A DNA stretch of 53,443 nt, taken from contig CACZIO010000016.1 in assembly GCA_902781215.1 (NCBI GenBank), positions 1 through 53,443 on the forward strand. The letters run 5' to 3'. The number at the start of each line of letters is the position of its first letter. Position 1 is the stretch's first letter. Below are positions 1-53,443 of the stretch, piece after piece. The notes under the pieces are model-generated. The model was given only the letters and a program-made list of their open reading frames with translations, was not told the origin of the DNA and made no database searches. A program made the translations under genes and the position numbers. The DNA comes from an uncultured Lachnospiraceae bacterium (lineage in GTDB: Bacteria > Bacillota > Clostridia > Lachnospirales > Lachnospiraceae).

Positions 1-110
1 TCCTCCCCCGGCTTCATCCGCAGGACATTTTTAATATGATTGTAGTCCTCCCCCGCGATTTCGAGCAAGTCGCCCTGCATGGCGGAGAGGTCCGCGAAAA
101 TCTGCAGCAT
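1..110 (-). CDS. rsmE: 16S rRNA (uracil-1498-N3) methyltransferase RsmE, N-terminal fragment
   Basis: Only the first 36 or so codons are in the window; the gene runs off the left edge. From the ATG at 108-110 the peptide begins MLQIFADLSA and continues with ITGED-like and NHIKNVLRMKPGE segments, the conserved N-terminal PUA-like part of RsmE, which methylates U1498 of 16S rRNA. It follows prmA in the same direction, 78 bases downstream, an order common in Firmicutes. A GGAGGT lies 12-13 bases before the ATG, which is rather far. The family call rests on a short piece, so it is good but not certain. Confidence 0.75.
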   Translation of the reverse strand, partial: MLQIFADLSAMQGDLLEIAGEDYNHIKNVLRMKPGE

Positions 111-188
111 ATTTGTTCCGTGACCTCCGGTTTTCAGGCCTTGCGGCTTGTCAAAACGCTTTCGCGCCGATGATTCCGTCGCCAGTGC

Positions 189-1196
189 TCACAGTGCCTT
201 GCGGCCGACCACGCAGCACCACTCGCCCTGGTCCGCGACCGAGACGATCTCCAGGCCCGCGTCTAGCATGGCGTCCTTTACGCTCTGTGCCCGCTCCAGG
301 AGGATCCCGGAGGTGATGTAGACGGCGCCGGGCTTCATGCAGCGGACTGCCTGCGGGGTGAGCGGAATCAGGACATCCGGCAGGATATTGGCGAGGACAA
401 CGTCATAGCAGCCCTCTCCCACCTGTGCCTGGACCGCCGGATCATCGATGAGATTGCCCAGGATGACCGTGAACAGGGCGGGGTCCACACCGTTGGCGGC
501 GCAGTTGTCCTCGATGGCAGGAAGCGCGCAGGGATCCAGGTCGGTCCCGACGGCGCTCCGGATCCCCAGCTTGAGGGCCAGGAGGGCCAGGATCCCGCTG
601 CCGGTCCCCACGTCCAGCAGGACCGTGTCCGGTCCGATGTATTTCTGCAGCTCGCGGATACAGAGCTGGGTCGTCTCGTGCATGCCGGTACCGAAGGCCG
701 TGCCGGGATCAATGTGAAAGACCAGGCGGGGTTCCTTTTCATGCCCGTTTTCCATGACCTTCTCCGGCTTCTCCCAGGACGGGATCACCAGGATATCGTC
801 GATCCAGAACTGGTGAAAATACTGCTTCCAGTTATTGATCCAGTCAATGTCCTCGGTCTCGTCGATGCTGACGGTTCCCTCCCCCACGTCGGAGAAAGCC
901 CTGATCTCGTCGATCTTCGCCAACATTCTGTCCCGGACTTCCTCCGGCGTGCAGATCTCGTCGTCGACGACCAGGCGGCCGTCCTCTGTCTCCTCCAGAA
1001 AGAAGTTCAGGACCGCGGTCCCGTCGTCCGCGGGACCCTCAGGCAGGATATCCACGAACATCTGCTCCTTCTCCGAGGCGGTCAGGGGTACATTGTCCTC
1101 AATCTGGGCTCCGTAGAGGCCGATGTCCTCCATAAAGCTGATCAGTATATCCTCTGCGTCCGTCCTGGTGCGGACCCTGAATCTCATCCATTTCAT
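189..1196 (-). CDS. prmA: Ribosomal protein L11 methyltransferase PrmA
   Basis: SAM-dependent methyltransferase that trimethylates ribosomal protein L11. The 335-residue product starts MKWMRFRVRT, the usual PrmA opening. It has the substrate loop FGTGMHETT (about 168-176), the SAM motif DVGTGSG (195-201) and the post-motif ANILPDVL (269-276). The frame is open 73 codons further upstream, but that stretch is Cys/Gly/Pro-rich and unlike the family. The ATG at 1194-1196, with AAAGGA about 12 bases before it, fits better. At 335 aa it is slightly longer than typical (about 290-320). It lies downstream of dnaJ, so it may be co-transcribed with the chaperone genes by read-through. This order (dnaJ, prmA, rsmE) is known in Firmicutes. 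Confidence 0.93.
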   Translation of the reverse strand: MKWMRFRVRTRTDAEDILISFMEDIGLYGAQIEDNVPLTASEKEQMFVDILPEGPADDGTAVLNFFLEETEDGRLVVDDEICTPEEVRDRMLAKIDEIRAFSDVGEGTVSIDETEDIDWINNWKQYFHQFWIDDILVIPSWEKPEKVMENGHEKEPRLVFHIDPGTAFGTGMHETTQLCIRELQKYIGPDTVLLDVGTGSGILALLALKLGIRSAVGTDLDPCALPAIEDNCAANGVDPALFTVILGNLIDDPAVQAQVGEGCYDVVLANILPDVLIPLTPQAVRCMKPGAVYITSGILLERAQSVKDAMLDAGLEIVSVADQGEWCCVVGRKAL

Positions 1197-1391
1197 ATCT
1201 GTCTCAAATCCTTTCCGGCTGATCGCGGCGGGATGGCCCCGCCTCCATATCTGTAAGCCTGACGCGGTGGTCCCGGGGCCGTCGCGCGCACAGACCGGCC
1301 CCTGTGATGGAGCACAGATTCCGCCCCGCATCATATCACCGATAACACGAAGAATTGTCAGGAGACAGAAAATCCCCTGACAACCCTGAAA

Positions 1392-1419
1392 CTGCATGCT
1401 TCTTTCATTTAACATGCAG
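1392..1419 (-). terminator. Weak hairpin after dnaJ
   Basis: Arms CTGCATG (1392-1398) and CATGCAG (1413-1419) form a perfect 7-bp stem nine bases past the dnaJ stop. Read on the minus strand only TTTC follows the stem, so it is at best a partial terminator that would let some transcript reach prmA. Apart from this hairpin and the prmA ribosome site, nothing is visible in 1197-1427. Confidence 0.3.
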
Positions 1420-1427
1420 AAAAAGTT

Positions 1428-2636
1428 TTACTTTTCCCAGAAGTGTTTTTTCTTTTCCTTTTTTTCCTTTTTGGTCTCCTTCTGGTCCTCCTTCTCCGTT
1501 TTTTCCGGTTCGTCGTCCTTCTTACTCGCGCGCTCCACGGCGGTGAGGGAGTCACCGGTCAGCTCATCGAATTTGCGCAGAAGATCCCTGGCCTCCTTGC
1601 TGAGCTTGGTCGGGACATCGACGACCAGGGTGACGTAGTGATTGCCGCGCAGGTCTCTGTTGCGCAGGGACGGAACGCCCTTGCCGCGGAAGCGGATCTG
1701 GGTGCCGGTCTGGGTGCCGGCCTTGACGTCGTAGACGATCTTGCCGTCGACGGTGTCGATCATGACGCTGCCGCCCAGGGCCGCGACCGGATAGGAGATC
1801 CTGACCATGGAGAAGATGTCGACGCCGTCGCGCTCGAAGATCTCGTGGGGCGATACGATGACCTCCACCAGCAGGTCGCCGCGGGGGCCGCCGTTGATCC
1901 CGGGCTCGCCCTTCTCGCGGATGCGGACGCTCTGTCCGTTGTCGATGCCCGCGGGGATGGTGACATTGATGGTCTTGCGGCTGGTGATGTAGCCTGTCCC
2001 GCCGCAGTCCGGGCACTTGTCCTTGATGATCTTGCCGCTGCCTGCGCAGTCCGGGCAGGTCTGTACGTTGCGGACCGTCCCGAAGAAGGACTGCTGGGTG
2101 AAGACCACCTGGCCCTTGCCGCCGCACTTGGGGCACATCTGGGGCGTGGTCCCGGGCTTGGCGCCCGTCCCGTTACACTTGGGGCAGGGATCCTTGAGGT
2201 TGAGGGTCAGCTCCTTCTCGGTGCCGAAGACCGCCTCCAGGAAGGTGATCCGGACGCTGGTGCGGATGTTGGCGCCCTTCATGGGACCGTTGGAGGCACC
2301 CCTGGTGCGGCCGCCGCCGAACATGCCGCCGAAGAGATCTCCGAAAATATCCGAGAAATCCGCGCCGGTAAAGTCGAAACCGCCCGCGCCGAAGCCGCCG
2401 GTCCCGTCAAAGGCCGCATGGCCGAACTGGTCGTACTGCGAGCGCTTCTCATGGTCGCTCAGGACAGCGTAGGCCTCGGAGGCCTCCTTGAACTTCTTCT
2501 CAGCCTCCTTGTCACCGGGATTCATATCCGGATGGTATTTCTTGGCCAGCTTTCTGTATGCCTTCTTGATCTCTTCGTCGGTCGCCGATTTCTCGACGCC
2601 CAGCACCTCGTAATAGTCTCTCTTCTGTTCAGCCAT
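1428..2636 (-). CDS. dnaJ: Chaperone protein DnaJ (Hsp40, type I)
   Basis: Co-chaperone that delivers clients to DnaK and stimulates its ATPase. The 402-aa protein has the full type I layout: J domain with HPD at residues 35-37; a Gly/Phe-rich linker (about 75-110); a zinc domain with four CxxCxGxG-like motifs ([32 protein letters not shown]); then the substrate-binding C-terminal domains. The tail is highly charged (runs of Lys/Glu after residue 370), more than is usual. The ATG at 2634-2636 has GGAAG five bases upstream and gives the normal [13 protein letters not shown] start; a TTG four codons earlier is less likely. It lies 302 bases downstream of dnaK, an unusually wide gap for this operon that holds two large hairpins. 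Confidence 0.97.
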
Positions 2637-2763
2637 AGAATCTTCCAATCCACTGCAGGCGCAGGATATTGTATAGGAACTGCCGGACCGGGAAATCCCG
2701 CCGCCGGCAGGGAGTCATCGTCACATTCAGACGCCCCGGATCCGGGGGTACTGTTTACGCATC

Positions 2764-2796
2764 ATTGCCCAGACCGCCTCAAACGGCCTGGGCAAT
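2764..2796 (-). other. dnaK-dnaJ intergenic hairpin
   Basis: ATTGCCCAG and CTGGGCAAT arms extend through CCG/CGG around a 7-base loop. In minus-strand RNA the single mismatch becomes a G-U pair, so the 13-bp stem is fully paired in dnaK-dnaJ mRNA and imperfect in the antisense. No U-run follows on the minus strand; a T5 run follows on the plus strand. A role in processing or in lowering dnaJ read-through is inference. Confidence 0.5.
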
Positions 2797-2865
2797 GCCT
2801 TTTTATATCACATCAGACAAAAAATGTAAAGCGCGGAACGCGCGAAGCTCTGTTCAAAGCAGTGA

Positions 2866-2915
2866 GCCGGATGGGCGCAGGTGTGTGCCTGCACAGACGC
2901 CTGCGCTCATCCGGC
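2866..2915 (-). repeat. Palindromic repeat, dispersed family (copy in dnaK-dnaJ gap)
   Basis: A long hairpin: GCCGGATG pairs with CATCCGGC, and GCGCAGG with CCTGCGC, around a core that reads GTGCAGGCACAC on the minus strand. The same core, in the same kind of long stem, recurs at 18444-18485 and, with one change, at 18614-18649. This suggests a dispersed REP-like repeat. No transposase is seen in the window. Confidence 0.5.
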
Positions 2916-2938
2916 GAATGCAGTTTCAATTTCTGTCA

Positions 2939-4834
<1,896 letters not shown>

Positions 4835-4984
4835 CTATTTCAACGAATCATTCGATAATGTTCCTGACTCTTGGGGATCCGGCTCTTTTCCTCCGTTTAA
4901 AAAGTGATTCAAAAAGCCATCTCCTCATCTATCCGGTCAACACGGCCTGCGCCGTGATCATTGTCTCTCCTCTGCGGATGATTT

Positions 4985-5719
4985 CTACTGTACGACCGCG
5001 ACCATGCTGTAGCGGATGACCGCGTCGTGGTATTTGTAGCCCTTCTGCAGCTCCTGGGCGACGGTTCCGGAGGGGTACTCCTCACTCTCCACCTGCATGA
5101 CCGCGTTGTGAAGGTTGGGATCGAACTCCTGCCCGACCGCCTCGATCGGCGTCACGCCCAGGTCCTCAAGCTGTTTGACCAGCTGGCGGTAGACCATTTC
5201 CATGCCGCTCGCCAGGGCGCTTGTCTTTTCCTCTTCCGGGACGGCCGCCAGGCCGCGCTCGAAATTGTCGACGATGGGGAGCATCTTCTCGATGACGTTC
5301 CGCTCGCCCATGGAGAACATCTGCTGCTTCTCCTTGTCCGTGCGCTTGCGGAAGTTGTCGAACTCCGCCATCTGGCGTTTCACCCGGTCCTCGAGCGAAT
5401 CGATTTTTTCCTTCAGGGCCTTCTTTTCCTTGTCGCCCTTTTTGCGCTTGAAAAAGCCCTTCTTCTCCTCGCCGGACGCCTCATCGGTGTCCTCTCCGGC
5501 GTCTTCGGCTCCAACGTCCGCATCTGTCTCCGCGTCCTCCGCCTCAGCGTCCGCCTCCTCAGCTGAAGCTGCTTCAGCTGCTATGTTTTCCTCTGTATCC
5601 TTATCCTCTGCCGCTGTCTCAGGATCCTGTCCCTGACCGGCCTCCGCTTCCGCGGAAGTCGTATCTGTATCAGGAATATTTTCCTCCCGCAGCATTTCTT
5701 CCACTGTCTTTTCAGCCAT
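4985..5719 (-). CDS. grpE: Nucleotide exchange factor GrpE
   Basis: Exchanges ADP for ATP on DnaK. The 244-aa protein begins MAEKTVEEMLREE and carries a very acidic, Ala/Glu/Asp-rich N-terminal stretch of about 95 residues, a basic patch, the long dimerising coiled coil (about 105-160, with EFDNFRKRTDKEK) and the C-terminal beta wing (DLGVTPIEAVGQEFDPN). That is some 40-60 residues longer than most homologues, all due to the acidic extension. I chose the ATG at 5717-5719 (AAAGGAAG upstream) over the in-frame codon 15 positions earlier. It is first gene of the heat-shock operon; the perfect CIRCE element ends 35 bases before the start, so it is under HrcA repression. Confidence 0.95.
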   Translation of the reverse strand: MAEKTVEEMLREENIPDTDTTSAEAEAGQGQDPETAAEDKDTEENIAAEAASAEEADAEAEDAETDADVGAEDAGEDTDEASGEEKKGFFKRKKGDKEKKALKEKIDSLEDRVKRQMAEFDNFRKRTDKEKQQMFSMGERNVIEKMLPIVDNFERGLAAVPEEEKTSALASGMEMVYRQLVKQLEDLGVTPIEAVGQEFDPNLHNAVMQVESEEYPSGTVAQELQKGYKYHDAVIRYSMVAVVQ

Positions 5720-5753
5720 GATCTGTGGACTTCCTTTCTGCCTTTTCGTTCTG

Positions 5754-5780
5754 TTAGCACTCACTCGTTTCGAGTGCTAA
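5754..5780 (-). promoter_or_regulatory. CIRCE operator of grpE-dnaK
   Basis: Exact consensus TTAGCACTC-N9-GAGTGCTAA (5754-5762 and 5772-5780), flanked by a further G/C pair that extends the palindrome. This is the HrcA binding site. It lies between the promoter at 5796-5824 and grpE. Confidence 0.98.
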
Positions 5781-5795
5781 CATCTTTCATTTGAG

Positions 5796-5824
5796 AGAAT
5801 AGCACCCTGTGGAAGAGATGTCAA
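5796..5824 (-). promoter_or_regulatory. Sigma-A promoter of grpE-dnaK
   Basis: Minus strand TTGACA (5819-5824), 17-base spacer, TGCTATTCT extended -10 (hexamer 5796-5801). The CIRCE operator begins 15 bases downstream, so HrcA would cover the early transcribed region. Confidence 0.9.
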
Positions 5825-5891
5825 CAGAGATTTTCAGAGAAAATATAAAACGTTTCTATATTGTTTCTGTAGAAAAACAAAATGAAATCGA

Positions 5892-5943
5892 AAAAATGCG
5901 CGTATGCGGTACCAGCCGGCCCTGAAGAGGGCCGGCCGGGTAC
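5892..5943 (-). terminator. Terminator after the symporter
   Basis: Minus-strand stem GTACCCGGCCGGCCCT / AGGGCCGGCTGGTAC (about 5908-5943, tetraloop CTTC) starts at the end of the symporter gene. A U6 run follows after about 12 bases (5892-5896 region). The strong stem and the offset U-run suggest an imperfect intrinsic terminator that keeps the symporter transcript out of the grpE promoter. Confidence 0.55.
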
Positions 5944-5950
5944 TCTTCCT

Positions 5951-7189
5951 CTATTTCGCAGCCTTCCTCTGCTCCCGAAGCCTCTCCTGGCGGGAGACCA
6001 CGATCGCGCAGGAGGCGTCGCCGGTGATGTTGACCACCGTCCGCCCCATGTCAAAGATCCGGTCCACGCCCGCGACCAGGGCGATTCCCTCCACGGGAAG
6101 GCCGACCGACTGCAGGACCATGGCCAGCATGACCACGCCCGCGCCCGGAACACCGGCAGTGCCGATCGAGGCAAGTGTCGCGGTCAGGACGATCGTGACC
6201 ATCTGGCCCGGGGTCAGGCGGACGCCGTAGCAGGCCGCGATAAAGATCGCGCAGACGCCCTGGTAGATGGCCGTCCCGTCCATGTTGATGGTCGCCCCGA
6301 GCGGGAGGACGAAGGAGCTGATCTCCGGGTCCGCCCCCATCTTCTCGCATCCCTTCATATTGACAGGGAGTGTGCCGACGCTGGATGCACTCGAAAAGGC
6401 GAAGATCATGGCCGGGAGCTGGCCCTTGAGGAAATCCAGAGGCCGCATGCCCCCCAGGAGGCCGACCGCCGCGGAATATACCACCAGCATATGGACGAGA
6501 TAGCAGACATAGGCCGCCAGAAGGACCATGGCCAGAGACCCCAGGATGGAGGCGCCGTTGGAAGCGACCACCGGACAGATCAGGCAGAAGACGCCGACGG
6601 GAGAGAGCCTGAGGATGATGTCCATGCACTTCATGAAGACCACGCCGAAGGAATGGATCCCCTTCGCCGCGGGCGCCGCCTCCTCACCGGCCAGAATGAT
6701 GGCGAAGCCGATCAGGATGGCCATGACGATGACCTGGAGCATGATGGCCTCGGACATGGGCTGAATGATGTTGGAGGGGAACATATTGACCAGGGTCTCC
6801 ATGGGCGGCACGCCCTCAGTCTCCTGAAAGCTCAGTCCGGACGTCTCCAGTACAGGGAAAAAGCGCGAAAAAACACTTCCGCCCGCCAGGCCGATCACAA
6901 TGGCGAAGGCCGTCGTGCAGAGGTAGTAGACCACGGTCCGCAGACCGATGACGCCCACCTTGCGGATATCACTCATGGAAATGACGCCGTCGATGATGGA
7001 AAACAGCACGATCGGCACCACGATAAACTTGAGCAGATTCAGAAAGATCGTGCCGAAAGGCCTGATATAGGTTTCCGCCAGGTCAGCGTGACTCTGCAGG
7101 GCCAGGCCTGCGAGGATCCCCAGCAGCAGGGCGATGAAGATCTTGGCGGCCAGCGGCAGTTTTATCTTTTTTTCTTCCTTATGTTCCAT
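5951..7189 (-). CDS. Sodium/dicarboxylate or glutamate symporter (DAACS family)
   Basis: Secondary transporter of the glutamate/aspartate family (TC 2.A.23). The 412-aa protein has the predicted eight-helix layout with two re-entrant loops: HP1 carries SSASSVGTLPVN in place of the usual serine-rich tip, and TM7 has INMDGTAIYQGV, the sodium-binding NMDGT motif. TM8/HP2 has the GVPGAG loop. The ATG at 7187-7189 with AGGAGAG upstream fits; an earlier in-frame start would lie inside the terminator hairpin. The substrate cannot be fixed: TM8 lacks an obvious Asp-to-Arg switch I can read with confidence. It sits between hrcA and grpE, splitting what is usually one operon. Confidence 0.9.
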   Translation of the reverse strand: MEHKEEKKIKLPLAAKIFIALLLGILAGLALQSHADLAETYIRPFGTIFLNLLKFIVVPIVLFSIIDGVISMSDIRKVGVIGLRTVVYYLCTTAFAIVIGLAGGSVFSRFFPVLETSGLSFQETEGVPPMETLVNMFPSNIIQPMSEAIMLQVIVMAILIGFAIILAGEEAAPAAKGIHSFGVVFMKCMDIILRLSPVGVFCLICPVVASNGASILGSLAMVLLAAYVCYLVHMLVVYSAAVGLLGGMRPLDFLKGQLPAMIFAFSSASSVGTLPVNMKGCEKMGADPEISSFVLPLGATINMDGTAIYQGVCAIFIAACYGVRLTPGQMVTIVLTATLASIGTAGVPGAGVVMLAMVLQSVGLPVEGIALVAGVDRIFDMGRTVVNITGDASCAIVVSRQERLREQRKAAK

Positions 7190-7202
7190 CCGTCTCTCTC
7201 CT

Positions 7203-7245
7203 GAAAAAAGCCGCGCAGCAATCCTGTTCCGTTGCATGCGCGGCT
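7203..7245 (-). terminator. Rho-independent terminator or attenuator after hrcA
   Basis: Minus strand AGCCGCGCA-TGCAA ... TTGC-TGCGCGGCT followed directly by TTTTTT (7203-7208). It begins about 18 bases after the hrcA stop, and its U-run abuts the symporter ribosome site (AGGAGAG, about 7196-7202). That leaves no room for a separate promoter between terminator and symporter, hence possible attenuation. Confidence 0.85.
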
Positions 7246-7263
7246 CTGAATGATCTTTTTACT

Positions 7264-8451
7264 TTATAATTCCTTGATCTCGATCCTCTTGATCTGGGGG
7301 ATCCGCAGTTCCGGTATGGTAAAGACCTGCCCCCCTTTTGTGCCCCCTTCCTGACCGGAAGAAGCCGCCGCGCCGTCTCCCTTGTCCTCCAGACTCGCCG
7401 TGCCGGAAGGCTTATAGATCGCATCGAGCTGGCTCATGATCTCCTTGAGGACGCCGACGACCTTGTCGTAGTCCATGCGCTTGGGGCCGATGATGCCGAT
7501 GGTGCCCTTCATGCCCTCGCCCAGCTCATAGGTCGCGGTGACGACACTGCAGTCCCGCATGCCCGCCACGGGCATCTCGTTGCCGATGTAGACCTGGATG
7601 CCGTTCTGGCCCTCGCCGGCCAGGGTCTCCTGGACGATGCTGCCCAGGGCCTGTTTTTCCTCGAAGTCGCTGATGATCTCGCTGGCCCGCTGGTGGTCGG
7701 CCAGCTCGGGATATTTGAAGATATTGTTGGCGCCGCTGGTATAGATCTTGAGCTCCTCCTCGCTCCGGACGATCTCCGCCGCCGCGTCGATGACATTGTT
7801 GACGATGGCGGTATGGATGCCGGCATTGCGCTTGATGCCCTCGATGAGGCCCAGGGTGATCTCCTCGACGGAAAGACCGCATAGGTTGGTGTTGAGGAGC
7901 ATGTTGAGCTTGAGCATGGTCTCGGCGGACAGCTCCTCCTCCACGGGGATGACCTTGTTGCGGATCAGGTTCCCCTCGATGACGATGACCGCCAGCACAT
8001 TGCGGGGGTCGACCTGGGAGAGCTGGATGAACTTGATCTTGCTGCTCCTTGTCGTGGGCGAGGAGATCATGGAGGCATAGTTGGTGGAGACCGCCAGGGT
8101 CTTGGCCACGCTCTGCAGCATGTTTTCCAGCCGGTCCTGCTTTTTCAGCAGGAGGTCCTTCATGTCCAGCATCTCCTTTTTGGCGCTCTGGAGCTCCTCC
8201 TTCTCGCTGCTGAGCATATCGTCCACGTAGAGCCGGTAGCCCGCGTCCGTGGGGATCCGTCCCGCGGAGGTGTGGGGCTGGGTGATCAGACCCATCTCCT
8301 CCAGGTCCGCCATCTCATTGCGGATGGTCGCCGAGCTCAGCTTGAGATCCGTGAGCTTGGAGATGGTCCGGCTCCCGACCGGCTCCCCCGTCTCCAGATA
8401 ATTGCGGACGACCGCTTTTAAAATTCTCATTTTCCGATCCGGTAATTCCAT
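7264..8451 (-). CDS. hrcA: Heat-inducible transcription repressor HrcA
   Basis: Repressor that binds CIRCE and is kept active by GroEL. The 395-aa protein begins MELPDRKMRILKAVVRNYLE and has the N-terminal winged helix (GEPVGSRTISK, then SSATIRNEMADLEE), the dimerisation helices and the inserted domain. At 395 aa it is longer than most (about 345). The extra part is an Ala/Gly-rich C-terminal segment ending in PQIKRIEIKEL. The ATG at 8449-8451 follows GAGGCGGAGA; a GTG four codons earlier is possible. It has its own promoter and CIRCE copy, so it represses itself, and it is cut off from grpE by a terminator and the symporter. Confidence 0.96.
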   Translation of the reverse strand: MELPDRKMRILKAVVRNYLETGEPVGSRTISKLTDLKLSSATIRNEMADLEEMGLITQPHTSAGRIPTDAGYRLYVDDMLSSEKEELQSAKKEMLDMKDLLLKKQDRLENMLQSVAKTLAVSTNYASMISSPTTRSSKIKFIQLSQVDPRNVLAVIVIEGNLIRNKVIPVEEELSAETMLKLNMLLNTNLCGLSVEEITLGLIEGIKRNAGIHTAIVNNVIDAAAEIVRSEEELKIYTSGANNIFKYPELADHQRASEIISDFEEKQALGSIVQETLAGEGQNGIQVYIGNEMPVAGMRDCSVVTATYELGEGMKGTIGIIGPKRMDYDKVVGVLKEIMSQLDAIYKPSGTASLEDKGDGAAASSGQEGGTKGGQVFTIPELRIPQIKRIEIKEL

Positions 8452-8538
8452 TCTCCGCCTCACTCTCTGACCTGCCCGCTCAAGCCCGCGGCTGCGTATT
8501 GTAGTATCGTTCTATGAAAACTTCTGACGAAGCATTCA

Positions 8539-8565
8539 TTAGCACTCCACACCACAGAGTGCTAA
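8539..8565 (-). promoter_or_regulatory. CIRCE operator of hrcA
   Basis: Second exact CIRCE, TTAGCACTC-N9-GAGTGCTAA (8539-8547, 8557-8565), 88 bases before the hrcA start. The 9-base spacer differs from the first copy. Confidence 0.98.
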
Positions 8566-8579
8566 TCTCTTTCTCTGAG

Positions 8580-8608
8580 AGAATATCACCCCCGACTGAG
8601 GATGTCAA
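8580..8608 (-). promoter_or_regulatory. Sigma-A promoter of hrcA
   Basis: Minus strand TTGACA (8603-8608), 17-base spacer, TATTCT (8580-8585), with CIRCE 14 bases downstream. The hexamers, spacer length and TTCTCTCA context copy the grpE promoter, so the two HrcA targets look like duplicated control regions. Confidence 0.9.
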
Positions 8609-8715
8609 CCTGCGCAAGAACGCGCAGGGATGCAAAAGCGCAGCCCGAACAGTAACCGCCGTCTCTAAAAAGCAGTGGCAAAAGAAGTACGTGCGCGCAA
8701 AAAATGCAGCGCCGC

Positions 8716-8748
8716 AAAAAAACGGGGACGCCTTGCGGCATCCCCGTT
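8716..8748 (-). terminator. Terminator of the ATP synthase operon
   Basis: Minus strand ACGGGGATGCC-GCAA-GGCGTCCCCGT followed by seven U. It lies about 90 bases after the atpC stop. A classic strong intrinsic terminator. Confidence 0.93.
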
Positions 8749-8837
8749 CCGGTCAAAGCCCGGTCCTCCGGGCTCCATATCATAATGATATACGTCTTGT
8801 ATAAATATAGGTAATTTACCTGTCTCGTATGACGCTG

Positions 8838-9248
8838 TCACTGTTTGGCGCTGCCGATGCGGACGAGGGCGCGGTAAAGCTTGGATTCCGTGCGGATCCT
8901 CGCCTCCTCGGAGAGCGCCGCCGCTTCGCGCAGCTGCTGCTCGGCGCGGTCCCTGGCAGCCTCGGCACGCTCGATGTCGATGTCCTCACTCCACTCCCAG
9001 GTGGTGGGGAGCAGGTGGCACTCATTATCCAGCATGGAGCACATGCCGCCGATGCAGGCCGCGGTGCGCTCCGTCCCGTCCTCCATGAGGACGCGGGCCG
9101 TGCCCATGCCGACAGCCGTGCAGTAGTTGATATGCCGCGCGAGGATCGCCAGATCCCCGTGTATGGAGCGGAATGTCAGTCTCTGTACATCCCCCTCATA
9201 TGCGAGACCATCCACTGTGACGATCTTCAGATGGAAGGTATTTGCCAT
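8838..9248 (-). CDS. atpC: ATP synthase F1 epsilon subunit
   Basis: Rotor-stalk subunit linking gamma to the c-ring and able to inhibit ATP hydrolysis. The 136-aa protein has the N-terminal beta sandwich (FHLKIVTVDGLAYEGDV) and the C-terminal two-helix part (ERAEAARDRAEQQLREA). The usual PTxEGxxGILPxH segment is divergent here (RSIHGDLAILARH). Last gene of the atp operon, 46 bases after atpD, followed by the terminator at 8716-8748. Start ATG has AAGGAGGAG upstream. Confidence 0.93.
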   Translation of the reverse strand: MANTFHLKIVTVDGLAYEGDVQRLTFRSIHGDLAILARHINYCTAVGMGTARVLMEDGTERTAACIGGMCSMLDNECHLLPTTWEWSEDIDIERAEAARDRAEQQLREAAALSEEARIRTESKLYRALVRIGSAKQ

Positions 9249-9294
9249 GGATTGTCTCCTCCTTACATTCGTTTACCTGCTGCGGAGAAGCTCC

Positions 9295-10710
<1,416 letters not shown>

Positions 10711-10760
10711 TCATTGTCTAAGCTGCGGGATATTTCACGATCCGGACCTTCTCGCTTTGG

Positions 10761-10782
10761 GTGCCGCCCTGCAGGACGGCAC
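10761..10782 (-). other. atpG-atpD intercistronic hairpin
   Basis: GTGCCG(C/U)CCTGCAGG(G/A)CGGCAC is a 22-base near-palindrome. In minus-strand mRNA the one mismatch is a G-U pair. A role in mRNA processing or stability is inference. Confidence 0.4.
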
Positions 10783-10824
10783 CTGCCAGCATCCGCACAG
10801 GTGTGCGGGCGGATCCGGCGGGCC

Positions 10825-11685
10825 TTATGCTCCCTCGGCGCCTGCGACGATCTCGGTGATCTCCTGTGTGATACTGGCCTGTCTCGCGCGGTTGTAGAAC
10901 AGACTGAGATTTTCGATCATCTCACTCGCGTTGTCCGTCGCGGCCTCCATGGCCGTGCGGCGCGCCGCCAGCTCACTGGCGACCGAGACATTGATACTGG
11001 TATACAGGATACCCGCCAGATACTCGGGGACGATCGCGTTGAACACTTCCTCGCTGGAGGGCTCATACAGGATCAGGTCCCTGGTACCGTTTTCGTCCAG
11101 TTCCGGATTTTCAAAGTCGGAAAGAGGCAGGAGCGCGCTCGATTTGGGCACCTGGGACATCATGGAGACGAAGTTGGTGTAGCACATGGACACATGGCCG
11201 AACTCTCCGTCCTCATAGGCCTCGCACACCGACTTGGCGATGCGGAAGCAGTCCGAGATGGTGACCTTGGCGACCTCCGCGTAGGCGTCCGTGAAGATCT
11301 CCACGCCTCTGTGGCGGAAGTACTCCACGGCCTTTTTCCCGATGGGAAGGACCGCGTAGTCATGTCCCTCCACCTCTTTTTCCGTGAATTTGAACAGGTT
11401 GGCATTGTAACCGCCCGCGAGGCCCCTGTCGCCGGCAATGACGACATAGAGCCGTTTTTCACTGGTCCCGGCCTTGGTAAAGCAGGACTGGAAATCCGTG
11501 TTCTCGTTGGCGATCTGGGTCAGGGTGCCCTTCATGGTGCGCAGATAGGGCTTGCTGGCCATGGCCTTGTCCTTGGCCTTGCGGAGCTTGGACGCGGCGA
11601 CCAGCTGCATGGCCTTGGTGATCTGCATGGTGTTCTGGACACTCTTGATCCGCAGCTTGACTGCCTTCATATTAGCAGCTGCCAT
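10825..11685 (-). CDS. atpG: ATP synthase F1 gamma subunit
   Basis: Central rotating shaft of F1. The 286-aa protein has the conserved N-terminal helix (RIKSVQNTMQITKAMQLVAASKL) split here into KSVQNTMQITKAM and VAASKLRKAK, and the C-terminal helix partner (MEAATDNASEMIENLSLFYNRARQ, shortened). GGAGAAAAAAA precedes the ATG at 11683-11685. Located between atpA and atpD in standard order. Confidence 0.96.
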   Translation of the reverse strand: MAAANMKAVKLRIKSVQNTMQITKAMQLVAASKLRKAKDKAMASKPYLRTMKGTLTQIANENTDFQSCFTKAGTSEKRLYVVIAGDRGLAGGYNANLFKFTEKEVEGHDYAVLPIGKKAVEYFRHRGVEIFTDAYAEVAKVTISDCFRIAKSVCEAYEDGEFGHVSMCYTNFVSMMSQVPKSSALLPLSDFENPELDENGTRDLILYEPSSEEVFNAIVPEYLAGILYTSINVSVASELAARRTAMEAATDNASEMIENLSLFYNRARQASITQEITEIVAGAEGA

Positions 11686-11747
11686 AGTTTTTTTCTCCTA
11701 TGCAGTGCCTCTGCCGGGCCCCTCCGGGTCCGGGCGGACGCACCGGT

Positions 11748-13292
11748 TTAAGCCAGGCTTCCCTGCGTGGCCTTTTTGGACTCGATGAAGCTGTGGGTGA
11801 AGCCCTCCAGGACAGACCTGAGCTTGTCGTCGTCGCCCTTGTCCATGGCGCCGGTCTCGCGGATCGCCTTCATGACGGCGATGGCGTCGGGATCCTGCTC
11901 CAGGCGTCTCACCAGCTGTTCCTGATAGTCCGCGATGTCCGCGACATTGACGTCCTTGAGGATGCCGTTGACGGTCGCGTACAGGATCGCGATCTGTTTC
12001 TCCACGGGCCAGGGCACGTTCTTGCCCTGCTTGAGGACTTCGACGATGCGCTCGCCCTGGGCCAGACGGGACTTGGTGTCCTCGTCCAGGTCGGAGCCGA
12101 ACTGAGCGAAGCTCTGCAGCTCCCTGTACTGGGAGTAGACCAGCTTCAGGGTACCCGCGACCTTCTTCATGGCCTTGATCTGGGCGTTGCCGCCGACGCG
12201 GGAGACCGAGATACCGGGGTTGATGGCCGGCATGATACCCGAGTGGAAGAGCTCCGTCTCAAGGAAGATCTGGCCGTCCGTGATGGAGATGACGTTGGTC
12301 GGGATGTAGGCCGACACGTCACCGGCCTGGGTCTCGATGATGGGAAGTGCGGTCAGTGAACCGCCGCCCAGCTCATCGGAAAGCTTGGCCGCGCGCTCCA
12401 GCAGTCTCGAGTGCAGATAGAAGACATCGCCGGGGTAGGCTTCACGTCCCGGGGGCCTTCTGATCAGGAGGGAGATGGCGCGGTAGGCGACCGCGTGCTT
12501 GGACAGGTCATCGTAGATGATCAGCACGTGTTTTCCCTTGTTCATGAAATATTCGCCCATGGCGCATCCTGAATAAGGCGCGATGAACTGGAGCGGGGAG
12601 GGCTCGGAGGCCGTCGCCGCGACGACGATGGTGTAGTTCATGGCATCCGCCGCCTTGAGGTCCGCGACCAGGCCCGCGACTGTGGACCTCTTCTGGCCGA
12701 TGGCGACATAGATGCAGATGACATCCTTGCCCTTTTGGTTGATGATGGTGTCGATGGCGATCGTGGTCTTGCCTGTCTGGCGGTCGCCGATGATGAGCTC
12801 ACGCTGGCCTCTGCCGATGGGGATCATGGAGTCGATGGCCTTGATACCCGTCTGCAGCGGCTCCTTGACCGGCTGGCGGTCGATGATGCCGGGCGCGGGG
12901 GACTCAACTGCGCGGAACTCGGATGTCTCGATGGGGCCTGCGCCGTCGATGGGCTGGCCGATCGCGTTGACGACGCGGCCGATCATGGCCTCGCCGACCG
13001 GAACGGAGACAACACGGCCCGTGCGCTTGACAGTCTGCCCCTCGCTGATCCCCGTGTCTTCTCCGAAGAGGACGGCTGAGACGCTGTTCTCCTCGAGGTT
13101 CTGCGCCATGCCGAAGGTTCCGTCCTGGAATTCCAGGAGCTCGCCCGACATGCAGTTCACCAGCCCGCTGACCCTGGCGATACCGTCACCGACTGTGAGA
13201 ACGGTGCCGGTCTCGTTCTGGATGATCGCATTTTCATAATACTTGATCTGACTGCGGATCACCTGGGAAATCTTCTCTGGTTTTAATTCCAT
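11748..13292 (-). CDS. atpA: ATP synthase F1 alpha subunit
   Basis: Non-catalytic nucleotide-binding subunit of F1. The 514-aa protein has the N-terminal beta barrel ([14 protein letters not shown]), the P-loop GDRQTGKT (169-176) and the conserved [14 protein letters not shown] segment. Its length is standard. The 160-base gap to atpH is unusually wide and contains the nested hairpin at 13351-13407. GAGGAAAAG lies just before the ATG. Confidence 0.98.
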
Positions 13293-13350
13293 TGCTTTTC
13301 CTCTGAATAAATGATGTCGATGTTCATGTTTTCATGATCATCGCGGATAT

Positions 13351-13407
13351 ACCGGTCCGCGCGGCAGTTCGCGCCGGCCCGTCCGGCCGGCATGCGCGGG
13401 CACCGGT
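13351..13407 (-). other. atpH-atpA intercistronic nested hairpin
   Basis: Outer stem ACCGGT + CCGCGC pairs with GCGCGGACCGGT (2-base bulge). Inside it, GCCGGCC pairs with GGCCGGC around GGAC. It occupies most of the only large gap between F1 genes, so it may set atpA expression or protect processed mRNA (inference). Confidence 0.45.
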
Positions 13408-13452
13408 TCTATGTTTTGTACAGATACGAATTACGGTGAGACAGATTCCCTG

Positions 13453-13992
13453 TCACAGGACTGTCTCGGTGACTCTTCTGCGGATCTCGTCCAGTCTGCC
13501 GCCGACCGTGCCGTCGAACAGCTTCCCGTCGAGCTCGACGGAAAGGCCGCCCAGGACCTTTGCGTCCACCCTGCGGTTGAGCAGCACTTTCCTGCCGCTG
13601 ACCTTCTCCAGCTTTGCCTGCAGGGCCTGCGCCTGGTCCTCGCTGAGGGGAACCGCGCTGGTCACGATGGCCTCGGAGATGCCGTGATCCCTGTTGTAGG
13701 ATTTCCGGTAGGCGCTGCAGCAGGTCGAAAAACCGCGCAACATCCCCTTCTCCACCAGGATCTTGAGAAAGTTCAGCAGATAAGGATGGATCTGTCCGCC
13801 GAAGGCGTCATCCAGCAGCTGAATCCGGTTCTTGCCGGGGATCGAAGGCTCCGAGAGCAGGGTGATATAGTCGGGGTTTTCCCGGAAGATACCGCGCACC
13901 GCCTCCAGCTCCTCCATGATCTGATCGTCGGCCTTCTCCTCAGCAGCCAGATCATACAGGCTCTGCCCGTAAAGACCCCATGCTGTTGTCAT
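13453..13992 (-). CDS. atpH: ATP synthase F1 delta subunit (OSCP)
   Basis: Peripheral-stalk subunit tying the b subunits to the top of F1. The 179-aa protein has the N-terminal six-helix domain and the conserved C-terminal VDAKVLGGLSVELDGKLFDG. Its start overlaps the end of atpF by four bases (ATGA type), a sign of translational coupling. Confidence 0.94.
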   Translation of the reverse strand: MTTAWGLYGQSLYDLAAEEKADDQIMEELEAVRGIFRENPDYITLLSEPSIPGKNRIQLLDDAFGGQIHPYLLNFLKILVEKGMLRGFSTCCSAYRKSYNRDHGISEAIVTSAVPLSEDQAQALQAKLEKVSGRKVLLNRRVDAKVLGGLSVELDGKLFDGTVGGRLDEIRRRVTETVL

Positions 13993-14492
13993 GATGCCTC
14001 TCCTACATTCTTAATAAAATCATCGATGAGACGCTTGTGGTCCGCCTCGTCGATCTCTTTCTCGACGACCTTGCCGGCGATATCCATCGCCAGTCCGCCG
14101 ATCTCGTTTTTGACCTCATTGATCGCCTTTTTGCGTTCCTGGGCAATGTCGGCCTCGGCCTGGGCTTTGATGCCGGCCGCCTTGGCCTGGGCCTCGTGCA
14201 CGAGGTCGTCCGCGCGTCCCTGGGCCTCTCTCTGGGCGTCCTGCATGATGCGGGCCGCCTCTTCGCGGGCCTTGGCGATGCCGGACTCGTACTGGGTCTT
14301 CAGGCCGTCCGCCTCTTCCTTTGCCTCGCGCGCCTCGCGGATCGCCTGATCCGTGAGCTGTCTCCTCTTCTCGAGGATGTCATTGACGGGCTTGAAAAGG
14401 AACTTTTTGATCAGGAACAGCTGGATCATCAGATTCAGGAACTGGGCGATCATAGTCCACGGAACCAGTGTTACCAGTGGCTGTGTATTCAT
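13989..14492 (-). CDS. atpF: ATP synthase F0 b subunit
   Basis: Peripheral-stalk subunit. The 167-aa protein has one N-terminal membrane helix (about 10-30, IAQFLNLMIQLFLIKKFLF), then a long charged coiled coil (KREAREAKEEADGLK type, Ala/Glu/Lys-rich), as expected for b. It overlaps atpH and follows atpE by 48 bases. Confidence 0.94.
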   Translation of the reverse strand: MNTQPLVTLVPWTMIAQFLNLMIQLFLIKKFLFKPVNDILEKRRQLTDQAIREAREAKEEADGLKTQYESGIAKAREEAARIMQDAQREAQGRADDLVHEAQAKAAGIKAQAEADIAQERKKAINEVKNEIGGLAMDIAGKVVEKEIDEADHKRLIDDFIKNVGEAS

Positions 14493-14540
14493 GCTTTTCC
14501 TCCAATTCCCTGTTCTGGTCTATATGCCGCGGGCCGGTTC

Positions 14541-14876
<336 letters not shown>

Positions 14877-14946
14877 TCAGCCCCGCAGCCGCGGGACCGG
14901 GTGCTGTCTGTTTTCGAGTCTGACGCGCACGCGTCCGTCCTCTGTA

Positions 14947-15711
14947 TTATCCCTCCGCGGCGTTCGCGATGTACATGATCGTCAGCATCGTGAAGATGAA
15001 CGCCTGCATGGCACCGGTGAACCAGTCAAAATAGACCGACAGGACCGCCGGAAGGCCCACGCTCAGGATCGGGATGTGGCTCAGGAAATCGCCGACCGCG
15101 CCGGGGATCAGTCCCAGGAGCGCGCCGGAGGCGATCGCCAGCGCCGCGTAGATCAGGCCGTTGATGACGATACCGGACAGGATGTTGCCGAAGTGACGGC
15201 AGGCCATACTGACGGGCGTCGCGAGCTCGGACAGGATATTGAAGGGGGTCATGACCGGGATCGGTTCCGTGAAGCCCTTCATGTAGCCGAGCAGGCCGCC
15301 GGCCTTGATCTTGTTTGCCGTGATCATAATGAAGACCAGGATCGCCCAGGAGGCCTCCGTCGACAGGTCCGCCGTCGGACTCCGGAAGATCGGGATCAGG
15401 CTGATCAGGTTCGAGACGATACTCGTGGCAAAAATGGTGGAGACAAAGGGGATCAGGTTGTCAAACTTTGTCCCGCCCGTATTGTTCCGCACCAGGTTCG
15501 TGGCGGCCTCCACGATCATCTCGGCCACCGCCTGGCGTTTGGAGATCTTCTCCACCTTCAGGTTGCGCGTCAGGAAAATGCACAGTCCCGTGATGATGAG
15601 CATGACGATCCAGCTCACCACCAGTGTTTCCGTAATCAGGATATCCCCGAGGACAGGGATCCCGGTCGGAATTCTCGCGAATATCTTCGCACCGGAAATG
15701 TCAAATTCCAT
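14947..15711 (-). CDS. atpB: ATP synthase F0 a subunit
   Basis: Stator channel subunit next to the c-ring. The 254-aa protein has five to six membrane helices, the essential Arg in helix 5 in the region reading LSELATPVSMACRHFGNILSG (cited in two parts: LSELATPVSMA, CRHFGNILSG) and a conserved C-terminal YFDWFTGAMQAFIF segment. GAGGAGGTGAG precedes the ATG. It lies 465 bases after atpI; a second promoter may lie in that gap at 16012-16040. Confidence 0.96.
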   Translation of the reverse strand: MEFDISGAKIFARIPTGIPVLGDILITETLVVSWIVMLIITGLCIFLTRNLKVEKISKRQAVAEMIVEAATNLVRNNTGGTKFDNLIPFVSTIFATSIVSNLISLIPIFRSPTADLSTEASWAILVFIMITANKIKAGGLLGYMKGFTEPIPVMTPFNILSELATPVSMACRHFGNILSGIVINGLIYAALAIASGALLGLIPGAVGDFLSHIPILSVGLPAVLSVYFDWFTGAMQAFIFTMLTIMYIANAAEG

Positions 15712-16011
15712 TGAAAATACTCACCTCCTCTTTCCTCGTTTTTTGAATTCAGAAACTGTCCCGTAACAGCCCGGAAAAGACTTGCGATACTCCCGGATTA
15801 TTAAGTGACAGGTCCCTAACACCTGTAACATCTCTGGTTGACGGTTGCTGCGGACGCACCGGTTCCGTCGCTGCGCCACAGACCCGCTCCTTTCGGTCTG
15901 CCCGGAACAGTGCCTGCCGGCGCTGACCTCATGCGGGATCCCGTGTGTGTATGCACGCATAAAAAGAACTCTCAGCGTCCATCTATGTCAGCGGCTTCTT
16001 TCATCCCTCTA

Positions 16012-16040
16012 GTATTATGAAATAATAATAGAAAAAGCAA
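16012..16040 (-). promoter_or_regulatory. Possible internal promoter for atpB onward
   Basis: Minus strand TTGCTT (16035-16040), 17-base spacer, TAATAC (16012-16017) in an AT-rich patch. It would give a leader of about 300 bases before atpB. The 465-base gap (15712-16176) otherwise shows only a short T-rich stretch (GCGCTTTTTTGCTTTTT) after atpI that could weaken read-through, and no credible gene. Confidence 0.4.
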
Positions 16041-16176
16041 AAAAGCGCTGCTGCAGACCGCTGTGCCCTGACGGGCGCCACCTCAGTCCGGTCCCCCCAG
16101 ACCGCACCTCAGGACAGCGATAAGCATTCCTATTCAATGAATCCGTAAAAGCGGATTGTACCGGTCAATATGACCC

Positions 16177-16791
16177 TTATGTCTCATCCGGCAGGTCACC
16201 GGCTGCCGACTCCGTCACAGCGGCAGCGGCATCAGCATCGGCACCGGCAGCCTCCGTGCTCTGAGCACTCTCTGAACCGGCTGCGGCGTCCACGCCGGCA
16301 GAAAGGTCATCCGCGCCGGCAGCATCCGCATCAACATTCGCGCTGCTGCCGGGTTCCTCACCGGCTGCAGTCTGCGCAGGTTTTCCCGTGATACCCATCC
16401 TGATTCCCCGGATCTTGATGACGAGACTGGGGATAAAGAGCGGGATGATCCCCGCCGCGTAATGAAAACAGGGCGCGAAGATGGCGACGATGATCCAGAT
16501 CCCCCGCATCAGCATGCGGTTGCGGTAACTCACCCGCATCATGCGCAGGGCGTCATCCCTGTTCTCGACGTTGACCACATTCTGGACGGTAACCGCCATC
16601 AGAAAAAAATTGGCGACGGCGACCGCGCCTCCGCACAGGGCACCGAGCACGACCCGGTAGTCAAACCTGACGGCGGACTGCGGAAAGATCAGATAAACGA
16701 TCAGAAACAGCAGGATCAGGGCAATACAGCCGATGCCCGTGCCGGCCGCGACGGCCACGGTCTCCTGCCTGACGGCTTTTTGTAACTTCAT
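16177..16791 (-). CDS. atpI: ATP synthase subunit I (AtpI-like membrane protein)
   Basis: A 204-aa membrane protein at the head of the atp operon. AtpI/UncI is known to help c-ring assembly. I see four predicted helices: about 12-35, 45-68, 98-118 and 120-135. After residue 140 comes an Ala/Asp/Gly/Ser-rich, acidic, probably disordered tail of about 65 residues, which is odd; usual homologues end near 130. The ribosome site is weak (no GGAGG; the upstream reads GCAGTAGAGAAATAG). The call rests on membrane topology and on position between atpZ and atpB. Confidence 0.75.
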   Translation of the reverse strand: MKLQKAVRQETVAVAAGTGIGCIALILLFLIVYLIFPQSAVRFDYRVVLGALCGGAVAVANFFLMAVTVQNVVNVENRDDALRMMRVSYRNRMLMRGIWIIVAIFAPCFHYAAGIIPLFIPSLVIKIRGIRMGITGKPAQTAAGEEPGSSANVDADAAGADDLSAGVDAAAGSESAQSTEAAGADADAAAAVTESAAGDLPDET

Positions 16792-16860
16792 GGTTTTACT
16801 ATTTCTCTACTGCTTGTCTACTGCTTTTCTGCGAATTCTCTCTATAAGAAATATTTCTAT

Positions 16861-16914
16861 TTTCAATAAATATTTTGATTTACATTTTTTATATAAATCA
16901 TATTTCTATTGAAA
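16861..16914 (-). other. AT-rich hairpin between atpZ and atpI
   Basis: TTTCAATA pairs with TATTGAAA and TTGATTTA with TAAATCA, in one imperfect stem of about 20 bp with almost no G or C. The 167-base gap around it (16792-16958) is strikingly AT-rich against the GC-rich surroundings. It has no T-run of terminator type. Confidence 0.45.
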
Positions 16915-16958
16915 TAATGTATGGTCTCTGCAGAAATGATGTGTCACCGGTTTTTCCC

Positions 16959-17225
16959 TCAGCGATGGCCGTTGAAGGACCGCTCTTCCTTGCCCCTCCG
17001 GGGCTTCTTCTCCTTGTTCGTGACCGACAGGTAGACCTTGTAGGCAGTCATAAAGGAGGCGCCGAGGCCGAGGATCATGCCCGGCAGATAGATCCACAGG
17101 GGCGCATGCAGGCGCGTGCACAGCAGGTAGCAGACCGCCAGGCACATCAGGATTGGCGTCGCCAGGGACAGTCCCAGCTGTCCCAGCATGGTCAGCTGCG
17201 CCAGTATTTCATTCCATCCCTTCAT
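16959..17225 (-). CDS. atpZ: AtpZ-family small membrane protein
   Basis: An 88-aa protein with two membrane helices (about 12-33 and 42-64), containing LGQLGLSLATPILM and IYLPGMILGLGASFMTAYKV split across them. That pattern, with a short loop and a basic tail (KEKKPRRGK), fits the AtpZ/AtpI family found before F0 genes in Firmicutes, proposed to act in cation supply or assembly. I chose the ATG at 17223-17225 (AAGG seven bases upstream) over a GTG six codons earlier. First gene of the operon. Confidence 0.75.
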   Translation of the reverse strand: MKGWNEILAQLTMLGQLGLSLATPILMCLAVCYLLCTRLHAPLWIYLPGMILGLGASFMTAYKVYLSVTNKEKKPRRGKEERSFNGHR

Positions 17226-17266
17226 CAGGGTCCTTCCCTTCACTTCGTAAACATGAATATTCTAAC

Positions 17267-17295
17267 ATGATACACTTTTTCTCTTGGCCGGGCAA
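17267..17295 (-). promoter_or_regulatory. Main promoter of the ATP synthase operon
   Basis: Minus strand TTGCCC (17290-17295), 17-base spacer, TATCAT (17267-17272), placing the start near 17260, about 35 bases before atpZ. Confidence 0.7.
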
Positions 17296-17375
17296 TGACT
17301 TTATTCTGGAAAAGCGTGCTGAAAGTCATAAGTTTTTTCTTTCACATTCTTTCCGACCATGCCGCTCATAAGAGC

Positions 17376-17401
17376 AAAAAAACGGGAAACCGGCTGTTTC
17401 G
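17376..17401 (-). terminator. Terminator after the SDR gene
   Basis: Minus strand GAAAC-AGCCG-GTTTC followed by CCG and seven U (17376-17384). The stem is short (5-6 bp), so strength is moderate. It separates the SDR gene from the atp promoter. Confidence 0.5.
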
Positions 17402-17433
17402 CTGCGATCTGCGGGCATTAGCGCCGGAACAGA

Positions 17434-18423
17434 TCAGTGCGCCGCCTGTCCGGATGCAGCCTCCGGATCCGTGTCCGCCGCGGGTCCCAGCTTCTTTTTC
17501 TGCTGGGCGGCGGTCAGGCGCACGGTCATGGCCGCCGGGAGCAGGCGTTGTCCGATCACGGCGGCCCGGATCTCCCGGCCGGGGATGATCACGGTCTTTT
17601 TGCGCCGCATCATGCGCAGGGCATAGGTGACACACTCCTCGGCGGAGATGCCGGGGAGGGCGAAGGAAACATCCGCCACCGCGTTGAACTCCGTGTTCAC
17701 AGGCCCCGGGCACAGGCAGCCGACATAGACAGGGGATTTCCCCTGCCGCAGTTCCTCGGCGACGCCGCGCGTGAGGCTGGCCATGTAGGCCTTGGTCGCG
17801 TAGTAGCCGGACATGAAGGGGCCGCCGGGGAAGAGTCCCGCCGACGAGGCGACATTGAGAATGGATCCGCCCCCCTCCGCCTCCATTCTGTGCAGGACGT
17901 ATTTGAGCAGGACATGCTGGGCGGTCACATTGACGTCGATCATGTTGACCTCCCGCATGAGGTCCGTGCCCATGAAGGGGCCGCTGACGCCGAAGCCCGC
18001 ATTGTTGATAAAGACATCGATCCGCCGGCCGACCAGGTCCTCACAGAGCCGGATCAGGTCATCCCGCCTGGCCAGGTCCGCCGGCAGCAGCAGGCACTCC
18101 GTGCCCAGCTCCGCCCGCAGGGTCTCCAGCCGGTCCCGCCTTCTGGCGACCAGGATCAGGGGATGGCCCTCCAGGGACAGCTGGCGGGCAAATTCGCGGC
18201 CGATCCCGGAGCTGGCCCCGGTAATCAGGGCGTAGTTTTTGCCGCCCTCGCCATGGAAATCCTGCAGCTCGCCCGTGACCCGCTGTATGCCCTCCTCCAG
18301 GAACTGCCGGCCCTCTTCGAGGAACTGCCGGCCTTCCTCCAGCAGGAGTTTTCCGCCGGCTTTCAGATATTTACTGCTCTCCTGCAGATATTTTTTACCG
18401 CTTTCCATATCGATCCCATCCAT
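17434..18423 (-). CDS. Short-chain dehydrogenase/reductase with N-terminal amphipathic repeats
   Basis: NAD(P)-dependent oxidoreductase of the classical SDR family, substrate unknown. The 329-aa product has the cofactor motif TGASSGIG (about 68-75), NNAG (about 139-142), the catalytic Ser in SSAGLF and YYATK with the Tyr-Lys pair. Before the Rossmann fold lies an unusual stretch of about 60 residues with a repeated heptad-like unit (GRQFLEE twice), which may form a helix for membrane or partner contact. The C terminus (after about 290) is Lys/Ala-rich. No good ribosome site precedes the ATG at 18421-18423; starting at the second Met (MESGKK) is possible. It stands alone between hairpin repeats and a terminator. 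Confidence 0.85.
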   Translation of the reverse strand: MDGIDMESGKKYLQESSKYLKAGGKLLLEEGRQFLEEGRQFLEEGIQRVTGELQDFHGEGGKNYALITGASSGIGREFARQLSLEGHPLILVARRRDRLETLRAELGTECLLLPADLARRDDLIRLCEDLVGRRIDVFINNAGFGVSGPFMGTDLMREVNMIDVNVTAQHVLLKYVLHRMEAEGGGSILNVASSAGLFPGGPFMSGYYATKAYMASLTRGVAEELRQGKSPVYVGCLCPGPVNTEFNAVADVSFALPGISAEECVTYALRMMRRKKTVIIPGREIRAAVIGQRLLPAAMTVRLTAAQQKKKLGPAADTDPEAASGQAAH

Positions 18424-18443
18424 TCGTTTTGTGGCGATGACTT

Positions 18444-18485
18444 CCTGTGCGTAAGCGTTTGTGCAGGCACACGCTTACGCACAGG
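18444..18485. repeat. Palindromic repeat, copy A
   Basis: CCTGTGCGTAAGCGT pairs perfectly with ACGCTTACGCACAGG, enclosing a GTGC/GCAC inner stem. The core GTGCAGGCAC is shared with 2866-2915. It is followed by TGATGAAAAC, whose complement lies next to copy B. Confidence 0.75.
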
Positions 18486-18553
18486 TGATGAAAACTCCGC
18501 ATTGTTCCGCGCTTACACGCTCTCACAATGCTGCAAACATTCGGATTCCGCTC

Positions 18554-18580
18554 GTTTTGCGCAAAAGGCATGCGCAAAAC
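18554..18580. repeat. Hairpin between the two repeat copies
   Basis: GTTTTGCGCA (18554-18563) and TGCGCAAAAC (18571-18580) form a perfect 10-bp stem around AAAGGCA. It sits midway between copies A and B. Confidence 0.7.
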
Positions 18581-18613
18581 GGCTCCTTCCTCATGTTTGT
18601 ACGTTCGCCAGAT

Positions 18614-18649
18614 GTGCGTAAGCGTTTGTGCAAGCACACGCTTACGCAC
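18614..18649. repeat. Palindromic repeat, copy B
   Basis: GTGCGTAAGCGT pairs with ACGCTTACGCAC, with GTGC/GCAC inside. It is nearly identical to copy A over 34 bases. GATGAAAAC (18487-18495) and GTTTTCATC (18662-18670) form an outer inverted pair around the whole block. Confidence 0.75.
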
Positions 18650-18668
18650 GCCTGGCTCACTGTTTTCA

Positions 18669-19655
18669 TCAGGTGTCTGTCGGGAAGTGCAGCCCCGCGC
18701 CCAGGCGTCCTTTTTCAATCGCCCGCATGACACCGAGTGTGATGCCCAGTTCGCGTTCCATGAAGGCAGTGTCTCTCTCCGCCGCCGCCCTAGAGAAGTT
18801 CCGGAATTCCTGGACCATGCGGCTCTTGTCGGGGACAGGGATGTACTCCTCTGTCTTTCCACCGATGCACCACCGGAGCTGCTCCGCCTCGTTGGGCTTC
18901 CCGGGCACCTCGATCCAGCCTTTTTCTCCCTGGATCGTAAAGTGGGAGGGGCTGTCCGAATCCTTGGCCGCCGCCAGGACGCCAACGAAGTCCGGATAGC
19001 GCAGGACCGCGATCCCGGAGGTGTCCACGCCGTTGAAACCGATGTTGGGCAGGTACTCTACATCCTCGGGCTCACCCAGGAGGGCGACCGCCATGTTGAA
19101 ATTATAGACATTGAGGTCGTAGAGGGCACCGCCGCAGGCCTCCGGATCAAATGCCGGGGCAACATCCCCCTTCAGATACCGGTCGTAGCGGCTGGAGTAC
19201 TGGCTGAAATTGGCCTGGACCATGCGGATCCGGCCGATCCTGGGCAGCTCCTCCCGCATCCGGTCGATGATCCGGCAGTTGCGTGTGGTCACCGCCTCGA
19301 AGATAAAGCGGCCGTTGGCGCGGGCCAGGTCCGCCAGCTCCTGGGCGTGCGCGGTCAGCGTCGTGAAGGGCTTCTCCATGATGACGTCCTTGCCCGCCAG
19401 CAGGGCCTTCTTTCCATATTCATAGTGCATCAGGTTGATGATACCCACATAGACCGTGTCGATGCCGGGATCCGCCAGGAGTTCATCGTAGTCGGTGTAG
19501 ACCTTCCCGATCCCGAATTCCTGCGCAAAGGCCTCTCCCTTGGCCAGGCTGTGGGGCCTCGCCAGGATGGCTGTCAGCTCGATGGCGGGCACCTCCGACA
19601 TGGCTGTCAGTGCCTCGCGAATGATAAAACCGGTTCCGATGATGCCTATTTTCAT
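18669..19655 (-). CDS. Gfo/Idh/MocA-family oxidoreductase
   Basis: NAD(P)-dependent sugar- or inositol-type dehydrogenase; the substrate cannot be told. The 328-aa protein starts MKIGIIGTGFI with the GxGxxx dinucleotide motif, has the EKPFTT motif (Lys is catalytic) and a C-terminal alpha/beta domain with ACGGALYDLNVY, the usual GGG-x-DxG region. The ATG at 19653-19655 has AAGGAGC upstream. A gap of 56 bases from the AAA+ gene suggests they may share a transcript. Confidence 0.9.
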   Translation of the reverse strand: MKIGIIGTGFIIREALTAMSEVPAIELTAILARPHSLAKGEAFAQEFGIGKVYTDYDELLADPGIDTVYVGIINLMHYEYGKKALLAGKDVIMEKPFTTLTAHAQELADLARANGRFIFEAVTTRNCRIIDRMREELPRIGRIRMVQANFSQYSSRYDRYLKGDVAPAFDPEACGGALYDLNVYNFNMAVALLGEPEDVEYLPNIGFNGVDTSGIAVLRYPDFVGVLAAAKDSDSPSHFTIQGEKGWIEVPGKPNEAEQLRWCIGGKTEEYIPVPDKSRMVQEFRNFSRAAAERDTAFMERELGITLGVMRAIEKGRLGAGLHFPTDT

Positions 19656-19711
19656 GTTGTGTGCTCCTTTTCTTCTGTCGCAGATCCCCTGCAGACTCAC
19701 TGCTGTTATCC

Positions 19712-21391
19712 TTATGTATCTTCTGCCGCGGGCCCTGCTACCGGCTCCACCCCATCAGATTCTTCCTCTGAGGACCCGGACGCCGGTTCAGTCTCTGCCG
19801 TATCGGCTTTCTCTGCTGCCCCCGCCTTTTTCATGGTCTTTTCGGCGTCGGACTCGGCGGTCTCGACCAGGTCCTCGATGAGAAGGGACTTCATGTCCTC
19901 CCGGGTCGGCTCCTTCATGGCCGCGACGCGGCGGGCCTGGTTGGTGATGATCTCCTCAAAAAGATTGCGCACCTCGCGGGCATTGGCGAAATTCTCCACC
20001 GCGGCCAGCTTGCGCTGGACGATCATGGCGCGGACCTGGGCCCGGACATCGTCTGCCATCTCGTAGTCGTACTTTTTGCAGTTCATGTCGAAGATTCCCA
20101 TCAGCTCATCGATGGTGTAATCAGGAAATTCGATATATTTGTTGAAGCGGGACTTAAGTCCCGGGTTGCTGTTGATAAAGTTCTCCATGGGACCCGTGTA
20201 GCCGGCGACGATCACGACGAAGTCCTCCCGGTTGTCCTCCATGGCCTTGAGGATGGTATCGATGGCCTCCTGGCCGAAGGTGTCGTCCTTGCGGGCGAGG
20301 GCATAGGCCTCGTCGATAAAGAGGATGCCTCCCTTGGCCTCCTCGATCTTCTTGGCTGTCTTGAGGGCCGTCTGGCCGACATAGCCCGCGACCAGCCCCG
20401 ACCGGTCGACTTCCACCAGCTGGCCCTTTGACAGGACGCCGATCTGCTGATAGATCCGGGACAGGATGCGGGCGACCGTCGTCTTGCCGGTGCCGGGATT
20501 CCCCGTGAAGACCAGATGGAGCGAGACAGGTACGGACTTGAGGCCTCCCTCCCTGCGCATCTTCTGGATCCTGACAAAATCCGTCAGTTCCCGCACATCG
20601 TGCTTGATCTTGGAAAGGCCGATCAGGCCGTCCAGCTCCTCCATAGGATCCTTTTCCGGCTCCGCGGGCCTGGCAGCCGCGGCCGCGGTCTGAGTGGCAG
20701 CAGCCTGCGCGGCAGCAGCCGATTCCGCTTCCCCTGTTCCCGCTCCTGCCGTCCCAGTTGATCCGGTTCCTGAAAATCCATCCATGGAAAAAGGATCCGC
20801 GCCGGGTGTATTCACGCCGGAAGAGGCACCGTCTGCGCTTCCGTCTCCGCCTCCCGCAAAGCCGGAGAAGAGGTCGCCGTCGCTCCCCGCCATCAGGCCG
20901 GGGTCGATCTCGCCTGTATCCAGGTCCGGAAGGCCGGGGCCCGCCGGACGCCCGCTGCCGGGCTTCCCGCTGCCGCTTCCTCCGCCCTTTCCGCTCAGGG
21001 AGGGCATGCCGTCGTAGAGGGGATTGTCCAGGAGGGCCTGGACCTCTCTCAGCGCCTCATTAGCCCGCCGCAGGGATTCATTGCGCGAAGAGACCGCCGA
21101 TACGATCTCCTCCCCCCTTCGGGCCAGGGCGTCGATCCGGCTCTCCTGCCTGCCTGCCTTCGGCTGCCCGCTCTCTTCCGCGCTGCCGCCCGTCGAAGCT
21201 TCCCCGGGCTCCCGGGTCTCCGTCTCACCGAAGGTCAGGTCTCCCTGCGCGCCCGCGGACCCGTCGCAGCCCGCCGCACCGGTCCCGAAAAAATCCCCGT
21301 AGGTACTCTTGAGGAATTTACGCTCCGTCTCCTGCAACGCCTCGAGAATTTCCTTTTCCTTTTTCCGTTCGTTTTCACGCTTTGAACTCAT
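19712..21391 (-). CDS. AAA+ ATPase of the CbbX / SpoVK type with long disordered N terminus
   Basis: Hexameric AAA+ remodelling ATPase. The 559-aa protein has a charged coiled-coil start (KRENERKKEKEILEALQE), about 200 residues of Gly/Ser/Ala-rich disorder, then one AAA+ domain from about 240. The domain has Walker A GNPGTGKT (about 297), Walker B GGILFIDEAYALA, sensor-type VIVAGYTG and the arginine finger region NPGLKSRFNKYIEFPDYT. The EVDRSGLVAGYVGQTA pore segment is typical of CbbX, SpoVK and EccA relatives. Start at 21389-21391 follows GGGAGGT. The target is unknown; the neighbours do not decide between stress and sporulation roles. Confidence 0.88.
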   Translation of the reverse strand: MSSKRENERKKEKEILEALQETERKFLKSTYGDFFGTGAAGCDGSAGAQGDLTFGETETREPGEASTGGSAEESGQPKAGRQESRIDALARRGEEIVSAVSSRNESLRRANEALREVQALLDNPLYDGMPSLSGKGGGSGSGKPGSGRPAGPGLPDLDTGEIDPGLMAGSDGDLFSGFAGGGDGSADGASSGVNTPGADPFSMDGFSGTGSTGTAGAGTGEAESAAAAQAAATQTAAAAARPAEPEKDPMEELDGLIGLSKIKHDVRELTDFVRIQKMRREGGLKSVPVSLHLVFTGNPGTGKTTVARILSRIYQQIGVLSKGQLVEVDRSGLVAGYVGQTALKTAKKIEEAKGGILFIDEAYALARKDDTFGQEAIDTILKAMEDNREDFVVIVAGYTGPMENFINSNPGLKSRFNKYIEFPDYTIDELMGIFDMNCKKYDYEMADDVRAQVRAMIVQRKLAAVENFANAREVRNLFEEIITNQARRVAAMKEPTREDMKSLLIEDLVETAESDAEKTMKKAGAAEKADTAETEPASGSSEEESDGVEPVAGPAAEDT

Positions 21392-21713
21392 CCTGACCTC
21401 CCTACCGCAGTGCTCCGCACAGGTGACCGCAGGCACTCTCACCGGCGTTTTGCAAGAGAACCCCGCTCCCAAACCTGCCCGTCGGAACGTCACGGGCACT
21501 CTCACCGGCCTTCCGCAGATCACAGCTCATCTTCCGCAGCCTTCCGCGCGGTTATTTGTCCTTTTTCTATCTTACTACATGCCGGCCTTTTTTTCATCCG
21601 GCAATCTCCACGCCCCCTTCCGGCAGGGCAGGACGGCAGGGCGAGGCGGCACGAGACAACAGGGCAAGACAGAGCCAGGCCGGGCGCGACTGTGCTGTCA
21701 GCGCAATCCACGT

Positions 21714-21742
21714 TTGCCCTCGGCATGGAATCAGTATATAAT
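21714..21742 (+). promoter_or_regulatory. Promoter of the GH25 lysozyme gene
   Basis: TTGCCC (21714-21719), 17-base spacer, TATAAT (21737-21742), giving a start near 21749 and a leader of about 58 bases. Confidence 0.8.
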
Positions 21743-21806
21743 GAGAACCGTGTGTCTATTCGTATACGCACCACAAGCGAGTCTTGATTTTTCACACAGG
21801 AGTTAT

Positions 21807-23354
21807 ATGGACAAAAAACGACATTCCCGCCGCGCGCTGCTGATCACCACACTGATCCTGGTATGCTTGCTTCTGGCCGGCGGTGTCTTTATTCTTTACC
21901 GGATCCGGCTCAGGACAGCCGCTCTCCCGCAGGCACAGACTTCCGGCCAGAACGGGGATCCTTCGACTGCCGGCGGAACCGGGCAGGCGCCCGCAGCCGC
22001 AGGGCATTCCCCTTCCATCACGGAGCAGATCCGCTCCTGGTTCGGCGTAGACGCCGTCGTCGACATCCTGTCCGCGGACAGGTCTGTATCCCGCGATGTT
22101 CCCATGCCCCACGCCTCCAGCAGGCATCCGGCGCAGACGGCCGGTTCCGGCAACGCGGCCGCACCCGCTGCCGCGGAGACGCCGCAGGACGCGGCGCAGG
22201 CAGTACAGGCTGATCCGGCGGCAGCGACTGCAGCAGGAGACGCAGCCGGCGCGCAAAGCGCCGCTCCGTCCGAGGAGGCGGAAGAGGTCTCCGCCGCCCA
22301 CCAGCTCTTTCCCGAGCTGAAGACCTCCGCCGTCACCTCCGCCAAAGACCTGACCAAGCGGCAGAAGAGCTATATACAGTCCTGGGAAACCCTGCACGGA
22401 CGGGAATTTCCCATGGGTGCCCCCCTGCACAACTACAACTGGAAATATCTCGAGTACGACGAGAACGGCATTCTCCACTATGAGGGAGATGACGACTACA
22501 CCGTCCGCCGCGGCATCGATGTCTCGGAATTCCAGGGCTGGATCGACTGGGACGCGGTCCGCGAAGCCGGCTATGACTTTGCCTTTGTCCGGGTCGGCTA
22601 CCGCATGTTTGACTCCGGCGACCTCTACGAGGACTCCCGGGCCGTCAAGAACCTCAAGAGGGCCAAAAAAGCAGGCCTCGATGTCGGCGTCTATGTCTTC
22701 TCCCAGGCTGTCTCCAAAAAGGAGGCCCGCGAGGAGGCGAAGCTCTGCCTGGACGTGATCGAGAAGAGCGGCGTCGAGATCACCCTGCCCGTCGTCTTCG
22801 ACCCGGAGATCCAGATCGATTACTACGCCCGCATCAACTACATCACCAGCGAGCAGTTCACGGACAACGCCATCGCCTTCTGCGAGGCCATCCACAAGGC
22901 CGGCCGCGTCCCCGCCATCTACGCGAACAGCTCCACCCTGACCGACATCCTCAACATGAAGCGCATCACCAAGGAGACCGACGCCGTGATCTGGTACGCC
23001 GATTACTACGGCGTCCCCGAGACCCCCTATCAGTTCACCTTCTGGCAGTACACGGACCTGGGCTGGGTCAGCGGCATCGCCGAGACCGAGACCGACCTCA
23101 ATCTCTGGTTCGTGAAAAATGAAGAGGAAGAGGAAGCGCCCGCGGAGGAAGCCTCTGACCAGGCTGCAGAAGGCGCTTCCGCACCGGCAAAAGACGCTGC
23201 GGAGGCGTCCTCCGGAAAAGCAGACCAGACAGAAGAAAAAGCCGGGGCAGCGGACCAGACGGAAGACAAAGCCGGGGCAGCGGACCAGACGAAGGAAGGA
23301 ACCGCTGACCAGGCCCCATCCGCAGAGAGCGCCCAGCCTGCCGGCACGCCCTGA
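21807..23354 (+). CDS. Membrane-anchored GH25 lysozyme
   Basis: Secreted or anchored muramidase that would cut peptidoglycan. The 515-aa protein starts MDKKRHSRRALL with a membrane helix (about 10-32), then about 190 residues of low-complexity Ala/Gln/Pro linker, a GH25 domain (about 230-440) and an Ala/Glu/Asp/Gln tail with repeated ADQTEEKAG-like units. Active-site acids of the family are visible: Asp238 in GIDVSEFQG, and Asp332 and Glu334 in VVFDPE. AGGAG stands four bases before the ATG. The frame is open far upstream, but those codons precede the promoter. It is transcribed away from the AAA+ gene. Confidence 0.93.
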   Translation: MDKKRHSRRALLITTLILVCLLLAGGVFILYRIRLRTAALPQAQTSGQNGDPSTAGGTGQAPAAAGHSPSITEQIRSWFGVDAVVDILSADRSVSRDVPMPHASSRHPAQTAGSGNAAAPAAAETPQDAAQAVQADPAAATAAGDAAGAQSAAPSEEAEEVSAAHQLFPELKTSAVTSAKDLTKRQKSYIQSWETLHGREFPMGAPLHNYNWKYLEYDENGILHYEGDDDYTVRRGIDVSEFQGWIDWDAVREAGYDFAFVRVGYRMFDSGDLYEDSRAVKNLKRAKKAGLDVGVYVFSQAVSKKEAREEAKLCLDVIEKSGVEITLPVVFDPEIQIDYYARINYITSEQFTDNAIAFCEAIHKAGRVPAIYANSSTLTDILNMKRITKETDAVIWYADYYGVPETPYQFTFWQYTDLGWVSGIAETETDLNLWFVKNEEEEEAPAEEASDQAAEGASAPAKDAAEASSGKADQTEEKAGAADQTEDKAGAADQTKEGTADQAPSAESAQPAGTP

Positions 23355-23410
23355 TCAGCCCCGGCACGGCCTCGGAACATCTTTTGAGTCCGGGCTTGAG
23401 CCAAACGACA

Positions 23411-23476
23411 GAAAAAACCACCCGGGATGTATCCCGCCGGTATATGAAACCGGACAGATACGTCCCGGGTGGTTCT
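23411..23476. terminator. Bidirectional terminator between GH25 and XRE genes
   Basis: An 18-bp stem: 23416-23433 pairs with 23456-23473 (ACCACCCGGGA / TCCCGGGTGGT core), with an inner CCGG-x9-CCGG stem. On the minus strand it ends in T6 (serving the XRE gene); on the plus strand in TTCTTTAATT (serving the lysozyme gene). Confidence 0.88.
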
Positions 23477-23797
23477 TTAATTGTCTTCTTCCATGTCTTC
23501 AGACGGCAGGGGCATGTTCTTTTTCTCCGCCTCCCGCAGCAGCTTCTCGCCCGGATGATCCAGTATATCCTCGTAGGTCACACCGAACACATCCCTAAAG
23601 CCCCGCAGCTGCTTCAGCTTGATATGCTGACGTCCGCCCTCGATCTTGACCAGGGTCTCCCGCGTGATCGCGACGCGGTAGAGCTGGAGACGGGCCACCA
23701 TTTCTGTCTGGCGGATCCCCTGTGTCTGCCGGATCCACCGGATATTCCGTCCGATCGTATTCTGACCGTCGTCAGATATGATCTTATCGTCCTTCAT
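23477..23797 (-). CDS. XRE-family (Cro/C1-type) regulator
   Basis: Small DNA-binding protein of 106 aa. A helix-turn-helix spans about residues 15-70 (NIRWIRQTQGIRQTEM, then RETLVKIEGGRQ, LKQLRGFRDVFGV), followed by a charged acidic tail. The recognition helix region has an insertion (MVARLQLYRVAITRE) relative to the tightest HTH_3 pattern. GAGG lies seven bases before the ATG. It is a single gene ending in the shared terminator. A possible promoter is TTGGTT-N18-TATCAT just upstream. Targets are unknown. The gap up to 24093 shows no other gene. Confidence 0.85.
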   Translation of the reverse strand: MKDDKIISDDGQNTIGRNIRWIRQTQGIRQTEMVARLQLYRVAITRETLVKIEGGRQHIKLKQLRGFRDVFGVTYEDILDHPGEKLLREAEKKNMPLPSEDMEEDN

Positions 23798-24093
23798 CTA
23801 CGCACCTCAGTCCGCATGATAACCATCTGTTCCGTCTGGAACCAAATGAGTTCTGTTCTCATGCGAAAAGTCTAATCGGTGCGTTATTTCAAAAGGTGCT
23901 CAAACGGGTCCATATACGGTGTTTCCGTCATTTTTTCTCCCTGTTTTTTTACTTTTTTGTGTATAGGAATCCTGTCTGCCCGTTTTCCGTCTGCATGTGA
24001 TCCAGACATATCCCGTTTTCTGTCTGCCCGGCCGGATGGACTTGCGGCGGACGGCAGTCCCGTGTCTGACGACTCACGGCACATGTCACGCGG

Positions 24094-25506
24094 TCACGGG
24101 TCCTCCGGCAGCCTGCCGGCATCCACGGCTCCGAAATAATCCCGGGACAGTTTGAAGACCGTGCCGGACAGCAGGAAGACCGCGATCAGGTTGGGGATGA
24201 CCATGAGGCCGTTGAAGGTGTCCGAGATATCCCAGAGCAGGCCCAGATCCAGGGTCGCGCCGATGATGGAGACCAGCGCATATACGACCAGGAAGGGTTT
24301 GATCGTCCTGGTGCCGAAGAGATACTCGACGCAGCGGGCCCCGTACAGGCCCCAGCCGATGGTCGTGGAAAAAGCAAAGCAGATCAGGGCGATGGCCGTA
24401 AAGAGCGACACCCACCTGCCATAGGACGACACGAAGCCGGCGATGGTCAGGTCCGCGCCCGCAGCCTGGCCGAAGGTGATCGGGATTCCGCTGCAGAGGA
24501 TGACCAGTGAAGTGAGCGTGCAGATCACGATGGTATCCGTGAACACCTCGAAAATACCGAAGAGGCCCTGCTGGACCGGATGCCCCGTGTCCGCCGTCGC
24601 GTGCGCGATGGAGCCGGTGCCCAGGCCCGCCTCATTGGAGAAGATGCCGCGGGAGACGCCGCGCCGCATGCTGATAAACATGGAGCCGACCACGCCGCCG
24701 GTAAAGGCTTTGGGATCAAAAGCGCCGCCGAAAATGGACGCAAAGACGCCGGGCACGCTGCCGATGTGCATGATGACCACGCCCAGGGCCAGGATGATAT
24801 AGAAGACCGCCATGAAGGGGACCAGCTTCTCGGTAAAGCTGCCGATCCTGCGGATGCCTCCCAGCAGGACCAGGGCGACGCAGACCGCCAGGATCACGCC
24901 CAGGACCAGGTTGATGGTCGGAAGCACATTTTCTCCCGCCAGGTTGTAATTGATAAAGACCGAATCGATCGCGGTCACGATCGTATTGATCTGGGTCGCG
25001 TTGCCCGTCCCGAAGACAGCGACCGTTCCGAAGATGGAAAACAGGACCGCCAGGAAGTGCCATTTTTTCGACAGACCGTTTTTAATGAAATACATGGGAC
25101 CGCCGACCCAGTCCCCGTTGGCATTGCGCTCGCGGAAATGGACCGCCAGGACGACCTCGGAGAACTTGGTGCACATGCCCAGCAGAGCCGAGATCCACAT
25201 CCAGAAGACCGCGCCCGGGCCGCCGATCGCGATCGCGCCCGCGACACCGGCGATATTGCCCGTGCCGACGGTTCCCGCCAGGGCCGTACAGACCGCCTGG
25301 AAGGGCGTCATCGCCCCGCTCTCGGCCTCTTTTTTCTCAAAGACCTTGCCCAGCGTGTGTCCGATGGAATATGCAAAGCGGCGGATCTGGATAAATCCCG
25401 TGCCAATGCTCAGGTACAGGCCCACGCCGATGATACAGATCATGGCGGGAATCCCCCAGATAAAGCCGTTGACTGCTCCGTTTATGGTGCTGATCGTTTC
25501 CAGCAT
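24094..25506 (-). CDS. Sodium:alanine/glycine symporter (AGCS family)
   Basis: Na+-coupled small amino-acid carrier, here intact at 470 aa. It has the family features: GTGFIQIRRF near the N terminus, ALAGTVGTGNIAGVAGAI (the GTGN sodium-site signature), GGPGAVFWMWISALLGM, and the FSNEAGLGTGSIAHA block with NEAG. About 11 membrane helices are predicted. AAGGAGG lies upstream of the ATG. A broken paralogue lies at 37753-39144. The substrate (alanine or glycine) is not decided by the sequence. Confidence 0.95.
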   Translation of the reverse strand: MLETISTINGAVNGFIWGIPAMICIIGVGLYLSIGTGFIQIRRFAYSIGHTLGKVFEKKEAESGAMTPFQAVCTALAGTVGTGNIAGVAGAIAIGGPGAVFWMWISALLGMCTKFSEVVLAVHFRERNANGDWVGGPMYFIKNGLSKKWHFLAVLFSIFGTVAVFGTGNATQINTIVTAIDSVFINYNLAGENVLPTINLVLGVILAVCVALVLLGGIRRIGSFTEKLVPFMAVFYIILALGVVIMHIGSVPGVFASIFGGAFDPKAFTGGVVGSMFISMRRGVSRGIFSNEAGLGTGSIAHATADTGHPVQQGLFGIFEVFTDTIVICTLTSLVILCSGIPITFGQAAGADLTIAGFVSSYGRWVSLFTAIALICFAFSTTIGWGLYGARCVEYLFGTRTIKPFLVVYALVSIIGATLDLGLLWDISDTFNGLMVIPNLIAVFLLSGTVFKLSRDYFGAVDAGRLPEDP

Positions 25507-25550
25507 AGATAGTGCCTCCTTGAAGTACGGATTTTTTCGCAGTTCTATCC

Positions 25551-25579
25551 ATTATGCTTCATTCGGGCAAAAAGTACAA
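25551..25579 (-). promoter_or_regulatory. Promoter of the AGCS symporter
   Basis: Minus strand TTGTAC (25574-25579), 17-base spacer, CATAAT (25551-25556), about 40 bases before the gene. It sits back to back with the tadA promoter. Confidence 0.65.
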
Positions 25580-25597
25580 CTGTAACCTTCGACAACC

Positions 25598-25626
25598 TTG
25601 CGCTTCTCTCTCCCACTCCCTATAAT
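25598..25626 (+). promoter_or_regulatory. Promoter of tadA
   Basis: TTGCGC (25598-25603), 17-base spacer, TATAAT (25621-25626). Only seven bases separate the -10 box from the first plausible ATG at 25634, so transcription would start at or next to that codon. Confidence 0.75.
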
Positions 25627-25633
25627 AAGGCGC

Positions 25634-26194
25634 ATGGAAAAAATCAGCACCCAGGTCCCGGAGCAGCCGGGCATCCCCGCAGTCTCCGCGGAGGATATCA
25701 AATATATGAAGGCCGCCCTGAAGCAGGCGGAGAAGGCGATCGCGATCGGGGAGGTCCCCATCGGGGCGGTCATCGTCTACGAGGGAAAGATCATCGCCCG
25801 CGGCTACAACCGCCGCAACACGGACAAGACCACACTGGCCCACGCCGAGATCTCCTGCATCCGTAAGGCCTGTAAGAAGCTCGGCGACTGGCGGCTGGAG
25901 GGCTGCACCCTCTACTGCACCCTGGAGCCCTGCCAGATGTGCGCCGGCGCCATCGTCCAGTCCCGGATCGACCGCGTCGTGATCGGCACGACCAGCCCCA
26001 AGTCCGGCTGCGGCGGGACCCTCCTCAACATCCTGCAGAATCCGGACTTCAACCACCAGTCCGAGGTCCTGTACGATGTCCTGCGCCCGGAGTGCACGGA
26101 GATCCTTCAGCGCTTCTTCAAGGACCTGCGCAGGCGCAACAAAGAGGAAAAGAAGATGCGCCGCCTGGCAGAGACCGCACAGGCAGACAGCTGA
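25634..26194 (+). CDS. tadA: tRNA-specific adenosine deaminase TadA
   Basis: Converts A34 to inosine in tRNA-Arg(ACG). The zinc site is clear: HAE (70-72) and PCQMC (99-103), with the GEVPIGAVIV core. Two starts are possible. The ATG at 25634 (186 aa) lies seven bases after the -10 box and has no proper ribosome site, so the mRNA would be leaderless. The ATG at 25706 has GGAGG 11 bases upstream and gives a shorter protein starting MKAALKQAEKA, close to where helix 1 begins in known TadA proteins. The basic C-terminal tail (RRRNKEEKKMRR) is longer than usual and may bind RNA. Confidence 0.94.
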   Translation: MEKISTQVPEQPGIPAVSAEDIKYMKAALKQAEKAIAIGEVPIGAVIVYEGKIIARGYNRRNTDKTTLAHAEISCIRKACKKLGDWRLEGCTLYCTLEPCQMCAGAIVQSRIDRVVIGTTSPKSGCGGTLLNILQNPDFNHQSEVLYDVLRPECTEILQRFFKDLRRRNKEEKKMRRLAETAQADS

Positions 26195-26195
26195 G

Positions 26196-26320
26196 GAACC
26201 ACGGGGGGACCACGGGGACGGTTCTCCGGTCCATTGAGAACCCGGAGTGAGCCACAGAGCCGGTTCTCCGGCCCATTGAGGACCCGGAGTGAGCCACAGA
26301 GCCGGTTCTCCGGCCCTTTT
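26196..26320 (+). repeat. 42-bp tandem repeat before the SRP RNA
   Basis: GGTTCTCCGG starts at 26220, 26262 and 26304, an exact 42-base period over about 2.5 copies, each holding CCGGTTCTCCGG and CCCGGAGTGAGCCACAGAG. The left end contains GGAACCACGGGGGG and ACCACGGGGACGGTTCT; the latter motif recurs at 43431-43461. Confidence 0.85.
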
Positions 26321-26328
26321 CAGGCCCC

Positions 26329-26357
26329 TTGACATTTCCATGCCTTACGGATATATT
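26329..26357 (+). promoter_or_regulatory. Promoter of the SRP RNA
   Basis: TTGACA (26329-26334), 17-base spacer, TATATT (26352-26357), close to consensus. Start expected at about 26363. Confidence 0.9.
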
Positions 26358-26361
26358 AAAC

Positions 26362-26567
26362 GGAGTGCTTCGCACAAAATCATTTTGCGGAGTGTATTAC
26401 ATCCCTGTCAGGGATGGAGTTCTGAGAGCTGCCTGTCGGCACACATGGGTTCGGGTCTCGCGCAATGGAAACCTGCGAACCGTGTCAGGATGGGAACATA
26501 GCAGCACTAAGCGGGACCTTTCATGTGCCGCGAGGGTGCCTGGCTCTGCGGCCGGCCGGCAGCTTTC
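26362..26567 (+). ncRNA. ffs: Signal recognition particle RNA (4.5S/6S-type)
   Basis: RNA core of the signal recognition particle, bound by Ffh. The S-domain tip is diagnostic: GTCAGG-ATG-GGAA-CAT-AGCAGC at 26484-26505, a symmetric loop capped by a GGAA tetraloop, closed by GTG/CAC. GGCACACATG (26438-26447) pairs with CATGTGCC (26522-26529). GAGAGCTGCC (26424-26433) pairs with GGCAGCTTTC (26558-26567). Helix 6 is seen as GGTTCG/CGAACC. The promoter shows that transcription begins about 60 bases before this core. That 5' part includes CATCCCT-GTC-AGGGATG and would be an Alu-like domain, but the usual Alu consensus is not clear to me. The 3' end is uncertain. Confidence 0.88.
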
Positions 26568-26692
26568 AGCATTTCATCACCGGACGGGGATTTTCTATGT
26601 CGGGAATCTCCATGAAATTCCATGAAAATCCATGAAACTCCATATTTTTCCGAGTATTGCCGGGAATTTCCATGATACATACAGGATCATCT

Positions 26693-28078
26693 ATGCAGGA
26701 CTTCACAAATCAATCCACTGATCAGTCAAATCAGGAAAATCAGTTCCACAAGAAAAATCAATTGAGGCAGGAAAAACAATTCCATCAGGAAAAACAGTTT
26801 CATCAGAAAAAACAATTGGATCAGAAAAGACTATTCCATCAGGAAAACCAATTGGGTCAGGAAAAACAATTCAATCAGAAAAGACAATCCGATCAGGAAA
26901 ATCCGGCAGAAGTCTCCGCTTTTGATCTGTCTCTCGAGGACTGTGTGCTCTGCCCCAGAAACTGCCATGCGGACCGCCTCCACGGCGGGAGGGGCTTCTG
27001 CGGGGAGGCCGCCGCGATCCGGGCCGCCCGCGCCGCTCTCTACTATACCGAGGAGCCCGTGATCTCCGGCCGCCGCGGAAGCGGCACCGTCTTTTTCGCC
27101 GGCTGTAATCTCGGCTGTATCTACTGCCAGAACCGGCAGATCTCCAGGCCGGCGGCCTCCGTCCTTTCACCGGGCAGCAATACAGGCAGCGTGGATCTCA
27201 CTGATTATAAGAACATGGACGAATCTGTCTCCAGGGAAAAGCAGTCCTCAGAGGAAGCCTCCCTGCCCCGCCTGATGGAGATCTCTCCGGACCGGCTGGC
27301 GGAGATCTTTTTTGAACTGGAGGACCAGGGCGCCCACAACATCAACCTGGTGACCCCGGAGCACTTCGTTCCCCTCCTGATCCCGGCCCTGCGGCGCGCC
27401 AAAAAAGAGGGCCTCTCCATCCCCATCGTCTACAATACCGGCAGCTATGAGCGTGTGGAAGCCGTGCGGGCGCTCGAGGGACTCGTGGACGTCTGGATGC
27501 CGGATCTCAAGTATGTTTCCCCCGCCCTCTCAGAGCGCCACACCGGTGCCGCCGACTATTTCCGGTACGCGTCCGCCGCCATCGCGGAGATGGTGCGCCA
27601 GTGCCCGGAACCGGTCTTCTCGGACGGCAGCCATACCCTGGACTGTCCCGACGACGCCGACGACCCTCTCCTGGTCCGGGGTGTCCTCGTCCGCCATCTG
27701 GCCCTGCCCGGCTGCGGCGATGATTCCCGCGCCGTCCTCCGCTATCTGCATGAGACCTACGGAAACCGGATCTTCATCAGCATCATGAACCAGTACACGC
27801 CCATGCCGCAGGTTCTGTTCCACCGGCAGTCTCACCCGGAGAAAGCCACCGCTCTGTCCGCTTCTCCGGATGAAGGCACGCCTTCCCGGACAGCCGCCTC
27901 CTTCCGGCCTGTACAGCTCTCCCCGGAGGACGAGGCCCTCTGCCGCCGTCTGTCGGAGGAGGAATACGACGCCCTGGTCGACTACGCCATTGAAATCGGA
28001 ATCGAAAACGGCTTCATTCAGGAGAGCGGAACCGTCTCTCCCTCCTACATCCCCGTCTTTGACGGGACAGGCCTCTGA
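26693..28078 (+). CDS. PflX-type radical SAM protein with hexapeptide-repeat N terminus
   Basis: Radical SAM protein of the PflX group (pyruvate formate-lyase activase relatives); the true substrate of this group is unknown. The 461-aa form has the cluster CNLGCIYC (C138, C142, C145), a preceding Cys set in LEDCVLCPRNC (84-91) and GFCGE (103), and the typical ending SEEEYDALVDYAIEIGIENGF. Residues 17-70 form nine hexapeptides of pattern [KNR]Q[FL]xQ[EK], encoded by 18-base repeats, absent from normal members. An Arg/Ser-rich insert follows the cluster. I chose the ATG at 26693 (AGGA seven bases upstream); a TTG at 26657 and an ATG at 26672 have no ribosome site. Confidence 0.88.
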   Translation: MQDFTNQSTDQSNQENQFHKKNQLRQEKQFHQEKQFHQKKQLDQKRLFHQENQLGQEKQFNQKRQSDQENPAEVSAFDLSLEDCVLCPRNCHADRLHGGRGFCGEAAAIRAARAALYYTEEPVISGRRGSGTVFFAGCNLGCIYCQNRQISRPAASVLSPGSNTGSVDLTDYKNMDESVSREKQSSEEASLPRLMEISPDRLAEIFFELEDQGAHNINLVTPEHFVPLLIPALRRAKKEGLSIPIVYNTGSYERVEAVRALEGLVDVWMPDLKYVSPALSERHTGAADYFRYASAAIAEMVRQCPEPVFSDGSHTLDCPDDADDPLLVRGVLVRHLALPGCGDDSRAVLRYLHETYGNRIFISIMNQYTPMPQVLFHRQSHPEKATALSASPDEGTPSRTAASFRPVQLSPEDEALCRRLSEEEYDALVDYAIEIGIENGFIQESGTVSPSYIPVFDGTGL

Positions 28079-28176
28079 GTAAGACTAAAAAACCGGCTTT
28101 TTTCTTTCCTGACTCTTTCGCCGGGCTCCTTCCAATGCCATATGGCTGTGCCCTATGGCTGCTTTGACGAGCACGT

Positions 28177-29277
28177 TCACAGCCTGGCTGTTTTCACATA
28201 ATCCCAGAAAGCATCGAGCACCGTACCGGCCTCGGAAGCGCGGTTTCGCATCAGCAGCACATCCGTTTCCAGTGCCGGCTCCAGGATCCGGTAAACCATA
28301 TAAGGGGCCCCCGTCTCCTCCCCGTCTTTATACCTTTCATTTTCTCCTTCATACTGCCAAGTCCCACCTCTGGATTTCCGTCTGTCCTGCCGCCCGGTTC
28401 CGCCTCCGGATCCCCATCTGTCCTGCCGCAGGAGTGATTCCGGAAAAACGGCCGCTGCCAGCCCCTGCTCTGCCCACATCAGGGTCGTCCTGGCATCATC
28501 GCATATGGAAAAACAGTCTGCCTTCAGCCCCTCCCGCTGCATACATTCCTCGATCAGACTGCTGTAGCGCCTGTACAGGGACAAGGGAAAGCCCGCCAGC
28601 TGTCGCAGCGTGATTCCGCCACCTTCCACTTCCGCACTTGCCTTTTCCGATAATATCTCCCTTTTTTCACCAACATCATCATGATCCGCCGGACCTGTCA
28701 CGGCCTTTAATTTCTCAATGCGTCCTTCCTGCAACGGGGCATTATTCTCTTTCCTGCCCTCCCGCAGCAGGGAAAGCGGAATTGCCGCCACCATGGGATC
28801 CGTCCCCAGGTGCATCACCTCCATTCTGTCTGTCGGAACGGGACTCCGCAGGACCGCCGCCTCGATCTCCCGGCTCTCCAGCAGGCGCTTGAGAAGGAAT
28901 GTGGACCCGTCATGGATCTGGTAGCGAACCTCCGGATGCAGCCGCGAAAAATCTCTGAGATAAGTGCCGGCCAGGGCTATGGTCGAAGGGGTCATTCCGA
29001 TGTGAAGTGTCCGCGTCTCCCCGGCCCGGCGCGCCTCCCGCGCAGCATCGTCCGCCATAGAGATCAGGCGAATTGCTTTCTCATAGAATACTGCGCCTGC
29101 TTCCGTGAGTTCGATGTGCCGCGGCCCTCTCACAAAGAGCTGCGTCCCGATTTCCTCCTCCAGCTTTTTCATCTGATAGCTGAGCGGCGGCTGCGACATA
29201 TGGAGCCTCCGCGCAGCCTCACTGATACTCCCTGTCTCCACAACCATCTGATAGCATTCCAGCTGCCTCAGTTCCAT
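28177..29277 (-). CDS. LysR-family transcriptional regulator with two inserts
   Basis: DNA-binding regulator. The 366-aa protein starts MELRQLECYQMVVE, has the winged HTH (SISEAARRLHMSQPPLSYQM at about 17-36) and a periplasmic-binding-like effector domain. It is about 65 residues longer than usual because of two low-complexity inserts: one after AAIPLSLLREG (about 55 residues) and a Gly/Arg-rich one after VFPESLLRQD (about 35). AAGGAGGCGGAAGGA precedes the ATG at 29275-29277; the frame stays open upstream through the octanucleotide repeat. It is divergent from the MATE gene, which it may control through the palindrome at 29441-29453. Confidence 0.9.
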   Translation of the reverse strand: MELRQLECYQMVVETGSISEAARRLHMSQPPLSYQMKKLEEEIGTQLFVRGPRHIELTEAGAVFYEKAIRLISMADDAAREARRAGETRTLHIGMTPSTIALAGTYLRDFSRLHPEVRYQIHDGSTFLLKRLLESREIEAAVLRSPVPTDRMEVMHLGTDPMVAAIPLSLLREGRKENNAPLQEGRIEKLKAVTGPADHDDVGEKREILSEKASAEVEGGGITLRQLAGFPLSLYRRYSSLIEECMQREGLKADCFSICDDARTTLMWAEQGLAAAVFPESLLRQDRWGSGGGTGRQDRRKSRGGTWQYEGENERYKDGEETGAPYMVYRILEPALETDVLLMRNRASEAGTVLDAFWDYVKTARL

Positions 29278-29375
29278 TCCTTCCGCCTCCTTACCCCCGC
29301 GGACGCCCACGTCTTCTATTATGATTCCGGCCGCCGCACTTCTATTCCATCTGCAGCCCTGCGGATTCGCCGATT

Positions 29376-29431
29376 CTCTGCTCCTCTGCTCCTCTGCTCC
29401 TCTGCTCCTCTGCTCCTCTGCTCCTCTGCTC
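29376..29431. repeat. Octanucleotide microsatellite upstream of the LysR gene
   Basis: CTCCTCTG repeats six times exactly from 29381 to 29428, with partial units on both sides. Eight is not a multiple of three, so slippage would change promoter spacing or the frame of any upstream start. On the minus strand it reads CAGAGGAG, a chain of ribosome-site-like motifs. Confidence 0.95.
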
Positions 29432-29440
29432 ATTTTATCC

Positions 29441-29453
29441 ATACAAATTGTAT
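29441..29453. promoter_or_regulatory. Candidate LysR operator
   Basis: ATACAA-A-TTGTAT, a perfect 13-base palindrome of the T-N11-A kind, in the space between the divergent LysR and MATE genes. A TATACT box at 29501-29506 could serve the MATE gene. The binding partner is inferred from position only. Confidence 0.5.
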
Positions 29454-29641
29454 ATGGCAAGCATATTTAAACGATATTATTCGTATACTTCCGATTAAGC
29501 TATACTCATCATAAAGTCAGATTGCCAAGGACGCATCCGTGAATGCGGCTGAAAGTTCCATATATACAGATGGCAATTTCATGACTGCGGCGTGCGAATT
29601 CGGTTTTACAGCATGATACAGACGGAGGTCATCACAGAAAT

Positions 29642-31036
29642 ATGAAAAGAGTTGATTTCGAAAATGGAAAAACACTGACTAATATTCTGGCCACGGCATT
29701 GCCCATGTTCGTGGCCCAGACCCTGAACCTGCTCTACAACATCGTGGACAGGATCTATATCGCCCGCATCCCGGAGATCGGCACCACAGCCCTGGGCGCG
29801 GTGGGACTGTGCTTTCCCATCGTCATACTGATCACCGCCTTCACCAATATGTACGGCAGCGGCGGTGCGCCCCTGTTCTCGATCGCCCGCGGCGCCGGAA
29901 ACCGGGAAGAGGCGGCCAGAATCCAGGATACGGCCTTCTTTCTCCTGCTTGCGACCGCCGTCGTCCTGACCATTGCGGGCGAGATTGCCGCCCGGCCCAT
30001 GCTGGCCGCATTCGGCGCCTCCGACCAGGCCATGATCCATGCCCTTCCCTATCTGCGCCTCTACCTGCCGGGCACGGTCTTCACCATGATCGCGACCGGA
30101 ATGAATCCTTTTATCAATGCCCAGGGCTACTCGACCGTCGGCATGACAACGGTCATCATCGGGGCGGCAGCAAATATCATCCTGGATCCCATCCTGATCT
30201 TTGTCTGCGGCATGGGTGTCGAGGGCGCCGCCATCGCGACCGTGCTCTCCCAGGCAATTTCCGCCCTGTTTGCCCTGCGCTTCCTGTTCGGCCGCAGAGT
30301 TGAATACCGTCTCCACCTGCTCCGCGCCGGTGAGATCCGCACCTGCGGTCCCCGCGCCCGCAGGATCATCGGACTGGGCATGGCCGCCTTCATCATGCAG
30401 CTCACCAACAGCCTCGTCTCCATCAGCTGCAACAGCGTCCTCGCCCACACAGGCGGCGATGTCTATGTCTCGATCATGACCATCATCAACTCCGCCCGCC
30501 AGATGCTGGAGACCCCGCTTCTGTCCATCACGGAGGGATCCTCTCCCATCATGAGCTACAACTACGGCGCCGGCAGAAATCAGGACGTAAAAAAAGCAGG
30601 AACCATCATGTTCCTGCTCTCCATGGGATATGCGGGGATCATCTGGATCTGCATCCGTCTGTTCCCCGCATTCGTGATCGGGATCTTTACCTCAGACCGG
30701 CAGCTGGTCGGGACAGCGCTGCCCATGTTCAATCTCTACTTCTCCACGTTTATCTTCATGGTCTTCCAGCACTGCGGGCAGATCATCTTCAAGTCGCTCG
30801 GAAAAAAGAATCACGCGATCTTCTTCTCCCTGCTGCGCAAGGGCCTGATCGTTGTCCCCCTGACTTTTCTGCTGCCGTCACTCTTCCATATGGGAACCGC
30901 CGGCGTCTTCGCCGCCGAGCCCGTCTCCAACGTGGTCGGCGGGCTGGCCTGCTTTATCACCATGCTCCTGGTCGTTCTGCCCGAGCTGAACGGCACCCGT
31001 GGTACCGGCATCACCGGCGGTCTGATCGCCGGATAA
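29642..31036 (+). CDS. MATE-family multidrug efflux transporter
   Basis: Na+- or H+-coupled exporter of the MATE/DinF type. The 464-aa protein has about 12 membrane helices in two similar halves. Conserved pieces include LPMFVAQTLNLLYNIVDRIY (split: LPMFVAQTLN, LLYNIVDRIY) and the second-half SNSVLAHTGGD-like segment. GGAGG lies about 13 bases before the ATG, a long spacing. The last 159 bases overlap the end of the DUF4349 gene on the other strand. Substrate unknown; likely controlled by the LysR regulator. Confidence 0.92.
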   Translation: MKRVDFENGKTLTNILATALPMFVAQTLNLLYNIVDRIYIARIPEIGTTALGAVGLCFPIVILITAFTNMYGSGGAPLFSIARGAGNREEAARIQDTAFFLLLATAVVLTIAGEIAARPMLAAFGASDQAMIHALPYLRLYLPGTVFTMIATGMNPFINAQGYSTVGMTTVIIGAAANIILDPILIFVCGMGVEGAAIATVLSQAISALFALRFLFGRRVEYRLHLLRAGEIRTCGPRARRIIGLGMAAFIMQLTNSLVSISCNSVLAHTGGDVYVSIMTIINSARQMLETPLLSITEGSSPIMSYNYGAGRNQDVKKAGTIMFLLSMGYAGIIWICIRLFPAFVIGIFTSDRQLVGTALPMFNLYFSTFIFMVFQHCGQIIFKSLGKKNHAIFFSLLRKGLIVVPLTFLLPSLFHMGTAGVFAAEPVSNVVGGLACFITMLLVVLPELNGTRGTGITGGLIAG

Positions 31037-32302
31037 GCTTCCGGGAACTGCATACTCTTCATTTTTCTTTTTACCGAACCTGAAGAAGCCGGGGCGCTTT
31101 GCGGGCCGAGTCTGCGGTGCGCCCATGCCGCCGGCTCCCGGTGCCGCGCCGGGCATGCCGTTCATGCCGCCCATGCCCGCCTGGGCCTGAGCCGCCGCCC
31201 TCCGTCGGATCTCCTCCAGCCGGGCGCGCTCCACCGCCTTCTTCTCTCTTCTGCGGCGCAGCAGCCGCCTGAGCAGGACGATGACGATCGCCAGCATGAT
31301 CAGGAAGGGGAAGGTCTCCACGATAAAGAGGATGAGTTCCTGCCAGAAGTTGACAAAGCCGTCGACAGCCCGCCCGAAGGCCTTCTGGAGCCGCTCGCCG
31401 TAGGTGACCTCCACGACCTTCTCCGAATACTCAAATACCTCCTGCAGGCTGATATAGATGGTCGAGAAATTAACATCCCTGTCCAGGGCGGAGAGCTCGG
31501 TCTTCTCGCTGTTGAGCTCCCGTTCCACCTCGGTCAGGCGCTCCTCGACCCGGATCATATCCTCGACGGACTCCGCCTTTTCCATCATCTCCAAAAGACG
31601 GCTCTGCTCGATCTCCAGGGCCTTCTTCGAGGCCTCCCGCGTCGCGTAGGTCACGCTGACATTGCGGGCATTGATGGAGGAATTGACCACCTGGCCGTCC
31701 TTCTCCAGGTCTTTCATGAAGGCATCGAACTGGTCCGCGGGGATCCTGGCCGTGATGTTCAGGTTCCTGCGCGTGCGGTTGGCCGCCGATCCTGTCCGCT
31801 CCTTGTAGTACCAGTAGGGATCGTCGTTGTAGGTATCCTCGCTCTCGATAAAGCCGCCGTACTGGGTGATCTTGGCGTGGATGCTGTTCGATGCCTGATC
31901 ATATTCCAGCGTCTGCAGCGAAATATTGCCGGTATAGATGATCTTACGGTTGGACTTCTGCAGATCTGTCTGCGCCGCCGGATCCGACGACGGATCCGTG
32001 CCCTCTTTGGCAGCCGCGCCGCCGGATTCTCCTCCCTCATCTCCCGTATAATCTTCTTCGTCGGAAGCGGACATGGCCGCCATTGGCATGTCCTCATCCG
32101 CCAGGTCGGCACTGTCCTCATAGGCGGATTCCGCCGCGTTGGAATTGTAGGAGCCCCCCGCCGCCTGCGGCGCGTAGGCCTCCTCCGTCACGCTCTCCGT
32201 CTTCGCCGCGTTCCCGGCACTTCCGGCTCCGCAGGCGCTCAGCACAAATGCCAGCGCGACCGCCCATGCAGCCGCTGTCTTCCATGTCTTACGCTTTCTC
32301 AT
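30878..32302 (-). CDS. DUF4349 lipoprotein, C terminus running into the MATE gene
   Basis: Membrane-anchored extracellular protein of unknown function. The 474-aa product has a lipobox (LSAC at about 21-24), a disordered acidic linker, the DUF4349 core (KIIYTGNISLQTLEYD, then ITARIPADQFDAFM, about 120-320) with a coiled coil (EASKKALEIEQSRLLEMMEK), a C-terminal membrane helix (about 335-355) and a basic Met/Gly/Pro-rich cytosolic tail. No stop codon follows the natural-looking end, so the frame continues about 50 residues antisense to MATE. AGGGG precedes the ATG. Three palindromic repeats lie just upstream. Confidence 0.87.
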   Translation of the reverse strand: MRKRKTWKTAAAWAVALAFVLSACGAGSAGNAAKTESVTEEAYAPQAAGGSYNSNAAESAYEDSADLADEDMPMAAMSASDEEDYTGDEGGESGGAAAKEGTDPSSDPAAQTDLQKSNRKIIYTGNISLQTLEYDQASNSIHAKITQYGGFIESEDTYNDDPYWYYKERTGSAANRTRRNLNITARIPADQFDAFMKDLEKDGQVVNSSINARNVSVTYATREASKKALEIEQSRLLEMMEKAESVEDMIRVEERLTEVERELNSEKTELSALDRDVNFSTIYISLQEVFEYSEKVVEVTYGERLQKAFGRAVDGFVNFWQELILFIVETFPFLIMLAIVIVLLRRLLRRRREKKAVERARLEEIRRRAAAQAQAGMGGMNGMPGAAPGAGGMGAPQTRPAKRPGFFRFGKKKNEEYAVPGSLSGDQTAGDAGTTGAVQLGQNDQEHGDKAGQPADHVGDGLGGEDAGGSHMEE

Positions 32303-32337
32303 AACCGTGCACCCCTTTCTCGTTCATCGATTACACT

Positions 32338-32397
32338 CAATGACCCATTGATTGATTTTCTCAACGACTCGTTGATCGCTTTTTCAACGCCTCGTTG
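32338..32397 (-). promoter_or_regulatory. Triple palindromic operator array of the DUF4349 gene
   Basis: CAATGACCCATTG (32338-32350), CAACGACTCGTTG (32362-32374) and CAACGCCTCGTTG (32385-32397) are spaced 24 and 23 bases apart. The middle one extends to the perfect 7-1-7 palindrome TCAACGA-C-TCGTTGA. A fourth half-unit (CGATGAACGAG on the minus strand) follows. This looks like tandem sites for a TetR-like dimer. No regulator gene is adjacent. Confidence 0.7.
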
Positions 32398-32583
32398 ATC
32401 GAGTGATACGATCGACCTGAAACACCGGGTCCTGCCATGACCCTGTTATTCTAAGAGACGGTTTCTCTGTTTTCCGGTTACAAAACAGCGGGCCGCCCTG
32501 CTGTGAAAAAAATGTGAACGATATGAAAACGGCCGGCCTCCTGCGCGCAGAAAGCCGGTCCGTCTGTTTTCCAGGTGCTGTAT

Positions 32584-32712
32584 TCAGTCTCCGTCATTGT
32601 CGCGCGTGTCAATGCCCGACACCGTCGAGACTGCCGCGATCACGCCCGCCAGTACACCGATCAAAGCCATCACACAGATTGCCGCAACTCCTACCACAAC
32701 GCCGATTTCCAT
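32584..32712 (-). CDS. Small single-helix membrane protein (42 aa)
   Basis: Not recognised. The 42-residue peptide starts MEIGVVVGVAAICVMALIG and is hydrophobic to about residue 33, then ends in a short acidic tail (DTRDNDGD). GGGAGG lies 11 bases before the ATG, and a second AGGAT is directly before it. It follows two other tiny ORFs and asnB in the same direction. It could be a small membrane effector or the toxin-like partner of the 62-aa protein; nothing proves either. Confidence 0.55.
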   Translation of the reverse strand: MEIGVVVGVAAICVMALIGVLAGVIAAVSTVSGIDTRDNDGD

Positions 32713-32762
32713 ATCCTGTTCATCCTCCCATTTTCTATTAGCAGATCATTCCGGAAGACACT

Positions 32763-32951
32763 CTATGCCTGCCTTCTCCCGTTTCTTCTGTTTCTGTTGA
32801 CGACAGCACTCCTGAAAGCTTTCTGCATCGCAGGGGACAGTTCCTCGCAATCCTCATCGAAAACAATAGGGTGCTTCTTTGCTTCCTCAACTTCCTTAAG
32901 CTGCTCCCGGGTAGGCTTCTGTCCAGGATGAATACTATACTTCCTGATCAT
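32763..32951 (-). CDS. Small conserved-looking hypothetical protein (62 aa)
   Basis: Function not known. The 62-aa protein starts MIRKYSIHPGQKPTREQL and has a middle part KEVEEAKKHPIVFDEDCEEL then SPAMQKAFR, ending in basic residues. This pattern (KPT-EQL-EVEEAKK-PIV-DEDC-EL-PAM-KAF) is one I associate with short antitoxin-like proteins of Lachnospiraceae, but I cannot confirm this. Its start overlaps the 29-aa ORF upstream by 17 bases in another frame. Confidence 0.6.
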   Translation of the reverse strand: MIRKYSIHPGQKPTREQLKEVEEAKKHPIVFDEDCEELSPAMQKAFRSAVVNRNRRNGRRQA

Positions 32952-33024
32952 AGTAGAGTCTCTTTTCAATCTCTGTTGCAAGCCTTGCGGAAATAATGCG
33001 TATTGATTCTTTTCTCTCCTTCAT
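32935..33024 (-). CDS. Very small ORF (29 aa), possible ribbon-helix-helix remnant or coupled leader
   Basis: ATG at 33022-33024, stop TAG at 32935-32937. The peptide MKERKESIRIISARLATEIE continues KRLYYDQEV. The stretch ISARLATEIEKRL resembles the helix of ribbon-helix-helix antitoxins. It overlaps the 62-aa ORF, so the two are either translationally coupled or halves of one gene split by a frameshift. No good ribosome site. Confidence 0.4.
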   Translation of the reverse strand: MKERKESIRIISARLATEIEKRLYYDQEV

Positions 33025-33060
33025 TTTACCCGACTTTTCCCGTTTTTTCCACTGAAAATG

Positions 33061-35097
33061 TCATGCCAGGGCCGCCCGGTTCTTGTCCGCGTGCATGTGC
33101 TCCATGGCCAGCTCGTCCTCGATCGTGACGGCGCAGGCGCCCTCGACGAAATACTGACGGTACCAGACCAGGAAGGTGTAGACCGTCCAGATGTGGCGGC
33201 TGTAGTCCTCTTTGCCGGCGCGATGGGCGTCCAGCAGCTCCATGAGGGCATCCGTGTGGAAAAACCGCGCCGCCTCGGGGCTGCAGAAGGCTTTTTTCAC
33301 AATATTGTAGTACTTGTCCTGGCGCAGCCAGATGCGGATGGGGACCGGGAAGCCCAGCTTTTTCTTCTCGGCGGCCGCCGCGGGCATGTAGCGGTGAGCC
33401 GCCTCGCGGAAGGCGGTCTTGGTATTGGTCTCGCTGATCTTCTCCTCCAGAGGGAGGTCCTTCGCGATCATGTAGACACCGCGGTCCAGGAAGGGGACGC
33501 GGCTCTCGAGGCCGTGGGCCATGCTCATCTTGTCGGCCTTGAGGAGGATGTCCCCCTGCAGCCAGAAGTTGAGGTCGATGTACTGCATCTTCTCCGTGTC
33601 GGAGAGGTGGCGGGCCCTGCGGTAATAGGGACCGGTCAGCTTTTTCGGCTCGGAGTCCGGCGAGGAATAGCGCAGGACTTTCGCGCGCTGCTTCATATTG
33701 AAGACATTGGCGTTGCCGATGAAGCGCTCCTCCACAGACTTTGCGCCGCGCAGGACGAAGCCCTTGCCCTTGGGATGGCCGGGGATCTTCTCCGCCGCCG
33801 CGGCCGCCGCCCTGCGCAGGCCTGCCGGGATCTTCTGATAGGCATCGAGGGAGAAGGGCTCGTGGTAGATCACATAGCCGCCGAACAGCTCATCCGACCC
33901 CTCGCCGGAGAGGATGACCTTGACATGCTTCGAGGCCTCGCGGTCGACGAAATACAGGGCAGCCGCCGAGGCGTCTGCCAGGGGCTCGTCCATGAAATAC
34001 TGGATGCGGGGAAACTCCTGCCAGTATTCCTCCGTGCTGATGATCTTGCTGATGTTCTCGATCCCGACCTCTTTGGAGAGGGCCTGGGCGTAAGGGATCT
34101 CGTTGTAGGTCTCATAGTCGAAGCCGACCGTAAAGGTCTTTGACCCGCCGAAATTGGCCGCGACATAGGAGGAGTCGACGCCGCTGGACAGGAGGGAGGC
34201 GACCTCCACATCGCTGACCATGTGGTAGCGGATGGATTCCTGCACCGCCTTGTCGATCTCATTCACCAGCCGTTTGTGGGCGGCCTCGGTGCGGGCGTTC
34301 TGTGCCTCCTGCCCGCCTTTCCCGGTCTGTCCCTCGCCCGTTTTCGCAGAAAGGGCACCGGTCCTGCCGGCCGCCTTTGCGCCCCTTGCGCTTTTCATTG
34401 CCGGGCTGCCGCCCCGGGGCGTGAGCATGGGGTCGAAATAGCGGCGCATGCGGAGCTTCCCGTTTTTCCACTTCATGCAGTGGCCGGCTGGCAGCCTGAA
34501 AATGCCTTTAAAGAAGGTCTCGGGCAGGACCGAGTACTGGAAGGACAGATACTGCTCCAGAGCCTCCAGATTGACCTCGCGCGTATAGCCGGGATATTCC
34601 AGTATGCTCTTGATCTCGGACCCGTAGACAAACTGGCCGTCGATCTCCGCGTAGTAGAAGGGCTTGATCCCGAACATATCGCGGGCGCCGAAGAGCTCCT
34701 GCTTCTGTGTGTCCCAGATCACGAAGGCGAACATGCCGCGCAGGCGGTCCAGGATCTTCGTCCCGTACTCGCTGTAGCCGTGCAGCAGGACCTCAGTGTC
34801 CGAATTGGTCTGGAAGGTATGTCCCTTGATCTTCAGGTCCTCCCGCAGCTCCCGGTAGTTATAGATCTCTCCGTTGAAGGTGATGACCAGCCGTCCGTCG
34901 GCGGTCGCCATGGGCTGGTCGCCCCCCTTCAGATCGATGATCGACAGACGCCGGAAACCCATGGAGATCCCGTCGTCCATATATTGTCCCGCGCCGTCGG
35001 GCCCGCGGTGGATGATCCGGTTCATCATGCCGGTCAGCACCTGCCGCCTCTCATCCTCTCCCGCCGCAGCGCCGGTAAATCCGCAAATTCCACACAT
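33061..35097 (-). CDS. asnB: Asparagine synthetase, glutamine-hydrolysing
   Basis: Makes asparagine from aspartate, ATP and glutamine. The 678-aa protein starts MCGICGFTG with the catalytic Cys2 of the class II amidotransferase domain (about 1-210), followed by a synthetase domain with LSSGVDSSY, a variant of the SGGxDS pyrophosphate motif. It is some 60 residues longer than common AsnB because of a Gly/Lys/Ala-rich linker (about 230-280: MKSARGAKAAGRTGALS and KTGEGQTGKGG). AGGAGGAATATT precedes the ATG at 35095-35097. Downstream come the three small ORFs. No T-box was found; the leader holds the alternative hairpins at 35256-35295. Confidence 0.95.
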   Translation of the reverse strand: MCGICGFTGAAAGEDERRQVLTGMMNRIIHRGPDGAGQYMDDGISMGFRRLSIIDLKGGDQPMATADGRLVITFNGEIYNYRELREDLKIKGHTFQTNSDTEVLLHGYSEYGTKILDRLRGMFAFVIWDTQKQELFGARDMFGIKPFYYAEIDGQFVYGSEIKSILEYPGYTREVNLEALEQYLSFQYSVLPETFFKGIFRLPAGHCMKWKNGKLRMRRYFDPMLTPRGGSPAMKSARGAKAAGRTGALSAKTGEGQTGKGGQEAQNARTEAAHKRLVNEIDKAVQESIRYHMVSDVEVASLLSSGVDSSYVAANFGGSKTFTVGFDYETYNEIPYAQALSKEVGIENISKIISTEEYWQEFPRIQYFMDEPLADASAAALYFVDREASKHVKVILSGEGSDELFGGYVIYHEPFSLDAYQKIPAGLRRAAAAAAEKIPGHPKGKGFVLRGAKSVEERFIGNANVFNMKQRAKVLRYSSPDSEPKKLTGPYYRRARHLSDTEKMQYIDLNFWLQGDILLKADKMSMAHGLESRVPFLDRGVYMIAKDLPLEEKISETNTKTAFREAAHRYMPAAAAEKKKLGFPVPIRIWLRQDKYYNIVKKAFCSPEAARFFHTDALMELLDAHRAGKEDYSRHIWTVYTFLVWYRQYFVEGACAVTIEDELAMEHMHADKNRAALA

Positions 35098-35255
35098 AAT
35101 ATTCCTCCTGTGCAGTTCTCCTGTTACAGTACATGCCGCCTCGGACCCCGGGATGGTCTGCGTGCCTGCAAAGCCTCCTGCGATGTAATCACAGGAATAC
35201 AGTTGCATGTCTCCAGCCCGAAACCCCGCGTTCGGCAGCTTCCTGTTATATAGAC

Positions 35256-35295
35256 GCATCCGGCATCTTGCCGGTTTACAGCCCGCGCCGGATGC
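35256..35295 (-). promoter_or_regulatory. Inverted repeat in the asnB leader
   Basis: GCATCCGGC (35256-35264) and GCCGGATGC (35287-35295) are perfect complements. CCGGC-AAGAT-GCCGG forms an overlapping, mutually exclusive hairpin. The region is 160-200 bases before asnB. A switch or a regulator site is possible; no known riboswitch was seen. Confidence 0.4.
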
Positions 35296-35354
35296 AATAC
35301 CATTATTAGAACGCATTTTCCGCGCGGCCGCAAGGAAAATCTATCACCCATTCC

Positions 35355-35384
35355 TTGACCACGCATCCACGATCAGGTTATGAT
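35355..35384 (+). promoter_or_regulatory. Promoter of the tyrosine phosphatase gene
   Basis: TTGACC (35355-35360), 18-base spacer, TATGAT (35379-35384). Leader about 33 bases. Confidence 0.7.
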
Positions 35385-35423
35385 CATAGCGCGAAAATAT
35401 GTTTTTTTCATGAAGGAGTACTT

Positions 35424-36230
35424 ATGAGCCAGTCTGTCAGGAGCACCCTGCTCGCATTTGAGAAACTGCACAACATCCGCGACCTGGGCGGCATGCGGGC
35501 CGCAGACGGCCGGACCATCCGTCCGGGGCGCCTGATCCGGGGCGGCCACCTGGTGGATCTGGTGGAGGCGGACGCCCGCCAAATGGAGGAAATGGTCTCT
35601 GTCATCGTCGATTTCCGGACACCGGAGGAGGTCGGAAGGCAGCCTGACCGCCAGTTTCCGGGGGTCGAATACCACCATCTCCCCGCCGTGGAATCGCTCA
35701 CCGAAGGCATCTCCCGCGAGGAGGAGTCGGACCGGGACGTCATCTCCCGCCTCATGTTCCTGCCGGACAAGTCCAGAGAATATATGGCGGGCCAGTACAG
35801 GATCTTCGCGACCAGCGACCGTACCGCCGCCCAGTACGCGAAATTCATCGACCTGCTGACCGTCCCGCGTGAACGCGCCGTCTTCTGGCACTGCACGGCC
35901 GGCAAGGACCGGGCAGGGCTCGGCGCCATCTTCACCGAGGAGATCCTGGGCGTTCCGCGTGAGGACATCATCGAGGATTACCTCTATACCAACGAATGCC
36001 TGGCGGAGGATGTCCGCATGCTGTCCTCCTGGGTCAAAAAAAATGCCGGGACCAACGATCCTGTCGTGGACCGTGCCCTCGGCTACCTCTTCGGCGCGGA
36101 TGAATCCTATATCGAGACCTTCTACAACACCATTGACAATGACTTCGGCGGCATGGATGCCTTCCTGCGGGACCGCCTGGGCGTAACGGATGAAAAGAAA
36201 GCTGCGCTCCGGTCCCTCTATCTGACCTGA
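35424..36230 (+). CDS. Tyrosine/serine protein phosphatase (DSP/IphP type)
   Basis: Cysteine-based phosphatase. The 268-aa protein has HNIRDLGGMR near the N terminus (16-25), a RGGHLVDL segment, and the P-loop HCTAGKDR with catalytic Cys157 and Arg163, as in the Y_phosphatase3 (IphP) family. AAGGAG lies before the ATG at 35424; an earlier in-frame ATG lies upstream of the predicted transcript start. Its targets (phosphotyrosine or phosphoinositide) are unknown. It is a monocistronic gene, divergent from asnB. Confidence 0.9.
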   Translation: MSQSVRSTLLAFEKLHNIRDLGGMRAADGRTIRPGRLIRGGHLVDLVEADARQMEEMVSVIVDFRTPEEVGRQPDRQFPGVEYHHLPAVESLTEGISREEESDRDVISRLMFLPDKSREYMAGQYRIFATSDRTAAQYAKFIDLLTVPRERAVFWHCTAGKDRAGLGAIFTEEILGVPREDIIEDYLYTNECLAEDVRMLSSWVKKNAGTNDPVVDRALGYLFGADESYIETFYNTIDNDFGGMDAFLRDRLGVTDEKKAALRSLYLT

Positions 36231-36292
36231 AAGAGCCGAACAGACGCTGTCACGCGCTGCCAATGTCTGCTGAATCTGCAGCGGGCGTAAAA

Positions 36293-36397
36293 TCAGACTC
36301 AGATCCGGCGGCTGTCCTCTTCCCCTGTCAGACTCAGATCCGGCAGCTGCCCTCTTCCCCTGTCAGACTCAGATTCGGCGGCTGCCCTCTGCCCCTG
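36293..36397. repeat. 35-bp tandem repeat, three copies
   Basis: TCAGACTCAGAT begins copies at 36293, 36328 and 36363, exactly 35 bases apart, with few changes (GGCGGCTG, GGCAGCTG). There is no spacer between copies, so it is not CRISPR. It lies between the phosphatase gene and the terminator of the ncRNA candidate. Confidence 0.9.
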
Positions 36398-36440
36398 TGA
36401 ATACTTGCTCAATAAGTCATCGGCAAGCTGAAATTCCCGC

Positions 36441-36526
36441 AAAAAAAGAATTCCTGTACACAACAAGAGAAGGGATGTTGTCCGGCGTTTCTCGCCTGTG
36501 ATCAACATCCCTTCTCAGGAATTCTT
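36441..36526 (-). terminator. Two-part intrinsic terminator of the ncRNA candidate
   Basis: On the minus strand AAGAATTCCTG (36516-36526) pairs with CAGGAATTCTT (36446-36456), and AGAAGGGATGTTG (36503-36515) with CAACATCCCTTCT (36468-36480). An 11-base bulge (36457-36467) interrupts the 3' arm. A GGCG-AGAAA-CGCC hairpin caps it, and seven U follow (36441-36447). It is far larger than a normal terminator. Confidence 0.85.
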
Positions 36527-37303
36527 GTCCAATGGTTCATACCTCCGTATTCAATTATTTTTTGATTCCCCGTTTTTCCTGATCCAACTTTATTTCTCAC
36601 CTGCATTTCTCGTCTGCAGATGGTACCCGGAACTCCTTTCATCACGTTCGCAATGCTGTTCGAATGAGAACTGTTTATTGCGGGGGATGTACTGGTTCAC
36701 TTTTCATTGAATATGGATTGAAACGGTTCCTCTTCTCCAATCATCCGTTCTGCAGATTTATCTACTATCTTCTTCCTCTTCATCCTTCTTCTTCCGGGAT
36801 CCGGTTGGACTCATCACTTCCTCGGGACCGGAATATCGTTTTCCGAGTTTTTCGCTGCTGCGAATCTGCAGGATCGACATCCTGTCAGTACACCTCTGTG
36901 CAGCTTTCGAAAATAATATTAATCACGAACGTATTGCAAACCTGCCCCTTCACGAACTCTCTGCAATATTCGGATGATCTTCGATACGAACTTTATAGAG
37001 CCAAGACTACTTAGATAATTGGTCCGTACCTTCCTTTCCTGGATTTTTACAGTTCAGTCAAAAGTTTTTAAAAGTGTCCTTGTGGGAAAAATTTAATTGT
37101 ACTTCGGACCGTACCTCCTTTACCCAGATTTCAATGGTGCTGCAAACAGATTGATCACTTCCACAAATTATGAAACTCATCAAATCTATTTAGAATAAAA
37201 TACTTCAAGACGTTTTAAACAACCAACTGCTCCTTGATCTAACAACAGTTTCAATCGATCGACAATTGTATTTGTTTACCCGGGTAACGTCTATCGCTTT
37301 GAT
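36448..37303 (-). ncRNA. Candidate large structured noncoding RNA (about 860 nt)
   Basis: No protein gene is credible on the minus strand here, yet a strong promoter (37310-37337) and a terminator (36441-36526) frame it, and base composition is clearly AT-richer than the neighbours. Visible minus-strand helices (plus coordinates): 37286-37292 with 37208-37214; inside it 37272-37277 with 37217-37222; inside that 37246-37250 with 37225-37229; 37179-37187 with 37148-37155; 37105-37110 with 37021-37026; 36962-36968 with 36932-36938; 36869-36874 with 36879-36884; 36851-36855 with 36860-36864; 36843-36847 with 36821-36825; 36745-36749 with 36722-36726; 36615-36622 with 36598-36605. RNAs of this size and make-up include OLE, GOLLD, ROOL and HEARO; I cannot assign it to one. 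The 5' helices nest perfectly, a good sign of real folding. Confidence 0.55.
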
Positions 37304-37309
37304 GTGTTT

Positions 37310-37337
37310 ATTATAGCATTTTATCTTGAATTGTCAA
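37310..37337 (-). promoter_or_regulatory. Strong promoter of the ncRNA candidate
   Basis: Minus strand TTGACA (37332-37337), 16-base spacer, TATAAT (37310-37315) with an upstream TGn (extended -10). Start near 37303. It is among the best promoter matches in the window. The 13-mer AAAATGCTATAAT also occurs at the AGCS pseudogene promoter (39189-39201). Confidence 0.85.
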
Positions 37338-37416
37338 TCAAATATCTGTCTGTTTTCTTAATTGTCGCATTTTTCAGACATTTTAGAAAAATATCGGTTT
37401 CTGACTTTTTCTGCTT

Positions 37417-37472
37417 GATCTCAGTGGGGGAAGACCCCCGCTTCTATATGATCTCAGTGGGGAAGACCCCCG
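37417..37472. repeat. Two copies of a GGGGGAAGACCCCC hairpin repeat
   Basis: GATCTCAGTGGGG(G)AAGACCCCCG occurs at 37417-37440 and 37450-37472, a 33-base period. Each copy forms a GC-rich hairpin with an AAGA loop. It resembles a REP-type element. The region 37473-37642 shows no gene. Confidence 0.8.
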
Positions 37473-37642
37473 TTTCCATAAGCGGTGGGATCAACGCTGC
37501 AGCTTGCCCGTCTCAGCTTTCTTTCACCCCGGCCAAACCCCGGCCGGAATCCGGGCCATCCTGTCCGTCCTGTCAGCGCCGCTCTCTCTGCCGTCCAGGC
37601 CTGTATGAAGATGTGTACTCATAACAAAGAACACAAAGAACA

Positions 37643-37673
37643 AATGCTGCCCCGGGCAGCCCGGGACAGCATT
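37643..37673 (-). terminator. Terminator after the AGCS pseudogene
   Basis: Minus strand AATGCTG-T-CCCGGG-CTG-CCCGGG-G-CAGCATT, followed by TGTTCTTTGTG. The stem is strong and the tail T-rich but broken. Confidence 0.55.
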
Positions 37674-37752
37674 CTGTCACACATGTTTCACTTCCACACA
37701 TCCGCGCCGGCCAAAGTGCTGATGATCCGTCCGGATGCTGGATCTGCTCCTC

Positions 37753-39144
37753 TCACTTCCACACATCTGTATCGGTCAGGCCGATGTTGGATTCGTGGAA
37801 GACGGGGTCCCTGCCGGCGGCCTTCTGCTTCTCGTAGTCGTCGAGGGCGGCGAAGGCGATGCGGCCCAGGAGCAGGATGGCGATGATGTTGACGACGGCC
37901 TCCAGGCCCATGGTGATGTCGGCGAGGCTCCAGGCGACGTCCAGGCTGTTGCCGGCACCGATGAAGACCATGACGGCCGCGCAGATGCGGAAGATGGTCA
38001 TGACCGTCTTGTTCTTCGTGATAAAGAGGATGTTGGCCTCCGCGTAGAAGTAGTTGCCGATGATGGAGGTGAAGGCAAAGAGGCAGACGATCACGGTCAC
38101 GAAGTGGATGCCGACGGGGCCGATGACGCGGGCGACGCACTGCTGCAGGAGCGGGATGCCCGAGTAGCCGGTGTCAGCCCAGTCCCCGGTCAGGAGGATC
38201 AGGAAGACGGTCGTGGAACAGATCAGGAGGGTGTCGATGTAGACCGAGATGATCTGGGCCAGGCCCTGCTTGGCGGGGTGCGAGACGGTCGCGGAGGCGG
38301 AGGCGTTGGGGGCGGAGCCCATGCCGGCCTCATTGGAGAAGAGGCCGCGCTTGATGCCCAGGACCATGCAGGAGCCCGTGAAGCCGCCGAAGATGGACTT
38401 GAAGTTGAAGGCATCTGCCATGACAATGGCCAGGACACCCGGCAGGCGGGTGATGTTGGTCAGGATGACAAAGATGCCGATCAGGATATACAGGCCGGCC
38501 ATGAGCGGGACCAGCACGGAGGAGATCTTGCCGATGAAGTCTCCTGCGAAAAAGATGATGCAGGAGAAGACCGCCAGGATGATGCCGATCACGGTGGGCA
38601 GGATGCTGTGTTCGAGATCGGGCACATAGACGCCGAAGGCCGAGACGATGTTGTAGGACTGCAGGCCGTTGAAGCCGAAGGCAAAGGTCGCGATCAGCGA
38701 GATGGCGAAGACGATGCCCAGCCAGCGGGCGTGGAGGGCGCGCTCAATGTAGTAGGCCGGCCCGCCCTTGAAGGAATCCCCCTCCTTTTTCTTGTAAATC
38801 TGGGCCAGGGTACTCTCGACAAAGGCCGATGCGGAACCCAGGACCGCCATGAGTCACATCCAGAAGGCCGCCCCGGGGCCGCCCAGGATGATGGCAGTCG
38901 CGACGCCGGCCATATTTCCGGTTCCCACGCGGGAGGCTGTGGCGATCATCAGGGCCTGGAAGGAGGAGACGCCCTTATCACCCTCCTTTTTTTCCATCAT
39001 ACAGGCCAGGGCGTCACGGAAGCGCCGGATCTGGACGAAACGGGTCCGCACGGTAAAGTAGATGCCGCTGCCGGCCAGCAGGTAGATGAGCAGCCAGGTA
39101 TAGAGCACATCGTCGATCTGTGTCAGAATACTCGCAAAGTCCAT
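37753..39144 (-). pseudogene. AGCS sodium:amino-acid symporter interrupted by an in-frame TGA
   Basis: Reading from the ATG at 39142-39144, the protein follows the AGCS family through SRVGTGNMAGVATAI and GGPGAAFWM. Codon 97 (38854-38856) is TGA where the intact paralogue at 24094-25506 has TGG (FWMWISALL). After the TGA the same frame continues LMAVLGSASAFVEST to the normal end at 37753, including LFSNEAGMGSAPNASA. So one base (G to A) breaks an otherwise intact gene of 463 codons. It may be a recent pseudogene, a sequencing error, or a read-through case. A second start at 38850 could make the C-terminal part, but without the first three helices it should not transport. Confidence 0.85.
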
Positions 39145-39168
39145 ATAAATCTCCCTGAAAAAAAACGA

Positions 39169-39185
39169 ACAGATACACTATCTGT
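39169..39185. promoter_or_regulatory. Operator-like palindrome before the AGCS pseudogene
   Basis: ACAGATA-CAC-TATCTGT, a perfect 7-3-7 palindrome placed just after the expected transcription start of the -10 box at 39189-39194. Its position would suit a repressor. Confidence 0.5.
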
Positions 39186-39188
39186 CTC

Positions 39189-39201
39189 ATTATAGCATTT
39201 T
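39189..39201 (-). promoter_or_regulatory. Extended -10 promoter of the AGCS pseudogene
   Basis: Minus strand AAAATGCTATAAT with TGn before TATAAT (39189-39194). The -35 is poor (ACCATT), as is usual for extended -10 promoters. Confidence 0.6.
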
Positions 39202-39239
39202 AACGCGGTAAAATGGTAAATTTTTCATCTGACCTGTCG

Positions 39240-39330
39240 ATTTGACTTCCCGGCGGGTCTCGGAAACCTGCACGCATGTCAGCAAACTGCTTGGGCTTGT
39301 ATTTTGACTTCCCGGCCGGTCGCGGAAGCC
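39240..39330. repeat. Direct repeat pair in the intergenic space
   Basis: TTTGACTTCCCGGC(G/C)GGTC(T/G)CGGAA(A/G)CC occurs at 39241 and 39303, 62 bases apart, with three differences in about 28 bases. The gap 39145-39557 otherwise holds the promoter above and the terminator at 39426-39471, and no gene. Confidence 0.6.
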
Positions 39331-39425
39331 CGCCTTCTTTCCCATTCCGCTTTTGCAGGCAGCAAAATGACCGGAAGCCGCCTCTCTTTGAAATCTATAC
39401 AGATCACTTTATATCTGAAAAAGTG

Positions 39426-39471
39426 AAAAAAACTCCCTGCCGGCAGGTTTTGGCCTGTCCGGCAGGGAACA
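39426..39471 (-). terminator. Terminator of the CoA-transferase gene
   Basis: Minus strand TTCCCTGCCGG-A-CAGG-CCAAAA-CCTG-CCGGCAGGGAG, followed by seven U. Strong intrinsic terminator about 85 bases past the stop. Confidence 0.9.
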
Positions 39472-39557
39472 TCTTTGTTTTCCTGTTATTCTGTTTTTAT
39501 GAAGCCGATCGCTTCTGCCCTGAGATCATTGCGCTCCACACTCTGATCCACATGTGA

Positions 39558-40901
39558 TCAGCGCTTGTTGCTGCGCTTCCAGATGTGCATCTTCTCGGCT
39601 TCCTTGATGAGCTCATCGCGGAAATCCGGGTGCGCCAGGCTGATGAGCGCCTCTGCGCGCTGCCAGGAGCTGAGGCCCTTGAGGTTTTTGATTCCATATT
39701 CGGTCACGACGTACATGACGTTGGGACGGGTGTCGGTCACGATGCTGCCGGGCGCCAGGGTCGGGCGGATGCGGCTGGCAATGCTGCCGTCTTTCTTCTT
39801 GAATGTCGAAGACATGCAGAGGAAGGTCTTGCCGCCGGGAGCGCCGTAGGCGCCGAGGACGAAGTCGAGCTGGCCGCCTGCGCCAGAGATCTGTTTTGTA
39901 CCCGAGCTCTCGGCGTTGATCTGGCCGAAGAGGTCCATGTCGACCGCGTTGTTGATGGAGATGAAATTGTCCAGGTTGGCGACGCGGAAGTAGTGGTTGA
40001 CATAGTCGACGGAGGCGGACTTGATGGCCGGGTTCCTGTCGAGGTAGTCGTACATCTTCCTGGTGCCCGCGCCGAAGGCAAAGGTCTGCAGGCCGCGGTC
40101 AAAAGGCTTGCACATACCGGTGATCTTGCCCTTCTCCGCCATGTCCACGAAGGCGTCGACATACATCTCTGTGTGAACGCCCAGGTCCTTGAGGTCGGAC
40201 TCGGCGATCATCTTGCCGATGGTGTTGGGCATGCCGCCGATGCCGAGCTGGAGGCAGGCGCCGTCCGGGATCTCCTTGACGACGAGCTCCGCGACCGCCT
40301 TGTCGACGTCCGTGCCGGGCTTTGCGGGCGGCATGGCATCGATGGGCTCGTTGTCTGTCTCGACGATCATATCGACATCATCGATGTGGACATAGGCAGA
40401 CCGGTCGCCGTAGATGACCGGCATGCTCTCGTTGACCTCGACGATGACCTTTTTCGCGATCTTGATGGCGGCATAGGAGTGGCTGGCGCTGGGGCCGAAG
40501 TTGAAATAGCCCTTGTCATCCATGGGGCCGACCTGAAGGATGGCTACATCGATGGATTTGATGTTTTCCAGATACCAGCGGGGAAGCTCGGAATACTTGA
40601 GGGCGCCGTAGAAGGCGAAGCCCTTCTCGCAGGCCTTGCGCTCGATGCCGCCCATGTGCCAGCTGTTCCATGTCATATGCGCTGCAGGATCCTCGATCTG
40701 GAAGATCGCCGGCTCATGCATAAGGATGCCGCCGTAGAAATTCACGTCATAGAGGTCCGGAAGCCTCTTGGCGAGCTCCTTATCCACTGCCCTGGGGGTC
40801 GTCGCGGTCCAGCTGTAGTCAACCCAGTCACCGGATTTGACGACGGCCGCCGCCTGTGCCGCGCTCACAAGTTTCTGCCTGTACTGATCCTGATAGCTCA
40901 T
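39558..40901 (-). CDS. Butyryl-CoA:acetate CoA-transferase-like enzyme
   Basis: Class I CoA-transferase that moves CoA between a short-chain acyl-CoA and acetate; the closest pattern I know is the butyrate-forming enzyme of Roseburia-type bacteria. The 447-aa protein shares [54 protein letters not shown] and the C-terminal [20 protein letters not shown]. The catalytic glutamate is Glu245 in HTEM. 4-Hydroxybutyrate and propionate CoA-transferases are close relatives, so the acyl substrate is not certain. GAGGAGGAAAATGT precedes the ATG. It is a single-gene unit with its own terminator. No other butyrate-pathway gene is in the window. Confidence 0.9.
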
Positions 40902-41173
40902 ACATTTTCCTCCTCAAATAAAATACATCCCGTTTGTCCCGCAGCACACGCCGCCCGGACCGGCCGGATTCCGGTTCTGTTCCGGCCATTCATTCCCCTG
41001 TTACGGTTCACGACCGGCTTTCCTTCTGTGGCTGCAGGGATCTCCTGCCGCCCCCCTTCCCTGTAAGATCCGACAAAGCTGTTTCTAATTATACTGAAAA
41101 AAAAGTGTGCAGGCAATCTATGTTTATGGATTAACACAATGTAACGCAATCGCCGGTCTGCCCGGTGTCAAAA

Positions 41174-41213
41174 CAAAAAAACGCTGCCGCCCCCCGAAAG
41201 GGACCGGCAGCAG
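41174..41213 (-). terminator. Terminator after the lysozyme-like gene
   Basis: Minus strand GCTGCTGCCGGTCCC-TTTC-GGGGGGCGGCAGC, then GTTTTTTTG. Strong intrinsic terminator about 60 bases past the stop at 41275. Confidence 0.9.
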
Positions 41214-41274
41214 CTGGTCTGAACGATATCAATATTGAATATGCCGGCATCCCTCCTCATCATCCTGCAGAGGT

Positions 41275-41982
41275 TCACAGATACTGCTGTACGATCGCGG
41301 CGTAGAACATGTTGCCAAATCCATAGATCCAGCCGCCGTTCTCTTTGATCGCGTACAGGTGGAGGTAGCGGACCTTCTCTCCGCCCGACTGTTCCTTCGC
41401 GTACTCCGTCGCCAGCTCCTGGGTGTGTTTACCGCCGTGATCGCTGATAAAGTACAGGTAACCCGGGCCGAAGTTGTAGGCCTGGATGAGGGCGTTCCTG
41501 TCGTCGATCTCAAAGGTATGGGCGATGTCCACAAGCGCGGCGAAATAGATGCAGGCCTGCTCAATGGATTCGTCCGGCTCGAGTGAATTGGTCTCCAGTC
41601 CCTTGGACTCGCTGGACTGCATGACGTCCTTCCCCTCGCCCTCGCTCTCGACCATCATGATGGCCAGCAGAACATCGGTATATTCCTTGATGCCTTCCTT
41701 TTCCGCGCACTTTTTTACCTGGCCCCGATAGCCGAGCACAGCCTCCGAGAGCGTGCTGGTCGCCCAGGCCCGGCGCAGGACCATCGTCCCGCCAATGGCA
41801 ATGAGAAGGACGAAGACTGCGATAGCGGCCGCCATGACCTTCTGCCTGCGGACTGCGCGGGCCCGTCTGGCGCGCTCTGCGGTGCGGCGGGCCCGGCGTT
41901 TTCTCTGCCGGATCGCATCGTCATTATCCGGATCGGAAGACCCCTGGCGGATCCGTCTTCTTCTCTCTACTGTTTCACTCAT
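41275..41982 (-). CDS. Membrane-anchored lysozyme-like lytic transglycosylase
   Basis: Cell-wall hydrolase of the Lysozyme_like (CwlT/LytM-associated) family. The 235-aa protein has a basic Arg-rich cytosolic start, one membrane helix (about 49-70) and a catalytic domain (about 90-230) with IKEYTDVLLAIMMVESEG, where Glu112 is the likely acid, and the family signature DVMQSSESKG. IQAYNFGPGYL is the usual later motif. The domain is complete. It is upstream of the CoA-transferase but separated by a terminator. Confidence 0.9.
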   Translation of the reverse strand: MSETVERRRRIRQGSSDPDNDDAIRQRKRRARRTAERARRARAVRRQKVMAAAIAVFVLLIAIGGTMVLRRAWATSTLSEAVLGYRGQVKKCAEKEGIKEYTDVLLAIMMVESEGEGKDVMQSSESKGLETNSLEPDESIEQACIYFAALVDIAHTFEIDDRNALIQAYNFGPGYLYFISDHGGKHTQELATEYAKEQSGGEKVRYLHLYAIKENGGWIYGFGNMFYAAIVQQYL

Positions 41983-42059
41983 TCATCATCCCCATATCGT
42001 CTCCGGTCCGTCGAAATGCCGCAGCATCGGCGGGGACACCATTCTCCGTAAGGGAAACG

Positions 42060-42593
42060 TCAGAAGCCCATGTCCTTGCGGGAATTGCGGTACTCCTTCC
42101 TCAGAAGAGCGCCGTCCCATCTGGCCTTTTCCTCCACGGTCCGCACCTCCAGTCCGTAGGGGATCTCCAGGGGCTTTCCCTTCTCATCGATCGCGACGTA
42201 GGTCAGGAAGGCCCGGTTCATCGCCCGCCGGTATCCGTTCTTGTCCTCCACGTAGGAGTCCACGCGCACCTCGCAGGAGGTCCGGCCGACATAGGTCATA
42301 CGGGCGACCAGGACCACGATATCGCCCAGGAAAGCTCCCCGCTTGAAGGTCAGGTTGTCGATGGATGCCGTCGTCATCTTGTAGCCGGTGTGGCGCATGG
42401 CGCAGGCGCCGGCTGCGACGTCGATCCAGGAGACCAGGCGGCCGCCGAACAGGCGCCCGGAATCATTGATGCTGTCATACAGGAGCACGTGCGTGCACTC
42501 TGTCTGCGAATATTCCACGGTTCTTTTGGGTCTGGGATCATTGACACCGTAATCCGTTCCCGTATTTCCCAGTCCGATCTTCATATCACTCAT
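42060..42593 (-). CDS. Hotdog-fold acyl-CoA thioesterase
   Basis: Acyl-CoA hydrolase of the BACH/YciA type. The 177-aa protein has a single hotdog domain with NDSGRLFGGRLVSWIDVAAG (the catalytic Asp lies in WIDVAAG), then ASIDNLTFKRGAFLGDIV and GRTSCEVRVDSYVED. GGAGGTAAGC precedes the ATG at 42591-42593. Chain-length preference is unknown. The palindrome at 42697-42719 lies 100 bases upstream and may regulate it. Confidence 0.9.
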   Translation of the reverse strand: MSDMKIGLGNTGTDYGVNDPRPKRTVEYSQTECTHVLLYDSINDSGRLFGGRLVSWIDVAAGACAMRHTGYKMTTASIDNLTFKRGAFLGDIVVLVARMTYVGRTSCEVRVDSYVEDKNGYRRAMNRAFLTYVAIDEKGKPLEIPYGLEVRTVEEKARWDGALLRKEYRNSRKDMGF

Positions 42594-42696
42594 GCTTACC
42601 TCCATGTCCCGGCACCCTGCGGCGGGACATTCCCCCCGATGTTTTTTGTCTGAACTCTACCATAAGCGAGAGTTTCCTTCCGTGTCAACCCCTGAT

Positions 42697-42719
42697 CTGT
42701 ACAGACAGTGTCTGTACAG
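42697..42719. promoter_or_regulatory. Perfect 11-1-11 palindrome
   Basis: CTGTACAGACA-G-TGTCTGTACAG. Just beyond, TGCACAG and CTGTGCA make a second inverted pair (about 42721-42747). Both lie between cobC and the thioesterase gene, upstream of the latter. It could be an operator or the end of the cobC transcript; no U-run follows. Confidence 0.55.
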
Positions 42720-42784
42720 GTGCACAGTCACTGCACATCTCTGTGCAGACCAGGTGGATGCGATCCTGATATTGAACGCGTTTT

Positions 42785-43414
42785 TCATTTTTTCAGGTCT
42801 GCCGGCGCAGGATCCTCCCGCAGGAAGCTGTGCCGGCCCACAGCGCCCAGGCCTTCTCTTCTCCAGGCCCCCGGCTCCGGAGGGGTCTCCAGACACCAGC
42901 ACCAGCCGCAGGGCGTCTGCCAGGCATAGTAATCGCGCGCGGGCCGGCCCCACTCCTCCAGGACTGCCATCTGGGTCCCTCCATGGGCGACGATGAAGAG
43001 ATCATCTGTCCTGCAGTCTCGGAGGTTTTCGTCCAGGATGCGGGCAAAGGCCGCGCAGACCCTTGCCGAGCAGGAGGCGCGGTCCTCTCCCCCCGGGCAC
43101 TGTCCCAGGCAGCCGCCGTCCACCCAGGACCGGTAGTCGGCATCATTCTCCATCTCCCACCAGCCCCTGCCGTCAAAGGCACCGAAATCCATCTCCCGAA
43201 GGTCCTCCGCGACCACCTGGTCTGCATCCGGAAACAGGATGTCCGCTGTCTGGCGGGCCCGCAGGGCCGGGGAGACATAGACCCGCGAAGGAGAGACATC
43301 CGCCCGCTCCAGCGCGCGCTGTCCCTCCTCCGACAATCCCGTATCAAGCTTTCCCTGGTAGCGCCCCTCTTCATTGAGCGGCGTCCTGCCATGTCTGATG
43401 AGCCAGATCCTCAT
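42785..43414 (-). CDS. cobC: Histidine phosphatase, probable alpha-ribazole-5'-phosphate phosphatase CobC
   Basis: Removes the phosphate from alpha-ribazole phosphate in cobalamin assembly, if the context is right. The 209-aa protein has the RHG motif (IRHGRTPLNEEGRYQG), the second-Arg motif SPALRARQTADI, REMDFGAFDGR and the second His in IVAHGGTQMAV. AAAAGGAGGCACA gives a clear start at 43412-43414. It lies directly upstream of (5' to) nothing else in the cob set; the next genes are cobU and cobS. CobC is favoured by this neighbourhood; a general phosphoglycerate-mutase-like enzyme cannot be excluded. Confidence 0.8.
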   Translation of the reverse strand: MRIWLIRHGRTPLNEEGRYQGKLDTGLSEEGQRALERADVSPSRVYVSPALRARQTADILFPDADQVVAEDLREMDFGAFDGRGWWEMENDADYRSWVDGGCLGQCPGGEDRASCSARVCAAFARILDENLRDCRTDDLFIVAHGGTQMAVLEEWGRPARDYYAWQTPCGWCWCLETPPEPGAWRREGLGAVGRHSFLREDPAPADLKK

Positions 43415-43430
43415 TGTGCCTCCTTTTTTT

Positions 43431-43461
43431 GGGAACCACGGGGACGGTTCTGTGGTCCCCG
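43431..43461. repeat. GGAACCACGGGGACGGTTCT hairpin element
   Basis: GGAACCACGGGGACGGTTCT, then GTGGTCCCC; on the minus strand GGGGACCAC pairs with GTGGTTCCC (9 bp, one G-U). It is placed about 12 bases before the cobC ribosome site. The same ACCACGGGGACGGTTCT core is seen at about 26210-26227. Likely a REP-type dispersed element. Confidence 0.65.
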
Positions 43462-43571
43462 GCCGACCCCCGGTCACGCCGTCTCGAAAGCCGGAGAGGC
43501 CGGAAGACTGCCCTCCGGTCTTCATTTCCGATTGCCGGAGAATCGCCCTGCAGTCCACAGGCTGCCGGCCT

Positions 43572-44699
43572 TCACTTTAATACCTGGGGCAGGCCGCAGC
43601 AGACGCGGATCACCCTCCGGGCCCGCTCCGCCAGCAGGCAGGACAGGCGTCCGGCCGCCTCGCGCTCCCGCCGCTGCACGGGATCCATGGGGACGACACC
43701 GCCGCCGACCTCCGTCGCGATCACGACCTTTTTCTCCGCCAGCCGGTCAGCCAGCTCCGTGAGCGGCTCACCTTCCCGCACGGCCTCCGCCGCCAGGTCC
43801 TGGACGTCCCGGACACCATACACGGCAAAGTCCGCCTCCGTCCAGCCCAGCGCCTGCATAATATAAGCCTGTTTTCCCGCGTACAGGGGACCCGTCACAA
43901 AGATCATTCCCGCCTCTTTTCCGGTCACTGTTTCCGTACTTCCTGACATGCCGAAGCGTTTTTGAGCAGAGATACCCTCGTCAGAGCCGCGGAGGCAATT
44001 CTGACGATAGGATCCGGATCCGCAGAGAATCGCGGCTTCGAAACAAACCTCCCCCCGGTCACACAGAACCACCGGCTGCCCGCAGACAAGCTCCACGACC
44101 CTGTCCGCCCCGGCCGCCAGGGCCCGGTTGACATCCGCCAGCACCCGCAGATAGCGGTCTGTATCGCCCTCATAGTCATTCCCTGCGGAAAAAACATCGT
44201 TGGTGACAATGGTCAAATGGGCGCTGCGGGCGAGCAGGTGTTCAAGGCCGGCCAGAATCCTTGCGGCCGCATGGTCCCTGTCTCCTTCCTGCCTCCCGCC
44301 AGGTTGGCCATAGGAAATATTGCCAGCACGGCCGCCCGGCCTTTTATGCGTCTGCCCCTCTGCGCCTGCCTTGTCTGCGGCCTCCTGATTCCTTTCACGC
44401 AGAAGCGGATCCGGATCTCCGAACAGTTCATTGGCGACGAGATTTCCCATATCCTCAAGCAGAATATTGCTGCCTGACGGGACATGCGCTGAAGCCAGAT
44501 TCCGCGTACACTCCAGAGTCTCAAACCCGCGCCCTCTTCGCATCTGACGATGGCGGGCGATCCGGGCATGCGCCTCCGCCCCGAAGGCCTCCATGGTCGC
44601 GAGATAGATCCGGGGCAGGTCTCCCGGCAGGGAGACTGTCAGCCGCTCCGCATATGAACTTTTTCCGCTGGCGCTGCCGCCGATGATAAGTGTAAACAT
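43572..44699 (-). CDS. cobU: Tandem CobU: adenosylcobinamide kinase/guanylyltransferase fused to a second CobU-like domain
   Basis: Phosphorylates adenosylcobinamide and adds GMP. The 375-aa protein has two related parts. Domain 1 (1-230) has P-loop GGSASGKS (7-14), His50 in RIARHRQMRRG (the guanylylated His in CobU), and VTNDVFSAGNDYEGDTDRY split into VTNDVFSAGN and DYEGDTDRY, a divergent form of the NEVGxGIVP motif. Domain 2 (265-375) has a P-loop-like GPLYAGKQ (270-277) and ATEVGGGVVP (328-337) with the normal CobU ending GLPQVLK. In related species these are two genes; here a linker of about 35 residues joins them. The ATG at 44697-44699 has a weak AGG site. Confidence 0.85.
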   Translation of the reverse strand: MFTLIIGGSASGKSSYAERLTVSLPGDLPRIYLATMEAFGAEAHARIARHRQMRRGRGFETLECTRNLASAHVPSGSNILLEDMGNLVANELFGDPDPLLRERNQEAADKAGAEGQTHKRPGGRAGNISYGQPGGRQEGDRDHAAARILAGLEHLLARSAHLTIVTNDVFSAGNDYEGDTDRYLRVLADVNRALAAGADRVVELVCGQPVVLCDRGEVCFEAAILCGSGSYRQNCLRGSDEGISAQKRFGMSGSTETVTGKEAGMIFVTGPLYAGKQAYIMQALGWTEADFAVYGVRDVQDLAAEAVREGEPLTELADRLAEKKVVIATEVGGGVVPMDPVQRREREAAGRLSCLLAERARRVIRVCCGLPQVLK

Positions 44700-44768
44700 A
44701 TAACCTGATCTGTGAAAGCTGATCTCTGAAAAAACAGGACTCGTAAACAAATCCTGCCTATGCAGCAG

Positions 44769-44866
44769 TCCGCATCATTGAAGCTGCGGGACCAGCCCGC
44801 AATAATGAAGCTCCACCGGCACTCCGCATCTTCAAAGCTGCATCAAACTGCATTATTGAAGCTACA
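44769..44866. repeat. Four imperfect tandem repeats between cobU and cobS
   Basis: Units like TCCGCATCATTGAAGCTGC start at about 44769, 44796, 44823 and 44848 (periods 27, 27, 25). The last overlaps the end of cobS by a few bases. The 27-base period suggests either a leftover of coding sequence or a degenerate repeat. No function is visible. Confidence 0.7.
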
Positions 44867-45614
44867 TCAACAGTCCGCACAGGACGACAGCCCCCGCGGA
44901 CGTCAGCTCGCACATCTGTGTGAACCAGCCGGCCAGGTCGCCCGTGACCCCGCCGAAGACCCTGTCGGACATGCGCCGGTAATAGAGGAGGGTGAACACC
45001 GCTGCCAGGACGGCGGCGGTTCCCCTGGCCGGACCGGCAACGATGACGGCGGCGCCGGCCAGGACCGAGACGACTGCCATGGCAGCCGGTGCCCCCTTTG
45101 CGGCCGGGTCCGTCTCCTGACGCAGCATCCCGTCTTTTTTTGCCTTTGGAAAGGTCAGCGCTGACCAGGCACTGAGAGACCTGGAAAGCGCGAAAATACA
45201 GCACAAGGGAAGGATATTCTCCGGCCGTGCCTCACTCCAAACGCCGAACAGGAGCACAAAATACACAATCCCGCAGATGATCGCGAAAGCGCCGGCATGG
45301 GGATCCTTCAGGATCGCGAGGCGGTCTTCCCGTCCCTTGTAGGAATGGATGGCATCGCAGGTATCCAGGAAACCATCCAGATGGATGCCGCCTGACAGAA
45401 GTGCCGGCAGCGCCGTCAGAATGGAAGTGCGCAGCAGGGCTCCGCAGGCGAGCCTCGTCATGACAAAAAAAGCCGCCGCCTGCAGGGCGCCAATCACCAC
45501 CCCCACCAGAGGCAGGAAACAGATGCACCAGCGCATGTTTTCTTCCTTCCACTGCGCCTGGGGCACAGGAATGCGCGAATATAAGGAAAAAGCCATCAGA
45601 ATCGAGTCAAGCAA
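44862..45614 (-). CDS. cobS: Adenosylcobinamide-GDP ribazoletransferase CobS
   Basis: Joins adenosylcobinamide-GDP with alpha-ribazole to give adenosylcobalamin (phosphate) in the membrane. The 250-aa protein has the N-terminal AFSLYSRIPVP, the key acidic motif SGGIHLDGFLDTCDAIHSYKGREDRL (shown here as GGIHLDGFLDTCDA and KGREDRL), and GGVTGDLAGWF, plus about six membrane helices. The start is best placed at the TTG 45612-45614, with AGGAG seven bases upstream; a TTG nine codons earlier has no site. It is followed by cobU and cobC. Confidence 0.92.
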   Translation of the reverse strand: MLDSILMAFSLYSRIPVPQAQWKEENMRWCICFLPLVGVVIGALQAAAFFVMTRLACGALLRTSILTALPALLSGGIHLDGFLDTCDAIHSYKGREDRLAILKDPHAGAFAIICGIVYFVLLFGVWSEARPENILPLCCIFALSRSLSAWSALTFPKAKKDGMLRQETDPAAKGAPAAMAVVSVLAGAAVIVAGPARGTAAVLAAVFTLLYYRRMSDRVFGGVTGDLAGWFTQMCELTSAGAVVLCGLLM

Positions 45615-45707
45615 GGTTTTACTCCTGTCTTCTGTCGTCAAGTGTTGTCAATGCGGAAGTGATAAAAGGGCCGTCTCCATTGTCACATTGGCTCCCGTTC
45701 CGGCCCG

Positions 45708-46949
45708 TCACGGCAGGGCCGTGAAGAGGAAAATCCCGTAGTAGTTGCCGATCACGTAGCCCAGGGTCCCGACCAGGATCGCCGGGAAGATCAGGGTGTG
45801 CCAGCCCTTGGCAATGGCGAAGGCGGCGGCTGTCGTCGGGCCGCCGACATTGGCGTTGGAGGCCACCGTGATCTCCTCGATGGAGTAGCCGAAGAGCTTG
45901 CCGAAGCCCAGGGCAAAGACCAGGTTCATCAGGACCACGATGGCGGCGAAGACCAGGAGCATGGGGGCCTCGCGCAGGATCAGGACGATGGAAGCCGGGG
46001 CGCCGATGACCGCGAAAAAGATATGGATCAGGAAGGTCCCGATCTCCTGGGCGCCGGAGATGTTGCCGAAAAACTGCGGAAAGGCGGTCGCCAGGGCCGT
46101 CGTGATCGTCGTGATCAGAAGGTACTGGTTGCCCAAAAGGCCCCGCAGGAGGGAGATCCCGAATCCGTCCCCCGCCAGGGCTGTGTCAAAAAAGCCAGCC
46201 AGCATGCGCGAAACGGCGACGATCATACAGGCCGCCGCAAAGCCCGCAGCCAGGTCTGTGAGGGAGACCTCCCTGGGCTTCCAGTATTCAGCCGCCCTGC
46301 TGCGGTGGGTTTTGTGGTGTGCCCGCACCTGGTCCATCTCTGCCGGCGATGCCTCGATCCGCTCGCGCCGGTCAATGATGGGGTGGCGGAAATGACGTCG
46401 GATCCAGCCGGAGGCCGGCAGGGCTGCCAGGACGAAAAAGTAGAGCACCATGAGCAGGTTGTCGGCGACGACAGCGGAGGAGACCAGATTTTTGCCGGCC
46501 CCCGTCGCATCGGCCATGGCGACCAGGTTGACGGAGCCGCCGACATAGGTGCCGACAAACATGGCCACCGCCGGCTTCGCCGCCGTCCCCAGGATATTTT
46601 TCAGCAGCAGATAGGCCAGGACACCGCCGGCCGCTGTCCCCAGGCTCCCCAGAAGGAAGATTCCCGCGATCCTGCCGCTCTCCCGCCAGATCTTGCGGAA
46701 ATCCGCCTGAAAGAGAAGAAAGGGGATGGCCAGGGGCACCAGATAGGACCAGATGAAATCATAGGCCGGCGCCTCCGTCGGGATGACCCGGAGGTTGGCC
46801 AGGGCCATGGCAAAAACCAGACAGAGGACACAGGCGGATACCTTCGCCGCCCACTGGAAACTCTGCTCGAGCCGGATGGAGACCGCCGCGATCACGACCA
46901 GGATGGCAAAGAGCATCCAGGTATTATCTGCTGAGATCAATGTTGTCAT
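45708..46949 (-). CDS. DUF819-family membrane protein
   Basis: Integral membrane protein of about 11 helices, 413 aa, related to the YjcL/DUF819 group; function unknown, thought to be a transporter. Recognisable parts are FVGTYVGGSVNLVAMADATG, VVADNLLMVLYF and SNANVGGPTTAAAFAIAKGW. A hydrophilic loop with IDRRERIEASPAEMDQVRAH lies between the halves. The ATG at 46947-46949 has only a weak site. It lies between cobS and hemB, so it may import or export a tetrapyrrole-related compound, but that is guesswork. Confidence 0.85.
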   Translation of the reverse strand: MTTLISADNTWMLFAILVVIAAVSIRLEQSFQWAAKVSACVLCLVFAMALANLRVIPTEAPAYDFIWSYLVPLAIPFLLFQADFRKIWRESGRIAGIFLLGSLGTAAGGVLAYLLLKNILGTAAKPAVAMFVGTYVGGSVNLVAMADATGAGKNLVSSAVVADNLLMVLYFFVLAALPASGWIRRHFRHPIIDRRERIEASPAEMDQVRAHHKTHRSRAAEYWKPREVSLTDLAAGFAAACMIVAVSRMLAGFFDTALAGDGFGISLLRGLLGNQYLLITTITTALATAFPQFFGNISGAQEIGTFLIHIFFAVIGAPASIVLILREAPMLLVFAAIVVLMNLVFALGFGKLFGYSIEEITVASNANVGGPTTAAAFAIAKGWHTLIFPAILVGTLGYVIGNYYGIFLFTALP

Positions 46950-47001
46950 AAATCGTCCCAAACCTTTCCGTGCCGGATCACCGGTATCCGGATCATCTTC
47001 T

Positions 47002-47985
47002 TCATCCGATTCTGCCCTTCCGGATGCAGTCCGCCAGTTCCTTCGCGTAATAGGTCAAAAGAACCGAAGCGCCCGCGCGGAAGACGGAGACAGCCGCTTC
47101 ACACATGACCTTCTCCTCGTCGATCCAGCCGTTGGCCGCGGCGGTCTTGATCATGGCGTACTCGCCGCTCACACTGTAAGCGGCGACCGGCACCTCCACG
47201 CGGTCGCGGACGTCGCGGACAATATCCAGATAGGACATGGCGGGCTTGACCATGATGATATCTGCCCCCTCCTCCACATCCAGAAGAGCCTCCCGGATTG
47301 CCTCGTGGCGGTTGTGGAAGTCCATCTGGTAACTCTTGCGGTCGCCAAAGGAAGGCGCGGAACCCGCCGCCTCGCGGAAGGGGCCGTAGAAGGAGGAGGC
47401 GTATTTGACCGCGTAGGACATGATCGGGATCGAAGTGTGGCCGGCGGCATCCAGGGTCTGCCGGATGGCCCGCACACGTCCGTCCATCATATCCGAGGGC
47501 GCCACCATATCGGCGCCCGCCTCCACATGGGAGAGGGCCGTCATGGACAGCAGATCCAGGGTCTTGTCATTGTCGACATCGCAGCCGCACAGGACGCCGC
47601 AGTGGCCGTGCGAAGTGTATTCGCACATGCAGACATCCGTGATGAGATAGAGCGCAGGGAAATCCTGCTTCGCCCTGCGCAGGGCGCGCTGGACGATACC
47701 GTCCGCGCTGTAGGCCTGGGACCCCATCTCGTCCTTTTTGGCCGGAATCCCGAAAAACATGACCTTGCCGACGCCTGCCTCCTGCAGCCGCGCCAGCTCT
47801 TCTCCCATGCGGTCTACGGTCCAGCGGTACTGGCCGGGAAGGGCCGTGATCTCCTCCACCGTATCCTCGCCGTCCATGACAAACATGGGGTAGATCAGGG
47901 ACGCGGCATCCAGACGGGTCTCCCGCACCATGCGCCGCAGTGTATCGCTTCCCCGCAGTCTCCGGGGTCTGATCGTCAGATCCAT
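47002..47985 (-). CDS. hemB: Porphobilinogen synthase (delta-aminolevulinate dehydratase) HemB
   Basis: Joins two 5-aminolevulinate into porphobilinogen. The 327-aa protein has the zinc triad Cys119, Cys121, Cys129 in DVCMCEYTSHGHCG, and the two active-site lysines Lys194 (SYAVKYAS) and Lys247 (MVKPAM), so it is a zinc-type enzyme. AGAGGAGGATAAAAA precedes the ATG. The 258-base gap to cobA-hemD holds the repeat arrays at 48116-48230, so hemB may have its own control. Confidence 0.97.
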   Translation of the reverse strand: MDLTIRPRRLRGSDTLRRMVRETRLDAASLIYPMFVMDGEDTVEEITALPGQYRWTVDRMGEELARLQEAGVGKVMFFGIPAKKDEMGSQAYSADGIVQRALRRAKQDFPALYLITDVCMCEYTSHGHCGVLCGCDVDNDKTLDLLSMTALSHVEAGADMVAPSDMMDGRVRAIRQTLDAAGHTSIPIMSYAVKYASSFYGPFREAAGSAPSFGDRKSYQMDFHNRHEAIREALLDVEEGADIIMVKPAMSYLDIVRDVRDRVEVPVAAYSVSGEYAMIKTAAANGWIDEEKVMCEAAVSVFRAGASVLLTYYAKELADCIRKGRIG

Positions 47986-48115
47986 TTTTTATCCTCCTCT
48001 TTACCCTATCTCCGCAGAAGACTCCCGCCTCTAAGCGTATGCGCAGGCGGTGGGTCATTCACTGAGGATCTGTCCAGAATATGGAGCTCTTCTGTATCAG
48101 ATCCAAAAGTATAAC

Positions 48116-48192
48116 TCTGTGTCAAAAATAATGTTGTTCTGAGTCAAAATGCTTATTCTGAATCAAAAAAGAATTCTTTCTGTGTCAAAAAA
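48116..48192. repeat. TCTG-GTCAAAA repeat array upstream of hemB
   Basis: TCTG[TA][GA]TCAAAA starts at 48116, 48138, 48157 and 48179 (spacings 22, 19, 22), about two helical turns. A related TCTGTATCAG occurs at 48091 and GCGTCAAAAT at 48241. The even phasing points to protein binding. Confidence 0.75.
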
Positions 48193-48196
48193 AGAT

Positions 48197-48232
48197 ATCA
48201 AACAAGTTATCAAACAAGTTATCAAACAAGAA
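48197..48232. repeat. 12-bp direct repeats, three copies, upstream of hemB
   Basis: ATCAAACAAGTT at 48197, 48209 and ATCAAACAAGAA at 48221, in perfect head-to-tail order, directly after the TCTG-GTCAAAA array and before the cobA-hemD stop. Confidence 0.9.
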
Positions 48233-48243
48233 ATTGTTTAGCG

Positions 48244-50004
48244 TCAAAATGGATTTTCCGGGTCACACGCCCGGACGACCGCATCGACCAGGTCGTCGAT
48301 CGCGGCCCGCCGCGCCATCCAGGTCCGCATGCCGGCGGCGTCCGCGGCGGCCTTCGTCTGCCGTCCGATACAGACGGCGCGGACGCCGGACAGATCGGGA
48401 ACAGCGGGATCGTTTTCCGCACCCTTCATCATGGCGCAGAAGCCCCGCACCGTGGAGGCACTGGTAAAGACCGCGAAATCGATCTCGCCGCGCAGGACCT
48501 CATCCCGCACATCAATGATCCCGGATGTCCGGTATTTCGTCTCATAGATCGCGAGGTCCCGGATCTCGACATCCCCGGCCTGCTCCAGCTCCCGGACCAG
48601 GTCCGGATTGCCGGCAGCCGCCCTGGGGATCAGGATCCTTACGGGCCGCCCTCCACATATTTCATGCGTCCCTGCGCGCCCGCTCCGGTCATGAGCCGCC
48701 TGCTTCGAGGCGGCGTCAATGCCCTGGCCGGGCTTTTCCGCCTGTCCGCCTTGGGTCCTCTCCTGCCGGATCTTCTGCGCCAGTTCCCTGCCCAGGGTCT
48801 CGCCGTCATAGACGGAGGGGACGAAATCCGCCCGGATCCCGTACTGCCGCAGGGCCTTCGCCGTGCCCCCGCCGATCGCGGCGATCCTGCTGCCGCACAG
48901 ATCACGGACATCGCGATGCTCCAGGAAGGCCTCCATGAAAATGCGGACGCCGGCGGGCGACGTAAAGACCAGCCAGTCCGGCCTTTTTGCCGCCTCCTTC
49001 TGACCGGGGACCGGGCCGGAAGCATGCTCGAAATACCCCTCAAGGATATTTACGGCTGCGGACGACGCTGTTTCCGCCCCGAAAGCTCGTGTATCCTGCC
49101 CGGTTCCAGTCAGGCCAGAGGTATCCGGCTCGATCGGCACCGTCTCGATCGCAGGGCATTCCAGGACCTCCGCGCCGAGCCGGCGCAGGCGGGCCGCTGT
49201 CTCCGAGATCAGCTCCTTCGGGCGGGTGACCAGGATCTTTTTGCCGGCCAGTGGACGGTTTTCCGCCCAGGCAAAGCGGTCCGCGAGGGCACAGACCCGG
49301 CCGACGACGATGACGGCCGGCGCCCCGATCCCCGCGCGCGCCGCTTCCTCCGCCAGGGTGGATATGGTCGCGACGACCCTGCGCTGCCCGGATGTGGTCC
49401 CCCGCTCAAGCACAGCTGCCGGCATGTCCGGCTCCATGCCTGCCTCCAGCAGGCCGGCCGCGATCGAGGGAAGGGAGGACACGCCCATCAGAAAGATCAG
49501 CGTTCCGCCCGAGCGGACCAGGGCTTCGTAATCGATTCTTTTACTGTTTTCACTGTTTTTTCTCCGGTGGCCCGTGATGATGTGCACACTGGACGTGAAG
49601 TCCCTGTGCGTCACCGGGATTCCATTGTAGGCCGGCACCGCGAAGGCGCTGGTGACGCCGGGCACCACTTCGTAGGGGATCCCGTTTTCCGCCAGGAGCT
49701 CCAGTTCCTCTCCGCCGCGCCCGAACAGAAAGGGATCTCCGCCCTTGAGCCGCACGACCCGGCGGCCCGCCAGGGCCTGTTCCAGGAGCGTCCGGTTGAT
49801 CCGGTCCTGCTCCATGAGGTGGTTTCCCGCCCGCTTGCCGACATTGATCAGGTCTGCACTCTCCGGGACCAGGGCCAGGACCTCATCCCCGACCAGGGCG
49901 TCATAGACGACGACCTCCGCGTTCTGCAGGACCTCCAGTCCCTTTAATGTAAAAAGTCCCCTGTCTCCGGGGCCGGCTCCCACGAGCCATACCTTTCCTT
50001 TCAT
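48244..50004 (-). CDS. cobA-hemD: Uroporphyrinogen-III methyltransferase / uroporphyrinogen-III synthase fusion
   Basis: Bifunctional enzyme: HemD cyclises hydroxymethylbilane to uroporphyrinogen III, and CobA methylates it twice to precorrin-2, the branch to cobalamin and sirohaem. The 586-aa protein has the SUMT half first (VWLVGAGPGDRGLFTLKG, VVRLKGGDPFLFGRGGEE, then GVTSAFAVPAYNGIPVTHR in the middle) to about residue 255, and the HemD half to the end (RPLAGKKILVTRP, DWLVFTSPAGVRIF, AVFTSASTVRGFC). An extra Gly/Gln/Arg linker lies near residues 430-470. GAGAGGAAAAT precedes the ATG at 50002-50004. Gap to hemC is 11 bases. Fusion of this order is common in Clostridia. Confidence 0.96.
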   Translation of the reverse strand: MKGKVWLVGAGPGDRGLFTLKGLEVLQNAEVVVYDALVGDEVLALVPESADLINVGKRAGNHLMEQDRINRTLLEQALAGRRVVRLKGGDPFLFGRGGEELELLAENGIPYEVVPGVTSAFAVPAYNGIPVTHRDFTSSVHIITGHRRKNSENSKRIDYEALVRSGGTLIFLMGVSSLPSIAAGLLEAGMEPDMPAAVLERGTTSGQRRVVATISTLAEEAARAGIGAPAVIVVGRVCALADRFAWAENRPLAGKKILVTRPKELISETAARLRRLGAEVLECPAIETVPIEPDTSGLTGTGQDTRAFGAETASSAAVNILEGYFEHASGPVPGQKEAAKRPDWLVFTSPAGVRIFMEAFLEHRDVRDLCGSRIAAIGGGTAKALRQYGIRADFVPSVYDGETLGRELAQKIRQERTQGGQAEKPGQGIDAASKQAAHDRSGRAGTHEICGGRPVRILIPRAAAGNPDLVRELEQAGDVEIRDLAIYETKYRTSGIIDVRDEVLRGEIDFAVFTSASTVRGFCAMMKGAENDPAVPDLSGVRAVCIGRQTKAAADAAGMRTWMARRAAIDDLVDAVVRACDPENPF

Positions 50005-50015
50005 ATTTTCCTCTC

Positions 50016-50948
50016 TCAACGGTCTTCCAGGACTGCCGCGGCGAGTTCCCGCCCGGCCGCGGCCGCCTGCGCCGGCGAATCGACGCAGAATTCCGCGCAT
50101 TTTCGCACGCTTCTGTTCGTTGTATCGTCATAATAGAAGCCCCGCAGGGTCATCCGGACCATCTTCCCCTCCGCGGTTCCGTCCGGGAATTCCGCGTGCG
50201 CGGCGATCGGCGAGGTACATCCGCCGCCCAGGGCATTGACGAAGCCCCGCTCCGCCGCGGCCGCCATGGCGGAGGCGCGGCTCACAAATCCATCCAGGCA
50301 GGCGTAATCCTCCCCCTGCCTTCCCTGCAGGGCCAGGATCCCCTGTCCTGCCGACGGGATGATCTCCTCCGTTGAAAAACACCTGCTGATCCGGTCCTCC
50401 AGCCCCAGCCGCCGGAGCCCTGCCGCCGCCAGGATGATGGCGCCGTACTGACCTTCGTCCAGCTTGCGCAGCCTGGTCTGGACATTGCCCCGCACGCTCT
50501 CGAAGCGGGCCTGCGGGAAAAGATCGCGCGCCTGCAGGATCCGCCGCCGGGAGGAAGTCCCGATGGGCTTCGTAAAATCGATCTCTGCCGAGCCCGCCGG
50601 CAGGACCAGGACATCGCGCGGGTCCTCTCTCTCCGAAAAGCCGATGAGGGGCAGGTCCTCCGGAACTTCTGCCGGCACGTCCTTGAGGCTGTGGACCGAC
50701 AGGTCGGTCCGCCCGGCCCGCAGGGCCTGGTCGAGCTCGCGGACAAAAAGTCCCTTGCCCCCGATCTGGTCCAGCCGCTTGTCCAGGATCCTGTCCCCGG
50801 TCGTCTTCATGGTCCGCAGGTCGCAGCCCAGGTCCGGGCAGGACGCCCGCAGATAGTCCAGGACAATCCGGGCCTGCCGGACCGCCAGCAGACTCTCGCG
50901 GCTCCCGATGATCAGCGTTTCTCTCTTATTTTTCAAAAGTGCCTCCAT
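50016..50948 (-). CDS. hemC: Hydroxymethylbilane synthase (porphobilinogen deaminase) HemC
   Basis: Polymerises four porphobilinogens into hydroxymethylbilane. The 310-aa protein has IIGSRESLLAVRQA, KTTGDRILD, the catalytic Asp90 in HSLKDVP, and Cys244 in LGGGCTSPIAA, which holds the dipyrromethane cofactor. The ATG at 50946-50948 lacks a ribosome site. A TTG four codons on (50936) has GGAGG five bases upstream and may be the true start. First of the hem genes in reading order, followed tightly by cobA-hemD. Confidence 0.96.
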   Translation of the reverse strand: MEALLKNKRETLIIGSRESLLAVRQARIVLDYLRASCPDLGCDLRTMKTTGDRILDKRLDQIGGKGLFVRELDQALRAGRTDLSVHSLKDVPAEVPEDLPLIGFSEREDPRDVLVLPAGSAEIDFTKPIGTSSRRRILQARDLFPQARFESVRGNVQTRLRKLDEGQYGAIILAAAGLRRLGLEDRISRCFSTEEIIPSAGQGILALQGRQGEDYACLDGFVSRASAMAAAAERGFVNALGGGCTSPIAAHAEFPDGTAEGKMVRMTLRGFYYDDTTNRSVRKCAEFCVDSPAQAAAAGRELAAAVLEDR

Positions 50949-51036
50949 TTACCGCTGTTTCTGCAGGAATCCCTGTGCGCTCTTCCGCACATTCTCTTCC
51001 CGGCAGTCTGTTGCGCGGCAGAGCCCGGTTCATTTT

Positions 51037-52404
51037 TCAGCTCCGCCGTCTCTTTTTGATCAGATGATTCGCAATGCCTCCGGCCACGATGAAGAGGACC
51101 GCCCAGGTCAGGACCATGCGGGCGCCCTCCTGGGGGACCCGCTTCCAGCTCCCGATGGTGTCGGAGTAAAAGGTGAGCGTATAGTTGATCTCGACCGGGT
51201 CCCCCATGGCCGTCGTGTCCGCGATGATCTCCACGGGCTCATCGTAGGCCGTGACCGGAATCGTAAAGGAGGAACTGCCGCCGTCCTTCGTCTCGTTGGT
51301 ATATTTTTTTCCGTCCAGGATCAGGTAGTCGTAGTAGGGGCTGGACCAGAGGAGTCTCGCATAGCCCCTGCCCTCCCGTACCGTCAGCCAGGTCGGGGAG
51401 GTGACCGATGCCCGGCCGCTGCCGCCGGCCAGGACCGTCTCGATGGAATACCTGCCGTCTTCTATGTCCAGGGCCGCTGCCTGCGGGGTATCGCCGGAAT
51501 CCGTCGAAGCGGATCCCCCGTTCCCGGCTTTTCCCCCGGCGGACGCATCCGGGACTCCTGACGTTCCTGCTTTTCCCTGTCCAACCGGGCTTTTTACAGC
51601 GTCTCCGGAAGAGGCGCCCGCCTCCGTTCCGGTCTCCCCGGTTTCTCCAGTCTCCCCGGTCCCACCGTTTTCTGCGTCATAGAGGGCCAGCGCCTCGCTG
51701 ATCCGGTCGTAGTCCGGGTAGACGAAGCGCAGGCTGTCCGCCGGGATGTCGGACGCGTGAAAAAGGACCTTGCGCGGGTACCACATCTTCTTTTTCTTCG
51801 AGAAGGCTGCCAGGTCCAGCTCCTTGTCCAGGGCCTCGACCGGGATCGTGAAGGTGTCCCAGCCGTCCAGGTCCTCCGACTGGATATAGTCCTCGTAGGG
51901 CGCTGCGGCCGCCTCCTCCGCCGTCCCCGGATAGACCAGCAGGTAGCTGGAGCTGTACATGGTCAGCAGGGCCGTCATCCGCCCGTCCCGGACGGTCAGC
52001 CGGGCCTCCTCGATGCGGAAAAAGGAGGAGGAGCACTCCGTGCCGACCACGTATTCCCCGTCCTCGATCATGTCCCCGGAGACCGGCGTCATCCCGTAGG
52101 GCGCCAGGTTTTCGCTGGTTTTGCCCATGGAGGAGGATCCCGCCACCCTCTCGTACCCCTCCTCCGCCAGCGCGCGGACGCCGGGCACAGCCAGGAGAAA
52201 GAGACAGCATGCAATTGTCAGGATCCGCAGGCAAGGCCGCCAAATACAAGGGGGAAAAGAAAAATCGTTCTCACGGATTTCTCTTTTGCGCTGCCTGCGC
52301 ACCTGCGTGCTCCGGCATGCTGTGAACGAGCGGTCAGCTCCGGGGGGCATATGGGTTCTGTGATTTCTCATCTTTTTCTTCATGTTCTTAAGGCGCATCC
52401 TCAC
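51037..52404 (-). CDS. Surface protein with two related beta domains and a C-terminal anchor
   Basis: Not firmly recognised. The 455-aa protein has a late hydrophobic segment (about 55-80), two similar units, and a C-terminal membrane helix plus KKRRRS tail. Unit 1 (about 108-240) and unit 2 (about 315-420) share DGxY, a LTVRDGR or LTVREGR strand, SS-Y or SSPYYD, and TF[TI]IPV-A-[DY]. Between them lies a Gly/Glu/Thr-rich linker. This pattern resembles NEAT-like haem-binding surface domains, and the hem genes are next door, but no haem-ligating residue pair is identified. Translation start is unclear: several Met codons, no strong site. Nine bases after the ABC-2 permease. Confidence 0.6.
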   Translation of the reverse strand: MRMRLKNMKKKMRNHRTHMPPGADRSFTACRSTQVRRQRKREIRENDFSFPPCIWRPCLRILTIACCLFLLAVPGVRALAEEGYERVAGSSSMGKTSENLAPYGMTPVSGDMIEDGEYVVGTECSSSFFRIEEARLTVRDGRMTALLTMYSSSYLLVYPGTAEEAAAAPYEDYIQSEDLDGWDTFTIPVEALDKELDLAAFSKKKKMWYPRKVLFHASDIPADSLRFVYPDYDRISEALALYDAENGGTGETGETGETGTEAGASSGDAVKSPVGQGKAGTSGVPDASAGGKAGNGGSASTDSGDTPQAAALDIEDGRYSIETVLAGGSGRASVTSPTWLTVREGRGYARLLWSSPYYDYLILDGKKYTNETKDGGSSSFTIPVTAYDEPVEIIADTTAMGDPVEINYTLTFYSDTIGSWKRVPQEGARMVLTWAVLFIVAGGIANHLIKKRRRS

Positions 52405-52413
52405 AGCGTATTC

Positions 52414-53145
52414 TCACAGCGTCTTTTTTCGGTAGATATAGAAAAAAGATATCCCGCCAAAGATTACCAGATAGAGGAGCAGGACAAAAAAACCGGCTCT
52501 GCCGGGGTCCTCCCCGCGGGAGATGGCGCGGATCATGCGGCTGGCCTGGGACAGGGGCAGGGCGCTCACGACGGTCCGGAAGACGCCCGGCATCTGGTCC
52601 GTCGAAAAGAAGGTGTTGCAGAGGAAGGACATGGGGGTGATGATGTAGGCGTTGTACCTGGGCGTGTCCGAGTAGCTCTTTGACAGAAAAGACAGGACCA
52701 GGGCAATGGTCGAGAAGACCGTGCCGTTCAGGAACATGACCAGGAAGCTCCAGCCGTTGAAGATCAGGCCGCCCCGGACGGGCAGCGTGAGGATCAGGAT
52801 GACCAGGCCCGCGTACATGCCGCGCAGGGCGCCGCCGATGATCTGGCCGGTGATGAACTGCCAGAGCGGGGTCGGGGAGACCATGACCTGGTCCAGGGCT
52901 TTCTCATACAGGCGCTGGACGCTCATGTTCTGGGCGACCGCGCCGAAACTCCCGGTCATGGTCGACATGGCGACGATGCCCGGGATCAGGAACATGAGAT
53001 AGGGTTCCCCGTGTGAAGTTGTCTGGATGCCGAATCCGAAGATCATCAGATACATGAGGGGCGAGATCATCGCCGCCAGTGTGATCTTATAGAAATCCCG
53101 CCGGAATTCGACCCATTTTTCCCATAAAACAGTGATAATACCCAT
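52414..53145 (-). CDS. ABC-2 type exporter permease
   Basis: Membrane subunit of an ABC exporter. The 243-aa protein has six predicted helices and the ABC2 pattern (FYKITLAAMISPLMYLMIFG, ALDQVMVSPTPLWQFITGQI, NTFFSTDQMPGVFR). It works with the ATPase just upstream. The substrate is unknown. GGGAAACG precedes the ATG. The 90-base space before it contains a stem (ATGGCGG / CCGCCAT) with an inner ATCCCG/CGGGAT hairpin, no clear terminator. Confidence 0.93.
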   Translation of the reverse strand: MGIITVLWEKWVEFRRDFYKITLAAMISPLMYLMIFGFGIQTTSHGEPYLMFLIPGIVAMSTMTGSFGAVAQNMSVQRLYEKALDQVMVSPTPLWQFITGQIIGGALRGMYAGLVILILTLPVRGGLIFNGWSFLVMFLNGTVFSTIALVLSFLSKSYSDTPRYNAYIITPMSFLCNTFFSTDQMPGVFRTVVSALPLSQASRMIRAISRGEDPGRAGFFVLLLYLVIFGGISFFYIYRKKTL

Positions 53146-53235
53146 CGTTTCCCAATATTTTTTCGGAATTATGGCGGATTTGCGGACAAATCCCGTGAAT
53201 CCGGGATCTCATTCCACACTACCCGCCATATTTTT

Positions 53236-53443
53236 TTATTTTTTCACCAGGTGCCTGCCCAGGCGCTCGAGGAAGACGTCCTCCAGGGTCGTCGCCCGCA
53301 GGGCTGCGCCGGCACCGGCCGCCTGCAGGCAGCGGATGGCCTCGTCCCTGTCCCGGAAAAAACGGCTGGAGGTCGTCTCCTGCGTGATCTCATCCACCGC
53401 GAACCGGCCCAGCCCGTCGATCAGGTCCTGCGGGGAGGCGACG
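53236..53443 (-). CDS. ABC transporter ATP-binding protein, C-terminal fragment
   Basis: Only the last 68 codons are in the window, with stop TAA at 53236-53238; the rest lies beyond the right edge. The piece ends RATTLEDVFLERLGRHLVKK; the TTLEDVFL block is the normal C-terminal signature of ABC-2 exporter ATPases. It reads in the same direction as the permease 90 bases downstream and is its likely partner. Confidence 0.88.
   Translation of the reverse strand, partial: VASPQDLIDGLGRFAVDEITQETTSSRFFRDRDEAIRCLQAAGAGAALRATTLEDVFLERLGRHLVKK

Follow-up and report, generated by a model that had tools for sequence, protein, structure and literature searches.

The bar minigenes of phage lambda consist of a strong Shine-Dalgarno (SD) sequence, a few codons, and a stop codon, and to our knowledge the known minigenes are single elements within mRNAs. 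CsrB-type sponges carry several copies of one motif in one RNA, and in type III toxin-antitoxin systems a toxN-like gene lies directly downstream of the RNA. We are not aware of any RNA that seems made to offer ribosomes a row of landing sites while encoding no protein.

The RNA described here lies in a 53,443-nucleotide stretch of DNA from an uncultured Lachnospiraceae bacterium (the window). Like CsrB and RsmZ, it holds many copies of one short binding motif, but the motif includes a reading frame and a stop, and its apparent partner is the ribosome. With bacterial minigenes and mini-ORFs (lambda bar, and mg2 of axe-txe in the part of PMC8708949 available to us), its modules share a strong SD, few codons, and a stop, as well as, by our proposal for this RNA, an effect exerted through ribosome engagement rather than through a product. 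It differs from minigenes in being a stand-alone RNA, in which the full motif marks one to seven modules, many of them with a nonstart first codon. All four minigene features (SD, start codon, very short frame, and in-frame stop) occur in the AUG and UUG modules, and upstream modules often lack the start codon. The extended SD sites of S. aureus, as covered by the accessible portion of PMC13009471, also pair past the core SD toward the start codon and also go with near-cognate starts; however, those sites start real proteins, whereas the frames here stop after only a few codons and their SD extension has a 2-nt bulge.

OLE, ROOL, GOLLD, and HEARO RNAs are likewise stand-alone and hundreds of nucleotides long. 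OLE RNA also touches the SD/anti-SD system, carrying an anti-SD mimic that binds bS21 according to the available part of PMC12054373. In contrast to these four classes, the RNA of the window has no Rfam match above threshold, shows weak global covariation, and is modular and variable in length. Its conserved motifs are SD-like and not anti-SD-like, unlike the anti-SD mimic CCUCCU of OLE, which is paired in P6.

A predicted stand-alone unit on the minus strand

A sequence-only reading of the window had proposed a near-consensus promoter, an AT-rich stretch free of minus-strand ORFs above 60 codons, and a two-part terminator with seven U, and all three were confirmed. The promoter scan placed an extended −10 promoter (TTGACA-N16-TATAAT) at 37310 to 37337 on the minus strand, with 12 of 12 matches to the sigma-70 consensus and TG before the −10 box. 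Four promoter-like sites occurred in 36200 to 37700 (1.7 ± 1.2 in shuffles), and only this one matched at 12 of 12 positions. The predicted RNA (36441 to 37303, minus strand) is ∼863 nt long with its 5' end near CAUCAAA, and its GC content is 40.9%, compared to 59.5% for the whole window. No minus-strand ORF of at least 60 codons lies wholly inside it; a 69-codon ORF starts at 36508 and ends beyond the terminator. Protein coding on the opposite strand was rejected as well, the candidate being a 116-codon plus-strand ORF with no Pfam match. The rho-independent terminator (36441 to 36516, minus strand) has a perfect 14-bp stem (36503 to 36516 with 36467 to 36480), an outer stem, and seven T at 36441 to 36447; it was absent from the output of the promoter/terminator scan because its loop is longer than the scan allows. 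Together, the promoter, some 860 nt lacking any gene-sized ORF, and the strong terminator make up a predicted stand-alone unit, from which we infer transcription. A search for a second copy in the window's own genome gave only matches of 15 to 29 bases.

The RNA appears to be new. A search with the Rfam 15 covariance models returned nothing at gathering score for the window RNA, and no family reached that score at nine loci of relatives. At E values up to 10, six matches were obtained in 36300 to 37500, all below gathering; the best of them, Guanidine-II, lies outside the RNA and on the other strand. GOLLD, ROOL, OLE, and HEARO, to which the RNA had been likened from its sequence, were not among these matches, so that likeness is not borne out. 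No tmRNA, with tRNA-like fold and tag frame, was found in the window. No RNA of such build turned up in Rfam or among the titles and abstract openings listed by searches of the open literature; in the accessible part of PMC11109978, the terms Lachno*, Roseburia, and Butyrivibrio were not found.

Several other elements were recorded in the window. A Clostridiales-1 RNA (RF01699) lies at 18489 to 18668 on the minus strand, and a small bacterial SRP RNA lies at 26449 to 26548 on the plus strand. Just past the terminator, between the RNA and a convergent phosphatase gene, are three tandem 35-nt repeats (36293 to 36397); relative to the reference copy, the other two show 94% and 91% identity. Two 30-nt copies with 77% identity, around GATCTCAGTGGGG(G)AAGACCCC, lie at 37409 to 37471, immediately upstream of the promoter; this is the site of the plus-strand Guanidine-II match, which is subthreshold (22 bits, cutoff 32). 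The sodium:alanine symporter gene (37753 to 39144) is split by a single in-frame TGA after FWM (38854 to 38856, minus strand), and both halves match Na_Ala_symp; a pseudogene, a polymorphism, or an assembly error would account for the split.

Relatives, neighborhood, and folding

Relatives of the RNA were sought with blastn in 99 genomes, the window's own included, and 23 matched. Near full-length copies (812 to 871 nt, 69 to 71% identity) were present in eight other genomes of the genus and split matches in two further ones; the remaining blastn matches were short pieces. A short form, which keeps the promoter, the terminator, and the first and last modules but lacks the middle, was present in 11 genomes (L019 to L029); in L019 it measures 143 nt from predicted start to hairpin end. 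At several short-form loci, a protein resembling acetyl-CoA hydrolase/transferase (by eye) ends ∼200 nt before the first motif, and the window's acetyl-CoA hydrolase/transferase gene is at 39558 to 40901. Six long relatives share a downstream asparagine synthase gene, which in the window is at 33061 to 35316. From these shared neighbors, short and long forms would occupy equivalent places. The RNA ranges from about 150 to 860 nt across relatives, and because sister species carry a form of ∼150 nt at apparently the same locus, length is not its essence; the large size earlier taken as its defining trait does not hold.

The spread of the family was assessed by pattern searches. The 19-mer AAGGAGGTACGGWCCRAAG occurred in 10 of 299 family genomes, drawn at about one per genus, and the reversed control gave none. 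In the genome collection it marked 88 stretches, of which 80 were used throughout and the other eight (L159 to L166) solely as a hold-out. By name (judged by eye), one of the 80 listed loci is clearly foreign (Pedosphaera, L136) and probably due to chance, two are named only "bacterium," one is labelled Sarcina (another family's name), and the rest carry the names of Lachnospiraceae, its genera, or wider Clostridia; L080, from the cultured commensal Butyrivibrio sp. LB2008, is one of the loci that carry the RNA. A looser pattern gave 87 copies in 55 of the 299 genomes, against 23 copies in 23 genomes for the reversed control (hand counts), so the RNA is far from universal. Across 246 genomes of the order, this pattern gave 18 matches in 14 genomes, compared to 8 for the reversed control (hand count). 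Outside Lachnospiraceae, clear arrays were seen in two genomes of one family, f11 (L203 and L204); L200 and L202 look like coding sequence, L198, L199, and L201 each show a lone copy, and this reading covered the matches other than those in G465 and G496. On this evidence, the family almost certainly exists, with related RNAs predicted across Lachnospiraceae and in a further family of the same order, and it is apparently undescribed.

In the counts given here and below, L136 was excluded from the frame, spacing, RGAGGTA, neighbor, promoter, first-codon/bare-SD, 16S module, CodY-box, and last-module counts and kept in the motif specificity counts and the 16S gene-start controls. L175, which is the window again, was excluded from the spacing, RGAGGTA, first-codon/bare-SD, 16S, seed-copy, and last-module/hold-out counts and kept in the promoter and CodY-box counts. 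L198 to L202 were excluded from the first-codon/bare-SD and 16S counts and kept in the RGAGGTA frame count.

The most shared neighbor family, response regulators, was found beside 17 of 79 loci, at varied distances within the DNA retrieved around them, and the next family beside 8. In the window, the downstream neighbor is a convergent tyrosine phosphatase gene, and the other neighbor is the Na/Ala symporter gene. The absence of a common neighbor and the convergent gene in the window speak for a trans-acting RNA. A cis-acting leader or attenuator was rejected on the same counts, with no conserved same-strand downstream gene and no neighbor family beyond 17 of 79 loci. These counts bear equally on the idea that the RNA is the antitoxin of a type III toxin-antitoxin system or some other tandem-repeat RNA belonging to a mobile or defense element, which would account for tandem units of 50 to 70 nt before a terminator. 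No toxN-like gene lies directly downstream in the window, where the neighbors are the phosphatase and symporter genes; elsewhere the case was judged by the lack of a shared neighbor. The missing partner gene counts against a toxin-antitoxin RNA. A mobile element was rejected, since the window RNA, used as the sole query rather than the modules of other species, gave no blastn match to phages or plasmids at 1e-5, and the single IMG/VR viral-contig pattern match (L167) reads as GC-rich chance. We regard an origin of either kind as extremely improbable.

The sequence-only reading had suggested a possible ornate structured RNA with nested helices. Its 5' domain (37208 to 37292, minus strand) does contain the base complementarity for three nested helices, and the 7-bp outer helix (37286 to 37292 with 37208 to 37214) is paired in 98.6% of cells and nearly invariant. 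As structural evidence the nest did not stand: it showed no covariation beyond shuffles, with one two-sided pair, a level reached in 413 of 500 shuffles. The broader claim of structure fared unevenly. The fold was more stable than 20 dinucleotide shuffles (z of −3.6), and 10 helices picked from the RNAalifold consensus, a selection that favors those helices, held seven pairs with two-sided changes, compared to 2.2 in shuffles (reached in 0 of 500). Slid controls for these helices gave up to four such pairs, further pair types were not above shuffles (127 of 500), and the full RNAalifold consensus of 10 long homologues (125 pairs, 9 with compensatory change) had a covariation term of +0.56, which is no overall support.

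The best supported structure, judged from its sequence contexts, is a predicted hairpin, CUGCA-GACGAGAAA-UGCAG, at 36601 to 36619 on the minus strand; elsewhere the same loop sits on different, still pairing stems. All 20 distinct contexts have at least three consecutive pairs next to the loop, 16 have five to eight, and several are of quite different sequence; the exact loop occurs at 28 of the 80 listed loci. At two loci, L129 (motif +432) and L181 (motif +429), the 3' terminator-like hairpin itself has GACGAGAAA as its loop, in addition to the copy before the first motif. Kissing between GGWCC motifs was discarded on inspection by eye, since the copies within one RNA frequently lack complementarity to each other.

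These stems, varied yet pairing, together with the selected helices that covary within the genus and the z value of −3.6, are what a structured RNA would lead one to expect, one in which, as in an OLE-like ribonucleoprotein, the SD-like motif and the GACGAGAAA hairpin serve folding or protein binding and the starts and stops are by-products. The anti-SD mimicry and bS21 binding of OLE (PMC12054373, in the part available) offer a precedent. Such an RNA would explain neither the in-frame stops of all three types nor the start codon of the last module at the right distance (see below), and overall covariation is unsupported (+0.56) in an RNA that varies from about 150 to 860 nt. We consider a purely structural role unlikely.

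An extended SD module with a very short frame

The sequence-only reading had overlooked what the family shares, namely, repeated modules of an extended SD and a mini-ORF. Each module consists of RGGAGGUA-CGG-UCC-R with a very short frame behind it, usually closed by a stop after one to five codons. In the window, module 1 (37093 to 37120, minus strand) is AAGGAGGTACGGTCCG followed by AAG TAC AAT TAA, with a nonstart first codon; module 2 (37011 to 37034, minus strand) is GGAAGGTACGGACCA followed by ATT ATC TAA; and the final module (36515 to 36546, minus strand) is GGAGGTATGAACCA followed by TTG GAC AAG AAT TCC TGA (MDKNS), with a stop that overlaps the terminator stem. The motif is nearly specific to these loci, with 153 copies in 118 kb of RNA-strand regions and 3 in 1.08 Mb elsewhere. 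One of these three is in L133, where a second full module (GGAGGTACGGTCCA AAG TAC AAG TAA) lies 2143 nt downstream of the first motif on the same strand and contig, possibly in a second RNA gene nearby.

The frame, taken from where the AUG stands in the last module, is closed by a stop far more often than the other two. An in-frame stop within six codons was found in 121 of 139 distinct copies (79 loci), compared to 39 and 33 in the other frames, and the stops were UAA in 76, UGA in 29, and UAG in 16. Copies starting with AAG behaved in the same way (66 of 71, against 15 and 18). When only RGAGGTA was required, the stop was in frame in 137 of 178 copies, compared to 57 and 53; in the eight hold-out stretches, in 13 of 16 copies, compared to 5 and 6; and among the seed copies of 29 loci, obtained with another pattern, 23 stopped within seven codons, compared to 13 and 6. 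First codons among 148 copies were AAG (65, a count partly chosen by the search pattern), AUG (47), UUG (12), ACA (6), AAA (5), CCA (4), AUC (4), and others (5); an AUU first codon goes with the GGAAGG form of the motif. AAG is a nearly inactive, very poor start codon, and stops behind it may therefore mark a signal at the RNA level; compare the 71 copies with a stop at codon 4, of which 37 have ACN as codon 3. The last frame in the window's genus translates as MDKNS or MDKNH, its codons varying synonymously (AAU/AAC, CAU/CAC, AAG/AAA, and UCC/UCA).

Among 108 loci, 28 have one full motif, 52 have two, and 28 have three to seven. None of the 105 distinct distances between successive full motifs was below 50 nt, while 24 were 50 to 54 nt and 14 were 55 to 59 nt. 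Bare RGAGGT[AGT] sites gave 6 of 137 spacings below 50 nt, of which three seem to come from the context of the GACGAGAAA hairpin. L190 has six modules at 51 to 53 nt, five of which are AUG-UAC-ACA-UAA, and in L171 six modules at 54 to 57 nt are accompanied by a last AUG frame ahead of a U-rich terminator; because some arrays are tandem duplications, not all spacings are independent. The mRNA footprint of a 30S complex extends from about −35 to +19, or ∼54 nt, and the 50-nt limit would therefore be consistent with a single 30S subunit docked on each module. Several copies of one start-region-like motif per RNA, as in CsrB-type sponges, would also suit a sponge for regulatory RNAs or for a CsrA-like protein that recognizes translation start regions. 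Such a sponge leaves the stop codons and the spacing unexplained and has no known partner, and we think it very unlikely.

The extension of the motif is complementary to the 3' end of 16S rRNA. The consensus would form 9 bp, a 2-nt bulge, and 6 bp (15 bp, −20.6 kcal/mol), and the extension past the core SD gained a mean of 5.7 kcal/mol over 150 modules, compared to 2.1 at ordinary gene starts (128, selected for GGAGG) and 3.6 once the bases downstream in the modules had been shuffled. The 16S end GGCUGGAUCACCUCCUUUC was found in 2 of 12 genomes searched, both single-contig assemblies, and not in the window's own; perhaps rRNA genes are missing from the other 10 assemblies. In the window, the full duplex is present in module 1 only (−19.9 kcal/mol), with values of −12.7 for module 2 and −14.2 for the last module, and pairing is imperfect in many modules of the family. 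Pairing energy alone proves nothing, since 200 overlapping stretches of the GC-rich window reach −17 kcal/mol or better, and it was rejected as a detector for want of specificity. Ribosomes probably bind the modules.

Flanking elements and a proposed ribosome-docking array

The last frame of the RNA usually adjoins a hairpin. Among distinct last AUG or UUG modules, 49 of 62 had a stem of at least 8 bp starting at the stop codon, compared to 367 of 2,000 random positions; in most of the other 13, the motif caught may not be the RNA's last frame. The last stop also adjoins a hairpin in L203 of family f11 (read by eye). A variant last frame, MKL(T/L/Q/K)(I/E)IH behind a diverged SD, GAAGGUG, was noted by eye at the 3' ends of L115, L112, L132, and L142, where it is one codon longer in L142; L058 reads as L115, and the hairpin after its frame is whole.

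This junction is the basis of the chief alternative to a ribosome-docking array, in which the last mini-ORF controls the adjoining terminator. A ribosome ending there would cover the 5' arm of the hairpin and allow read-through, the RNA would end when ribosomes are few, and upstream modules would set the local ribosome supply, as in an attenuator-like sensor. The placement of the stop in 49 of 62 modules and in L203 fits such a sensor. However, no neighbor family lies beside more than 17 of 79 loci, the next gene downstream in the window is convergent, and the upstream modules with nonstart codons are unexplained. Control of the terminator is in our estimate as unlikely as the purely structural role considered above.

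Upstream of the first motif, TTGACA was present in 90 of 94 distinct regions, where the promoter pattern itself asks for TTG[AT]C[AT]; the pattern had no match in 7 of the 80 listed loci (L136 included), searched over at most 600 nt ahead of the first motif matched. The window also has a CodY-box-like element, AAATGTCTGAAAAAT, at 37369 to 37383 on the minus strand, which matches AATTTTCWGAAAATT at 12 of 15 positions. Matches of at least 12 of 15 were found in 43 of 77 nonredundant upstream regions, compared to 5.1 (maximum, 12) in dinucleotide shuffles, and matches of at least 13 of 15 in 17 regions, compared to 0.6 (maximum, 3). Twenty-six of the 43 boxes lie at −45 to −47, −67, or −75 to −79 from the −35 box, positions one or two helical turns apart, and 17 lie elsewhere. 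Of 12 genomes tested, 11 encode CodY, among them the window's own; the exception is from family f11. The box suggests control by nutrient status.

The sequence-only reading had found a real new RNA and read it as an ornate fold, whereas the trait shared by the family is an array of putative ribosome-docking modules. Our best reading, to which we assign a probability of roughly 0.45, is that this array engages 30S subunits without making protein. A strong promoter would yield a stand-alone RNA of docking modules, each of which would offer the 3' end of 16S rRNA an unusually long SD duplex. At a nonstart first codon (AAG, ACA, or AUU), a 30S subunit would dock, rarely start, and stall or leave; at a true AUG or UUG, a peptide of two to five residues would be made. 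Because the frame ends after one to five codons, a starting ribosome would end at once and could rebind the same site, and renewed starting on AUG and UUG modules is probable since the SD is within reach of the stop. Ribosomes re-initiate on minigenes with a strong SD without dissociating, as reported in the available part of PMC8708949. In S. aureus, extended SDs accompany or direct noncanonical start codons (PMC13009471, in the portion accessible to us), which makes low levels of starting at AUU- or AUC-type codons plausible and at AAG or ACA less so.

The distance of at least 50 nt between full modules would give each of them room for one 30S initiation complex, and the last mini-ORF would end at the terminator hairpin. 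The RNA would in this way occupy 30S subunits, initiation factors, or both while yielding no protein, with the net effect that translation capacity is buffered or sensed; we put sequestration as its function at slightly under even odds. A more specific version, an "RNA ribosome rack," is doubtful but would amount to a new translation regulator: one 30S subunit would be parked per super-SD module at footprint spacing, decoy first codons would block starting, stops would end any escape, and CodY control would set how many ribosomes are held back.

If ribosomes are bound in this way, the Lachnospiraceae, a large family of gut commensals, would gain an RNA-based buffer or sensor of translation capacity. 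Such buffering would perhaps be tied to CodY, a sensor of amino acids and GTP, and the decoy codons would bear on how the 30S subunit chooses its start site.
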